From: Buxus sempervirens
Taxonomy: Eukaryota; Streptophyta; Magnoliopsida; Buxales; Buxaceae
Length of the DNA stretch: 64,000 nucleotides
Assembly: GCA_947561395.2 (NCBI GenBank)
Contig: OX387184.1
Location: forward strand, 8,370,001-8,434,000
Direction of reading: 5' to 3'
Of this stretch, positions 1-64,000 are shown piece after piece. Under the pieces are notes generated by a model. It was not told the DNA's origin and made no database searches. It saw nothing but the letters and a program-made list of their open reading frames with translations. How positions within the stretch are numbered: the first letter of the stretch is position 1; every line of letters begins with the position of its first letter. Position numbers and translations under genes: made by a program.

Positions 1-785
1 TTGGATTGTTGGGTCTATAGCCCATTCTTGTGATAGTTCCTCCATCCACTGTGTTATAGGCATTGAAATAGCCATGATATGCACGCCCTCTTCAAACTGA
101 CGGGATAATCCATCTGCCGCTTTGTTCTCTTGACCGGATTGATACGTGATTTCAATTCATACCCCAATAACTTGGTAAGCCATTTGTGTTGCATTGGGGT
201 AGTGATCCTTTGTTCCAACAGGTATTTCAAGCTAAAATGATCTGTTTTGATTTTGAAGTGACGACCTAGAAGGTAATGCCTCCATTTTTGTATGAAAAAA
301 ACCACTGCTAGCATATCTTTTTCACAGGTGGAGAGACCAAGAGTCCTTGGTGACAAGGCCTTGCTAATGAAGGCGATGGGCCTCCCCTCTTGCATTAGTA
401 CTGTGCCCAATCTTGTGCTGGATGCGTCACACTCAATCACAAAGGTTTTATCAAAGTTGGGCAAAGCAAGGACGGGAGTTGTATTCATGGTTAGCTTGAG
501 TGAGTGGAAGGCTTTGTCGGCTTCCGGGGTCCATTGAAAGTTGTCCTTCTTTAGTAAAGCTGTGAGTGGTTGACTGATCTTGCCGTAGTCACGTACGAAA
601 CGACGAATGTTGCCTGTTAGGCCCAAGAATCCTCGTAGGGCCTTGATTGTGGTGGGCTTGGGCCATTGAACCATGCTTGCGACCTTAGCCGGGTCCATAG
701 CCACTCCATATCGCGAGATAATATGGCTAAGGTATTATAATTTTTGTTGTCCAAATTGGCATTTGGAGAGCTTTACCCGGAAATG
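1..785 (-). pseudogene. Ty3/gypsy RT C-terminal part and RNase H (fossil)
   Basis: The minus-strand translation shows the thumb/connection of a gypsy reverse transcriptase (FLGLTGNIRRFVRDYGKI) followed by the RNase H-like segment with FVIECDASSTRLGTVL and the TDHFSLKYLLEQ motif. It continues off the left end. The neighbouring solo LTR separates it from the rest of RT. Confidence 0.85.
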
Positions 786-790
786 ATTGG
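786..790. repeat. Target duplication ATTGG, left copy (solo LTR B)
   Basis: ATTGG at 786-790 is repeated at 3,204-3,208, exactly flanking the TG...CA ends of the solo LTR. Five bases is the usual duplication size for LTR integrases. Confidence 0.9.
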
Positions 791-2409
791 TGTGCGCACC
801 TAAAACCTGGCCTAGATCGCACGCCGGGCGCACCTTCGGTGCGTGCCTCGGGACATTCGGAGTCGCCATTGCCTGAGAGTGCAGGCAGACACGGTTTTGC
901 CCTATTCGGGTCTAAGTCTGGTCTGCGGCTTTTCAGAGTTCTAGCTAAGTCCTCGGTTACGGTCCGGGGAAGTCCTAAAGACACCCCGGCCCGCCCCGTC
1001 GGTTTGACGGGTCCCTCGGGTCTCCCTGGTTTTTGAGTCAATTTCACCTTTCCTAGACCAGCATGCTGCCTTATTAGGTTTGGCGGGGCCCTCTGGAGGT
1101 GTGGGTCCCTTTTTATTTGATTTTATCTTTTTATTTATTTAAGTGATGTGGGTCGGACCCGGGTCCCGTTGGAAGACCCGTGGGTTGTCATGGTTGGGCC
1201 TTGGGCCCAGCTGGGTTATTGGGTAACCCATTTGGTTATCTTATTTACTTACACATTCCATGGGCTTAGTGGGCTTGGATTTGGCCCATTAGCCAAGAGT
1301 TAAGTGGCCTTGGACCTGTTTATTGAAAACGGGCCTGGTATGGGCCAGTCAAAAGTGGGCCCCACTAGTGGGCCAAAGGGATCTTAATGGGCCTATCTAG
1401 GCCCAAAGTCCAAAAATGGGCTTAATATAGCCCAAGTGGTTTAAGGGAGTGGTTCAAGCCGGCTTAGGCCGGGTCAGGCCCAACCGAACCAAGAAATTAC
1501 ACTTTTTACATTATTTTTACATCTGCCCGTATTTTCTTTACGGTCTCGCTTGCCCGTGAATGGATTCCGGTCCCCCTTGTCCGTGAATCAAACACGGTCC
1601 AGGCTGGACCGGCCTAAGTTTACGGACGCGACCTGTTTTGCATGTTTGCTGCCGATTTCAATCTGGATCAGTTCCGTGGCTTTCTTGGGATCTTTCTGCA
1701 ACTGATGTTGAAGTTTTCAGCTTCTCCAGATTTGGTACTTGCTTCATTTGGTTCAAAAATGTCATTCTTCCTCTTCCTTTTGTTCTTGGAGGAGACCATC
1801 TTTCTTTTTTATTGTTCATAGCCAGTTTCCAAGGGAAAATAAGGGAATTTACAGGGCTTAGGGATCTCTTTTAAAGGAGTCCACTCTTCCCATACTAAAA
1901 AACATATACTTCAAGTCAATGAAAAAGTGTTCTTAGAACACCTCTTTTTTCTTTTCTTTCCTTTTTTGCTTATGATCATCTTTATAGAACTTGGCTTAAT
2001 ACTATCAACAACAACCAGGTTAGTGATATCAAAATGAAATAATCAAAGGAAAGTGGAGAAAACTTGAAATGATAACTTTGGTCATATTAGAAAATGTAAT
2101 ATACTTACAATGCTAGTGATGATTTCTCCGATGAATCCGGCAGCGCTTCCGCGTCTTCCAAAGTTTGTTGGGACGAATTGGGAAGGGCTTGGTTAGGCTC
2201 GGTTAAGTGGCCTTGGTCAATGGATGGTAAATGAGATGATTGGGCATGGTTTTGGGGTAATCTTATAGCATAGGGGTAATTTGGGTATGAAAAATGATTT
2301 TGGTTAGGGATGGTGGTGGTTGGGCAGGGCTTCGGCCGTGGAGTGCACCAGGAGGGAGAGGAGGTAGGCCAGAGAGGGATGGCTTGTTCAAATGAGGGGG
2401 GTGGCTTCT

Positions 2410-2418
2410 CTATTTATA
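2410..2418 (-). promoter_or_regulatory. LTR B TATA box
   Basis: TATAAATAG on the minus strand, about 25 bp downstream of the centre of the last palindrome in the array. It marks the U3/R side of this LTR. Confidence 0.7.
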
Positions 2419-2432
2419 GGCAAAATTTCCGT

Positions 2433-2646
2433 GCCCGTATTTGAAATACGGGCATGCCTTGCCCGTACTTCAAGTACGGGCGTGCCTTGCCCGTAATTAA
2501 AGTACGGGCGAAAAACGCACATTTGCGAATCTCGCGAATCGGCCGTACGGGACGCGTGTCCCGCCGTACAGCGACGCGTGTCTTCTACCAGAATCTTGCC
2601 CGTATTTCAAATACGGGCATGCCCTGCCCGTAATTCAAATACGGTC
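2433..2646. repeat. Phased palindrome array in LTR B (3 + 2 units, 28-bp period)
   Basis: Five 21-bp inverted repeats of the form GCCCGTA-N7-TACGGGC lie at 2,433-2,453, 2,461-2,481, 2,489-2,509, 2,598-2,618 and 2,626-2,646. Centre-to-centre spacing is exactly 28 bp within each cluster. The same arrangement occurs in LTR A. Confidence 0.9.
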
Positions 2647-3203
2647 CATCACGTTTTTAAAATGTTTGGATTTCAAACCTTTATTCAATTTGGTTTTTTG
2701 CAAGATTCTTATTCGATTTTTCGATTATTTTATTAAAAAGCGAGATTCTCTTTATTAAAATATTATTAAACACATTTATCTTATTTATTTTATTGGTTTA
2801 TTCCATTTTTTGCTGCCTTTTTTGCCACATGGGCAGTTTTTCTGAAACTTCAACTGCTCATAACTTCTTCATCCGGTGTCCGATTTCAGCAAACTTAGTG
2901 TCGTTGGAACCGGCTCGGAATCACCTATCCACTGGGGTCAAGTTTGGCAGCTGAATTGGGGTTGAGCAAAAAGTCAACTTTTTGCTCCCCAAAAGTTTGA
3001 CCAGTTCATATCTTTCTCATCTGGACTCCGATTCCAGCAAATTCAGTTGCATTGGAATCGTGTCGAAATACTCTTTTCAATGAGATGAAGTTCGATGGCC
3101 AAATTTACTTGAATTAAAAAGTCAAATTTTGACCCCCTCAGGGTTTGACTTTTGACTTTTTATTTTTCTTTATTTTGGGGGATGCAAAAATCAGGTGCTA
3201 ACA

Positions 3204-4194
3204 ATTGGCTTGCAAGACACCCATGGTAAGTTCTACATGATGAAGATGGTCCTTCCAACTGCGGCTATATACCAAAATATCATAAAAAAACACAAGCACA
3301 AATTTGCGAAGATGGTTTTGAATACCTCGTTCATTAGGCTTCGGAAGGTGGAAGGAGCGTTGGTCGACCAAGAACTCATAGTGGCCTTTGTGAGTCCTAA
3401 ATGCTGTTTTGTGTATATCGTCGGGGTGCACCCTTATTTGATGGTACCTCGGCTCTAAGATCCAACTTAGAGAAGTATTGTGTTCCATCTAGTTCATCCA
3501 ATAGTTCATCAATGACAGGTATGGGAAACTTGTCTTTCATGGTTTCCCGATTCAGCGCCCGATAATCCACACACATTCGCCAAGTGTTGTCCTTCTTTTT
3601 AACCAATAGCATTGGGGATGAGAATGGGCTTACACTAGGTTGAATACTTCCTGCTGCCAATAACTCCATTACAATCTTCTCTATTTCATTTTTTTGAATG
3701 TAAGGATATCTATAGGGCTGAACATTGGAGGGAGAGCTGCCCGGTTTTAGGGGTATTCGGTGATCTTGAGGTCTGCACAGGGGCAGCCCACTTGGTTCTG
3801 AAAAGACATCATCATATTTATTTAGGAGTGCTTCAATTTCTGCCTCCAAACAGTCCTCAGTACCCATTTTGGGCTGGTCAGCTTGTCTGATGGCCATTTG
3901 GACATCACCCTTGACTGTTGTAATCGTCTGGGCCCCAATAGTGTGGCCCATCCATGAGCTGTAGCCATTCTGGGATGTGGTGTGGGCTTGTTCAAGATGG
4001 AGAATGGGTTGTATTAGAAACAACTGAGCAATAGCAGCTTGATTAGACCTTCTCAAGGTCCGATTCATTTCTTCCGCTCCAAGTAGTTTGTTGGGTCCGG
4101 TGGTAGCACCTCGTAACACATGCCGTTGTCCATTTGTAGTGAACTCCATAAGAAGGTTTTGGAAATCCCAAATAATGGGTCCAAGCCTTGCCAA
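3204..4194 (-). pseudogene. Ty3/gypsy protease-RT spacer and reverse transcriptase (fossil)
   Basis: Minus-strand translation shows the RT entry region ([20 protein letters not shown], then [17 protein letters not shown] and YFSKLDLR) and the following palm segment ([19 protein letters not shown]). These are standard Ty3/gypsy RT motifs. The left end is cut by solo LTR B. Confidence 0.88.
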
Positions 4195-4245
4195 ACTCCA
4201 AGCACCATGTCACATCCTCCTAACAATAATAGACGCATATCTGTT

Positions 4246-4773
4246 TCAAATGTTGCTCCATGCATGACCCATTGAAGCTGTCGGCATACCGCCGTACGTG
4301 CTAGATATTTTAGTGCCATTAGCTACTGCCACTGGAAGGGGATTGGTTTGGTGAATAGTGCATCTCGTTCTTTTTGCCACAATTGGATCAAGGAAATTGT
4401 GGGTACTGCCGGAATCGATAAGGATTGTTACCGGTTTATGCTTAATGTAACCATGCACTCTCATGGTGTGGTTAGCGTTTGATCCCGCAAGAGCATGAAT
4501 TGAAATAACTGGTTCTTCATTTGTGGGTTCCTCTTCTGGTTCATCTTCTTCTACTAGCTCTTCCTCCTCTCCTTCCAATAAGTATAACTGTCGTCTTTTG
4601 CAACGGTGCCCCCTCTCATATTTTTCATCACAATAATAGCATAGCCCTTTGGCTCGCCGATCGTCCATTTGTGCTTGAGAGATTCGTTTGATGGGTGGTA
4701 TGGCAGTGGTTGTGGTGGGTTTGTAATTGGTAGGAAGAGTTTGTGGCTTGTGCGTAGCTCTTACTTTCCGAAC
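4246..4773 (-). pseudogene. Ty3/gypsy gag C-terminus with zinc knuckle, and aspartic protease (fossil)
   Basis: Minus-strand translation has a knuckle of the CYYCDEKYERGHRC kind, an acidic linker, then the pepsin-like protease segment with the active-site context ILIDSGSTHNFLD. The right end is the target site of solo LTR A, which separates it from the gag N-terminal part. Confidence 0.87.
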
Positions 4774-4778
4774 CATTG
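4774..4778. repeat. Target duplication CATTG, left copy (solo LTR A)
   Basis: CATTG at 4,774-4,778 is repeated at 7,224-7,228, exactly outside the TG...CA ends of the solo LTR. Confidence 0.9.
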
Positions 4779-5337
4779 TGTTAGCACCTGATTTTTGCAC
4801 CCCAAAAAATGCAAAAAATGAAATTTTAATTAAAAAGTCAAACCCTGAGGGGACCGAAATTTGACTTTTTGATCCAAAGAAAATTGGCCATCAAACTTCC
4901 TTTCATTGAAAAGAGCATTTCGACACGGTTCTAATGCAACTGAGTTTGCCAGAATCGGAGTCCGGATGAGAAAGTTATGAACCGGTCAAACTTTTGGGGG
5001 AGCGAAAGTTGACTTTTTGCTCGACCCCAATTCAACTGCCCAATTTGATCCCAGTGGATAGTATGTTCCGAGCTGATTCCAACGACACCAAATTTGCTAA
5101 AATCGGACATCAGACGAAGAAGTTATGGGCAGTTGAAGTTTCAAAGAAAGCTGCCCATGTGGCAAAACAGCAGTAAAAAGAAGAATAGATGAATTAAATA
5201 AATAAAAATAATCTTTTAATATTATTTTAATAAGAGAATCTCGTTTTATAATAAAATAATCAAAAAATCGGATAAAAATCTTTAAATAAACTAAATTGAA
5301 TAAAGATTTGAAATCCAAACATTTTTAAAACGTGCTG

Positions 5338-5552
5338 GACCGTATTTGCATTACGGGCAGGGCATGCCTGTATTTGAAGTACGGGCACGCTTCTGGAAGC
5401 AAACACGCGTCGCAGTACGGCAGGACACGCGTTCCGTACGGAAGAATCTGCGATAATTGCAAATATTCGTTTTTCGCCCGTATTTGAATTACGGGCAAGG
5501 CACGCCCGTACTTGAAGTGCGGGCAAGGCATGCCCGTAGTTCAAATACGGGC
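5338..5552. repeat. Phased palindrome array in LTR A (2 + 3 units, 28-bp period)
   Basis: Five 21-bp inverted repeats GCCCGTA-N7-TACGGGC (some with one or two changes) at 5,338-5,358, 5,366-5,386, 5,476-5,496, 5,504-5,524 and 5,532-5,552. Centres are 28 bp apart within clusters. The last centre is about 25 bp before the TATA box. Confidence 0.9.
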
Positions 5553-5566
5553 ACGAAAATTTTGCC

Positions 5567-5575
5567 TATAAATAG
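5567..5575 (+). promoter_or_regulatory. LTR A TATA box
   Basis: TATAAATAG directly after the palindrome array, matching the mirrored arrangement in LTR B. Confidence 0.72.
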
Positions 5576-7223
5576 AGAGGCCACCCCCTCATTTGGGGAA
5601 GCTGAGCCTCCAGGCTTCCTCCCTCTTCCCCTCTCACGTTTTCCACGGCCAACCTCTGCCCGGTTGCCGCCACCCCTAAACCCTTTTTGTTCCCAAAATA
5701 CCCCTGTCCCATCGAAACTATGTCCAAACCTCCTCTAATCCTCCTTTGAACGTAACCGCCTACCGAATCCCTTTTGAACCCAACTTAAGAATTTTTGGAG
5801 GACGCGGAAGCGCTGCCCAATTTACTGGAGGAACCATAACCTGTAAATCATATTGTGGTAAGTATGTTTAATTTTTTAATCAATACAAGTTTAATGTAGT
5901 TACTTTCAATTTCTCTTCAAATTTCCCTTTTAAATTTTGTTCTTGGTGTTACTAATCAATTTATTGTCTTTTTTAGTATTGTGAGATGCTAAGTTCAAAA
6001 GGGAGGGGATCATCATGAAAAAAAAAAAGAGAAAGTGCTTTAAGGACACCTTAATTAACTAATTTAGTAACTTATTTTGGTTCTTTGGAAAGGTAGAATT
6101 TGGCTCCTTTGAGATTCCCTAATCCCCTGTAAACCCCTTTTTCCATTCTTGAATTTGGCTACAAGCAATCAAGAGGAGGTCTTATTGCTTCCGGAATATC
6201 AAAAGGAAGAAGAAGAGAATGGCCTTCTAGGCCAAATGAAGAAAATGTAGCATTTGAAGAACCTGGAATCTCAACGGAAGTCATCGGACATCCCAAGAAG
6301 GCCACGGAACTGATCCCAGGAAGAATCGGCGGCCAAAATGCAAAACTGGAGGCGCCCGTAAACTCAGAACGGTCCAGTCTGGACCGTGTTTGCTTCACGG
6401 GCGAGGCAAACCGGATTTCGTCTACGGGCGACGATGGACCGTATAGACAATACGGGCTAATGTAAAAATAATATAAAAAATGTAATTTTCCGGCCCGGTT
6501 GAACCTAATTCGACCTGAACCGGCCTGAACCAGTCCCTTAAGCAATTTGGGCTATCTTAAGCCCATATTTGGACCATGGGCCCAGATGGGCCCACCAAGA
6601 CCACCCTGGGCCCAACCGTGGAGCCCACTTCGGACCGGCCCAAACCAGGCCCGTTTTCAATAAACGGGCCCAAGGCCATTTGACTTTGGCTAATGGGCCC
6701 ATTCCAAGCCCACTAAGCCCAAACCTAAAGTGTAAATAAATAAAATAATAAAATAACCAAATGGGTTACCCAATAACCCAACTGGGCCCAAGGCCCAACC
6801 ATGGCAGCCCACGGGTCTTCCAACGGGACCCGGGTCCGACCCATTCCGCTAAATAAAAAGATAAAATCAAAATAAAGGGGACCTATGCCTTCAATGGTCC
6901 CACCAGACCAAATAAAGTGTGCATGCTGGCTTAGGAATTGGGTGAAAACCAAGTTGACTCAAAACCAAGGAGACCCACGGGACCTGTCAATCGACGGGGC
7001 GGGCTAGGGTGTCTTCGGGCTTCCCTAGACGTAACCGAGAACTTGCTCAGAACTCTAATAAGCCGCAGACCAGAATAATTAGGCCCGAATAGGTGCCCCT
7101 TTTGTGTCTGCCTGCACCTCTCAGGCAGTGGCGACTCCAAACTCCAAATCAGTCCCGAGGCGAGCATCACTCTTTGCATGCACCTCGTCGTGCGGCCCGA
7201 AACCGAAATCGGGGGTGCGCACA

Positions 7224-7931
7224 CATTGCCTCCATTGTCTCCTCTTGTAATCCATCTAACCCGATTGCTTGAGATAAGGTGGTGGGACGAAACATCATAA
7301 CACCATTTCTTATCTCTGCTTGCAAGCCGCTTGTGAAGCAACTTACAAAAAATTCTTCTGATACGCCTGCAGTTTGACTCATTAGTGCTTCAAATTGCTC
7401 ATAATATGTATGCATAGAACTTACTTGCTTGAGTTTAGTGAGTTGGCCCACTGCATCCTCATAATGGTTTGGACCAAAATGTATAGAGATATCATTGGCG
7501 AAGGTCTTCCAATTGATTTGATTTTTTCAAACCTCATAGCTTTGGAACCACTCCAGAGCCTTACCTTCCAAATGAATGGAAGCTAGATACACCATATCCT
7601 CATCTCTTATGCCGTTGAAGTTCAAGAACCGGTTGCAGCGATAAATCCAACCTCTAGGATTGTCTCCATCAAAACGAGGGAATTCGATCTTAGTGTACCT
7701 AGTGTGAACGGTGTCCCTACTCGAGTTGTTCCTTGTTCCAGCGTAACTGGAAGCTTCTCTTCGATCACTTTCATTCAAGTGATTAGCTAGTTGGTCATAC
7801 TTGAGGTTCATTGGCGCCACCATTTGTGACAGGTCCTTCATAGCTGTAGCTTATTTATCTGAACTATCTTTCAGCTGTTTGATGGTATCTTCCATGCACC
7901 TAGTATCTTGTGACCTAGTTCCTTCGGCCAT
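7224..7931 (-). pseudogene. Ty3/gypsy gag N-terminal and middle region (fossil)
   Basis: Minus-strand translation shows the retrotransposon gag core with FDGDNPRGWIYRCNRFLNF and the following YYEQFEALMSQTAGVSEEFF segment. A gag start lies near 7,931, just downstream of the primer site. The left end is the target site of solo LTR A. Confidence 0.82.
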
Positions 7932-7960
7932 TGTTATCAACCTCACAAGGTAGGATGGAT

Positions 7961-7973
7961 GCTCTAATACCAA
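7961..7973 (-). other. Primer binding site of the gypsy fossil
   Basis: Minus strand reads TTGGTATTAGAGC next to the LTR end, close to the TGGTATCAGAGC complement of initiator Met tRNA used by many plant LTR elements. Confidence 0.75.
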
Positions 7974-7974
7974 T

Positions 7975-8324
7975 TGATAAGAACATGATACGAATGGATT
8001 TGGGTAGAGAAGAAGGAGAACAGAATAGTGAGAGGAAGAATAAGGAAAATGGAAATTTACTACTTTTTTTACTCAATACTTTTGACTACTTAAATAGCCT
8101 TATCTCCTAAACAAACTACAACTACTAAACTGGAAAATAGGATAACTATCACTCAGGTTGAAGATCAGCACAACCTGAGCTTAACAAACTTGAACAAATC
8201 CTAACGACTTAACAATCTTGACCAAAGATTAAAATAACTTAACAAACTTGAACAGATCCTTCTTGACCAGATCTTCTCCACGTCTGCGCTTCCAGTTGGC
8301 ATGTATTCATTGTCGCACATATCA
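7975..8324 (-). mobile_element. 5' LTR of the gypsy fossil, 350 bp
   Basis: The right boundary TATCA and left boundary TGATA form the short inverted ends of a TG...CA LTR; the primer site follows directly at the left. Its partner LTR is outside the window. Confidence 0.75.
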
Positions 8325-8660
8325 GAACAACAAGGAAGAAGAAAGCAATTTATTCGGCAAGTCCCTCTTCTAGGGGGAAATCTACTTACAAAGACAAGAC
8401 TTAATTCAAATTTCTTGGATGCTTTCCTCTACACGATTGCCTCTTTTATAGGCTTTACAGAATAATCTCTATCCCCCTTCTAAGCACATAGATCTTTTAT
8501 TAAGGATTATTATTACCATTAAGACTAACCTTCTAAATTGACATTCCCTAACTTCTCTCTTAGCCGTTACCTTCCTTCTTGTGCTGTTCATAGCCGTTAT
8601 CTCATCCAAGCTAAGAATCACTCTAACAACCTCTTTTGCATGGTAATGTTTGCCACATCA
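8325..8660 (-). mobile_element. Fragment of a second LTR family (copia-like)
   Basis: Minus strand carries CTATAAAAGAGG (TATA type) near 8,446, followed by an AATAAA signal near 8,350, then abuts the gypsy 5' LTR. This order suggests an LTR into whose 3' part the gypsy element inserted. The family is inferred from layout only; no coding part is seen. Confidence 0.5.
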
Positions 8661-8984
8661 CCATCTTACCATGTACGTAACAATAGGTTCATTTCGCTAC
8701 AAATGATAACAACGGTCAAACTCCAATGTGAACATGTGCTTTACTATCGTTCATTCGGATATTTCTTTTTATTTTCGTCTATTGACCTTTTCCCTCACAA
8801 GGAGGATCCTGCGAAGACAGCCGCCGGCCAGTAGGAAAACTCGTGAATGCTTTGTTTTAAAAGTTTTGTCGTGTGTTTGATTTAACCGGCGATCCGCTTG
8901 ACCCGGCCCTTTCCCGTTCCTGTATTGAAAGAGGATTTTGTTGCGAGGGGCAGCATCTGGAAACTTATCAGAAATTTGCTATTT

Positions 8985-9185
8985 TTATTTTTTATTTTTT
9001 TATATAAAAAAAAATTTTATTGAACTGATTAGCTAGGTATAATACGGGCTGAGTGCGCCCCAAAAAGTCATCTAAAAGACTAAAACAAACCTATTAACCC
9101 TCATAGGAACCTCAAAATTAGCCTCTTGATAGGCAACAGAATTTGCTTCACGGTATATCTTAATCTGGTGGACTGCTATAAAGCC
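8985..9185 (-). mobile_element. LINE 3' end fragment (block I copy)
   Basis: Minus-strand translation gives IYREANSVAYQEANFEVP, resembling the end of the RNase H domain of plant L1-type LINEs, followed by a short tail and an A-rich 3' end (T/A-rich 8,985-9,015 on the plus strand). A matching copy lies at 33,789-33,968, so the insertion predates the block duplication. Confidence 0.6.
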
Positions 9186-9287
9186 ACCGCAGAAATTTGC
9201 TACTGAAGCAAGCCAGCATGCACCAGTTTGTGAAACCTAATAAAGTCCTAAATACTATAATAAAGACTATAATTTGCTACTGAAGCA

Positions 9288-9355
9288 AGTCAACATGACC
9301 AGTTTTGTGAAACCTAATAAAGTCTTAAAGCAAGTCACAAACTGGTCATGCTGAC
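9288..9355. repeat. Small hairpin shared by blocks I and II
   Basis: An arm with CATGACCAGTTTTGTGA pairs with TCACAAACTGGTCATG. The related area in block II lies at about 34,000-34,070. Confidence 0.6.
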
Positions 9356-9972
9356 TTGTGCCTTAAAGACTATACAAGTCTTTTAAGGCACAATCAATCA
9401 ATTCGCTAGAAGAAATGCTCACCTATAATTGTGGAATGCAGGCAGGTCTTGCCGTGTCTGTAGGAGACCTATTATTTGCCGTCTGGGATACGTGTGCGTT
9501 TCGACGGGTCAAATTGTTTCACGTTAAATCCACTTCGTCCCAGGCCAGTGAGTGGGACAAAGACAAGGGATTGACTAATCTGCCGTGAAGCCGCCCCATT
9601 TGAGAGTCCGTCAAGAACGCGGGTGCTCCGGTCTTTCTTTCGTGCTTCCATTTCCATGCGAAAACACGAACGTATTTTGACCAGATTCAGTTCTGAATAC
9701 CAACGAACTATTCATGAGTATCCCGTTAGTAGCCGGCCGGCCGCACTTCTACCTTTCGGCTAGCCTTATAATTTCATCCGAAGAGTAGTAAATTAAAACG
9801 TAAAAAAGATTACTTTAATTTCCCACCAAAAACTTCCATGTTATAGTAAGAGAGATCGTTCGATCTCGTTCTTAATTCTCATAATTAAATAGTACATAAA
9901 GCTGTGTAGAACACCGTTTATTTTATTATATTCCTAACAAGCTTGAAATATTTAAGTGATTTATATATCACT

Positions 9973-10671
9973 TTAATTTCTGTTTGCAGCCTTGTAATCG
10001 CTAAAGAGTTGTTCCGCAGTCTTCCCCAGCAATTCCACGAAGAAGTTGGGACTGTAACCGGTCCTCATATTCCGGTTGAGATCCCCCACAAACCCATTTT
10101 GGAGACTGTTACAGTAGTCCAAGAACCGAGCGGTGACGTCGTAACCCTTGTCCCACCTATCACCCTGCCCAGGTTTCACCCAGTGTGAAGGGATGAACTC
10201 GGCCTTCAGCCTCACATAGTCTGCAATCCCTTCTATTAGTCCTCCGGGAGCCTGTCCGTTCCCGTTCCACTGCCACACATGTACCATCTCATGGTACAGG
10301 ACGCCTGTGATCTCCTTCTTCACGTCGCCTGAATATCCAGCGATGTAGTTAGCGCTCAGATGGATTTCATTATTGTTTCTAGCGAATGCCGGCACCGGGG
10401 GATCCTCAAAGGACTCGACGATCAAGCTCACCTGTCGAACGGGCTTTCGGTCTGCTTCGTTGGTCTGAGCGAAGGCTTTCCATATGAAATCAGTGGCGGC
10501 AACCAGCTTCTGCCTGCTATACTCAACACCAATCTGGGCGTTGAATATGTCACCTCCCCGTGTTCCGGATGCTTTGTTAGTTACAAAATATTCTACAGCG
10601 TGTGACCCTTGCAAGGCTGCAAGGGACAGCAGAGACGATAGGAAAAATATGGGGAATATTAGGCGAGCCAT
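9973..10671 (-). CDS. BSP1: PR-17/basic secretory protein family
   Basis: 232 residues, intronless. A signal peptide of about 25 residues ends at QGSHA before VEY. The zinc-binding HEMVH is at residues 127-131 in LYHEMVHVWQWNGNGQ, followed by GLIEGIADYVRLKA, which probably supplies further metal ligands. The family (plant BSP, PR-17; tobacco NtPRp27 and wheat WCI-5 are known members) is extracellular, predicted to be a metallopeptidase, and induced by wounding or pathogens in other species; the substrate is unknown. The C-terminal half is almost the same as BSP3, but residues about 28-97 differ strongly and carry FEDPPVP where the others have a shorter loop. The gene looks intact. A TATA-like stretch and a G-box lie upstream. 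It is the first gene of block I, and all seven copies share this strand. Confidence 0.95.
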   Translation of the reverse strand: MARLIFPIFFLSSLLSLAALQGSHAVEYFVTNKASGTRGGDIFNAQIGVEYSRQKLVAATDFIWKAFAQTNEADRKPVRQVSLIVESFEDPPVPAFARNNNEIHLSANYIAGYSGDVKKEITGVLYHEMVHVWQWNGNGQAPGGLIEGIADYVRLKAEFIPSHWVKPGQGDRWDKGYDVTARFLDYCNSLQNGFVGDLNRNMRTGYSPNFFVELLGKTAEQLFSDYKAANRN

Positions 10672-10737
10672 TTCTGCACTTTTTTTTTTTTAAAGTTTCT
10701 TGCACGTAGATAGATATATAAGAGAGGAGGAGCTGTG

Positions 10738-10816
10738 TGTATATATATATAGAGACACAGAGGCGTTGTACTCAGTTGGAAGATTCAAAGGATGAACAAA
10801 CTAGAGCATCACGTGG
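10738..10816 (-). promoter_or_regulatory. BSP1 promoter: TATA-like stretch and G-box
   Basis: A TATATATATA stretch (10,739-10,753) lies about 70-80 bp before the ATG at 10,671. CACGTG (G-box) lies at 10,810-10,815, about 140 bp upstream. A degenerate W-box (ATTCAAAGG where BSP4 has GGTCAAAGG) lies between them. Confidence 0.6.
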
Positions 10817-10918
10817 TTGCGCAACTTGTATGCGAAAACAATACGATTAAAAGTCTATATAAAAATCGTATGAGCGTGTGGAGGAGGAAAACCAACTTGG
10901 CGCATACGGATTGATGTG

Positions 10919-11814
10919 TTTCTCGTATGTGAAAGGATTCCCATTGGCTGCTGGATGCCCAGCAGTGCTGGGCACCCAGCAGGTGATGTGAATCCTGATA
11001 GGAGTAAAAGTCAATATAAAGGGTTTGCATCATCTGCTGGGTGCCCAGCTGATGTCTGCTGGGTGCCCAGCTCAACTGGGCACCCAGTCTCCTATGGTAG
11101 CGCGCCACGTTAGGTGCAGTCCCTGACGCCAGCCACGTTAGGGACAAACGCTTTGAGGGGGACGACGTTAACGCCACCCCTTTAAGTCTTGACTCCTTGC
11201 AAATTGTGAAACAAATGATTTTAGTGCATACAATTTGCCACTTATTGCACTGGATTCGTTTATTTCTTTTGCAAATTTGACATGCTTCAGATGTATACCA
11301 GCATACAATACTTCGCCAAAATCAAGAGTAAGTGAGCGGATTGCCAAGGCTGATGTCATTCAAGCATCCTTAAACATGAAACTCATATGTATCAGAAACT
11401 CATTCAAACGCTTTTGGGTTGCAGAAGCAAACGAAGAGACATGAGAGGAAGGACAAAGGGGAGGGGAATATAAGCTACGAAATATGGGTTTGTCAGTCTC
11501 GAGGCGTAGACCTCAGCAGTCGAAGCGATTGCCGAAACATAAATAAAAAAAACTATTTTTTTCTTTTTTTTACCCAGTACTGTTGGGCATCCAGCATCCA
11601 ATGGGAATGTGGCACGTCAGGGCCACATCAGCGGCAGTCCTAACACAAGCCACATTATTTTTAATGTGGCCCTGACGTGCCACATTCCCATTGGATGCTG
11701 GATGCCCAGCAGATGATGTGAATCCGGCTGGAGTCAGGGACTGCAACTAACGTGGATCACTGCTATAGGATACTGGGTGCTCAACCGTGCTGGGCACCAG
11801 CAGATGATGTAAAT
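10919..11814. mobile_element. Foldback-like insertion rich in CTGGGCACCCAG palindromes
   Basis: Block II runs straight from GGATTGATGTGG to AACGGAGAAATATG (about 35,970-36,005), whereas block I has about 0.9 kb here. The insert holds several CTGCTGGGTGCCCAG-type palindromes at both ends and one long hairpin at 11,580-11,712. No coding domain is recognisable. Boundaries are accurate to a few bases; no clear target duplication was found. Confidence 0.65.
11580..11712. repeat. Long near-perfect hairpin
   Basis: Arms of roughly 50 bp: GGCATCCAGCATCCAATGGG from 11,586 pairs with its complement ending at 11,706, around a loop of about 35 bp. It would form a strong stem in DNA or RNA. Confidence 0.85.
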
Positions 11815-12119
11815 CCAACGAGGAAATATGAAAACCGATGGGATGAGAAATCTAAACCACACTCGTAATGTGGGAGGCTTTGTATATTAATTTATATAAT
11901 TCTATTAACTTTACGTAATTAATGACAGTCAAATTAACTTTGAATTCAAATGAATAACAAACTTCATTACCAAAAAAAAAAAAAAATGAATAACAAACAA
12001 ACAGCTAAACTTTAAATCTTATTTGCTAACACGAGAAATTCAAAAAGTATTCTTCAGCTCCATTAGGCTTCTCCCACTTTAGGACAGATATTGCTGTAAA
12101 GAAATATTAAAATTGAAGA

Positions 12120-13555
12120 GATTCAATTGTATTAGGATTATATACCTGTTCTTGTAGTTGATCACTGTAATCTTCTGTTCGTGATATATATAGTGAAAAC
12201 GGCGGCCATGGACGTAGCCATATTCTCAGGTGAATCACGTAAAAATCTGTATGTTCTGTTTTGATTCTTTTTCATTTTCTTTGCTCCTAGCTATCTATAA
12301 GAATCAGTGTGATTCCCATCATTAATTTCATGGTATCATCCATGACACGCAGGGATGTAAGCCCCGTGGCAAATGGGCCCAAACACAATCAAAGTCACTA
12401 GTACCAAAGTAATACTAGGTTCCACATACTTGGCAATAGTGTTGGTTGGGCTAGGTTTTAATTAGTTCGTGCGTAGCCCAATCTAAAATTAGCTGGCCCA
12501 AACTCATCTCGGCCTGCCCTAGACCCATACTCATTAAGCCTAAACCCAATCGTAAAACTATTTTTTGAGTTTGGGTTGGGTTCATGCTAGCCCAAATTAA
12601 ATGTACACCTAAAATAATTGCATACCCAATCCTTTTATGATAAAGTAAAATTATAATTTATGAACTAAAATATTAGCTAAGATGCAACAATGGTAGAAAA
12701 TCATTCGATACATGAAATCTAAAAAAATATAATATAAGTCACCCCAAAGATCACAATAGATGAGGTATTTTTCTTGAAATCATTCACTTCATATTAATAT
12801 TTGTCTTTTCTGTGTAAAAGTGAGGATATTATATTTAATTAATTAACTCTGCCATTCCTAGAGTAAGTTGTAAACTATCCCCACATGATTCCACTTCAAC
12901 ATGGTAGATAACATCTCTTGAAGGTTCTACAAGTCTAACATAGAAAAAGCATCAGCGTTGCAATTTTTATTATGGTATGTCTTATAAATAACTTCCAATC
13001 CTTTGAAATAAGACTGAAAATGTCTATGGAAAGAGCTATATTTCGACGTAGCTCATGGGTTAATTTACCCCCCTTTTTTTTTTGCCATTTCTATTATGAT
13101 GATAGAGATGCTTGTATCCTTGGCATTATTCAATTATGTGCCTATCCCTAACTGCATATAGTTCAACTCATGAGCACATTTATAGATTGTCAAAAGCAAT
13201 TACTCCCATTTGCATAATTCTTTAGAAAAAGAAAAATTGAGAAAAATGAAACATTCATACTGTTATACATATATTCGTAGAATCAACAAAATCAATTGTT
13301 GGGGTTTGTGGAGTTTAATAATACTGGACACTCAGCCACAGCTCTCGCGAGTCGAGCTATATTAAGGTTATATCCTTGTTCTTATAGTTGATCATTATAA
13401 TCTTCTGTTTGTAATATAATAGAGCGAGTGGCCGTGGATGTAGCCCTATTATGGGGTGAACCACATAAAAATCTGTATGTTCTGTTTTGATTCTTCTTCG
13501 TTTTCTTTGTTCTTAGTGATCTATAGGATCAGTTGGATTCCCATCATCAATGTAT
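12120..13555 (+). mobile_element. Non-coding LTR element remnant, TRIM-like (block I copy)
   Basis: Two related stretches (about 12,120-12,335 and 13,298-13,555) share GTTGATCA, GGACGTAGCC-like and TCTGTTTTGATTC segments typical of the 3' part of copia-type LTRs. TGGTATCAT follows the first, resembling a Met-tRNA primer site; TGTTGGGGTTTG starts the second. The interior is about 1 kb without coding capacity. It is a broken fossil, older than the block duplication because 37,265-38,445 matches it. Confidence 0.55.
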
Positions 13556-13654
13556 AAAATATTAGGCATATTTTGGCAATCTATGCACAAATAGAGGCAA
13601 CCCATCATGTACTTGAGTTTTAAGTCCTTACTTGGGTCTCACTTTGCTCTCAAG

Positions 13655-14105
13655 TAGAGCTGGCAACGGGTTGGGTTGGGTCAGGTTCGGTCGGGTCATA
13701 ATCAAGTTGGGGTTAAACGGGTTGGGTTCGGGTTGGACTAAATTAAGGCAGGTCGGAAAACCCCCAACCCGCCAATAAACGGGTTCAACTAGCCAACCCG
13801 TTTATTATTATTATTTTCAAAAAATATGATTAAAATGGGGTTGGGGGGTTAATTGGATCGGGTTGTACCGGGTTCGGGTCGGGGTTGAGGGTTAATCGAG
13901 TCAGAACGAGACACTTTGTCACATTTTTCCTTTAATCGGGTTACCCGTCGGGTTGGCGGGTTATAATCGGGTTGACCTGATTACTTGAGGGTTGGGAAAA
14001 CCCCAACTCGCACCTAACCCAATTAATAAACGGGTCAACCCAACCTGTTTATAATCGGGTTAAACGGGTTGACCCATCGGATCGGGTCACATTTTGCCGG
14101 CTCTA
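13655..14105. mobile_element. hAT-type MITE with GGGTTG-rich interior
   Basis: Ends TAGAGCTGGCAA and TTTTGCCGGCTCTA are inverted repeats, flanked by a perfect 8-bp duplication CTCTCAAG (13,647-13,654 and 14,106-14,113). Eight bases is the hAT signature. The interior is built of short inverted CGGGTTGACCC-like repeats. It is absent from block II. Confidence 0.88.
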
Positions 14106-14415
14106 CTCTCAAGTATAAGCGAGATTACCGCAGTGAAAAAAAAGAAAAAGAAAAAAATTACGACAGCGGTAAAGCAGTTGTTAAGACTTCAAAATCGATC
14201 ACCACATATTGGGCTAAAATTAAGACTAGATAAAACCGGAAGGTAAACTAAAATCTTACATGGGTTCCAAATTCAACTAAAATAAGAAAAATTAAGACTA
14301 GATAAAATCTTACATCTTATTTGGGTTGGGTGGGGTTGGGCAATGCTTACAACTCTATTTCACATTATTACGTGTCATAGACCGTAGGGGTAAAAGTCAA
14401 TTAAATAATTAAAGC

Positions 14416-14483
14416 TATTATCACAGGCTAATCGCCGGACGAACGAAGGTACTGAATATGGCAGCCGAAGAAATGGTTGCCAC
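14416..14483 (-). pseudogene. PPR gene 5' fragment (ahead of BSP2)
   Basis: Matches the first 20-odd codons of the PPR gene at 30,119-32,938 plus its upstream sequence (CGGAAACAGGTTAA, then the GATGACCA block). The start codon position reads GTG, and the match stops abruptly after the CCTGTGATAA segment. It marks the edge of the duplicated unit. Confidence 0.82.
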
Positions 14484-14878
14484 GGTGGAAAATAAGCGGA
14501 AACAGGTTAATTAGGCTTGAAGTTATTTACAGTAATTCATGAAAAAGATGACCAGATATGACCCAAATAGTATGATCGGCTCGTCTCGCTACAAATGATA
14601 AACATGATAAAAAATTGTAACGGTAACAAAGGCCAAGCTCCAATGTGAACGTGTGCTTTACTATCTTCCATTTGCTTTAAAAGTTTTCTCGTGTGTTTGG
14701 TTTAACCGGCTATCCGTTTGGTTTAACCGGCTATCCGTTTGACCCGGCCCTCCACGTTTCTGTATTGAAAGAGGATTTTGTTGCGGATTCAGTCCATCGA
14801 CAATTGAGACCGTAAATGGGCTCAACTTTACCCTAATCGCTGCTTGCAGCCTGGAAATAGGCAAGCAGTCCTATCTTT

Positions 14879-15837
14879 GGTACAGTTTGGTAATGCTTTT
14901 CAGAAGTGTTTTTTTGTCTTTGAAAGCAAAAGTGTTGTTTGGTTATGTATATATGAAGCAATTTATAAGCAAAAAAGCAATGAAATTGTTTTTCAAGAGA
15001 AGCATAGAAATGTTGCTTCTCACTTTAACCATAAATTTACTTTCTTGCTTCTAAAACCCTCGACACAAAACTAGACCTGGAAAAAATCGACCCAACCTGT
15101 CTGAATCCAACAAGAATAAATGTGTTTGGGTTGACCCGTGTAATTGTTGGGTCGGTTTCGGGATTTAGTAACTAGTTCGTATTCGGGTCAACTTGAATCT
15201 AGCCAAATAATGATCCGTTTAACTCGATAATGATCCATTTGACCCGTTAACCCGATAATGACCCGCTGAACTCGATAATGATCCGTTTAACCTGATAATG
15301 ACCCATTTAACATGATAATGGCCCATTTAACCTTATAATGACTCGTTTAACCTGATAATGACTCGCTTAATCCAATAATGATCCGTTTACCTGATAATGA
15401 CCCATTTAACTCGATAATGGCCCGTTTAACCTGATAATGACCCGTTTAACCCTAAATTGTATCACTAATTCATGTTATTTTTTATTGGGTTGAACCCGAT
15501 TATTGGCGAGTTGAGTTTGGTTTTGGGTTTTCCCAACCAACCAATAAATGGATTTAACTTGAACCGACCCCCCGATTATTGCTCAACCCGTTAGAATATA
15601 CGTCAAGTATATTTTAATTAGAATGCATCAACTATTTACAATAGTTTTATATGATAGCATAAAAGCAATTAAAATGCTACTGTAATTACCAAACATGCTT
15701 TTTTGCTTCTTAGCAACAAAGCAAAAATTTACCAAACAGCTTTGCTTTAACAAAAGATCTTTTGAAAAGCAGAAAAGTAATTTTTTGTTTTCTTTCTTTT
15801 AAAAGCAAGAAAGCAAAAGCGTTACCAAACGTAACCT
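14879..15837. mobile_element. hAT-like non-autonomous insertion in block I
   Basis: Inverted ends GGTACAGTTTGGTAATGC and the complement of GCGTTACCAAACGTAACC, flanked by CTATCTTT and TTATCTTT (7 of 8 match). Block II at about 39,365 has only TCCTGTCTTTTCTC, the empty site. It contains a GGGT/ACCC-rich stretch starting TAGACCTGG (15,072) that may itself be a nested element. Confidence 0.75.
15205..15450. repeat. 20-bp minisatellite, about 12 copies
   Basis: Repeats of the form GATAATGACCCGTTTAACCT with point variation, inside the hAT-like insertion. Confidence 0.8.
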
Positions 15838-16736
15838 TTATCTTTTCTCTCTTTTGCATCGAAAAATGAAAAAGTGAACTTTCAATTTTTCAGGGACTGC
15901 TGCAGCGATTGGGGTACAGTTAAGCCTATTTACGGACGGGCTCCACTTTAGATGAACTGAATCGACAACAAAACCCAATCTTGAATGGCTTTCTACTTCA
16001 TTTCTTATTTTAGTATCCACAAGAAAGGAGCACAGGCTAGAGCAATCAGAAATTTGTTAGGGAAGCCTATAGTCAGCATGACCAGTTTGTAAAATCTAAT
16101 AAAGTCTTCAAGAATTGTGGGTCAATTTGCATTGGGCACTGGGCAGACATTTTAGACCAGAACAATCTTTGACTCTTTGTCATATTCAGGGCATACTAAT
16201 TTGGCACGGCTTCTAAAAGGGAACCGCTTCTTGTGTCTTCTTATAAAGCTCTTCATGGAACTGCTTCTAACATGAAGACTGTGTTTGGTAATGAAAGTAC
16301 TTTTAATTACACTAAGTTAACTTGTTTTGTGTCGATGTTAAGAAGCACAATCCTACCATTAGAGACACGGCAAGACCTGCATGCATTTGAGGTTCCGCCA
16401 AGAACATGGTTGCTCAGGTCTTTCTTTCGTGCTTCCACGCGAAAACAGGCACGCATTTTGGCCAGATTCAGTTCTGAATTCCAACAAACTAGTCATAAGT
16501 ATCCCGTTAACTAGTATCTGGCAGCACTTCTACCTTTCGGCTAGCCTTATAATTTCATCCGAAGAACAGTAAATTAGAAGGTAAAATGGATAACTACTAC
16601 AAGAGAAGATTAAAGATGTTTAATTTCCCACGAAAAACTTTCATGTTATAGTAAGAGAGAGATCGTTCACTCGATCTCGTTCTTTATTCTCGTTAAATAA
16701 TACATAAAGCTGGAAATAATTAAGTGATCAATCACT

Positions 16737-17423
16737 TTAATTTCTGTTTGCAGCTTTGTAATCGCTCCAGAGTTGATCCACAGTCTTCCCCAGCAATTCC
16801 ACGAAGAAGTTGGGACTGTAACCGGTCCTCATCTTCTGGTTGAGATCCGCCACAAACCCATTTCGGATACTGTTACAGTAGTCCAAGAACCGAGCGGTGA
16901 CGTCGTAACCCTTGTCCCACCTATCACCCTGCCCAGGTTTCACCCAGTGTGAAGGGATGAACCCGGCCTTCAACCTCACATAGTCTGCAATCCCTTCTAT
17001 TAGTCCTCCGGGAGCCTGCCCGTTCCCGTCCCACTGCCACACGTGTACCATCTCATGGTACAGGACGCCTGTGATCTCCGTCTTCACGTCGCCTGAATAT
17101 CCAGCAATGTAGTTGGCGCTAACATGGATTTCATTGTTGCTAGCGAATGCCACTCCACCGATAGACTCGATGATCAAGCTCACTTGAGAAACACTCTTTC
17201 GATCTGCTTCGTTGGTCTGCGCGAAGGTTGTCCATATGAAATCAGTGGCGGCAACCAGCGTCTGCCTGCTGTACTCAACACCAATCTCGGCGATGAATCG
17301 GTTACCTCCCGGTGTTCCAGATGCTTTGTTAGTTACATCATATTCTACAGCGTGTGACCCTTGCAAGGCTGCAAGGAACATCAAAGACGATACGAAAAAA
17401 ATGGGGAATATCAGGTGAGCCAT
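16737..17423 (-). CDS. BSP2: PR-17/basic secretory protein family
   Basis: 228 residues. I chose the ATG at 17,423 because MAHLIFPIFFVSSLMFLAAL is the signal peptide shared by the family; a longer in-frame upstream Met would lie in the promoter. HEMVH is at residues 123-127, with WQWDGNGQ instead of WQWNGNGQ, then GLIEGIADYVRLKAGF and the family C-terminus ending SDYKAANRN. It differs from BSP4 by about seven residues, so the two are recent copies. Predicted secreted zinc metallopeptidase of the defence-associated PR-17 family, substrate unknown. A TATA box lies at 17,482-17,494 and a G-box at 17,528-17,535. It is the second gene of block I, preceded by the PPR fragment. Confidence 0.95.
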   Translation of the reverse strand: MAHLIFPIFFVSSLMFLAALQGSHAVEYDVTNKASGTPGGNRFIAEIGVEYSRQTLVAATDFIWTTFAQTNEADRKSVSQVSLIIESIGGVAFASNNEIHVSANYIAGYSGDVKTEITGVLYHEMVHVWQWDGNGQAPGGLIEGIADYVRLKAGFIPSHWVKPGQGDRWDKGYDVTARFLDYCNSIRNGFVADLNQKMRTGYSPNFFVELLGKTVDQLWSDYKAANRN

Positions 17424-17481
17424 TTCTGCCTTCCTTTTAGTTTCTTGGCCCTTAGATAGATAGCATTGAAGAGAGGAGGTG

Positions 17482-17535
17482 CTGTATATATAGAGATGGA
17501 TACAGAGGCGCCGTAAGCATTGACACGCCACGTGG
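17482..17535 (-). promoter_or_regulatory. BSP2 promoter: TATA box and G-box
   Basis: TCTATATATACAG (minus) is about 60-70 bp before the ATG. CCACGTGG at 17,528-17,535 is a perfect G-box. The W-box segment present in BSP4 is missing. Confidence 0.62.
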
Positions 17536-17653
17536 CTGCGTAACTTGTGTGTGAAAACAAAGATTGCTTCAAGGAAATATTACTTAAAATTGAATAGAAT
17601 CAAAACTTGAAAGAAACATTCAAGAAGACCGGTTTTACAACCCAAAATCATAT

Positions 17654-18103
17654 GGCGAAAATTATGAAAAAAGGTCACTTTTCATTGGTATTTATAAAAA
17701 CATGCCGGTAAAATCTTAAATTACAGAAAAGGATCACTTGTTATCCATATTTATAAAAATATCCGTCGAAATTAAATTAATAGGATCACTTTCAAAGATA
17801 ATTAAATTTAAGTATCATTTTTTTGAGACACAAACTCATTATACATCGGACTCAGGCTTATTATATATGATACGAGCTCATCTTACATGAGACACGAGTG
17901 TATTCTACGTGTGATCCGAGCGCATCATGTGGACTCAAACATGGTTTGTCTATAATAAAATGATATTATTTTTTAATTATTTTTGAGAAGTGACCCTTCA
18001 AGTTAATTATTTTTAAAAAATAATCATTTTATACTATCCCACTAAATCTTAGTGACATGTTTTTATAAATATCTACGAAAAATGAACTTTTTCATATTTT
18101 CCC
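17654..18103. mobile_element. Mutator-type MITE, 450 bp
   Basis: Inverted ends resemble GGCGAAAATTATGAAAA and TTTTTCATATTTTCCC. A perfect 9-bp duplication AAATCATAT lies at 17,645-17,653 and 18,104-18,112. The paralogous empty site in block II (about 42,430) has a single AAATCATAT. Nine bases is the Mutator signature. Confidence 0.9.
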
Positions 18104-18262
18104 AAATCATATCCTAAGCAACCGTCTAGCATTAATAAGGAGGAAAACCACGTCGTCATCGATCTTTCTCAAAGAAATTTTCGAAACAAAAAGGAAAAAC
18201 AACGAAATAGGGAGCCCAGACTTAGGACCCACACGTTGGACTTTTTGGCCAACACCGGTCAA

Positions 18263-18482
18263 TCTACTGCTATAGTAAAGTTATTATTATACAATCAACA
18301 CCCTGTTTTCTCTGTGGCATTTAATACCGAAAAAACATCAACTTTTTTTTAATCAAATTAACTCCTAAACTCATTTGTTAATGTTATGTGTTTCAATAAC
18401 TAACTGACTAACATTTTAATATCCAAAACGATCTCAATTCTTTTTTAAATTTGTTACACGCTCTGCACGTGCATTCCCCTAG
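18263..18482 (+). mobile_element. Small non-autonomous Helitron
   Basis: Starts TCTACTGCTATAGTAAAG after an A and ends CTAG before a T, with a GCACGTGC palindrome about 12 bp before the end. These are the Helitron terminal rules. It resembles 46,776-46,972 in length and ends. Confidence 0.7.
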
Positions 18483-20828
18483 TACCTCTAAATTCAAATA
18501 TCCTATATCGTAACCCGGACGCTTTCTTATGACTACTAAACTTCGGGTCGCCTTGTCCAAATCTGATGAGGTTTGGCTTGAAATCTTGTATATGTGGATG
18601 TGATCTTTTGACAGTTAAAGATTAAATATAAAATAAGAAAGGTTCAACAACATGGCATTTATGCACCTTTTCCATAAAAGTCTCTTGTGTTGAGACCAAT
18701 ACACAGGAGGCAACTCACCACTGAGCGGGGGTGTGGCTCGAGGAGCCTCGTAGATTGCGTGCTGTTACCCCCTTCACATCAAGGACAGTGCAGAGGTTAA
18801 TGGTGATGCCTTTCTCGTCTCTTTGTCCTCCACACTCCTTCCTCTCATCACTGCTCAAGTAATCTGTGCTCTCCATCTGATATCAGGCCTTTGATTTCTT
18901 TGCTAGTAATCTCTTCTTCGCACTTCTCTTCTCGTGTTCTGCTCACCCTCTTCACGTTCTCCTTGGGATCTCTCGCTAATAGCTTCTTGAGACATTTGAA
19001 CCGACCTAATTTCCATATTTATCAAATTCTACATGCAATTTCAAGGGATACAAAGCATACTAGAACTTAAATTATCCTTGTGTTGGAAATATCCTTGCGC
19101 TGGAAACTGCACCTCAAGTTTGTGATTTAATAGGACCCAATTGACAATATCCTTGTGCAGGAAAGATCTAACATGTTAAATTATTGCATAAGCATCAAAC
19201 TATGAATCACAACAGTAGAAAAATTATGAGAATACTTGTGGGTTATTGGCAAAATCTCCATATTTCAAAAGATAGAACCACACTTGTTGTATTGGGATTC
19301 TGGATTGGAAAAGGATTTCAGGTGCAGCTTCAAGTAAGGAATCTATTAGATGATGATTGGGACAATACCATGAAGCTTTACATGGAAGCCGAAGGTACCC
19401 AATTTTATTGGCTAGAAATGGGCGCAAATGGGAATAAACGATTAAGCCTAAAATGAATAAGCTTAGAAATGGACTACTAACTTTATATCATTTAGTCCCC
19501 TGCAGAACCTACTCTTGTGTGACTCCATTTCTAAGCTTCAGAGGAAGGTAAAATGAATAAGCAAAAACGAACAAGAATGAAATAAGGATCTTCTTGTAGC
19601 AATGGAGATTTCTTCTACTAAAAACAAACACATGAATCAAGAAAAATAAAACAGAAACGAACAAGATGATGAAACAATCAAAAAATCCAAAGCCCATTTC
19701 CAATTTCCAAACGAGCAACACATTATTAGTTTCTTATACACCTTCTGCTAAAAGCCAACAGAAACGAGAAGAAACAAGCATATGAAAAAATGATAAAAAG
19801 CCATTTCCAATTTCCCAACGAGAAATGCAGAACAAAAGAAAGGGAATATGAAAAGCCCAAAAGGTAAGGTGGGTTTTAATTTCCATATAAAAAAGCATAT
19901 GAAACAAGAAGAAAATAGCAGCAAGAACAGATGGAAGATGAGGAAAATTGAAGAACTCGCACTTGGGTGAAGCAAGAATGAAATAGGGATCTGCTTGAAA
20001 CCGTTCTTTGGTTGTAGCGATCGAGATCTCTTCTGCTAAAAGCCAACACAGGAATGTGGTTTAATGGTGCGGTTGGAGGAAGGAAATAGCAGCCGCAACT
20101 CCAAAAACTGTAGCAACCACCGTCGAAGACCTCAAAATGGAGAAAAACACCAGCAACCGCCGATCACTAGGGCTGGAAACAGTAGTCGCAAGTAACAAAA
20201 CAAGATCGAAGATTAGGGTTTTTAGCATTTTGCAAAGGGAATGCGTTGAAGAAAGAGCGGAGAGATAAGAAATTATGGTTTTTTTTTTTTTTTTGTGTAG
20301 TTCTCTTCAATCGTGGAGAAAGAACGAAGAGAGGTTTTTAAGAGAGGGACATTTCGGCCAGTTGAAAAAAAACCAAACGATGTTTGTGTACAAATTAAGT
20401 AACTGTAGGGGTGTAGGCGACGCTTTTCGAAACCACTGGGTAGTAAGTGATCATTTTTAAACCACAGGATGTTCGTGACGCTTTCCCGAGGGTGTCTGTG
20501 ATGCTTTCCCAAACCTGACGGGGGTGTATGTATAAATTTCCCTTCTTTTTTTAAAACATATCATGCGTTTTCTCAAAAGGAAAAGAGGTTCAGACTTTTT
20601 CTTCCTTCTTTAATTTAAAATATTTAAAGATAAGTTCATATTCCTGAAGATTCTTTTTAAAAAACATATCGCGTGTTTTCTCAGACTTAAAAGGATGTGA
20701 CAGAAACGTCCTATTCGCTCTCACTTCTTAAATATTTATAAAAAGATTCATGCACTTGAACTTTAAATATTATATTAATTTTATTTAAATAACAATTATA
20801 TCTTCCTTTTCCGGGTCTCTTTTCTCAC
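18483..20828. other. Gene-free stretch with a possible Mutator-type terminus
   Basis: No coding region recognised. 20,450-20,542 (GACGGGGGTGTATG then TAAATTTCCC) looks like one terminus of a Mutator-type element; the partner end was not found. 19,550-20,030 has internally repeated AAGAATGAAATA and TCTTCTGCTAAAAGCCAAC segments. Confidence 0.4.
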
Positions 20829-21335
20829 ACCAAAAAATCAAATCTCATAGAAAGTTACGTATTATTTACTCTTCTTCCTTTAATATTTATAAAGTTCACG
20901 TACCTGAACTTAAACATAATATTGATTTTATTTAAATAACAATCGTATCTTTCTTTTCCGAACAGATCTACCTCCTTTTTCTCTCTTGTTACCTCTTTGT
21001 ATTTTTTTTCTTTTACCAAACGAAGGGGGCTGACGTCCCCTTCCCTTCTCTCTCTTCCCAAAACAAAAGGAGACACCAAAAAAACAGATCTTATAGAAAG
21101 TTACGTATTATTCACTCTTCTTCCTTGAATATTTATAAGACAGTTCACCGTACCTGAACCTTAAACATAATATTGATTTTATTTAAATAACAATCGTATC
21201 TTTCTTTTTCCAAACAGATCTACCTCCTTTCTCTCTTGTTCCCTCTTTGTATTTTTTTTCTTTTACCTGGCGAAGGGGGCTGATGTCCCCTTCCCTTCTC
21301 TCTCTCTCTATTTTCTCTCTTCCCAAAACAAAAGG
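20829..21335. repeat. Tandem repeat, about 246-bp period
   Basis: Two close copies begin at 20,829 and about 21,075, each running from ACCAAAAAA..CA(A/G)ATCT to CCCAAAACAAAAGGAGA. A more diverged partial copy lies at about 20,590-20,828. Confidence 0.82.
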
Positions 21336-21479
21336 AGAATGACGTTTCTACAATCTCCCACTTTTTACCAAAGTCAAGGAAAGATACAGTAGGGATGCAT
21401 GTATAAGAGAAGCCCCAGTAGGAGATGAATTAAGGAATATAGCTTGAAATTTGGTAATATAAGTTGGAGACTTAGTCTG

Positions 21480-21800
21480 CGCTACAAAAAAATCTCTTTT
21501 TATAACAGCACTTCAAAAGTGCCCTTATAATATGAGAAAATGCTGCTATAACATATAACGGCATTTTGACAAAATGCCGTTTCAAGTGGTGTTGTATTAT
21601 GTTATAACGACACTTTGGAACATGCCGCTATAAAGTGACTTTTTGTGGCATTTAAAAATGCCGTTATAATATATGTAAGCTATTACAACAGTTTTTTAAA
21701 GTGTCGTTATAAAATTACCATCACTTAAAGACTTTTAGCGACGGTCACCAAGTATCGCTAAAAGTATATTAATTTAAAAAAATTTTAATAATATACTCCA
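21480..21800. mobile_element. CACTA-like terminal fragment
   Basis: CGCTACAAAAAAATC resembles the CACTACAAAAAAA end of CACTA elements. It is followed by repeated inverted motifs such as AAATGCCGTTATAA and TTTTAGCGACGG, as in CACTA subterminal regions. The other end was not found; the 2.8-kb LTR starts just to the right. Confidence 0.45.
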
Positions 21801-21810
21801 CCGCCCCCCG

Positions 21811-21823
21811 CCCCCCCCCCCCC
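21811..21823. repeat. Poly-C run
   Basis: 13 consecutive C beside the LTR start; together with the poly-G at 22,261 it is a likely length-uncertain spot. Confidence 0.9.
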
Positions 21824-22260
21824 AATGTAGACACCCCAAAATTGCACGATTTTTGATAAATCTTGAATGAGAGAAATATTTTATTGGAATTTTCAATTAT
21901 TTGCATTGGGTTTGAAATACTTAACCCATTTGAATCCAAAGTCGTAAAGGAAAAGGCCCAAATTCTATCTTTTGTGCAAAGTCAAACTTTTTCCGGTTGA
22001 ATTTTGTTGACTTTTGACCCCAGAAAATGAAATATTTTTTAAAGCAAGATTTCAAGATAATTTTTCCCGGTAATCAGGTTTTTAGCAATGTTATTGTATA
22101 AATGAATTTTTTGAGATTTTAAATCTTGACGAATACCTTGGTTTTAACATATTGAACCTTTTTTCCAGACCTGAAAAATCGAAATTTTGCCTAGAACTGG
22201 AAAGTTGACTTTTTATTCACTTGGAATTTGGGTCTGAAACTATTTTTAATGGATTCAAAT

Positions 22261-22275
22261 GGGGGGGGGGGGGGG
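22261..22275. repeat. Poly-G run
   Basis: 15 consecutive G inside the LTR, directly before a hairpin. Confidence 0.9.
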
Positions 22276-22281
22276 TGTTTG

Positions 22282-22363
22282 CTTATTTACATGTAATATC
22301 TTAAGTAAATGGAGATTAAAAAATACGAGGACATTTACTTAAACGATATTACATGTAAATAAG
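22282..22363. repeat. Hairpin with 30-bp arms inside the LTR
   Basis: CTTATTTACATGTAATATC at 22,282 pairs with GATATTACATGTAAATAAG ending at 22,363. The arms match except for a 2-bp indel, with a loop of about 20 bp. Confidence 0.88.
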
Positions 22364-22402
22364 TATTGCCTGTGTTAAAATTTGAAAAAAAGGTTTTTTT
22401 CC

Positions 22403-22547
22403 TTGTATCCGGCAACTCAGGCCGGATACAAGTGTTCTTCTTTGTATCCGATGGAACATACCGGATACAAGCAGACCTCAGTGTATCCGGCACCATAGGC
22501 CGGATACATTAAAGTACTTGTGTATCCGGCCTGATATACCGGATACA
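22403..22547. repeat. Four phased palindromes, 39-bp period
   Basis: Palindromes TTGTATCCGG...CCGGATACAA at 22,403-22,431, 22,442-22,470, 22,482-22,508 and 22,521-22,547. Centres at 22,417, 22,456, 22,495 and 22,534 are exactly 39 bp apart. They lie upstream of the TATA box. Confidence 0.92.
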
Positions 22548-22708
22548 TAAGTTTTGCTCAAAATTAGGGTTTTCCGAGAGTTTTTCACTTTTACCATCAT
22601 GTCCTTTATTAAATGAAGGGAAATCTCGGAAATAGCCTTAGGGTTAAGGTTGCCATAGACATTATGTTGTGTCTACCATTCTCACCAACCCTAACCCTAA
22701 CCTTTGCC

Positions 22709-22717
22709 TATAAATAG
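22709..22717 (+). promoter_or_regulatory. LTR TATA box
   Basis: TATAAATAG about 175 bp after the last palindrome centre. Confidence 0.65.
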
Positions 22718-24628
22718 GAGGCTCCTCCTTAAGCAAATGGCCATTAATTCTTGTTTTGAATTCTCGCCAAGAAGAACTCCAAGAGAAGAAGAAAACCGCT
22801 GCGGGATCGCTTCCAGAACCCAGGTAAGCCTCAAACTTTTCTTTTATTTTCTGTCTTTACATTCCTAGATTTAGATATCTTCTTCTACCTTTCTGTAGAA
22901 TAAGGCCTTCTTTGTGTGTAAAAACCCTTCCCCGGCTCAAAGTATCTCGAGACTCCCCCTAACCGTAAAACGTGAAGGCGGGATCTAGGAGAAACGAGAT
23001 TGGGGATTGACCTTAGTGCTAGAACCTATGTAGCATAAAGCCTTTTGATTGATTGTAAACCGTTTCATATTCAAAGTACCCTTGATTATCTTGAAGAACC
23101 GTGTTTAACGGGGAGAGAGAACAAAGGGAAACGATAATGGAACGGAACCCTAGGTTGTTTTAGAACCTTATGTTGATGAATATGTATGCATGCTATTGAT
23201 CTTGTATGGTTTTTCACACTTGCACATACATATCACTATTTTGGCGGGATAGGCTCACATTTGGGGATTTATTACATTCATTACGATAAATATCAAATAA
23301 ATGGCCTCAATCAATTCTGGAATGTCTTTGGATGATTTTTAAAGGTTTTGTGTTCATCTTGCACGAATTGCACACACTTTGTCACATTTTTACATTGGTT
23401 TTACTCAAAAAGGGCTTAACTTGACAGCAACTGTACCCCGACTTCGGACACTCATAACTTCATCGTCCGGATGAATTTTGGAGTGATTTCAGAACTATGG
23501 GAAAGGTGAGGCTGTCTAGTTTATGTCCACCAAATTTCATTAATTTCTATCAAGCGCATTTTTGACACCTCTCTGTCGAAGTTGATTGGACAGTTCAGGT
23601 CCAAATACAGAACTTGTCACTTCGACGGAGCGCCATGTGTTCGTTTTAAATCCGATTCGAGTGATTTTTGTTTCTGGGCACTCCTTTATGAGTCTATTTT
23701 TAAATCCAATTGATTTCATAATTTTTTGATTTAAATTGTGTCGTGGAGAGCAGATTTACTCAGAACTGCTCATTAGTACTTTTCTGGGTCAGTTTGTGAT
23801 CCTCGGGGCCTGTTCGGGAAGTCACCCAAGGCACATCCGAATGAGTTTTTGTATGAGGTTAGTTTCTTTTGAAAGGTGGCCATACAGAATTCATTGACAC
23901 CAAATTTCACGGATTTCTATGGAGTAGATTTTTCTAGGTGATTTTCCAAAGTTGCCTACTTGTTACTTTTAATCATCCCCAGCAGCAACTTACAAGAAGC
24001 ATAACTCCTAGGTTTTCACCCGGAATTACTTGAAATTTTGCATGAGACTATTATTTACCATAATCTTTCAAATGGATTTGGTTTGGTTTGATTTAAAATT
24101 GGATTTGAATGATTTCAAGACAAATGGCATTACTTTTCACCGAATTTTCCGGATTTGATTCAACTTGGCTTTGTACATTCTTTTGCTTGGATTTTTATCC
24201 TTTTATGACATTTCAGAAATGATATTGACATAAGAGAAGGTCTAAAATCCATTTGGATCTTCATGTGAATATATCATACACTTGTTCCTTTTTCAAGGCT
24301 TTTCATGATTTTTTTTAGCAAGCTTCCTATTTTCTTTTAGCATGAACAAACACTTGGCAACCACCTCGTGTGGATGAATGGTGGTGCCTAACACCTTCCC
24401 CCGTTCATAATCTAATCCCCTTACCCATCTCTGGATTTGATTTTCAAGTAGGGTTATTTTTACCCTAGAATGTGCTTTTTAGCTCATTTTGCTTGTTTTT
24501 AATTCTTTTGGTGTCCATTCACACCCAAAATCTGAATGGTGGTGACTCTCCCATTTTTACATTGAGCCCCGTGTGTTGACGGAGGGATGATCATTCCGGT
24601 GATTTTTTCCCGTGTCTCACACCTAACA

Positions 24629-26840
24629 AAACAAATTATGCGTCCAACCCCTCCCATCCCCCTAATTGCATGTCCCACCTCCTACCAACCCCCAAATTAC
24701 ATTCCCCCACCACCCTCCCCAAATTACACACCAACCCCACTATTCTATAAAATTTATGCCCCCAGCCCCAACAAAAACCCACTCAACCTTTTCTTTTAAT
24801 TTCGTATTGATATTTCTGAAAAAAAAACAAATAAAAAAATACATTTCAATTGTTTGTAGCAAACCAGTAAAAGCATATTATTGATGACACCAAAAGTTAA
24901 TATATAAAAATTCCACACAAAAAAAAAACATATATTGTGAGCCCCCTAAGTCGATGAAATAAAATCAAGCTTATGTTCTTTGTGAGTTGCTCCTCACAAC
25001 CCTTTTGATCATGTCACAAACTCTCATGTTGCTCAGCAATGGTTGGGTTCATTTGTTGCTTTGTCCCTGTTGATACATGGAAGCACTTAAAATTAGTAAT
25101 GCAAAGGCAGGAAAATCTTTACTTATAAATGGTCTCTAGTTATGGTGGCAAAAACACAAATATAGCAAGGAGGTGGTTTACATGGTTGTGTACGCCCAGA
25201 AAAACAATTGACAAACACACAGTGTTTGGGATCCCGAGAAACTAACAAGGATAAGGAATACTTACTAGCTATAAGATCACTTTCGACACCAAGAGCTTGA
25301 CCTCTAATTGAACTATCGTAGTTCCACTTCGGTAGGTGCTTAAGGTTAACTATATTAAGATGTGTCTGAAAAAGACACTAGAAACCAAGTTTATCAAGAT
25401 ATTCACACATAACTATCATCCAAATAGATAAACAAGTGCAAAAAAGTAAAGTAGACAAAAAGTTATTACCCACGCTTTTCTTCTAATGTCCACACCAGAT
25501 CCATAGATCCTGTTCATCCATGAAAAACCAACAGGTTAGAGGTTTGCATAATAGAAAAGGAAAAAAGAAGATTTCTTTGAGCCATGAATAAATAGTAATA
25601 GTAAATAAAATAACAAGAGCCATGCATTAAAAGAGTTTGCTTTATGAAGGAACTGCAGCAAGCACTATGGCACGCCTTAACCCCCACTTTTACCTGTAGA
25701 AGAAAGGCACTAAGTGAAGATTTGAAATCGAAAACTAGCGCTAAGAAATAGATAAAATAAATATATATCTTCATTAAACTTAACCGCAACTCTATAACTC
25801 AATATCTTATCTAACAAAAAGACCAAAGGATGCCAAGTATAACTCAAAAAGAAAATTACAAAAATCAGAGTACTAAATATCAAAACTAGTGCCAAACACC
25901 AAGTAATTACTGATCACTGAGATACACCAAGCCACTTTGAGAAGTTGTACATCAAACTCTGTGTAATCGCTGTCTGAGATACACCAAGCCACGTGGTACC
26001 TATGAGAAGGTGTGAGAGAATCAAAGAAATACAATTCCTAGGTAAGACAAATGAAATTGGATAGAGTTGGTCAGAAATGATAACAGGAATGAGGATTGTT
26101 ATGGTTTCATATAATTAATTGAAGAAAACATTTTTGATACATTTGAACGGTAGAATAGGATTCTTGTTGTCCACCTGAACAAGTTGGGTAAGGTTTTCTT
26201 TTTGTTTGCCTGTTGTGTAAGAATATCATTTATTTCTACTTTCTTAACAGTTTATGGTTATATATGATGTAATATAAGCATGTATAACTGAGAAAATTGT
26301 TTCATGAGAAGCATAATTTATAATGTTGTAATGAGAAGCTGTTGATCATTAGTTGTAATTTGGGATTGTGTCAGAAATTGGTGAAGCAAGATCCATAACT
26401 GTTTAGATGATAGAGTTATAAACTAACTAATAGTGTTACCAAGTTTAAACTATCAAGGTCTGAGATCTTAATGAGGGTATCGATCATGAAATTTCCTCTT
26501 TGAGTCCATGTATGAGAAGTCTCATATTTGAAAATATCGGGATTCATTGAAATGAAATAGTGGAAATTATCACGTGCTTGGCAGATATATGGAGCCACCA
26601 ATATTCAGGTCAGGCAACTTAAGTGTAACCTTAACTGGTTAACCTTTCTCCTGTGCTTGGCAGTTGGATCATATTTTGTTTCTATTATTGTATTGTTCAT
26701 ACATGTATAGTAAGTTGCCTCTTTCAATATATAACGTAACTGTAAAATAAATCCCCATTTCCTCATTAGGCAGAGAGTCTGTCATATATAGTGCTAGTTT
26801 ACACGCGTCTTATGTTTTGTGTGTTTCATGCTTTTTGCAG
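24629..26840. other. No gene recognised
   Basis: A proline-codon-rich C-rich stretch (24,640-24,780) is low-complexity. The MTK N-terminal exons expected here for an intact gene are not visible. Nothing else can be supported. Confidence 0.5.
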
Positions 26841-27228
26841 TTGCCGAATTTTGTGGGAATGTGGAGTTATGCAGGCATACCGAGAAGGTTGTGCTTTCAG
26901 ACCCATATAAAGTGTCTGAATATAACCGTTGGACTTCTCCTTATCTTGATCGTGATGCCGAGGCTGTTCGGAATGATGATATATTGAAGATTAATGTTGC
27001 TGAGCTGAAATCAATGCATGTTTCTATCTTTGTAGTACGCTTCGTTTCTGGAGAACGAGATAAATTTTTTTTGAGAGTGTCAGTTCTTTATTATATATTT
27101 GAATAGAGAAATCTTCTTATGTTTGATCTTTCACTTATAGGTTTTGCGAGAGAACCCAAGCCCTAATTCATGGTGATTCTTCCACACTGGTTCAGTCATG
27201 GTGACCGGTGATTCCACTCAGGTTATAG

Positions 27229-27408
<180 letters not shown>

Positions 27409-27539
27409 TAAAGATCTTTGTTTGTGCTGGCACCATTTTAATTGAGGATCCTTATGGAAAGTTGGAAGGACTGAAATCATATATCCAGATGAGTTAACAG
27501 AAAGGGCAAAAAAATCAATGGTACCTCGTAATATTTTTG

Positions 27540-27665
27540 ATTTTTAATAATGGAAAATATATTAAGATGAAGAGATACAACCAGGCATGTACACGATAGA
27601 AACTCCTGACTATCTAAACCTCTGCAAGACTCTCTTCTTGAAGCCCAAAACAAAAAACAGCTGAG
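27540..27665 (-). mobile_element. LINE 3'-end-like fragment in an MTK intron
   Basis: Minus strand ends with CATCTTAATATATTTTCC and an AT-rich tail, resembling the 3' untranslated end of plant L1-type LINEs. Short and without coding sequence, so tentative. Confidence 0.35.
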
Positions 27666-28611
27666 AGAAGATTGCACTAAAGCAAAGTAGATGAAGGTTT
27701 TGAAGCATATATTTCACGTCACCTATAAAGCAAAGTAAATGGCTGCATTAAAAGGCCTTCTTATGATTCCTATTGAATTCGAATTTTTTCTTGACAATAA
27801 ATGCGGGAAATTGGTATTGTTTTATTATTATTGTTATAGTTATTTTTTCTTTCAACTTTCCTTTCTTGATTTCTGCTTGTTGAACCTCTTATTATGCAGA
27901 TATATAAAGTATGGCTATTGAGGACCATCGAAGACACTTGGAATCTTTTCCAGAAGAAGTTCACTAATCTTTGGGATGAGAACTGGGCTGGCACTGGTGA
28001 GGCATATCTACCATCAATTTATAATAGCACGGAGCTTCAGATGCTTGTGAAGAATAAATACATGAAAGATTTGTTCCATGAGACTCTCGGATTTGGTGCT
28101 GCAAAAATGATAAGGGGCATACCAAAATCAGTATTTGTCTACCTTATGTTTGTGCATTCCAAAATCAGTATTTATCTCCTCTATTTTTGTACATATCTTT
28201 CAAATTTTTCTCTTTATGTATTCTCTGTTTGCTTTTAATTTGGCTAAAATTATACTTGAAATGAAGATGCATGCGGATCACTCTGTCCTTCCAGCTAGGT
28301 ATATTCCAAAACGTCAATCAATCAATCAATCAAAGCCAAATGCCTTATCCAACTACTTGGAATTAGCACATGAATCCTTTTCCTCCGTCCCAATCTATCA
28401 AAGACCATATATTTGAGTAACCTATGCTATGGGCATTCGTATCTATTCCAACACACTCCATCCATTATTTTAGGTCTCCTCCTTACCCTTGTAGACTTTT
28501 CAATGAATATGCTCTCACGCCTTCGTATAGCTGCCTTACTAACTCTGTTCTTGATATGCCTAAACCATATTTACTTTTCATGCCCAGACTAACTTTCAAA
28601 AAATAATGAAT

Positions 28612-28705
28612 ATATATCAGATAATTAAAATATTCGTTCAGAATACGATCCTTGAATATATATATCAGATAATGAAAATATTCATTCAGAATACCATCCT
28701 GTTTG
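28612..28705. repeat. Short tandem duplication in an MTK intron
   Basis: ATATATATCAGATAATTAAAATATTCGTTCAGAATACgatCC and a near-copy lie about 53 bp apart. Confidence 0.6.
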
Positions 28706-29088
28706 CAAGTTATTTTGAGAATAACTGGAGCTACTCTACATTGTTTAGAGAAAACCCGCTTCATTTAATTGTTACCATGTGAAACAGAGAAAAGTCAGTC
28801 TTATGTCTTGTTTAACTTTAACCTACCAAAGTGAAAATTTCTGATCATGGAATTTATATATAGAATTCCTGGTGTTCACAAGTGCTGCATCTGATGATCT
28901 GCAGGAGAATAGTGGGTGTAGCTCATGTTGAAGATTTCGAATCTATTGCAGATGCTGAAAAAAGAGCAGAGTGTGAGCGTCGAGCTTTAACATTTGCAAA
29001 GATGCTTCTTAAGGAAAGGCATGGGTTCCATACCGTCAGTCAAGTTGCTTCAGCCATTCTGGAACTTCAAGACAAAGCCTTGAAATGA

Positions 29089-30118
29089 CCAGCTTCCTTC
29101 ATGATTGGTTATATCTTTCAGATTAACCGTTTGTAGAAGGTTATGTTATGTGGTATATAATTATTAAAAAAAAAAAATGTTTGTAGTACATAACTGTTCT
29201 TTCCCTTGTAAATTCATGTTGAGCTTGTGCTTGACAAGGAAAGTTGTTGTGGGTCCCTTCTCTTGAGGGCACCAACCGTTCAATAATAGAATTAGCTTTG
29301 GTTTAACATTTTAATAGAAATAAGGATTGGGTTAAGGTTTATTCCCGATGGCAGTGAGATGGGGTGAAATGTATTTTACTGTTATTTACTTGCTGTTTTT
29401 TTTTTTCTGCAAACCACATGCTTTTGCTTAAAGCTGAAATGCATGAATAAGCACTTGAGCAATGCCAAACATCAACAAAGTCGAATTAAACATCCCTTAT
29501 CGTTCCAGTTATAGTGGACAGTGTCAATGTTGTTTTCGTGATTATAGAAGTTGATATTTTATTAAATCTAGTTTATATTATCATGTTTTGAGCGGTTGAC
29601 TTTTGGTGGTGAATTAAACTGCGATGCAGTTCCTTTTTCTGATCATGGCTTATGTTTAACATTACCAAAAAAAAAAAAAGGCTCATGTTTAAGATGCTGC
29701 TTTATATGTTAGATCAGAGATAAGTTGGCGCATGAGCAAACTAAAGACAGTGGTTTCATATGATCATAAATGCACATACAAGTACCTGAATTTTCAAGGA
29801 AATTTTATCATTTCTGTAAATTATTTTTGGGAATCCAACTTTAATTTTCCACATAAAAATAATTTCTCAATTCAATCAGTTGGTGAAGGACTTCACACAC
29901 CTTCTATATATACATTATTAAGCAGCGGAGATTTTTTATACACAGTAGTCTTAATCCACTGTTCTCTGAAATGTCAGTTCAGCTCAGTTGATAAGGGATC
30001 TTAAGGATCAAATTAGTCTCTGTTCGCATCTTTTCTGAGCTTGACTACTGATTTCACTTCTACTGTCGCGTAACAGAGAAAATTCAATTACTGTCCTATG
30101 ATTTTTTTTTTCCGGTTA
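29089..30118. other. Intergenic, MTK pseudogene to PPR gene
   Basis: AT-rich sequence with two poly-A runs (near 29,165 and 29,668). No gene or repeat recognised. The pseudogene and the PPR gene converge here. Confidence 0.5.
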
Positions 30119-32938
30119 CTACCAATAATCTCTGCATGAACACCTTCCATCCTTGAAGGAATGAAAACGACGTGAATCCCTCAACACTATCTCTATCCCT
30201 TCCACTTGAGATATAAACTTCATCCAATTATGACAATCCTGACATACTCTCAGATTCTTGATCACCCTGATTACACCTTTGGTAGCAGATCCACCATGTA
30301 TGAGACCCAAGGACACAGCCAGCTTCTCACTATGGCAACCAATGATTGCTTCCTTCTGTGATTCTTCGACATCATGAAGCACACTCTCTGTCATTGGCAG
30401 GTAACCAATTTTCCTGCATTCATCACTCAACTCCTCTAGCTTCCCATAGATTTCATTCCTCCAAGGGTGAGATACATCTCCAGCTACAAATATGTGTGTC
30501 CTGTTACCAGCCTCTATCCAGCTGCATCCAACTTCTTTCTTTAACCCTTTGCTTCTCATAGAATTCCGAACTCTTATTGCTTCCTCCCACATGCCGGACG
30601 AGGCATAAAGATTGGAGAGAAGAATGTGAGTAGTCTCATCTTCAGGTTCTGACTCTAGAATTATGGTTGCAGCATGGATGCCAAGCTCAAGTTGCTTATG
30701 AGCATGACAGGCCCCAAGCAACACTCTCCACAGGTTCAAGGAAGCACCATGACTGGGCTTGAAGAGACTATCTCCATCTTCAATAAACTTTATGGCATGG
30801 TCAAATTGGCCTGACCTACTGAACATATCAACCATACATGCATAGTGCTCGATGCTTGGATTCAGACCATATTCCTTCCTCATGGAACTAAAGTATTGAG
30901 TTCCTTCTTCTATTAGACCACCATAAGCACATGCTGTGAGTAGTCCAAGGAAAGTTACTTGGTTGGGATTGACCCCTTCTCTTTTCATCCTCTGGAAGAG
31001 TTGGAGGGATTCATGAGCCATTCCATGATGTGCATATCCTGTTATCATGGCTGTCCATGAAAATACATCCTTCCTTCCCATCCTTGAAAATACTTGGGCT
31101 GCGTCGTCAGCATTGCCACATTTTGAATACATGGATACCATGGCATTGTTAATTGACAGAAAAGAAGACTGGCGAGAATAAATAGAGTGGTGGAAGTATT
31201 TCACAATGATGGCATGAAACTGCTTTCCCAGTTGCAGTGAAGCAAGTTTGCCACAAGCTGTCAGAAGAATTGAGAAGGCCAAATAATCTGAGGGAAAGCC
31301 TTGCTCATGCAGTTTTACAAAGACCATGACAGCATCCTCCGATCTGCCATTGATGGAATATGCATCCATCATTGCGTTCCAAGAGTATGAGTCCCTGTTT
31401 CTCATCCCTTTGAAAATTTTCTCTGCATCAGCTACCCGATTGCACTTTGAATACATTGTAATTATGGCATTTGCTGTTGAAATATCAAATCCATCAGAAG
31501 CAATTCTCCTCAATATATACCCATGAATTTCTCCACCTCCTCCTGAATACTGTGATCTGGAAGGTCCGGATGAAGCTGCACTAAGGATAACAGTGAAACT
31601 GTGAGCATCTGGCTCAACACGTGATGACTGCATTTTCTTGAAAAGTTCCAAACAATTCTCCCATTGCTCATTCTGCTCATAACCAGAGAGCATTGAGTTC
31701 CATGTTATGACATCCTTAGAAGGCAACCTGTCAAACACCATTCTTGCTTTTCTAACTTCCCCACACTTGGAGTACATGGTGATAAGAGAATTGCCGATGC
31801 TTGTATCAAGGTCTAGCCCTGACCTCATCATATGTGCATGGATTTCTCTTCCATGCTCCAAAGCTGAAACCCCAGAAACAGCACTGATAACACTGAGTAA
31901 AGTGATGCGGTTTGGTTGTGCCAAATTTTCATATCTCAGCATCTTATGAAACAAGTTTATTGCAGTCTCATCTTCATCATTCTGTTCATTACCCGCAATA
32001 ATTGAATTCCATGAAACAACATTTTTCCTAGATGTCTTATCAAACACAAGCATTGCTTTTTCCAAGTTCCCACATTTGGCAAAGAACGTAACAAGAGAGT
32101 TTCTCAGATTTGTCTCGCCGAACAGTCCATCTTTGACAATCCTTCCAAGAATTATTTTCCCGTACATTTGTTCCCCTGAGGAAAGACAAGCACTTATCAT
32201 GCTAGTATAAGTGCGCTCTGTTGGGACTACCAGTCCATTTGTGAGCATATCATCAAACAAATAAAATGCATCAGTCCAACATCCATGTGAGACATAGGCA
32301 GCTATGATAGAATTCCACAACGGGATATCATCAACAAAAGAAGTTGGGACCTCATCGAAAACCCGCTGAGCATCTTCTAGGAGCCCACAATTTGAGTACA
32401 TGGTTATGAGGGAAGTTCGTACGCCAGCCTCTAACCCAAAACCAGTTCTTATCGACAAACCATGGAGTTTTCTACCGAGAGAAATATTCCTCAGACTGGA
32501 ACTCACTTTGAGGAGGCTCCCCAGAGAAAACTCATTGGGCATCAATCCTTCCTCCATCATATTCTCGAACACACTAAGCGTCTGTAAGAAATTCCCAGAT
32601 CGAGTATATCCAGAAATCATGGTAGACCAGGAGACATCATCTTTGTTAGACATTTTATCGAACAATCGTCGTGCATCGTCTGCTCTATCGTGTTTAACGA
32701 GAGAGCTCAAGATTTTATTGCATGTGAAAGAGTCCAGCAAAAAGAGACTACTCTCTAGTTCGAGGAGTAACTTGGGTACCTCTTCGATTCGTCCCTGAGA
32801 GCATAACTGGCGGAGATTTGCAACTTTCTGTTCATTATTTGGAGAAATGGGGTTGCAAAAGTGAGCCCGGATATTATCGCAGGGTAATCGCAGGAAGAAC
32901 GAAGGCACTGATACGGCAGCCGAAGAGATGGTTGCCAT
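30119..32938 (-). CDS. PPR protein, PLS class, DYW subgroup
   Basis: 939 residues, one exon. The N-terminus (MATISSAAVSVPSFFLRLPC) is rich in Ser, Ala and Arg with few acids, as in mitochondrial or chloroplast targeting peptides. From about residue 55 to 720 there are repeated PPR units such as YTRSGNFLQTLSVFENMMEE and ITMYSKCGEVRKARMVFD. The E region begins LWRVLLGACHAHKQLELG, and the DYW domain has the deaminase-like HSEKLAVSLGLI, VCQDCHNWMKFIS and the terminal CSCRDYW. DYW proteins edit specific cytidines to uridines in organelle transcripts, with repeats selecting the site; the target here is not predictable by eye. The gene looks intact. Its 5' end and upstream region were copied with the BSP genes: fragments lie at 14,416-14,483 and 38,829-38,895. 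Confidence 0.96.
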   Translation of the reverse strand: MATISSAAVSVPSFFLRLPCDNIRAHFCNPISPNNEQKVANLRQLCSQGRIEEVPKLLLELESSLFLLDSFTCNKILSSLVKHDRADDARRLFDKMSNKDDVSWSTMISGYTRSGNFLQTLSVFENMMEEGLMPNEFSLGSLLKVSSSLRNISLGRKLHGLSIRTGFGLEAGVRTSLITMYSNCGLLEDAQRVFDEVPTSFVDDIPLWNSIIAAYVSHGCWTDAFYLFDDMLTNGLVVPTERTYTSMISACLSSGEQMYGKIILGRIVKDGLFGETNLRNSLVTFFAKCGNLEKAMLVFDKTSRKNVVSWNSIIAGNEQNDEDETAINLFHKMLRYENLAQPNRITLLSVISAVSGVSALEHGREIHAHMMRSGLDLDTSIGNSLITMYSKCGEVRKARMVFDRLPSKDVITWNSMLSGYEQNEQWENCLELFKKMQSSRVEPDAHSFTVILSAASSGPSRSQYSGGGGEIHGYILRRIASDGFDISTANAIITMYSKCNRVADAEKIFKGMRNRDSYSWNAMMDAYSINGRSEDAVMVFVKLHEQGFPSDYLAFSILLTACGKLASLQLGKQFHAIIVKYFHHSIYSRQSSFLSINNAMVSMYSKCGNADDAAQVFSRMGRKDVFSWTAMITGYAHHGMAHESLQLFQRMKREGVNPNQVTFLGLLTACAYGGLIEEGTQYFSSMRKEYGLNPSIEHYACMVDMFSRSGQFDHAIKFIEDGDSLFKPSHGASLNLWRVLLGACHAHKQLELGIHAATIILESEPEDETTHILLSNLYASSGMWEEAIRVRNSMRSKGLKKEVGCSWIEAGNRTHIFVAGDVSHPWRNEIYGKLEELSDECRKIGYLPMTESVLHDVEESQKEAIIGCHSEKLAVSLGLIHGGSATKGVIRVIKNLRVCQDCHNWMKFISQVEGIEIVLRDSRRFHSFKDGRCSCRDYW

Positions 32939-33788
32939 GGTGGAAAATAAGCGGAAACAGAAGCTTGAAGCTATTCACAGTAATTCACGAAAAAGATGAC
33001 CATATACCCAAACAGTATGATCGGTTCATTTCGCTACAAATGATAACAATTTTAACGGTAACAACGGTCAAAATCCAATGTTAACATGTGCTTTACAATC
33101 GTCCATTCGGATAATTCTTTTAATTTTGGGTTTATATCGCGGTGTCCTTTATCTACAACCTTATTTGTAGTGTTTTAAGATTACTTAAAAATTTACAGTT
33201 ATATCATTCACGGTACACATGGCATGTTCCCAATGTATGCTCCAAATAAGATCATGGATAAAAGGGATCTCAATTGTTAATTTTCGTCTATTGAGCTCAT
33301 CTCTCACACGGAGGATCCTGCGAAGACAGCCGTTGGTCCGTTGGTCGGTAGGAAAACTCGTGAATGCTTTGCTTTAAAAGTTTTGTCGTGTGTTTGGTTT
33401 AACCGGAAATCCGCTTTGACCCGGCTCATTCACGTTTTTGTATTGAAAGAGGATTTTGTTGCGAGGGGCAGCATCTGGAAACTTAAAATCTTGAATGGCT
33501 TTCTCATTTTTTTTTTCTACTACACTGCACGTGTCGAACTGCACGTATGAAGAAAGAGATAGAGAGAGAGTGAACTGTTTCGTAATTGATTACTAAGTTT
33601 TTAAAAAATTGAATAGTTTTGATTATTGTACCATTTTATTAATGAATATTTAGAATGACATACAAGGGCTGTTTTGGAAACACGCACACTTTGCTTGGCA
33701 CGATTCCGAAAGGAGCACTTTATGTTATATATAGTATAGATTATCCACAAAAAAAAAAGGAGCAAAGGCTTGTGCAATCAAAAGTTTG

Positions 33789-33968
33789 CTACTTTTTTTT
33801 TTTTTTTGATATAAAAATAAAATTTCAATCAACTGATTAGCTTGGAACAATAAAGTGCGCCCCAAAAAGTCATAAAAACAAACCTATTAACACTCACAGG
33901 AACCTCAAAATTAGTCAATTGATCGGCAACAGAAATTGCTTCACGGTATATCTTCTTATTCTAGACTG
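33789..33968 (-). mobile_element. LINE 3' end fragment (block II copy)
   Basis: Minus-strand translation IYREAISVADQLTNFEVP continues to a stop and then an A-rich tail (poly-T at 33,791-33,808 on plus). It keeps VADQL, typical of plant LINE RNase H ends, better than the block I copy. Confidence 0.65.
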
Positions 33969-34196
33969 CACAGAAATTTGCTACTGAAGCAAGTCAGCAT
34001 GCACCAGTTTGTGAAACCTAATAAAGTCTTAAAGCAAGTCACAAACTGGTCATACTGACTTGTGCCTTGCCTACCAAAAAAAAATACTGACTTGTGCCTT
34101 AAATGACGGATTTTAAAAGTCTTTAAGGCACAATCAATTGGCTAGAAGACAAGTGTGGGCACTGGGGTGGGCAGGCAACCGCGTTCTTGACGGACT

Positions 34197-34815
34197 CTCA
34201 AGTGCATGCAGGTCTTGCCGTGTCTGTAGTAAACCTATCTTTGTCGTCTGGGATACGTGTGTTTTGGCGGGTCAATTCGTTTCACGTTAAACCCACTTCG
34301 TCCCAGGCCAGTGAGCAGGACAAACACAAGGTATTGACTAATCAGCCGTGAAGCAACTTGTTCCGGTCTAAAATATTTGCCCGTCAAGAACGCGGTTGCT
34401 CTGGTCTTTCTTTCGTGCTTCCATGCGAAGACACGCACGCATTTTGGCCAGATTCAGTTCTGAATACCAACGAACTATTCACAAGTATCCCGTTAGTAGC
34501 CGAGGCTGGGCAGGAAATGCATGGGTCTTGCCGTGTCTGTGGGGGAGACCAATTATTTGCCGTCTGGGATACGTGTGCGTTTTTGTGGGTCAATTCGTTT
34601 CATGTTAAACCCACTTCGTCCCAGGCCAGTGAGTGAGACAAAGACAAGGTATTGACTAATCAGCCGTGAAGCATCTTTGTTCCGGTCTAAAATGTCTGCC
34701 CCATTTGAGAGTCCGTCTTTCTTTCGCGCTTCCATTTCCATGCGAAAACAAGCACGCATTTTGACTAGATTCAGTTCTCATTCTTCTGAATACCAACGAA
34801 CTATTCATGAGTATC
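34197..34815. repeat. Internal tandem duplication, about 0.3-kb units
   Basis: The segment from GGTCTTGCCGTGTCTGT through GTATCCCGTTAGTAGCCG occurs twice, starting near 34,205 and 34,526. Block I has one copy (about 9,445-9,735), so the duplication arose in block II or was lost from I. Confidence 0.82.
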
Positions 34816-35066
34816 CCGTTAGTAGCCGGCCGGCCGCACTTCTACCTTTCGGCTAGCCTTATAATTTCATCCGAAGAGGAGTAAATTAAAACATAAAAAG
34901 GATTACTTTAATTTCCCACCAAAAACTTCCATGTTAAAGTAAGAGAGATCGTTCGATCTCGTTCTTTATTCTCATAATTAAATAGTACATAAAGCTGTGT
35001 AGAACACCGTTTATTTTACTATATTCCTTAACAAGTTGGAAATAATCAAGTGATTTATATATCACT

Positions 35067-35753
35067 TTAATTTCCGTTTGCAGCCTTGTAATCGCTAAAG
35101 AGTTGTTCCGCAGTCTTCCCCAGCAATTCCACGAAGAAGTTGGGATCGTAACCGGTCCTCATCTTCCGGTTGAGATCCGCCACAAACCCATTTTGGAGAC
35201 TGTTACAGTAGTCCAGGAAGCGAGCGGTGACGTCGTAACCCTGGTCCCACCGATCACCCTGCCCAGGTTTCACCCAGTGTGAGGGGATGAACCCGGCCTT
35301 CAACCTCACATAGTCTGCAATCCCTTCTATTAGTCCTCCGGGAGCCTGTCCGTTCCCGTTCCACTGCCACACATGTACCATCTCATGGTACAGGACGCCT
35401 TTGAGCCCCGTCTTCACGTCTCCTGATAAATTAGCGATGAAGTTAGCGCTCACATGGATTTCATTGTTGCTAGCGAATGCCACCCCATCCATGGTCTCGA
35501 TGATCAAGCTCACTCGTGGAACACTCTTTCTGTCTGCGTCGTTGGTCTGCGCGAAGGTTGTCCATATGAATTCAGTGGCTTCAACCAGTGTCTGCCTGCT
35601 ATACTCAACACCAATCTCGGCGGTGAATCGGTTACCTCCCGGTGTTCCAGATGCTTTGTTAGTTACATCATACTCTACAGCGTGTGACCCTTGCAAGGCT
35701 GCAAGGGACAGCAGAGACGATAGGAAAAATATGGGGAATATCAGGCGAGCCAT
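35067..35753 (-). CDS. BSP3: PR-17/basic secretory protein family
   Basis: 228 residues, start at 35,753 (MARLIFPIFFLSSLLSLAAL signal peptide; the upstream in-frame Met lies in the TATA region). HEMVH is at residues 123-127. Differences from siblings include SANFIANLSGDVKTGLKGV where others read SANYIAGYSGDVKTEITGV, and GYDPNFF for GYSPNFF. The C-terminus ends SDYKAANGN. Predicted secreted zinc metallopeptidase of the defence-associated family. Block II partner of BSP1: 5' and 3' flanks are nearly identical, but a 37-bp promoter deletion removes the G-box region. The gene looks intact. It is the nearest BSP gene to the full-length PPR gene, and divergent in position but on the same strand. 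Confidence 0.95.
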   Translation of the reverse strand: MARLIFPIFFLSSLLSLAALQGSHAVEYDVTNKASGTPGGNRFTAEIGVEYSRQTLVEATEFIWTTFAQTNDADRKSVPRVSLIIETMDGVAFASNNEIHVSANFIANLSGDVKTGLKGVLYHEMVHVWQWNGNGQAPGGLIEGIADYVRLKAGFIPSHWVKPGQGDRWDQGYDVTARFLDYCNSLQNGFVADLNRKMRTGYDPNFFVELLGKTAEQLFSDYKAANGN

Positions 35754-35815
35754 TTCTGCACTTTTTTTTTTTAAAGTTTCTTGCACGTAGATAGATAAAG
35801 AAGAGAGGAGGAGCC

Positions 35816-35885
35816 GTATATATATAATAATTATATACGGAGAGATTAGAGACACAGAGGCGTTGTACTCAATTGGTTACGCAAC
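35816..35885 (-). promoter_or_regulatory. BSP3 promoter: TATA present, G-box region deleted
   Basis: The TATATATATA stretch at 35,816-35,830 is kept. Between CAATTGG and ACGCAACTTG (about 35,867-35,885) 37 bp found in BSP1 are missing, including CACGTG; TGG at both deletion edges suggests a microhomology deletion. An AGTCAA W-box core lies further up at 35,994. Confidence 0.65.
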
Positions 35886-36227
35886 TTGTATGTGAAAACA
35901 ATGCGACTAACAGTCAATGTAATAAAAATCATATAAGCGTGTGGAGAAGGAAACTAACGTGACGCATACGGATTGATGTGGTCCTTCTTTCCAAGTCAAC
36001 GGAGAAATATGAAAACCGATGGGATAAGAAATCTAAACGACACTCGTAATGTGGGAGGCTTTGTATATTTATATAATTCTGTTAACTTTACATAATTAAT
36101 GACTCAGTCAAATTAATTTTGAATTCAAATGAATAACAAACAACATTACCAAAAAAAAAAAAATGAATAACAAACAAACAACTAACTTTGAATTTAAACT
36201 ACTTTAAATCTTATTTGCTAACACTAA

Positions 36228-37191
36228 GGCTCCGTTTGGATAGCGGGAGAATACAAGAAAGTGAATGAAAACATGCTTTTCTCTCTTCCTAAGTGCGTTT
36301 GGATGACTAAGAAATTGTGGGACCCACAGTTTCTCAAGAATGAAAATGATAAAAATTGGCCCTTTTTGTTTCTTGCACCTAAGCACTGGATTCTGCGTCG
36401 TGAGAAGTGAGATTTAAGGATTTGCCAATAATACCCTTATCCTATTGACGACTATTATTGGGGAAATTTGTTTCAAGTAATAATTTTTTTAAAATAATTT
36501 AAATTCAGTCACCCAATTCTTGATAATTGCAGAATAATAATATTTTTTAAAATAAAGGAGAATAAGTGTCATTTCACTTATTCTAACCATCATGAGATAT
36601 TGACCTAATGCAAAATGAGTGGATTCCTATTTTTATGGACAATAACATATATAGGCATATATGCGCAATGTACCAGTCCCATATTTCTAATCCTAACGAA
36701 CAAATCTCTATAATACAATTGTAATTGTCAGAAACTTACGAAGCCAATTTAATGGTTTTAATTAAAACTATAAGAAACACAAAAAATAAAAAATAAAACT
36801 TAAAAAAAAGCATAAATTAAAAAATGGACAAACATTAAATACAAGGATGACAATGGTGCTAGTCTCTTCAATTAACTATCTAGTAAGCAATAAGAAAAAA
36901 GGAAAAAATATATATATATAAAAAAAACACTATCAATAGATATAGGTTGACTACCCAAAGCCAAAGCCATGCATACATGTGAGGGTAGAATTGGAAATTG
37001 CATTCAAGATTCTAATAACTTCCTTGCTATCTAAACACAAAATTCTAGATTTTTAGTTAAAATTACTAAATTTTCTTATAACATCCAAACAATATCGAGA
37101 AAATTACTTTTCAATTTCCTTTACTTCACTTTTCTTTTACTTTCTTTTCTCACATCTCTTTCTTGTATTCTCTCGACATCCAAACGGAGCC
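36228..37191. mobile_element. Tourist-type (PIF/Harbinger) MITE, 964 bp
   Basis: Inverted ends of about 37 bp start GGCTCCGTTTGGAT on both sides and are flanked by TAA (36,225-36,227 and 37,192-37,194). TAA/TTA is the PIF/Harbinger target. Block I has the uninterrupted sequence GCTAACACGAGAAATTC at about 12,026. The interior is AT-rich and non-coding. Confidence 0.88.
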
Positions 37192-37264
37192 TAAGAGAAA
37201 TTCAAAAAGTATTCTTCAGCTCCATTAGGCCTCTCCCACTTTAGGACAAATATTGCTGTAAAGA

Positions 37265-38445
37265 AATATTAAAATTGAAGAGATTCAATTGTATTAGGAT
37301 TATATCCCCGTTCTTGTCGTTGATCACTGTAATCTTTTGTTCGTCACATAGTAGAAACGGCGGCCGTGGACGTAGTCCTATTCTGGGGTGAATCACGTAA
37401 AAATCTATGTGTTCAGTTTTGATTCTTCTTCATTTTCTTTGCTCCTAGCCATCTATAAGAATCAGTCGGATTCCTATCATTAATTTCACGGTATCATCCA
37501 TGACACACAAGGATGTAAGCCTGGTGGCAAGTGGGCCCAAACACAATAGCCAATAGTACTAAAGTACTACTAGGTTCCACGTACTTGGCAATAGGATTGG
37601 TTGAGCTAGGTTTTAATTAGTCCATGTTTAGCCCAATCTAAAATTAGCTGGCCCAAAGTCACCTCGGCCTACCCTAGACCCATACTCATTAAGCCTAAAC
37701 CCAATCGTAAAACTATTTTTTGAGTTTGGGTTGCGTTTGTGCTAGCCCAAATTAAATGTACACCTAAGATAATTACATACCCAATCCTTTTATGATAAAG
37801 TAAAATTATAATTTATGAACTAAAATATTAGCTAAGATGCAACAATGGTAGAAAATCATTCAATACATGAAATCTAAAAAAATATAATATAAATCACACC
37901 AAAGATCACAATAGATGACGTATTTTTCCTGAAATCATTCAATCCATATTAATATTTGTCTTTTATGCGGAAAAGTGAGGATATTATATTTAATTAATTT
38001 ACTCTGCCATTCCTAGAGTAAGTTGTAAACTATCCGTAAGTGCATATGGTTCAACTCCTAAGCACATTTATAAATTTTCAAAAGCAATAACTCCCATTTG
38101 CATAATTCTTTAGAAAAAGAAAGCTAAGAAAAATAAAACATTCATACTGTTATACATAAATTCGTAGAATCAACAAAATCAATTGTTGGGGTTTGTGGAG
38201 CCTGATAATACTGGACACTCAGCCACAGCTCTCGTGGGTCGAGCTGTATTAGGGTTATATCTCTATTCTTATTGTTGATCACTGTAATCTTCTGTTCATA
38301 ACATAGTGGAAGCGGCGGTCGTGGACGTAGCCCTATTATGAGATGAACCACATAAAAATATGTGTGTTCTGTTTTGATTCTTCTTTATTTTCTTTGTTCC
38401 TAGTGATCTATAGGAATCAGTTGAATTCCCATCATCAATGTATAA
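37265..38445 (+). mobile_element. Non-coding LTR element remnant, TRIM-like (block II copy)
   Basis: Matches 12,120-13,555, with LTR-like stretches at about 37,265-37,495 and 38,186-38,445 and the same non-coding interior. The interior is shorter by about 250 bp than in block I. It is a broken fossil, older than the block duplication. Confidence 0.55.
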
Positions 38446-38828
38446 AATATTAGGCATAGTTTGGCAATCTAATGTACAAATAGAAATAGAGGCAACCCAC
38501 CATGTACTCGAGTTTTCAGTCCTTACTTGTTAAGACTTTGAAATCACCACATATTGGGCTACAAAGTATGAGCTGAAAACCAGCCCAAATTCAACTTCAT
38601 GCCTAAAATTAAGACTAGATAAAACGGGAATGTAAACAAAAATCTTACATCTTATTTGGGTTCCAAATTCAACTTCAGGCCTACAATTAAGACTAGATAA
38701 AACCGAAAGGTAAACTAAAATCATACATCTTATTTGGGTTGGGTGGGGTTGGGCAACACTTACAACTCTACTTCACATCAATACGTCTCATAGACCCTTG
38801 GGGTAAAAGTCAATTAAATAATTAAAGC

Positions 38829-38895
38829 TATTGTCGCAGGGTAATCGCCGGACGAACAAACGTACTGATATGGCAGCCAAAGAAATCGTTGCCAT
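38829..38895 (-). pseudogene. PPR gene 5' fragment (ahead of BSP4)
   Basis: Keeps the PPR start codon (38,893-38,895) and about 22 codons (MATISLAAISVRLFVRRLPC), then runs into unrelated sequence at the same point as the fragment at 14,416. It shares the upstream PPR sequence. It could produce only a short, probably meaningless peptide. Confidence 0.85.
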
Positions 38896-39279
38896 GGTGG
38901 AAAATAAGCGGAAACAGGTTAATCAGGCTTGAAGTTATTTACAGTAATTCATGAAAAAGATGACCACACCCAAACAATATGATCGGTTCGTCTCGCTACA
39001 AATGATAACAATTCTAACGGTAACAAAGGTCAAGCTCCAATGTGAACGTGCGCTTTACTACCTTCCATTCGGATATTTCTTTTATTTTCGTCTATTGACC
39101 TCTTCCCTCACACGGAGGATCCTGCGAAGACAGCCGCCGGCCCTTAGGAAAACCCGGGCAAGCCTCGCTTTAAAAGTTTTTGTTTGGTTTAACCGGCTAC
39201 CGTTTGACCCGGCCCTCCACGTTTTTGAAAGAGGACTTTGTTGCGGATTCAGTCCATCTACAGTTGAGCCCGTTACGGG

Positions 39280-39369
39280 CTCAACTGATCGCTGCTTGCA
39301 GAATGTAAACAGGCAAGCAGTCCCCTCAACTGATCGCTGCTTGCAGAATGTAAACAGGCAAGCAGTCCT
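39280..39369. repeat. 45-bp tandem duplication
   Basis: CTCAACTGATCGCTGCTTGC through GGCAAGCAGTCC occurs twice in a row in block II and once in block I (about 14,820-14,871). Confidence 0.8.
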
Positions 39370-39551
39370 GTCTTTTCTCTCTTCTGCTTGCAGAATGGCT
39401 TTCTACTTCATTTCTTATTTTATTATCCACAAGAAAGGAGCACAGGCTTGAGCGATCAGAAATTTGCTAGGGAAGCCTATAAGTTAGCATGATCAGTTTG
39501 TGAAATCTAATAAAGTCTTAAAGACTATAATTGTGCGCCAATATGCGGTGG

Positions 39552-39735
39552 GCACTGGGCAGACATTTTAGACCAGAACAAGCTGCTTCACGGCAGATTA
39601 GTAGTCAATACCTTGTCTTTGACTCTTTGTCCAACTCAGGAAAACTGGTGTGGGACGAAGTGGGTTTAACCCGCCAAAACGCACATGAATCCCAGACGAC
39701 AAAGTCCATTACAGACACGGCAAGACCTGCATGCA
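39552..39735. other. Micro-inversion relative to the BSP1/BSP3 units
   Basis: This segment (GACATTTTAGACCAGAACAA to GACCTGCATGCA) is the reverse complement of 34,205-34,380, while sequence on both sides runs in the same direction. The BSP2 unit carries the same inversion near 16,145-16,385, with a replaced centre. Confidence 0.78.
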
Positions 39736-40098
39736 TTTGAGGTTCCGTACGTCGAGAACATGGTTGCTCCGGTCTTTCTTTCGTGCTTCCACGCGAAAAC
39801 ACGCACGCATTTTGACCAGATTCGATCAGTTCTGAATTCCAACAAACTAGTCATAAGTATCCCGTTAATTAGTATCTGGCAGCACTTCTACCTTTCGGCT
39901 AGCCTCATAATTTCATCCGCAGAACAGTAAATTACAAGGTAAAAAGGATAATTACTGCAAGAGAAGATTAAAGATGTTTAATTTCCCACGAAAAGCTTTC
40001 ATGTTAAAGCAAGAGAGAGATCGTTCACTAGATCGATCTCGTTCTTTATTCTCGTTAAATAATACATAAAGCTGGAAATAATTAAGTGATTAATCACT

Positions 40099-40785
40099 TT
40101 AATTTCTGTTTGCAGCCTTGTAATCGCTCCAGAGTTGATCCACAGTCTTCCCCAGCAATTCCACGAAGAAGTTGGGACTGTAACCGGTCCTCATCTTCCG
40201 GTTGAGATCCGCCACAAACCCATTTCGGAGACTGTTACAGTAGTCCAAGAACCGAGCGGTGACGTCGTAACCCTGGTCCCACCTATCACCCTGCCCAGGT
40301 TTCACCCAGTGTGAAGGGATGAACCCGGCCATCAACCTCACATAGTCCGCAATCCCTTCTATTAGTCCTCCGGGAGCCTGCCTGTTCCCGTTCCACTGCC
40401 ACACATGTACCATCTCATGGTACAGGACGCCTGTGATCTCCGTCTTCACGTCGCCTGAATATCCAGCAATGTAGTTGGCGCTAACATGGATTTCATTGTT
40501 GCTAGCGAATGCCACTCCACCGATAGACTCGATGATCAAGCTCACCCGAGAAACACTCTTTCGATCTGCTTCGTTGGTCTGCGCGAAGGTTGTCCATATG
40601 AAATCAGTGGCGGCAACCAGCGTCTGCCTGCTGTACTCAACACCAATCTCGGCGATGAATCGGTTACCTCCCGGTGTTCCAGATGCTTTGTTAGTTACAT
40701 CATATTCTACAGCGTGTGACCCTTGCAAGGCTGCAAGGAACATCAAAGACGATACGAAAAAAATGGGGAATATCAGGTGAGCCAT
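40099..40785 (-). CDS. BSP4: PR-17/basic secretory protein family
   Basis: 228 residues, start at 40,785 by the family signal peptide (MAHLIFPIFFVSSLMFLAAL). HEMVH is at residues 123-127, followed by WQWNGNRQAPGG (Arg where others have Gly) and DYVRLMAGF (Met for Lys). About seven residues differ from BSP2. Predicted secreted zinc metallopeptidase of the PR-17 family. Its promoter keeps both a G-box (40,931-40,938) and a W-box-like GGTCAAA (about 40,898), so it probably best represents the ancestral control region; this is inference. It lies in block II between the PPR fragment and BSP5. The gene looks intact. Confidence 0.95.
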   Translation of the reverse strand: MAHLIFPIFFVSSLMFLAALQGSHAVEYDVTNKASGTPGGNRFIAEIGVEYSRQTLVAATDFIWTTFAQTNEADRKSVSRVSLIIESIGGVAFASNNEIHVSANYIAGYSGDVKTEITGVLYHEMVHVWQWNGNRQAPGGLIEGIADYVRLMAGFIPSHWVKPGQGDRWDQGYDVTARFLDYCNSLRNGFVADLNRKMRTGYSPNFFVELLGKTVDQLWSDYKAANRN

Positions 40786-40851
40786 TTCTGCCTTCCCTTT
40801 AGTTTCTTGGCGCTTAGATAGATTATAGGTAGCATAGAAGGGAGGAGGTGC

Positions 40852-40938
40852 TGTATATATAGAGATGGATACAGAGGCGCCGAACGCAATTGGAAGGGTC
40901 AAAGGATGAACAGCAAACGAGAGCATCACGCCACGTGG
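40852..40938 (-). promoter_or_regulatory. BSP4 promoter: TATA, W-box and G-box
   Basis: TATATATAG-type TATA at 40,852-40,863; GGTCAAA (minus TTTGACC, W-box) at about 40,898-40,904; CCACGTGG at 40,931-40,938. Confidence 0.65.
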
Positions 40939-41073
40939 CTACGTAACTTGTGTGTGAAAACAATACGTACGACTACAATCAAATTAATACCGTGTGGAGG
41001 AGGAACGCGGACATGTTACATCAAAATAAAAGGAAAACTGCCATGGCCGGCGCATATAGATTCATGTGGTTCC

Positions 41074-42233
41074 GGGGGCGTTCGGTGGTCTTTATAGAAT
41101 CTGATTCTAGTAGAATTTGATTCCAAATCTAAAAGCTGTTCGGTTGGGATTTTAAGCCCGGATTCTATAATCTAAGTGTATAATCAAGTCAATAATTATG
41201 GACATTGGTGCTTAAATTTTCAAAATCTGTGGTTTTAGAGATTATGCATAACATATTATAATAAATAATAACATTATAAGTATTATAATGTAGTATATTA
41301 TAATATTATGTTTATAATATTATAATAAATTTAATATATTATTATTAATATATTAAAATATAATAATATACTAGTATATTATATTTAATATCATAATATT
41401 AATATCTCATATTAGATTAATTTATTAATATTAATATAATAATATATTATTTATTAATAATATTATACTATAATATTAAATATTAATACTATAATACATT
41501 ATATTTCTTAAATTTAATATTGTAATAAATTTATTATAATACTGTAATAAACATATTTTATAATTATAATATTATAATAATTATTATAATATATAATAAT
41601 ATTTAATATATTAATATAATATTAATAGATTAAAACATAACAATGTATTAGTATATTATATTTAATATTGTAATATTAATATTTCATATTATATTGATTT
41701 ATTAATAATACTATATTATATATTAATAATATTATAATTATATTATATATATTAATAATATTATAATTATATTAATATAATATTATAATATATAATACTT
41801 TTAAATTTTCATATTATAATAGTATTATATAATGTTATAATAATATTATTATAATACACATAATATAATATAATATAATATAATAATGCTATTATATTAT
41901 ATAAATATATAATAATATTATATAAAATTTATATATTATGCAAAAATATACATATTATATAATAATATATACAATTTTAATAAGACTTCTACTTTTCTAT
42001 ATACATTATATTATTTTTTATGTAATTTTTAACACAAAAACTTCAAATTTAATCTCAATAATCAATTTCAACCAAACAAGATTCTAGATTCTGGTTTAAA
42101 AAAATCTAAGTTCTTAATCCTACTTATCCAAATAGGCTTTTTAGATTCTAAAATCGAAGAAATATAATCTGAAATATAGAATCTAGGTTTATAATCAGAA
42201 TCCAAGATTCTATAATACCCACCAAACGCCACC
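41074..42233. mobile_element. MITE-like element with extremely AT-rich core
   Basis: Inverted ends of about 35 bp: GGCGTTCGGTGGTCTTTATA on the left and the complement of TATAATACCCACCAAACGCC on the right. 41,240-41,960 is almost pure A/T with TAATA-type repeats. No clear target duplication, so the superfamily is open. It is absent from block I. Confidence 0.7.
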
Positions 42234-42542
42234 TAAGATAAATATCCCCATGTGAAGAGAATCAAAACATATTCTTCGGTTCCATTAGGCTTCTTCCACT
42301 TTAGGACAAAGATTGCTTTAAGGAAATATTACTTAAAATTGAAGAGAATCAAAACTTGAAAGAACTACCCAAAAAAAAAATTCAAAACTTGAAAGAAACA
42401 TTCAAGAAGACTCGTTTTATAGCTCAAAATCATATTCTAAACAACCGTCCAGCATTAATAAGGAGAAAGACCACGTCCTCATCCATCGTTCTTTATTCTC
42501 ATTAATAATAATATATACATATAGCTGGATATAAGTATCCAG
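42234..42542. other. Segment between AT-rich MITE and BSP5
   Basis: Matches the sequence beyond the BSP2 5' side (17,560-17,640 and 18,113-18,170), including the empty AAATCATAT site at about 42,430. It marks the right end of the duplicated block. Confidence 0.75.
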
Positions 42543-43232
42543 TTAATTTTTATTTGCAGCCTTGTAATCGCTCCAGAGTTGATCCACAGACTTCCCCAGC
42601 AGTTCCACGAAGAAATTGGGACTGTAACCAGTCCCCATCTTCCGGTTGAGATCCGCCACAAACCCATCTCGGAGACTGTTACAGTAGTCCAAGAACCGAG
42701 CGGTGATGTCGTAACCCTGGTCCCACCTATCACCCTGCCCAGGTTTCACCCAGTGTGAAGGGATGTAGCCGGCCTTCAACCTCACGTAGTCTGCAATCCC
42801 TTCTATTAGTCCTCCAGGAGCCTGTCCGTTCCCGTTCCACTGCCACACGTGGACCATCTCATGGTACAAGACGCCTGTGATCTCCGTCTTCACGTTGCCT
42901 GAATAGCCAGCGATGTAGTTAGCGCTCACATGGATTTGGTTGTTGCTAGCGAATGCCACTCCACTCATTGGCTCGACCACCATGCTCACTCGTGGAACAC
43001 TCTTCCTATCTGCTCCGGTAGTCTGTTTGAGGCTTCCCCATATGAAATTACTGGCTGATATCAGCGTCAGCCTTGAGTAGGCAACACCAATCTCGGCGGC
43101 GAATCGTTTACCACCTGGTGTGCCGGTAGCCTTGTTGATTACATCGTAGTCTACGGCGAGTGATCCACGCAAGGCTGCAAAAGTTAGCAGCAGAGATGAT
43201 AGGAACCACATGGGGAAGAACAGGCGAGCCAT
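42543..43232 (-). CDS. BSP5: PR-17/basic secretory protein family
   Basis: 229 residues, intronless. Signal peptide MARLFFPMWFLSSLLLTFAA ends near LRGSLA before VDYDV. HEMVH is at residues 124-128 with WQWNGNGQAPGGLIEGIADY. It is intermediate: the signal peptide and KSVPRVSMVVEP segment resemble BSP6 and BSP7, while HEMVH and the C-terminal half resemble BSP1-4. It lacks the extra Cys of BSP6/7 (AYSRLTL). The TATA-like CTAAATAG is 35-47 bp upstream. Its upstream region (43,256-43,500) is duplicated ahead of BSP6. Predicted secreted zinc metallopeptidase; the gene looks intact. Confidence 0.95.
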   Translation of the reverse strand: MARLFFPMWFLSSLLLTFAALRGSLAVDYDVINKATGTPGGKRFAAEIGVAYSRLTLISASNFIWGSLKQTTGADRKSVPRVSMVVEPMSGVAFASNNQIHVSANYIAGYSGNVKTEITGVLYHEMVHVWQWNGNGQAPGGLIEGIADYVRLKAGYIPSHWVKPGQGDRWDQGYDITARFLDYCNSLRDGFVADLNRKMGTGYSPNFFVELLGKSVDQLWSDYKAANKN

Positions 43233-43266
43233 TTCTCTCTGTGTTTTACTTCTTATCCATAGAAGT

Positions 43267-43305
43267 TCTATTTAGAGAGAGAGGTGCCAGGCACGGCCAC
43301 GAATG
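43267..43305 (-). promoter_or_regulatory. BSP5 promoter: TATA-like and conserved GCACGGCCACGAATG block
   Basis: TCTCTAAATAGAAC (minus) at 43,267-43,279 serves as the TATA region. GCACGGCCACGAATG just upstream is identical ahead of BSP6, unlike the G-box promoters of BSP1, 2 and 4. Confidence 0.5.
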
Positions 43306-43520
43306 AACAAACGGATGCATTATGAGTGACTGATAATTACTAAAGTTTAAAATAAAATAAAGAAGGTAATTATCAAAACCATGTTAAGAGGAAAACTGAT
43401 GTGGCGCATACTGATTTATGTGGTTCCAAGGTGTAGTTTTACTACCACTACGCTTCTGGATCTTCCACTATAACGCAAAGAATACCTCAGAAAAAATATC
43501 AAATGCATTATTACTCAAAG

Positions 43521-44284
43521 TGGGTGGGTTGGAAAATTATGAAAACCACCCACTTTTAATTTCCAAAGTTAAATGTTAAAAAACATGTAACTTTTCTATA
43601 TAATTGCGTTTCAGTTCAGAATCATTGTAACTCGATTAATCTCATACTTTACAATTAATTGACAAAATGTTTAATTACACCAATCGAACAAGTAATATTG
43701 AGATTTGTCGATTAATCGAGTGGTAGTTTTGATTAATCGAAAAGTCATGGCAATTATCGAAGATTCACGATAAACTAACGTGCATCTATGGATTATTAAA
43801 CTTGTATCTTAGAAAGATTTAACTTGTATCCTACGATGATCATGCTTATTTCCATGATGATCAACCTGATATCTTAAGTTTATGTTATATGTTTCCCATG
43901 AAGTGGATCATAATTTTATCCGTCTGATATCCTTAAAGATCTAACATGTATCCTTCGATGATTTGAAATTTTGATTAAATCGTTGTTTTGCGATTAATCG
44001 AAAGATGTCCAATTGATCGAAATTTATGGACGCATGATGAAAGCCCGATTCAACATTCATACGTTCATTCAATGTCAATTAATCATACTTTCATACCCGA
44101 AGGGCAATTTTTGAACTTTGAAAAGCGCCTGGTATGCTTATCATCGAAGGATATATGTTAAATCTTCGATTTTGGACTGAAGCGCAATTATATGGGAAAA
44201 GTTACACATTTTTTAACATTTGAATTTTTCAAAGCATGTTTTTATAAATACTCAAGAGAAGTGGGTGGTTTTCATAATTTTCCC
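43521..44284. mobile_element. Mutator-type MITE between BSP5 and BSP6
   Basis: Terminal inverted repeats of about 80-100 bp share GGAAAATTATGAAAACCACC and the inner segment AACATTTAACTT/ATATAATTGCG. The BSP6 upstream region runs on without it after ATTACTCAAAG (about 45,490). Related in its ends to the MITE at 17,654. Left boundary approximate; no target duplication seen. Confidence 0.72.
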
Positions 44285-44481
44285 AATCTAAATGAAGGAT
44301 TCAAAAGGAGCGAGAGATCGAAAATATTTGACAGAGTGATTAGATAAAAGGAGGCTTCGATCATGTTTCCTTTTCATTCATAGATTAAACACTTCCATAT
44401 TAGGGTTACAGAGATAGTTAGCACTTATCTCGTTCTTTATTCTCGTTAATAATACATACATAGCTGGATATAAGTTCCCAG

Positions 44482-45171
44482 TTAATTTTTATTTGCAGCC
44501 TTGTAATCACTCCAGAGTTGATCCACAGCCTTCCCCAGCAGTTCCACGAAGAAGTCGGGACTGTAACCAGTCTTCAGCTTCCGGTTGAGATTCGCCACAA
44601 ACCCATTTTTAAGACTGTTACAGTAGTCCAGGAAGCGAGCGGTGACGTCGTGCCCCTGGTCCCAGCTTTCACCCTGCCCAGATCCCACCCAGTTTGAAGG
44701 GACGAACCCGGCCTTCATCCTCACGTAGTCAGCCATCCCCTCAAGTAGTCCATCGGGAGCCTGGCCGTTCCCGTTCCACTGCCACACATGAGCCATCTCG
44801 TGGTAGATGATTCCTGCGATCTCCTTCTTCAAATCACCAGAATAGCCAGCGATGTAGCTTTGGCTCAAATGGATTTGGTTGTTGATCGTTTCTGCAACTC
44901 CATTCATTGACTTGACCACCAAGCTCACTCGTGGAACACTCTTCCTATCTGTTTCGATGGTCTGTTCGAAGCTTCCGAATATGAAATCAGAGGCGGACAT
45001 CAGTGTCTGCTTGCAGTATTCAACACCAATCTCGGTGGCGAATCGTTTACCACCTGGTGTTCGGGTAGCTTTGTTGAGTACATCGTAGTCTACGGCGAGT
45101 GACCCACGCAAGGCTACAAGGGTTAGCAGCAGAGAGGATATGAACCACATGGGGAAGATGAGGCGAGCCAT
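44482..45171 (-). CDS. BSP6: PR-17/basic secretory protein family
   Basis: 229 residues. Signal peptide MARLIFPMWFISSLLLTLVA. The zinc motif is HEMAH (residues 124-128) with GLLEGMADYVRMKAGF. It has Cys at residue 52 (EYCKQTL) in addition to the family LDYCNSL Cys, so a disulfide is possible. Diverged stretches include GVAETINNQIHLSQSYIAGY and SNWVGSGQGESWDQGHD. Predicted secreted zinc metallopeptidase. The upstream region duplicates that of BSP5. A TATA box (CTATAAATAG, minus) lies at 45,219-45,230. The gene looks intact and belongs to the older group with BSP7. Confidence 0.95.
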   Translation of the reverse strand: MARLIFPMWFISSLLLTLVALRGSLAVDYDVLNKATRTPGGKRFATEIGVEYCKQTLMSASDFIFGSFEQTIETDRKSVPRVSLVVKSMNGVAETINNQIHLSQSYIAGYSGDLKKEIAGIIYHEMAHVWQWNGNGQAPDGLLEGMADYVRMKAGFVPSNWVGSGQGESWDQGHDVTARFLDYCNSLKNGFVANLNRKLKTGYSPDFFVELLGKAVDQLWSDYKAANKN

Positions 45172-45218
45172 TTCTCTCTGTATTGTTTTACTTCTTAGTG
45201 GGAGGTGGACCTAGAAGT

Positions 45219-45275
45219 GCTATTTATAGAGAGATCGAGTGAGGTGCCATGCACGGCCACGAATGAACAACAAAC
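45219..45275 (-). promoter_or_regulatory. BSP6 promoter: TATA box and conserved block
   Basis: CTATAAATAGC (minus) about 50-60 bp before the ATG, then GCACGGCCACGAATG (45,253-45,267) as in BSP5. Confidence 0.6.
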
Positions 45276-45479
45276 AACGGATGCATTATGTGTGAATGAT
45301 AATTACTGAAGTTTAAAATAAAATAAAGAAGGTAATTATCAAAACCAAGTTAAGAGGAAAACTGATGTGGCGCATACAGATTTATGCGGTTCCAAGGTGT
45401 AGTTTACTACCGCTAAGCTTCTGGATATTCATTCCACTAGCTATAACGCAAAGATTACTTTACAGAAAATATCTCATAC

Positions 45480-46775
45480 ATTATTACTCAAAGAATCAAC
45501 TTCATTAAAGGGAAAACCCCAAAAGCACCTTCCGAAAATAAAGAGACCTAATTAGGACCTTGGCTTGAGCTTATCTAGGCACAATCTAATGATGATTGGT
45601 TGAAAACCCTAAATATATAGTATGCATGAGACAGTTTTAAGGTTTAATACACTGGCACCAGGATTTGCCCTGCCAGCGAAATTTCACTAGAACAACTAGA
45701 TATTTCGCTCTTGCCAATCAAACTGAAATCACTGGGGGCGTCACTACTAGAGCTATAAATCCATGATCATCCGAAGGCTGCCCGACCCAATTAACTCAAA
45801 TAAGAATGTCCAACTTGGCATCTTGTTTGTGTTTGGGTTTAAAGTGAGCTTCAATTGCAGCGCAAAGTTGAGTTTGAGCTCGTACTGTAGAACCCAAAAT
45901 GTCGGGCCAAGATCGAATTCATTATATGTTCAGTGGTTTTCTCTTCTTTTATACTATCTTCGTATTTCTGTAATCGGCTATAAAATATATATTTATTTGC
46001 ATGTACGTTATGAAAATTTTCTTTATATATATATATATATATATATATGGAGGTGATATTCTAACATTTGCATTCATAACAAAAAAAAATAAAAGAACTA
46101 TTTTTGGGAGGAAACCCGATAAAGCTAACATTTGCATTCATTCCTTGGGAACAAAAGCAACCACTCCTGATAAAGCTTCCCCACCAACCCGATGAATTGA
46201 ACAAACAGTTACAAAACAAGAGACAACAAAAGGAAAATAAATGTAAGAATGTGACACAGACTTACTCCAACCACAGCTAAAACTGAAGAGATATCACTTG
46301 CATGCTGTAAATTTTTGAAGAAATATCTAATAAGATAGGCAGAATTTATTCAACTAAAAGCTTGAAAATAGTAAAGCAAAGTTTGAGGAATATTTTTGAT
46401 CCGATTTTTTCATTCCCATACATATATAGCCCTTCAAAATGCTTAAAAAGACTCCATTATCAATAACTTTGCTTTATATCAATAACTACTAAATACGTGC
46501 TTAAAAACCTACTTCCTATCTTATCAATAACTACTAAATACGTGTGTCCTGTAGTATGTTTATATGTAGTAGGATAAAAGAGAAATTGAATCAAACACAA
46601 GATAAGCTCTCTAATTATTTGGTGCCCTTCACAAACATTCCCGCCTGTTGCTGTTGCTAGATAGAAAAAATAAATAAATAAATTTCTTGGCGGTTGCTGA
46701 CTTCTTCCTTTGAGAAGCTGAGATATCAATAATAACCGCCATAAATCCAACGCGTTTTGTAGTGGACTGCACGTA
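45480..46775. other. No gene recognised
   Basis: Contains a (TA)n run at about 46,024-46,048 and AT-rich sequence. No supported coding region. Confidence 0.5.
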
Positions 46776-46972
46776 TCTATACTATATATAAAGAGAAGAT
46801 ACTATATATAAAGAGAAGAGGTGGGAATATTCCCTCTAGATTCTGACCCCCTTTTTTCTTTTTCCAAACATTACCCTTCCCAAACAAAACAATCCCCCAT
46901 TATTGTAACTACCTTGGCTATTTGTCAAAGTGGGCTCCGTTTTCTACGCGCGTAGCGCGTGCAACCCCCTAG
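46776..46972 (+). mobile_element. Small non-autonomous Helitron, 197 bp
   Basis: Begins TCTATACTATATATAAAG after an A and ends CTAG before a T. A stem ACGCGC-GTA-GCGCGT ends about 10 bp before the terminus. The start carries a 20-bp tandem duplication. All these are Helitron hallmarks. Confidence 0.8.
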
Positions 46973-47070
46973 TATACTTAAACCGTTACGTTGAGTCATG
47001 GGTGGATAATTACAGTGAAATTCAGGTTGCTAAAATTTTTTATAATTAATAACACCAAACTTGTTATTCT

Positions 47071-48529
47071 TAGAGCCGGCAAAAAGTGAACCGACCCGAC
47101 GGGTCAACCCGATTATAAACGGGTTGGGTTGACCCGTTTATTAATTGGGTTGGGTGCGGGTTGGGGTTTTTCCAACCCGCCTAAAATCGGGTCAACCCGA
47201 TTATAACCCATCCACCCGACGGGTTACCCGATTAATCAATAGGATGCACGACTCTTTGTATGGTAAACTTGTAATTAGACTTGTTTTCCATGGCAAATAT
47301 TAAGGGAACCCTTGAGTGTTTTTTTTTTGGTACGCAAGAACCTCGAGTTGTGAGAACTCTTTGGTCTTTTCCCCAAGTAATCTTTTGTCTTTTCCCCAAG
47401 TAAAGCAACCCTCGAGTTGTGTTCTGAGAGGGTTGACGCGACGGGTGTGATGCTCAAGGTGACAAGGTTTAATGCGACCGTCTTCTTCCCCAGCACAAAA
47501 TCTGCAGGAGCTAATGAGGTATGGCTAATGGCGGTAATCGTTCCCAGCACCTTGTTCTCCTAGCATGCGTTTTCTGATCTTCTCAACATTCTCGCCCTCT
47601 TCTTCCTCTTCAACAAATCGGCTCTTCTATTCAGCTCCAGCGAAGAGCTTGGCTCTTCCTCTACGGCTAATCGGCTCTTCCTTTTAGGGTTTGGCACCAC
47701 AAAACCCTAGACTTGAATAATCTTCCTTTTTCATTTTGACTGATTGAAATCTGTTATTTACCTATATTTGAAGATTTCTTACTCTTTTCGCTAAGGATAT
47801 TTGAACTAATCTTCTATTTTTTCTTTTCTCCCAATTTTTCTTGCAATACTCGAATCAATGAAAATTTTCAATTATTACGTCCTCAAGAAAATTAACTTCT
47901 AGAATTCATCTTCATTTGCTTTGGAATTCCCGTCATCCTTCTTTAAGAGGCTGCGAATTAATTTAGATCTCAGTCTTCTACGAAGAATCAGAGTTGTTTA
48001 TGACTCCAGTCATCCTTCTCCTTTTCTTGTAATTAGTCTCTGTCTCATGTTCGTTCTGGTTTTTTCTCTTCCAGGAAGATGCATCAAGCAATGACAGAAG
48101 TGATTCTCTGTCGCATCGATTACCTACTGTTGATAAATTTGCGCCAAGATTGGACGGCTTGAGATTTATCGAGACGCTCGTTACTGCTCACAGAAGATCA
48201 AGGTTTTTGTGGTTCGACGGCTCGTTACTGTTCACAGACGTTCTTTTAAGGTTTGGCAATTGGCACCACAAAACCCCAGTGATATAACGATGCAGATTCA
48301 ATCAATTATTCCCCTTACGAACAGAATTGTTAATCATTTTTTTCAAAAAAACTAAAAATAAAAAAATAATCGGGTTGGGAGGGTTGAACCTGATTAATGG
48401 CGGGTTGGGTTCGGTTTGGGATTTTTCCAACCCGCCATTAATCGGGTTCAACCTGACCCAACCCGATTACATCTCAACCCGATTATGACCCACCCGAACC
48501 CGACCCAACCCGACCCGTTGCCACCTCTA
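47071..48529. mobile_element. hAT-type non-autonomous element, 1.46 kb
   Basis: Ends TAGAGCCGGCAA and GTTGCCACCTCTA, each joined to CGGGTT/AACCCG-rich arms, flanked by a perfect 8-bp duplication GTTATTCT (47,063-47,070 and 48,530-48,537). The middle (47,280-48,340) is unique sequence without a convincing reading frame; it may be captured host DNA. Confidence 0.87.
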
Positions 48530-48848
48530 GTTATTCTACATTATTTAGCTTGATGTGGGTACTCCGTACTCATTGGCTTTAGTAGTAGGTTGCAATTCTA
48601 TCTGTCCATCCATCGGCATGCCATATGATCTCATCCAAAGAAGAGTAAAAACTAAAGAGGAATAAGAGTCCCAAAATTCAACTGGGAAAACATCACTTTT
48701 TACTAGCCATTACTCAGAAGAGACTTCATATTGCTTTTCATTCATAGTTCAAACACCTCATTATTAGGGTACAGAGATAGTTATAACCATCTCCTGCTGC
48801 TTTATTCCCATTAACATTACATACTTATAGCTGGATATAAGTACCCAG

Positions 48849-49544
48849 TTAATTTTTATTTGCAGCCTGCTTGTACTCGCTAAAGAGTTGTTCCGCAGAC
48901 TTCCCAAGCAGTTCCACGAAGAAGTTCGGACTGTAACCAGTCCTCAGCTTCCGGTTGAGTTCCGCCACAAACCCTTTTCGGAGACTGTTACAGTAGTCCA
49001 GGAAGCGAGCGGTGACGTCGTGCCGCTGGTCCCAGCTATCACCCTGCCCAGGTCGCACCCAGTTTGAAGGGAAGAACCCGGCCTTCAGTCTCACGTAGTC
49101 AGCCATCCCCTCAACTAGTCCAACAGGAGCCTCGCTGTTTCCGTTATACTGCCACACATGAGCCATCTCGTGGTAGAGGATACCTGTGATTTCCTTCTTC
49201 AAGTCGCCCGAATAGTGAGCGATGAAGTTAGAGCTCACATGGATTTGGTTGTTGCTAGTAAACGCCACGTTTCCATTAATTGGCTCGACCACCATGCTCA
49301 CTCGTGGAACACTCTTCCTATCTGTTTCGGTGGTCTGTTCGAGGCTTCCGAATATGAATTCAGAGGCGGACGCCAGTGTCTGCTTGCAGTATGCATCACC
49401 AATCTCGGCGGTGAATCGGTCACCACCCGGTGTTCCGGCAGCTTTATTGATTACATCGTACTCTACTGCATGTAATCCTTGCAAAGCTGCAAGGGTCAGC
49501 AGGAGAGAACATAGGAACCACATGGGACAGATCCGTAGAGCCAT
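48849..49544 (-). CDS. BSP7: PR-17/basic secretory protein family
   Basis: 231 residues, the most diverged copy. Signal peptide MALRICPMWFLCSLLLTLAA ends near LQGLHA. HEMAH is at residues 125-129 followed by WQYNGNSEAPVGLVEGMADY. Cys 53 (AYCKQTL) pairs potentially with the LDYCNSL Cys, as in BSP6. An extra residue gives GNVAFTSNN, and the C-terminus is SEYKQAANKN. Predicted secreted zinc metallopeptidase. The TATA box TATAAATAG (minus) is at 49,592-49,602. Its upstream region is interrupted by two inverted-repeat elements (49,731-51,880 and 51,927-52,465), beyond which a relic of the shared BSP upstream sequence resumes at about 52,485. Looks intact. Confidence 0.94.
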   Translation of the reverse strand: MALRICPMWFLCSLLLTLAALQGLHAVEYDVINKAAGTPGGDRFTAEIGDAYCKQTLASASEFIFGSLEQTTETDRKSVPRVSMVVEPINGNVAFTSNNQIHVSSNFIAHYSGDLKKEITGILYHEMAHVWQYNGNSEAPVGLVEGMADYVRLKAGFFPSNWVRPGQGDSWDQRHDVTARFLDYCNSLRKGFVAELNRKLRTGYSPNFFVELLGKSAEQLFSEYKQAANKN

Positions 49545-49589
49545 TTGGGTTTTGGTTTAGTTCTTTGCTGGTAACTAAATGTAGAAGTG

Positions 49590-49606
49590 CCTCTATTTAT
49601 AGACGA
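49590..49606 (-). promoter_or_regulatory. BSP7 TATA box
   Basis: CTATAAATAGAGG on the minus strand, about 50-60 bp before the ATG at 49,544. Confidence 0.62.
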
Positions 49607-49717
49607 GGAGGCATCCTATGAAGTATGAACACAACAAACTGGGCTGTATGATGTATCCTGCGTCTGCAAGATTCATGGTTTGTGGGTCCCACAAATTAAT
49701 AATTCAATAGATGGCAG

Positions 49718-49730
49718 GGCACAGAATCCA
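49718..49730. repeat. 13-bp direct repeat GGCACAGAATCCA, left copy
   Basis: Repeated at 51,881-51,893; the two copies bracket the 2.15-kb element and are probably its target duplication, though longer than the 8-11 bp usual for Mutator. Confidence 0.7.
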
Positions 49731-49864
49731 TAAGCCTTCCTGCCTTCCACTTAGCAGCCCGCATCCTCTCTTGCGGATGGTCGTTCGAATGGTCATTCGA
49801 ACGACCATGGCGTGTCCCGTTCAATTAAAAGAGAGGAACGGACTGACGACGATTGCGTTAGTTT

Positions 49865-50190
49865 TCAATAATATTATTGTAACATTAAATGTGTATTATA
49901 ATAATATTATTGTAACATTATATAATACTATTATAATATTATATAATATACGTAACAATTATAATAATTGCACACTTCTATAATATTATATTATATTATA
50001 ATATAAATCATATTATAATAATATAATTTATGTTTATTATATTAGTATAAGAAATTTATTACATTATGAAATTGTAAAATAGTATATATATTATAATATT
50101 ATATTAATATAATTAAATTATTATAAATATAATATTATTAATGGCAATAAATCAATATAATATGTTTATTATATTATAATATGTAAATCA
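49865..50190. repeat. AT-rich zone
   Basis: Nearly all A/T with TATAATA-type repeats, comparable to the core of the 41,074 MITE. Confidence 0.75.
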
Positions 50191-50449
50191 ATATAACGCG
50201 TCACTCTCGGGTTTTCTGAGTTTTTTAAAATTTGCCTTGACGCTCGAGCGGTTGAAAAACGCGAAGAACGGTAGAAAAACGCGAAGAACGCGTTACGCTC
50301 GGGTTTTCTGAGTTTGTGAAAGTTGTGCTTGACGCTCGAGTAAGCGTAAAACGGTCCAAAATTTTTAAAAACCAACCCAAATTCGGAACCTCCCGCTCGA
50401 GCGTCCGGAAATCGTCACCCTTAGTGTTTTTTTCCATCTTTTACGAATT

Positions 50450-51370
50450 GTAAGTAGGGTAGGTTGGACTTGTAAGTAGGGTGGGGTAGGTTGGACTTGT
50501 AAGTGGGGTAGGTTGGACTTGTAAGTAGGGTTCATTGGACTTGTAAGTAGGGTAGGTTGGACTTGTAAGTAGGGTTCATTGGACTTGTAAGTAGGGTAGG
50601 TTAAACTTGTAAGTAAGGTAGGTTGGACTTGTAAGTGGGGTAGGTTGGACTTGTAAGTAGGGTTCATTGGACTTGTAAGTAGGGTAGGTTGAATTTGTAA
50701 GTAAGGTAGGTTGGACTTGTAAGTAGGGTAGGGTAGGTTGGACTTGTAAGTAGGGTAGGTTAGACTTGTAAGTGGGGTTGGTTGGACTTGTAAGTGGGCA
50801 TGGTTGGACTTGTAAGTAGGGTAGGTTGGACTTGTAAGTGGGCATGGTTGGACTTGTAAGTAGGGTAGGTTGGACTTGTAAGTGGGGTTGGTTGAACTTG
50901 TAAGTAGGGTAAGTTGGATGGACTTGTAAGTAGGGTAGGTTACACTTGTAAGTGGGGTTGGTTAGACTTGTAAGTAGGGTTGGTTGGATTTATAAGTGGG
51001 GTAGGTTGAACTTGTAAGTGGGCATGGTTGGACTTGTAAGTAGGGTAGGTTGGACTTGTAAGTGGGCATGGTTGGACTTGTAAATAGGGTAGGTTGGACT
51101 TGTAAGTAGGGTTGGTTGGACTTGTAAGTACGGTATGTTGGACTTGTAAGTGGGCATGGTTGGACTTGTAAGTAGGGTAGGTTGGACTTGTAAGTGGGCA
51201 TGGTTGGACTTGTAACCAGGCATGGTAGGACTTGTAACAGGGCATGGTGGGACTTGTAACAAGCATGGTGGAACTTGTAACGGGGCATGGTGAGACTTAT
51301 AACCAGGCATGGTAAGACTTGTAACCGGGTATGGTGGGACTTGTAACCATGCATGGTAGGACTTGTAACT
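50450..51370. repeat. 22-bp minisatellite, about 42 copies
   Basis: Unit GTAAGTAGGGTAGGTTGG plus ACTT, with variants carrying GGTTCATT, GGGCATGG or, near the right end, GTAACCAGGCATGG. Variants alternate in local higher-order patterns. The minus-strand unit contains no stop in any frame, so it reads as 22-residue peptide repeats (PTYKSNLPYLQVQP type) in all three frames; I do not regard these as genes. Confidence 0.93.
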
Positions 51371-51926
51371 ATACAGAGCTTTCGTTGCCCTGAAAAAGCC
51401 ATTAAAATTTTGATGTTCATTACATATTATTAAACTTGAGATATATACAAATAGGTTAAAATACCGTGTTCAATGTTGAGCCTATCCATGTTAGATTAAC
51501 CATATAGTTTACCATATGCTAAAGATGGTCCTCATCACAAAAGTAGATTATTTTTTTTTTGGTAATGCACAAAAAGTAGATTAATATTTTTTTTTTGGGT
51601 AAAAACAAAAAGTAGATTAATACTGTTATGATAAAATAGAATAAGCATTTACACGACATGACTTGGAGACGGTGTTGGAATTTTTCAAAAATTATCGATT
51701 ATTTTAATCATTCAATGAGGAGAGAAGAAACGGACGATGGTCAAACGAAAAGTAACGGAAGTGCAAGAAACGGACGTTGCGTTGAAGGACAATGGATTGG
51801 ACGCGTGTCGCGCTTAGGTCGTTCGAATGACCATTCGAACGACCATTGGGTGGAGAGGATTCGGGTTCTCCACCTAGGTAGGCACAGAATCCAGAATCCA
51901 TATTACTCACTATTAAAATTAAAAAA

Positions 51927-52465
51927 GGGACATTTACAGTTTACACCTTTTGATTTCAAATAATCCTTGTTTTCTCCCCGAGGTTTCTAAAATATCAGTT
52001 TACTACCTAGAGATTTTCATAAGCAACAATTACCCCATTTTAGAGCTTTGACCATATTAAAACCAAATCTGAGAAAATGTTAATTGACAAATTTACTCAT
52101 TCTTATATACATTTAGAAGTAAAAAAGCTTTATTTATACCTTTAATACCAAAAATGCGGTCAAGGAAAGATGTGAACTGGGTCTGATATTTTTTATGAGC
52201 CAATGTTGTAAACAATGAATCAACCCATTAAAAAATAATCTTGGTATTTAATTTTAAATTATCACAATAAAAGGGCAAAATTATCAATATATATTTTATC
52301 TCTTGCCACCTCATCAATGTAATTAAAATTTTAATGATCAAACCTCTACAAGGGAAAGACTTCTTACCTACAACAAATCTAAAGACGGTAAATTGATATT
52401 TCAAAAACCTCAAGGGGTAAAGTGAGATTATCTAAAACTTCAAGAGGGTAAAATGTAATTATCCC
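51927..52465. mobile_element. Mutator-type MITE, 539 bp
   Basis: Inverted ends of about 80 bp, starting GGGACATTTACAGTTTACAC and the complement of GGTAAAATGTAATTATCCC. Flanks ATTAAAAAA and AATAAAAAA match at 8 of 9 positions. Confidence 0.82.
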
Positions 52466-54997
52466 AATAAAAAACAAGAAGTCAGTTATCAAAACCATTA
52501 TAGCGCGTTAATAGGAAAACTGATGTGGCCATTACAGATTTGTGCGGCAACAACCTGCAATCTTTGCCTAATGGTGGAAGCATGAACTGGTGGAGTTACT
52601 TCCTTTATGCTTCTGCACCTTCCACCATTAGGCAAATATTACATATATAAAATACCAAAATGAAAGATTACTCGATAGAAAATTCAGCAAGAATCATATT
52701 ATACCACAAAAGTAACATTGACCAGTCCAGTACTATCGATCCTTCTCACAAAGCACCTTACAAAGGCAAAGGAAAACCCATAAAGTATAGACTTATAGGA
52801 CCCACTTAGGTTCATGTGGAATGCCCCACATATTTGAATAGACTGTATCTTGATATAGACAGACAGACTCTTTCTTACGGCCTGTGCGTGGGTCGACGTC
52901 CTAGCCCAATCTGATGAGGCTTGACTAATGAGCTCAACACTTTGAATTGGGCCGGGCCTCTAACTAAAGAAAGGCTTCACCCCACCTTAACGACACATTG
53001 CCACGGGCCTAAATTTCTTATTTATTTAAACGGCATATGGTTTTGTATATATGAAATTTGTCAATACTCTCCTCTTTTCAGCAGTCTATAATCAAACTTA
53101 TTTATTTCTAAATAGAAAACTTTGCAAGTTCAAATTTATTAGCTAAAGCCAAAAAAAAAAAACTTAATTTTATGATTAATTTTTTAAAATATTTAAATTC
53201 TTGTGTTTGTTTTTTCAACATATAATATGCAAAAGATTTCCATCAAACACTCATTGGATTCGGCCAAGTTGGGCCCAAGCCCCATAAAAAATAATAATAA
53301 TAATAATTCAACTCTGAAGCAGGATTCAAGCCTGACCGAGTCAAAGGAAGCCGACCCAACCTATGCCCAGCACGAAACAATGGGTTCCTTTTTTAACAAG
53401 TTGCGTACTCTTCTACTATCTTACTGATGATATTAGATGTATGATGTATCTTACTTCTGTCTGCGTGTAAATCTGTAAGATTTAGTGGGAGAAAGCTACT
53501 AGTCTCTCTGGATGTGAACAGGAGGTCTTGGTCCTCGTTTACAACTTCTTCTGTTCGGTTCGGGTTAAACTTGACGTGTTGCCCATCACTCCCTGGGAGC
53601 TGCCATTGTTTACCTAGACGTACTAAATTGGCTTGCCCAGATGAAGAAAATTACGATTTTGCAATTCATTTGTTTTAAGGCATATAATTAAATATATATG
53701 AAGTTCACCCCCTATTAATTAAATATATAAAGCTCACCCCTATTATAAGCTTAAGCTTTAGCTTTGTCTGGAAGGCCCTGTGGATCACCAATCCTACTGC
53801 TAAAAGCTTAGGACCTCGTGGTTAGCCTAAGGTTCTGAATCTTCTGATAACATATAGAAAACCAATCCTACTAAAAGCTTAAGCTTATAATATATGTAAA
53901 TTTTATATATTTAATTATATTCCTTAGCAATTTTCTCGTCTCGTGAAGAATTGAAATGAGAGCAAAAAATCTCCTGGAAATCTCTATATCATGTGTTTAG
54001 CCCCGTAGCTTACGCCAATTACAAGAGTCGGTGATTTTATGTTTCACTGATTGTCCCTTCTGCGGCTTTTAAGCTGGCATGTCTTCGGTATTTTCGACCG
54101 CTCTTGTTTGTATCTTTGTTTCTATTCACGACAGTGCCTCTTTATAAACTTAGATTGCTATCCCTGTTCCTGCTTAATTTGTTCTCTCGTGTCCCTTTTT
54201 AATGGAGCCCGCAGTAGAAAACATGGTGAAGTAATTTGTCAGATTTGGAAAAGGTTATATATACTATCGATAAAACCCCTCCATTTCAATTCAACTCTCC
54301 TTGTTTTATGGCCCTTTCGTTCTATTTTATTCTTTGTCTCTAGGCATATATCTATGACAGTATTATATATATCTACCTTAGAGCAGGTTTATTCCTGTTC
54401 CCCAGACCTTGTTAACAACACCAAATGGCCTGCCATCCATATTATTAAAGTCTCTAATATACACCGAAAGCTGTCCTGTCTGCATATATAAATCCATCAA
54501 AATCGATCCAAATAGAGAAAACCGTTCGGAATAAACCATCTTAACACACCTATATTTCCAAAAACCGCTAAAGAAAGAAGAGAGGTTTAGATAAGAAGAT
54601 TATACACCCTGTGGGTCTTCGTTCCATTCCATGATGCGTTCAAAGAAGTTAAGAGAGAGAAAAACAAAAAGGAAAAGAGAAAAACCTTCAGGAACCAAAT
54701 TATAGGTTTAGATGAAGCAGCATAATTTTAACTGTAACAAATATATCTACATTTCATTGATCACAAAGAATGAAAATACAAAATACTTGTAGCTAGCCAC
54801 TTCTGTGGCATGCTTAATTGTCCTGAGCTTCTTAGCACTAAAAAACCAAAATATCCATACAACAACGAGACTTCTAAAGGAGTACATGTTTATCTGGGGT
54901 TAAGGAAGAAGAAAAGCTTGAATTAACTTTGATCAGCTCCTTGAGGAAACTCTTCATGAACCAAATTAGAAAGGGGATCGTAACTTCAGCTTATTAG
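52466..54997. other. BSP upstream relic, then gene-free sequence
   Basis: 52,485-52,560 (TTATCAAAACCATT, AGGAAAACTGATGTGG) matches the BSP5/6 upstream block. An inverted repeat TGCCTAATGGTGGAAG / CTTCCACCATTAGGCA spans about 52,566-52,636. The rest (52,700-54,997) shows no gene I can support; a 146-codon frame at 54,051-54,491 has no recognisable feature. Confidence 0.5.
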
Positions 54998-55186
54998 CTA
55001 GTGACCACGGCCACCGCGACTGGGACCAGAATATGCTCGGTTTATGATGAAACCTTCCATCAAAAAGGTAGAAAGCTCCTCCTTAAGAGGCCTCGATCCC
55101 TCCACAGATGTTGGGTAGCAAAGCATGAGAAAGAAGATGAGCACAGAAATGGCATTAAACGCAAAGACAAGACTGGGATGCTTCAT
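54998..55186 (-). CDS. PIP-type secreted signalling peptide precursor, 62 aa
   Basis: The start at 55,186 gives MKHPSLVFAFNAISVLIFFL, a clean signal peptide ending near TSVEG (residue 30); an in-frame upstream Met adds an Arg-rich, Thr-rich leader that would disturb it. The variable middle is SRPLKEELSTFLMEGF and the C-terminus AYSGPSRGGRGH, matching the SGPS-x-x-G-x-GH motif of PAMP-induced secreted peptides. In Arabidopsis such precursors are processed and the C-terminal peptide is sensed by the receptor kinase RLK7 to amplify immunity; the same role here is inference. The leader has an (AAC)n stretch right before the ATG. A TATA-like CTTATAAATGC lies at about 55,335. Intronless. Confidence 0.82.
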   Translation of the reverse strand: MKHPSLVFAFNAISVLIFFLMLCYPTSVEGSRPLKEELSTFLMEGFIINRAYSGPSRGGRGH

Positions 55187-55203
55187 TGTTGTTGTTGTTG
55201 TTC
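55187..55203 (-). promoter_or_regulatory. (AAC)n leader before the PIP start codon
   Basis: The minus strand reads AACAACAACAACAACA then ATG. CAA/AAC-rich leaders are unstructured and often favour initiation; this supports the downstream start. Confidence 0.45.
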
Positions 55204-55334
55204 TCCTCAATCGTCTAATTAAGAGGCTTGGTATTGGTGAGAGCAAAGCAACAAGGAGAGCGAGGAAGGTCTTTTACACAAGCTGGCAGGTGGTATGTGA
55301 AGATAGCTTGAATGGTGAGTCGAAGGGTTTGTCT

Positions 55335-55345
55335 GCATTTATAAG
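55335..55345 (-). promoter_or_regulatory. TATA-like box of the minus-strand PIP gene
   Basis: CTTATAAATGC, about 150 bp before the ATG. Confidence 0.45.
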
Positions 55346-55586
55346 TTAAAGGTCCAAAGACAAAAGGGGGGTTCGGTCCTTCGACGTAGGCGAGGAAGAC
55401 TGGAAAAAGGTATGTTTGCTACGTACGTTGAAGATTGAATTTGAATGCGGAGGTGGAATCTTAAAGCCCACGGTTTGAATTTTGGATGCTCATACATTGA
55501 TTAATTAGTAAATCGACGAGATCGAGCAGCTTTGTTTGGCTCCTACATCAAGCCTCTTTTGCTCCCGTACTCCCTCCTCTGAGTTT

Positions 55587-55693
55587 TTTTTTTTTCGCTT
55601 ATCTTCCTTACCCTACCATCCTTTGAACCCTTGACCTCAGGTCTAGATATCCAGACCATAAACCAACGGAGCCAAGGAAGGAATGGTTAAAAA
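55587..55693 (-). mobile_element. tRNA-derived SINE, about 107 bp
   Basis: The minus strand has an A-box-like TGGCTCCGTTGGT, a B-box-like GGTTCAAAGG about 40 bp on, and an A-rich tail. It is flanked by CCTCCTCTGAGTTT (55,573-55,586) and CCTCCTCAGAGTTT (55,694-55,707), a 14-bp duplication with one mismatch. Confidence 0.72.
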
Positions 55694-58600
55694 CCTCCTC
55701 AGAGTTTGAAACCGTGAAAGTTGCCGTGTTTAAGTAATAGCTTTGCACTCTTTTTCACCTAACACAAAAAACATATGCCTGTCTTGTTTCCTCCCACGAT
55801 TCAACCTAACCCGTAAATCTCTTCACCCATTAAGATTCTCAAATAGTCGGGTCAACATCCACTTCTCCTTCTCTCTCTCTCTCTTCCATGTACCTAATAA
55901 CATTTGGACCGAAATCCGGGCTTTTATTTTTCGTTGACAATTCTATCATCCTCTTTAATTGGAAACATGGCATTCAATCTAACGGCATTGATTATTGCTT
56001 GTAAGGATTACGGAATGCTACCTTGTAGAACAGTAGTTATTACACAAGGAAATTAAGGGGGTAGATACTTACAGACACCGATGGTTTCCATTAAAAGAAA
56101 TAGAACTTAATTTGGTAATAAATCCCCACCAATAATATGTTGAAACTTCAACAGTGGAAAGTCCTCCCAACCATGTCCTACACCTGAACCACTCCACTGG
56201 AACGCCTTCGAACGGACTTCGTCTCCTTTCAGATATTTAATTGTTTCTTTATTCCCTTTTCTTTGTTTTGATTTTCGAGTACAGATCGTAATGATTCAGT
56301 CACTAAGGCGTTGATTAACCCCAAAAGTAAAGGACGACTTTAGAGTTTTTCCTTGGAAATAGGATTTCAAATCTTTAAAAACGTTTCCACCAAAAAAAAA
56401 AAAAATCTTTAAAAACGCCGGTCTTCTTCTGTTACGCAACATTATTAATTATACATGTTTGACGGGGAAGAATTTTCTGTAGGCGAGAAAATTGAATTCA
56501 GTAGCCGAATGGTATCATTCCCTTTGATCACGTGGATGGAATTTTGATTTCTCATTCACAGATGGTGTCTTTGAACTGAAAAGTATCTGTGGAAAGTGGA
56601 AACCACGGCATCGATTTGGTCTTCCGACCCCTGGATTTGAATATTACTAAATCGTACGTATGCTTTTAACGGTCTATATTCTATTGTTGAACACAAATTT
56701 CAACTCTAACATAATAGATTATGAGGATTGAAGCTTATGATCACAACACCCATTAAGAAGATCTAAATAAACGGTAACCTTATCTGTCGTAATCACGATG
56801 GTTTAAGACTTGATTCGTGTTACTCTTACTGTCTTACATTATAGAAGAACGATCGTCGACTGGTCAATACCGGAAATTAAAGAGGATCCCTGTTGACTCT
56901 TTCGTTGTTCCAGTCAGTCCACATCCGCTGCAGCACCCTACATTGCTCCAGCCTCCAGTGCATATGATTTAAACGGCAGCGCGTGGTCTCCAGTCAAACT
57001 GTACAACCATTTTTACAGCACCACCTGCTGTGTGATCTGGTCGGCTCAATTTAAAATTTCATATTGTCAAAAAAGAAAAAAATATTGTTTTTTAACTGAA
57101 TCGACCAATCATTACAATGGCTGGATGAGTTGGCGCGGAACAACGAACGTTGAGTAGTCCTAAGCCATTGAGGGTAAAGTTTATGCCTAGTTTGGAACTC
57201 ATAATTTAATTTTCATATAACAATAAGCTTAAAGGGAAATATCAAAATAGCACCTAGTAATTGATCATTAAAATTGATGATGTATTTAGATAGTCTTAGA
57301 GTAACGTTTTCAAATAAAGAAGAAATATAAACTTTTGATATTTTAGTCCATCGAAGCCAGCTATACAAGCAAGTGAATATCCTATGATTTCCTCCATGGC
57401 AAAAGATCTATGTACTATAGTTTCGATGTCCACAGTTGCATCAGAATTTGCTTATAGCATAGTATACTAATGATGTATAACTGTCACAAGAAATTGACAC
57501 CGGAGATGGCGGAGTAGTCTTTGTGCCTAAGTGATATGATTAAAAAGAAGAAAATAGGGAGCAAAAGTTGCTAATTAAAGAGACACTCCTGAAGAATCAT
57601 AAGAATTAAAAATTTATAAATTCTGATGTGTTAATATGGGTTGTAAATTTTTAAATGAAAATATTAGGAGTTGGAATTAATATTAAGCTTATAGTTAAGC
57701 TGCAAATTATAGATAAATAAATAGGTGCCAACTTAGTTGGGATATACTCATATATACTATTGAAATTTGTAACTTTGTGTAAGTAATTTTTACATTATAA
57801 ATAAAATATGATTTTTTTTTTATCTCCTATTTAAGCTTATTGTTATATGCAAATTAAATTATGAATTTTATAATTATCACTTATCAATTAAAACTTATTT
57901 ATAAGTTTTATAACTTCTAATAACTCATATAAGTGTATATAACTGATATAATATAAATACTACAAGCAAAACGAGCTGTGTCACCCATAAGGCCATAAGG
58001 CATGGCCTGGATTGGCCAGCCTAGCCACGGCACAAGTAAACCCTTGCACGACACGACTCTAGAGTGATGGGTCGTGTCAGGCTAGCCTCTTAGAAAGTTG
58101 TCACAAACATGCTGGGTAGGTAGGTGGGCATGCACACCGGCATGCTTGGCATGGCCACGGCACCATGTGGGAAGGATGGCACGGCCAGTTTGACACTAAT
58201 AATATAACCTATCTATGTGAACTTGTTATATCCCCAAACAAGGATACTAGTTCACCAACGTACGGAACATTATTCAAAGTACGGATACGACACATTAAAC
58301 CCACACACAAAACACGTTTAGAAGCGGAAGGCATGGCATGTGCGATGGTTTACATTCTTGGTGCAATATTGATTGCGTACTGAAAACATTCCCGGGAGGG
58401 CTGAAATCATCTGCCGCAGGGATTATGCAGCAGAAGTGACATATCATATTGGAAAATGTAAAATGCGCAATAACCATGGAATGCTGCAAGATTCCTTCGC
58501 GGGAGAATTAATCAGGGAGAGCATGTTCTAGTCCAAATCATTTACTACCACGTCATGTTCTCCAACTGCTTGAATTTATAACAAAATTAAAAGAATTATA

Positions 58601-58941
58601 TACTATAAATGGTATGGTGGTGCATTAATTGGGCGTCCTAAAACACCTTATCAGATTTGGTTCCTCACCGGTTTTGGTAATGGTTCTATAGCAGCTAGTA
58701 TTTTCGATATATTACTTATTAAATTACCACAAGAGCTGTTTAAATACCCTATCCATAAAACAAAACACGAGGAAGATATTGTTCTTCTTTCTACAAATCC
58801 TAATTTATAGCTACGGTTCGTACGCTTCCAACCCTTTAATTTGAACTTATAAATTTTCCTCATCCGTGTGGAATGTTTTACTAATGGTCTAATATTTTAA
58901 CTGCTTGGGGATTGATACAAACCCCCATGGTGGACGTATGA

Positions 58942-59175
58942 GATCTCAAAATTTCATAGAGAATTAATTGGTATAGTCAACATTGACTTAGGAAAAAGAA
59001 TTTTAATAAAGAAAGAACAACCTGGAATAATATTCAACATTAAAAAATCTCATTCATCGATCTCAAAATTTCATAGAGAATTAATTGGTATAGTCAACAT
59101 TGACTTAAGAAAAAGAATTTTAATAAAGAAAGAACAACCTGGAATAATATTCAACATTAAAAAATCTCATTCATC
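58942..59175. repeat. 117-bp tandem duplication, two copies
   Basis: GATCTCAAAATTTCATAGAG through CTCATTCATC is repeated immediately with a single difference I can find (GACTTAGG versus GACTTAAG), so it is recent. Confidence 0.92.
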
Positions 59176-59497
59176 GAGTTTGTTGCATTCAAAAGGATGG
59201 ACCGGTCTCGTTAATTAGCTTACCAACATCCCCCCGTCTACATGATATGATGTGTGCCATGCCATCACAAGATCATGTCGTCTTTAGTCTTCAATAGGAA
59301 TTATTTAATGTTGAAAGGTTTGAAAAAGTCCTTAAACAACTCCAACAATGACATGCATTCAAAATAAAATGCACGTCACGTTTCTGTTGCCAAAAATAGT
59401 ACCTCTTGCCTCTTGGAACAAGGACTTCATGGTCTTCTTAATTCCTATTTGAAACGTCTACACCTCCGGTCGAGACCATATCGCCTGGACCCTCTCG

Positions 59498-59594
59498 CTG
59501 GAAGATCTGCTGGTCCAACGGCAATGCGTGTCCACATCAGTCTCATATACCTATGCGGACATATGCATTGCTGTTGGACGAGCAGATCTTCCAG
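59498..59594. repeat. Imperfect hairpin with arms of about 40 bp
   Basis: CTGGAAGATCTGCTGGTCCA at 59,498 pairs with TGGACGAGCAGATCTTCCAG ending at 59,594. A few mismatches and a 2-bp bulge, loop of about 15 bp. The geometry would suit a small-RNA precursor, but no transcript evidence exists here. Confidence 0.75.
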
Positions 59595-61026
59595 CCCATG
59601 ACTCCAGCAGATTTCAAATCCCTCCAACCTCATCTTAAGTCTCAACCATCAAGTTCAAGTCAAAGACACTCGTCGTCCGCGCATTGGCTGAACATGGAAA
59701 ACTTTGATTTAATGGGCAGAACTGACTTCCTCCGTATTAAAGTCTCTCCACCAACCATCTATCTTAATTTTACTGTTGATCGGTTAATATCTGTATTCTA
59801 CGTATATATAAGTTGCTAATTAACGAACCAGTGGTTCTATTCTATGTGTGCCCACGTACTGGGTCGAGATGGATTAACGTGAAAATCAGCTAATCAGTGG
59901 TTCTATGGGAGCCCTCTGGGTCGAGATGAATTAACGTGAAAATCAGGAGCACGTATATAACAAATTAAGGGTTTGAAATTTTGAATAATAAACCATAAAC
60001 CCGCGAATGCAAATGCAAAAGAAAATTTTGAACCATGAATCAAATTCCAAACCACCGAATTGAAGTGGGCGGAACATATATATTCGTACAGAGCACACGC
60101 CTGCGAATTCAAACTAATTACGAGAAACAAAATAAATAAAAATAAAAATAAAATTGGGAGAAAGGTGGAAATCTTCCGGTGCCTTCACAAACACGAAAAA
60201 GTAGAATGCGCCAAGGTAGGACTTTTGAAACATTCCATTCGTTAAGCGCTTGGGCTGCAGTCCTTTCTTCGAAGCTGACTAAGAAGCGAACATACCATTT
60301 CTTAATGATCCGAAAATGAGAAAAAGTAGTTTGAACGCACAAATGCAGATCAGGTGCGCTTGAGTGAAAATGGCTCCCCATTAGGCCACCAAAGCAATCT
60401 CACAACCACACCACATGTGCTTTTTGATGCGGCCCCTTCCTCTCCCCCGTTGGATTTATATCATCTACTTTTGAACCTTTTATTGTGCTTATTCTGAGAT
60501 GTGTAAAAGAGAACAAAAAAAGTGACTGTTGCTCAGTAAGGTGCCAAGTAACGATTGGCCACTGATGAGCCCTTTACGGACTCAAAAAGGTTGATGACCA
60601 ATCCCGTCGATCTCCAACGCCCCACGAGGGCCACGACCGACCACCTGCAAAATCCGCGCCTCTTTTTGGGGATCCCCTCGCGTCCTCACATCAACTTTCT
60701 TCCAACAAACTTGATCGTTTTGTGGCACGTGGCATCCTACATGGTCGCGCTTTTCAAGCGGTTAACAGCTCGAGGTGTAAACACTTGGATCATCGGCGAT
60801 GTGAACGTATTAGGTGGGCGGGGTTCAACCTGACCAGAAATTATTTGCTACTTTTAATTACAGAGAGCAACGAGAGTAGATCCGTCTATGTGTGTGAAAG
60901 CTGCCAAGAACGAGTAGATTAATTTGCTATAGCTAGTGAAAAAACATGGAAATCGATCAGACGCGCTCTCTCTCTCTTAAGGGTCCCATGACCCCATCCC
61001 ATCCCTCACCGGCCCAAAACGAATCC

Positions 61027-61036
61027 TTATATAAGT
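61027..61036 (+). promoter_or_regulatory. TATA box of the plus-strand PIP gene
   Basis: TTATATAAGT, about 90 bp before the ATG at 61,124. Confidence 0.6.
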
Positions 61037-61123
61037 GTGTCGTCAGCTGAGGATGTGTTGCTCCAAAGTCCAAAACCCACCAAGTAGGTTGCTTGATCTT
61101 GAGAGGTTGACTAGAGAAGAGAG

Positions 61124-61423
61124 ATGGCATTGAAGAGAGAGGCCCCAAACACAGCACTGATGAGACCTCGTTTGTCGTTGAACTTACTGATTATGATACT
61201 GCTGTTGGTACTACCAATGCCCAGTCGAGTGCGTTCGAGAGCGCTTAGGCCTGCAGTGTTGAAGGACGAGATCACCGGAATTAAACATGCTAGTGGGTTC
61301 GATTTGATGGGACAACATCCATTGCCTGTTTCTTCAAGCAGCAGGAGTCGCCCTTCTTCCGTAGAGAGCTTCGCTTATTATATTTTGGCTTCTGGACCAA
61401 GCAAAAAGGGCCGTGGTCACTAG
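61124..61423 (+). CDS. PIP-type secreted signalling peptide precursor, 99 aa
   Basis: Intronless. The hydrophobic core LNLLIMILLLVLPM (residues about 19-32) is preceded by a basic n-region, with cleavage likely after SRVRS. The middle is variable and Ser-rich. The C-terminus ASGPSKKGRGH ends exactly with the SGPS-x-x-G-x-GH motif of the PIP/PIP-like family, and the stop follows at once. The start has context GAGAGATGG. A probable apoplastic peptide signal in immunity or development; the receptor would be RLK7-like by analogy with Arabidopsis. It is longer than the minus-strand copy at 54,998, and outside signal peptide and motif the two show little likeness, so they are family members rather than recent duplicates. 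Confidence 0.85.
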   Translation: MALKREAPNTALMRPRLSLNLLIMILLLVLPMPSRVRSRALRPAVLKDEITGIKHASGFDLMGQHPLPVSSSSRSRPSSVESFAYYILASGPSKKGRGH

Positions 61424-62454
61424 CCAACATCACTTTCATCTTCCTTTTCTCTTATTCCTTGTTTTATTTTCATTAATCCTTCTTGGATCTTTACCTTTTT
61501 TTTCCTTTTGGTAGGATGGATCTTTACTTTCATTTTAGTACTAAACATGTACATGTTCAGTACTAGTTTAGAGATATACTTTTCGGAAAATTATTGAAAT
61601 TAATTCAAAATTTAAGTGCTGATATATATATGTGTTTCAAATCTCTGAATAAAAAGCATCTTTACAGGTGAAGCCCACGACAACAAGGCTTCGATATGCG
61701 TTCAAATGATCATACGAGCTCTTCCTCCCTCCTCCTTTCCCTCCCTCCCTCCCTCCCTTTCTATCTCTCTCGCGCATAGACCTCACAGTAGCAAACGAGA
61801 CGTCAACGAATTTCTAAAGAAAGAAAGAAAGAAAGAAATGGTTTAAAAATGTCATATATCTAATCTTCTGCGGTCCAAGAATGATCAAATAGAGAAGAGA
61901 TATTCCGACCAACGCACATCCCTCGCGGCTGAAAACTTGCCTTATTTAATGAGGGTTGCCAAGAACCTTTGACCAGTCTGCCTTGCGAATCTGAAGGATG
62001 GCAACACGTCGGATTTCATACAGATGGTAACTCCGCTACCGCTGACAGAGGGCTACGCAACAAAACGGCGGGCGTTTGCTCAAAGCCCCACAAACCCTCT
62101 TTATATCAGGCTTGGGCTCCAATTTTTTGTCCAGTGGGCTTACTTGGATCGATTTTTTAGAAGCAAAATTATTAGGGCCGGGCTTGGTTTAGGCATGTTG
62201 AAGTCGGGTGCGACCAAACCCAGCCTGGTATTTGCATAATTATGTCCACATCTTAAACTAATTGTAACTACCGTCGGGCGTCGGTAATTGTGTTTTTTTT
62301 TAAGCCATGTTTTTTTTTTATACCTATTACAACCATCAGACTTATTCTAAGTTGAATTTTGTTCTAGTTTTGACTTCCCGGTTCCCACCTAACCTCACCA
62401 GCGAAACACGCTGTTTCCCTCCGTCAACCCTCAACAGAGTAGTTTAGTCTCATG
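61424..62454. other. Downstream of PIP gene; simple repeats
   Basis: (CTCC)n near 61,735-61,759 and (GAAA)n near 61,818-61,838. No further gene supported. Confidence 0.6.
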
Positions 62455-62950
62455 TAGGGCTGGCAATGGGTCGGATATATATCTGAATCCGACTCAAATC
62501 CGATCCGAAAATCTCGAATTCAGATATGAGATATAAATCCGTAATTCAAATACAAATATCGAATTTCGGATCCGATCGAAATCAACATATACTTTACATT
62601 AAACCATTTGTAAACTTTGTATAAACCATGGTTGAACCATCTTTAATCTTGTCTTGCTTTAATATTTTTATGGCTCATTAGTTTTGATAGTTAAGATTTT
62701 ATTGAATAATCAAACTTGATTTTTGAGTTTCAAGTTCAAATTGGATCTAATTCGGATCAAATTCGGATTTCAGTTATTTATTCGGTCGAATATTGAATTC
62801 GAATACAGTATATGAATTTGGTTTCGAATTCGGATTCATGTATAAAAGATCCGTCGGATTTCGAATCGAATTCGGATATCGGTTTTTTATTTTTGGTTCG
62901 GATTCAAATCATAGTAGATCCATACCGTATTCGACCGATGGCCAGCCCTA
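62455..62950. mobile_element. hAT-type MITE, 496 bp
   Basis: Inverted ends TAGGGCTGGC and GGCCAGCCCTA, flanked by GTCTCATG (62,447-62,454) and GTCTCGCG (62,951-62,958), 6 of 8 matching. The interior is made of repeated TTCGGAT/ATCCGAA motifs. Confidence 0.83.
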
Positions 62951-64000
62951 GTCTCGCGTTATTGCACCTGCAAATGCTATTACGTTAATGGTCTCTCCAC
63001 CTCTCGGTAATTTGTACCGAGCTGTTGGGGTTTGATGGATTTAACTTCATTTGATGATTGTTGAAATATCATATTTGGGCCCTCTTAATCTCTTATACAC
63101 GTAGTTGGCACTTTCACTTGACAGCTTATATAACATAGCTTTTCTATGAAATTCACTCACTAATTACTCTCCTTTGACTTTGAGAAAGACTTTTAATCCA
63201 GGCCCTTTTTTTTTTCCACTTCGAAAGTTACGTTCCCTGGTTATTTCCTCGCTGTTCTCCTTCTAAGAAGGAAATGCTACAAAGAAAAAGCAAAACAAGA
63301 TACAGCAAACTATGAAAGTGAGGTGCTTTGGATTTGTTATTCTGCATCGTCTTCTTCGTCCCCAGTAAGCGTTTTGCTCAAAAGCCCAATACCCGTCGGA
63401 CGAAATCCCACTCTCTGCTGACCCAAAAATATAACCTTTGTCATTGGCATGGGAAAATGATCTGACGATGTTCTTGGTATGTTGGTTTAGACACCTCATT
63501 GCGTAATTTCATCTGCATATCCCTTGATATTTCATTACCTCAACGACTCCCACGTTGATCGCCATCCCTCCGGAATCAAGTAATCTACAAAATCATTGTA
63601 ACCTCACCACAAAATCAAACCAAGGTAACAGACGAGCATACCGACCCGCTCAATGGTCCACCATACGCTGGCGGACCATTGAGCAGAACCGCCACGGAAA
63701 ACAAGTAATATAGTTGAAAACAAAATTAAATAATATAACACTCGCACCCCACCAGCAATGACACAGCAATGATTTATATCATCCGTTTTGGCTTATTAAG
63801 CCTCATGTTTTTGTTCGGTGCTTTTATCTAAGTTGGAGCTTATAGGCGCTGCTTGGACGCTTAGATGGTAAAAGTACCCAAATATTCTAGAGAATTCTAG
63901 GAATTCCACGTATAAATGCAAATACAAGAAAAGTGTAAAATCTTCTAGAACATAACGTAGCTTCTACATGGAGGACTTATTTGTAAACAATCAAGAGCAC
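62951..64000. other. No gene recognised at the right end
   Basis: A small inverted repeat GCTCAATGGTCC / GGACCATTGAGC spans 63,651-63,687. Otherwise AT-rich sequence with no supported coding region. Confidence 0.5.

Follow-up and report, generated by a model that had tools for sequence, protein, structure and literature searches.

Palindromic repeated motifs (RMs) have been named in the LTRs of Sirevirus elements (Ty1/copia), where they carry a CGG-CCG core and precede the TATA box (Bousios et al. 2010, PMC2829016). That paper describes such arrays as Sirevirus-specific within the Ty1/copia elements it covers. They are the nearest published kind to the palindrome array that we describe here from Buxus sempervirens, although a first-pass annotation of this DNA had known of no named motif of the sort in plant LTRs. 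According to the descriptions in PMC2829016, the two systems share multi-copy CpG palindromes that cluster in the part of the LTR before the TATA box, a motif that is kept while its flanks diverge and, for some elements, an additional cluster at another place. They differ in that the host element here carries a Ty3/gypsy gag and is not of the Ty1/copia kind; in that the half-sites run CCG...CGG here, whereas all RMs listed in Table 3 of that paper except Tnd-1 run CGG...CCG; in that CCG and CGG are 11 bp apart here, as opposed to the 5 bp that separate CGG from CCG in Osr10, Inga and OPIE-2 (same table); and in that the present array has a regular 28-bp phase and a companion that lies in the downstream LTR or in the leader, not before env as that source has it. 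Judged from the letters, the position and symmetry of the array are known from Sirevirus, while its Ty3/gypsy lineage, half-site order and gap differ.

VANDAL elements are DNA transposons. Their VANC targets are similar to the present array in being short motifs repeated in noncoding regions of the TE, in one case with the motif shared by an unrelated TE (AT9TSD1); in the accounts of PMC5735166 and PMC10398659, however, the motifs are one-oriented and the protein is known, whereas the present array consists of palindromes and its protein is putative. Retand gypsy elements also combine tandem repeats with a candidate DNA-binding accessory protein, but in the elements described in PMC11963269 the arrays are found after pol and before the 3' LTR, and the LTRs measure 315-1,194 bp, compared to 2.4 kb here. 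No palindrome array in gypsy LTRs is described in the titles and abstract openings listed for papers on LTR, Ogre or gypsy palindromes, and PMC6911290, in what it says of insertion into palindromes, is not relevant to the array. The NAC site of JUB1 (TGCCGT-7n-ACG; PMC4844398, Table 1) is comparable in its dimeric protein and its CCGT and ACG cores; we rejected a NAC-type site, as JUB1 has CGT-N7-ACG versus CGT-N9-ACG here, with the spacing off by 2 bp. The Vaccinium satellite primer VaccSat2 contains GTACGGGC (PMC7290377, Table 2), and two other Vaccinium satellites are related to Ogre-like gypsy elements according to the same source; a link between VaccSat2 and the present array is only a guess.

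The window, by which we mean the whole 64-kb stretch of DNA analysed (contig OX387184.1, 8370001-8434000), was studied together with the 676.5-Mb genome. Allowing three mismatches or fewer, GCCCGTA-N7-TACGGGC matches 18 times in the window, all within 1525-6669 (expected 0.48, largest 3 in 100 shuffles of the window), and 10 of these 18 palindromes make up the U3 arrays of two solo LTRs, A and B (Table 1); relatives of LTR B were found by BLAST. Each LTR is flanked by a 5-bp target duplication, in line with the solo status proposed for them at first. Each carries five G[C/A]CCGTA-N7-TACGG[G/T]C palindromes, of which two are exact and three have one mismatch in LTR B, with four exact and one of one mismatch in LTR A. 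The steps inside the clusters are exactly 28 bp in both LTRs, as the first-pass annotation had claimed, and the cluster-to-cluster distance is 110 bp in B and 109 bp in A. The 3 + 2 layout reported for LTR A applies in forward coordinates only: since LTR A lies on the minus strand, its order in element orientation is 2 + 3, the same as in LTR B. The last palindrome and the TATA box are separated by 13 bp in both LTRs (in LTR B, from the palindrome end at 5552 to the TATA start at 5566), and not by the ~25 bp given initially. Also overlooked at that stage were the diverged downstream arrays of both LTRs, of which that of LTR B is probably transcribed; a four-unit array ~830 bp 3' of the TATA box in a related locus, L002, is better kept than this second array. 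Both LTRs appear to be embedded in fragments of a minus-strand gypsy-type element, with an RNase H domain at 57-734 of the window and a protease-like match in the ORF at 4249-4890. The stretch between the two U3 clusters of LTR B holds extra half-sites in inverted order (TACGG-N13-CCGTA), which are mostly conserved.

Table 1. Features of solo LTRs A and B, in window positions
Feature	Position	Strand	Details
Solo LTR B, family 1	4779-7223	+	2445 bp; ends TGTTAGCACC...GTGCGCACA; target duplication CATTG 4774-4778 / 7224-7228
LTR B palindrome 1	5338-5358	+	1 mismatch
LTR B palindrome 2	5366-5386	+	1 mismatch; 28 bp after palindrome 1
LTR B between-cluster stretch	5387-5475	+	half-sites TACGG 5416-5420, CCGTA 5434-5438
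LTR B palindrome 3	5476-5496	+	exact
LTR B palindrome 4	5504-5524	+	1 mismatch; 28 bp after palindrome 3
LTR B palindrome 5	5532-5552	+	exact; 28 bp after palindrome 4
LTR B TATA box CTATAAATAG	5566-5575	+	diversity 0.012 over 5565-5576, 27 copies
LTR B second array, diverged, 3' of TATA	6354-6457	+	units 6354, 6382, 6409, 6437; 1-3 mismatches; steps 28, 27, 28
Solo LTR A, family 1	791-3203	-	2413 bp; target duplication ATTGG 786-790 / 3204-3208; aligned with LTR B
LTR A U3 cluster of two	2598-2646	-	units 2626, 2598
LTR A U3 cluster of three	2433-2509	-	units 2489, 2461, 2433
LTR A TATA box	2410-2419	-	minus-strand sequence
LTR A second-array remains	1525-1572	-	1525 (1 mismatch), 1552 (3 mismatches)

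Genome-wide counts of the motif, which are not independent because the copies share ancestry, point to a gap that hardly varies: GCCCGTA and TACGGGC are paired 11,324 times at any gap from 0 to 30 bp (reversed-pattern control, 89) and 11,266 times as GCCCGTA-N7-TACGGGC, while GACCGTA and TACGGTC are paired 1,398 times at gaps of 0-30 bp (reversed wide-gap control, 57) and 1,381 times at a gap of 7 bp. The gap is thus 7 bp in 99.5% and 98.8% of the pairs, respectively. Neighbouring sites at the 28-bp step (TACGG-N11-CCGTA-N7-TACGG) number 11,213 on the forward strand (control, 0), compared to 12,454 on the same strand with a linker of N1-30 (control, 29), meaning that 90% stand at 28 bp, with the same shared ancestry behind these figures; the exceptions seen among the matches listed for one contig are 27-bp steps and longer gaps. 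The spacer itself is varied, with 57 distinct N7 sequences in 73 distinct exact palindromes. A near-invariant gap combined with a free spacer sequence favours recognition as DNA.

The 5' part of the family 1 LTR, to which LTRs A and B belong, gave 6,716 first-look candidates genome-wide, and LTR pairs 9-13 kb apart are present in the genome. A related gag ORF is found in 7/7 of the LTR-paired internal regions, in two main types that are ~43% identical. When compared with Pfam, four gag ORFs (three from family 1 internal regions and one from family 2, described below) matched PF03732, Retrotrans_gag (E 3.8e-14, 2e-11, 1.5e-11 and 7.5e-12), and three of the four also matched Ty3_capsid, weakly. 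Ty3/gypsy features of these elements include the gypsy-type gag, TG...CA LTR ends, 5-bp target duplications, and PBS-like and polypurine stretches at the LTR borders. The LTR is followed by TGGCGACTCTGCTGGGGA; copia elements use a Met-tRNA site. No pol match was obtained among the element ORFs scanned with Pfam (six of one set of seven proteins, plus the family 2 ORF), and an RVT_1 match at L047:242-1258 belongs outside the LTR, which starts near 1226. On the ORFs scanned, the copies examined are, by their predicted proteins, gag-only Ty3/gypsy elements. Family 1 LTRs flank both gag types (L038 and L035 are 43% identical), and their U5 ends differ, with LTR A resembling the L038/L040 type and LTR B the L035 type.

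A second LTR family, whose LTR starts with TGTAGACACC (loci L050-L053, L056 and others), also carries these half-sites. Comparison of LTR B with L050, L052 and L053 returned no BLAST match longer than 60 bp at E 1e-5, L051 matched in the array only, and the family 2 gag is 39% identical to that of family 1 over 437 aligned columns. The U3 array of family 2 consists of four palindromes in 7/7 loci, with steps of 28 bp or of 28, 27 and 28 bp, and lies ~200 bp before the TATA box (found in 5/7 loci), versus 13 bp in family 1. A leader array of five palindromes at exact 28-bp steps follows 1.2 kb after the primer-site sequence (L055:1343-1475, L056:3453-3585). Half-sites, gap length and a near-28-bp phase are kept in family 2, with diverged spacer and linker letters. 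A family 3 LTR (TGTAAGCACC) is located in L054 from ~2456, directly after a family 2 array; it is akin to LTR B over ~300 bp and contains no palindrome at three mismatches or fewer, with none before its TATA box, so the array is missing from at least one relative.

For family 1, 45 LTR sequences were aligned and 27 retained after removal of 18 with >95% identity. The within-cluster steps are 28 bp in 27/27 of these, which bears out the phase noted before. Mean pairwise diversity in this set, where low values for the array are favoured since most copies were picked by their likeness to it, was 0.018 for the CCGTA/TACGG core, 0.023 for the 14 arm positions and 0.138 for N7, compared to 0.065 in the linkers, a fairly low value as well, 0.116 between the clusters, 0.132 in the LTR upstream and 0.012 at the TATA box. 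A second set of 20 family 1 copies was picked by LTR positions 1-522 (19 of 39 other listed places were left out): the arms (0.0075) again differ from N7 (0.093; permutation p 5e-5), while their difference from the between-cluster stretch (0.021) is not significant (p 0.06). Part of the N7 variation in this set looks like an exchange of units, which would spare the shared arms without selection. In family 2 (6 of 7 loci, one being dropped at >97% identity), diversity was 0.107 in the core, 0.171 in the full arms, 0.419 in N7 and 0.462 in the linkers, and the difference between core and N7 or between core and linkers was reached in 0 of 20,000 permutations; compared with the flanks (5' 0.169, 3' 0.372), the full arms are level with the 5' side and only the core is lower than it. 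In two gypsy families or more, half-sites and gap appear to be under constraint, and the earlier claims of conserved arms around a variable N7, and of selection rather than duplication alone, are supported.

It had also been proposed to score the aligned LTRs for covariation between the arms. None of the arm pairs 1-7 has a compensated double change in the 129 family 1 units, and pair 8/14 does not depart from chance (41 vs 36.0±4.4). A wider pairing test covered 139 distinct units in 110 chains from all arrays, with L003 and L004 left out as overlapping L002; the chains were built with 27- or 28-bp steps only, which makes their step counts uninformative on other spacings. In a first shuffle, complementary pairs were in excess at 1/21 (112 vs 104.3±1.8) and 2/20 (67 vs 50.9±4.4), largely owing to the rule used to orient the units. 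With a symmetric shuffle, the count at 1/21, the best pair (112 vs 106.7±2.7), was reached by 121 of 2000 shuffles, that at 2/20 (67 vs 60.3±5.5) by 253 of 2000 and that at 7/15 by 477 of 2000, and complementarity at 9/13 was below chance (38/139 vs 71.1). The phase is kept in the aligned LTRs; arm changes are not compensated beyond chance. RNA folding of six array stretches was better than that of shuffles in every case (z -4.0 to -11.1), as palindromes are bound to fold. Of the dimeric sites or RNA stems originally offered, the nearly fixed gap and the uncompensated arms favour the former, and stems are demoted even though the arrays still fold strongly.

We suggest that DNA recognition by a symmetric dimer is the best-supported mechanism, and that the array is a candidate cis-regulatory module of gag-only Ty3/gypsy elements, with a probability of roughly 0.6. 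In thousands of retrotransposon copies, rows of palindromes near the promoter look like docking sites for a two-part DNA-binding protein. The rows would be made of symmetric DNA sites with the half-site CCGTA (extended, G[C/A]CCGTA), a nearly fixed, A+T-rich 7-bp gap and a mostly 28-bp repeat, each palindrome being recognised in its DNA form by a dimer that requires a rigid distance between half-sites. The near-constant phase suggests that neighbouring dimers may touch or act together, and the placement of one array upstream of the TATA box and of a second in the downstream LTR or in the leader suggests a role in controlling how the element is transcribed, by activation or by protection from silencing. 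The putative dimer could be a host protein or an element-encoded one.

It can be argued instead that the palindromes work as RNA or single-strand hairpins, either as transcript stems needed by the element or as a small-RNA source or silencing signal. The strong folding of all six stretches would fit, as would the second arrays of families 1 and 2 downstream of the TATA box, the complementarity of pairs 1/21 and 2/20 above the first shuffle, and the finding, stated in PMC5311732 and PMC10760457, that maize Sirevirus palindromes are small-RNA hotspots. However, the excess at those two pairs is mostly gone under the symmetric shuffle, the family 1 units lack compensated changes at pairs 1-7 and pair 9/13 is below chance. 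A hairpin loop should also tolerate changes in length, yet the gap is almost always 7 bp, and since a U3 array precedes the TATA box, transcripts would include it only when they come from the 3' LTR or from read-through. We consider hairpins quite unlikely. Passive tandem repeats, in which a 28-bp palindromic unit has multiplied and stays alike, without any function under selection, through unit exchange and because the copies are young, would account for the N7 variants of the 20-copy set that resemble unit swaps, for the p of 0.06 between arms and between-cluster stretch, and for the occurrence of 27-bp steps. We find this decidedly unlikely: unit exchange should make N7 and linkers uniform along with the arms. 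In family 2, N7 (0.42) and the linkers (0.46) are strongly diverged, yet half-sites and gap length are retained, and the same half-sites are present in two LTR families, at four array positions.

A special case of dimer recognition, by analogy with VANC, is that an element-encoded protein would bind the array, with an autonomous partner providing it in trans for the gag-only elements. In noncoding regions of TEs, VANC proteins bind short tandem-repeat motifs and remove methylation (PMC5735166, PMC10398659), Retand gypsy elements encode an antisense TRP28 that is predicted to bind DNA (PMC11963269), and different element families here share one code. Against this, PF04195 (the Retand antisense TRP28) had no match in the genome, a result that leaves its absence unproven, the control genomes being equally silent; the largest gag-containing frames reach 879 aa (78 listed matches) and 677 aa (83 listed matches), with no gag frame >879 aa among these 78 + 83 matches listed, of ~12,500 and ~11,700 first-look candidates; and VANC21 sites are given in one orientation and, in the accounts cited, are not described as palindromes. 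We regard such a protein as rather unlikely. Somewhat bolder, and doubtful, is the idea that distinct gypsy families share a rigid CCGTA-N7-TACGG code with a 28-bp phase, outliving the surrounding sequence, because all of them are recruited or un-silenced by one trans-acting dimer, which might come from an autonomous element as yet unseen; if true, non-autonomous elements would parasitise not only the replication enzymes but a regulatory protein too. Under dimer recognition in general, half-site, gap and phase make up a testable candidate binding site that occurs naturally in thousands of copies, as needed for an affinity search for the protein. LTR palindrome arrays would then extend from the Ty1/copia Sirevirus to Ty3/gypsy elements, and could show whether their role lies in transcription, silencing or escape from silencing.

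Outside the LTRs, PF04450 (BSP peptidase) was matched in 6 of 10 scanned ORFs (9976, 35070, 40102, 42546, 44485 and 48852), which form a local cluster on the minus strand at 9976-49556 of the window, and a DYW-type PPR protein is encoded at 30122-32974.
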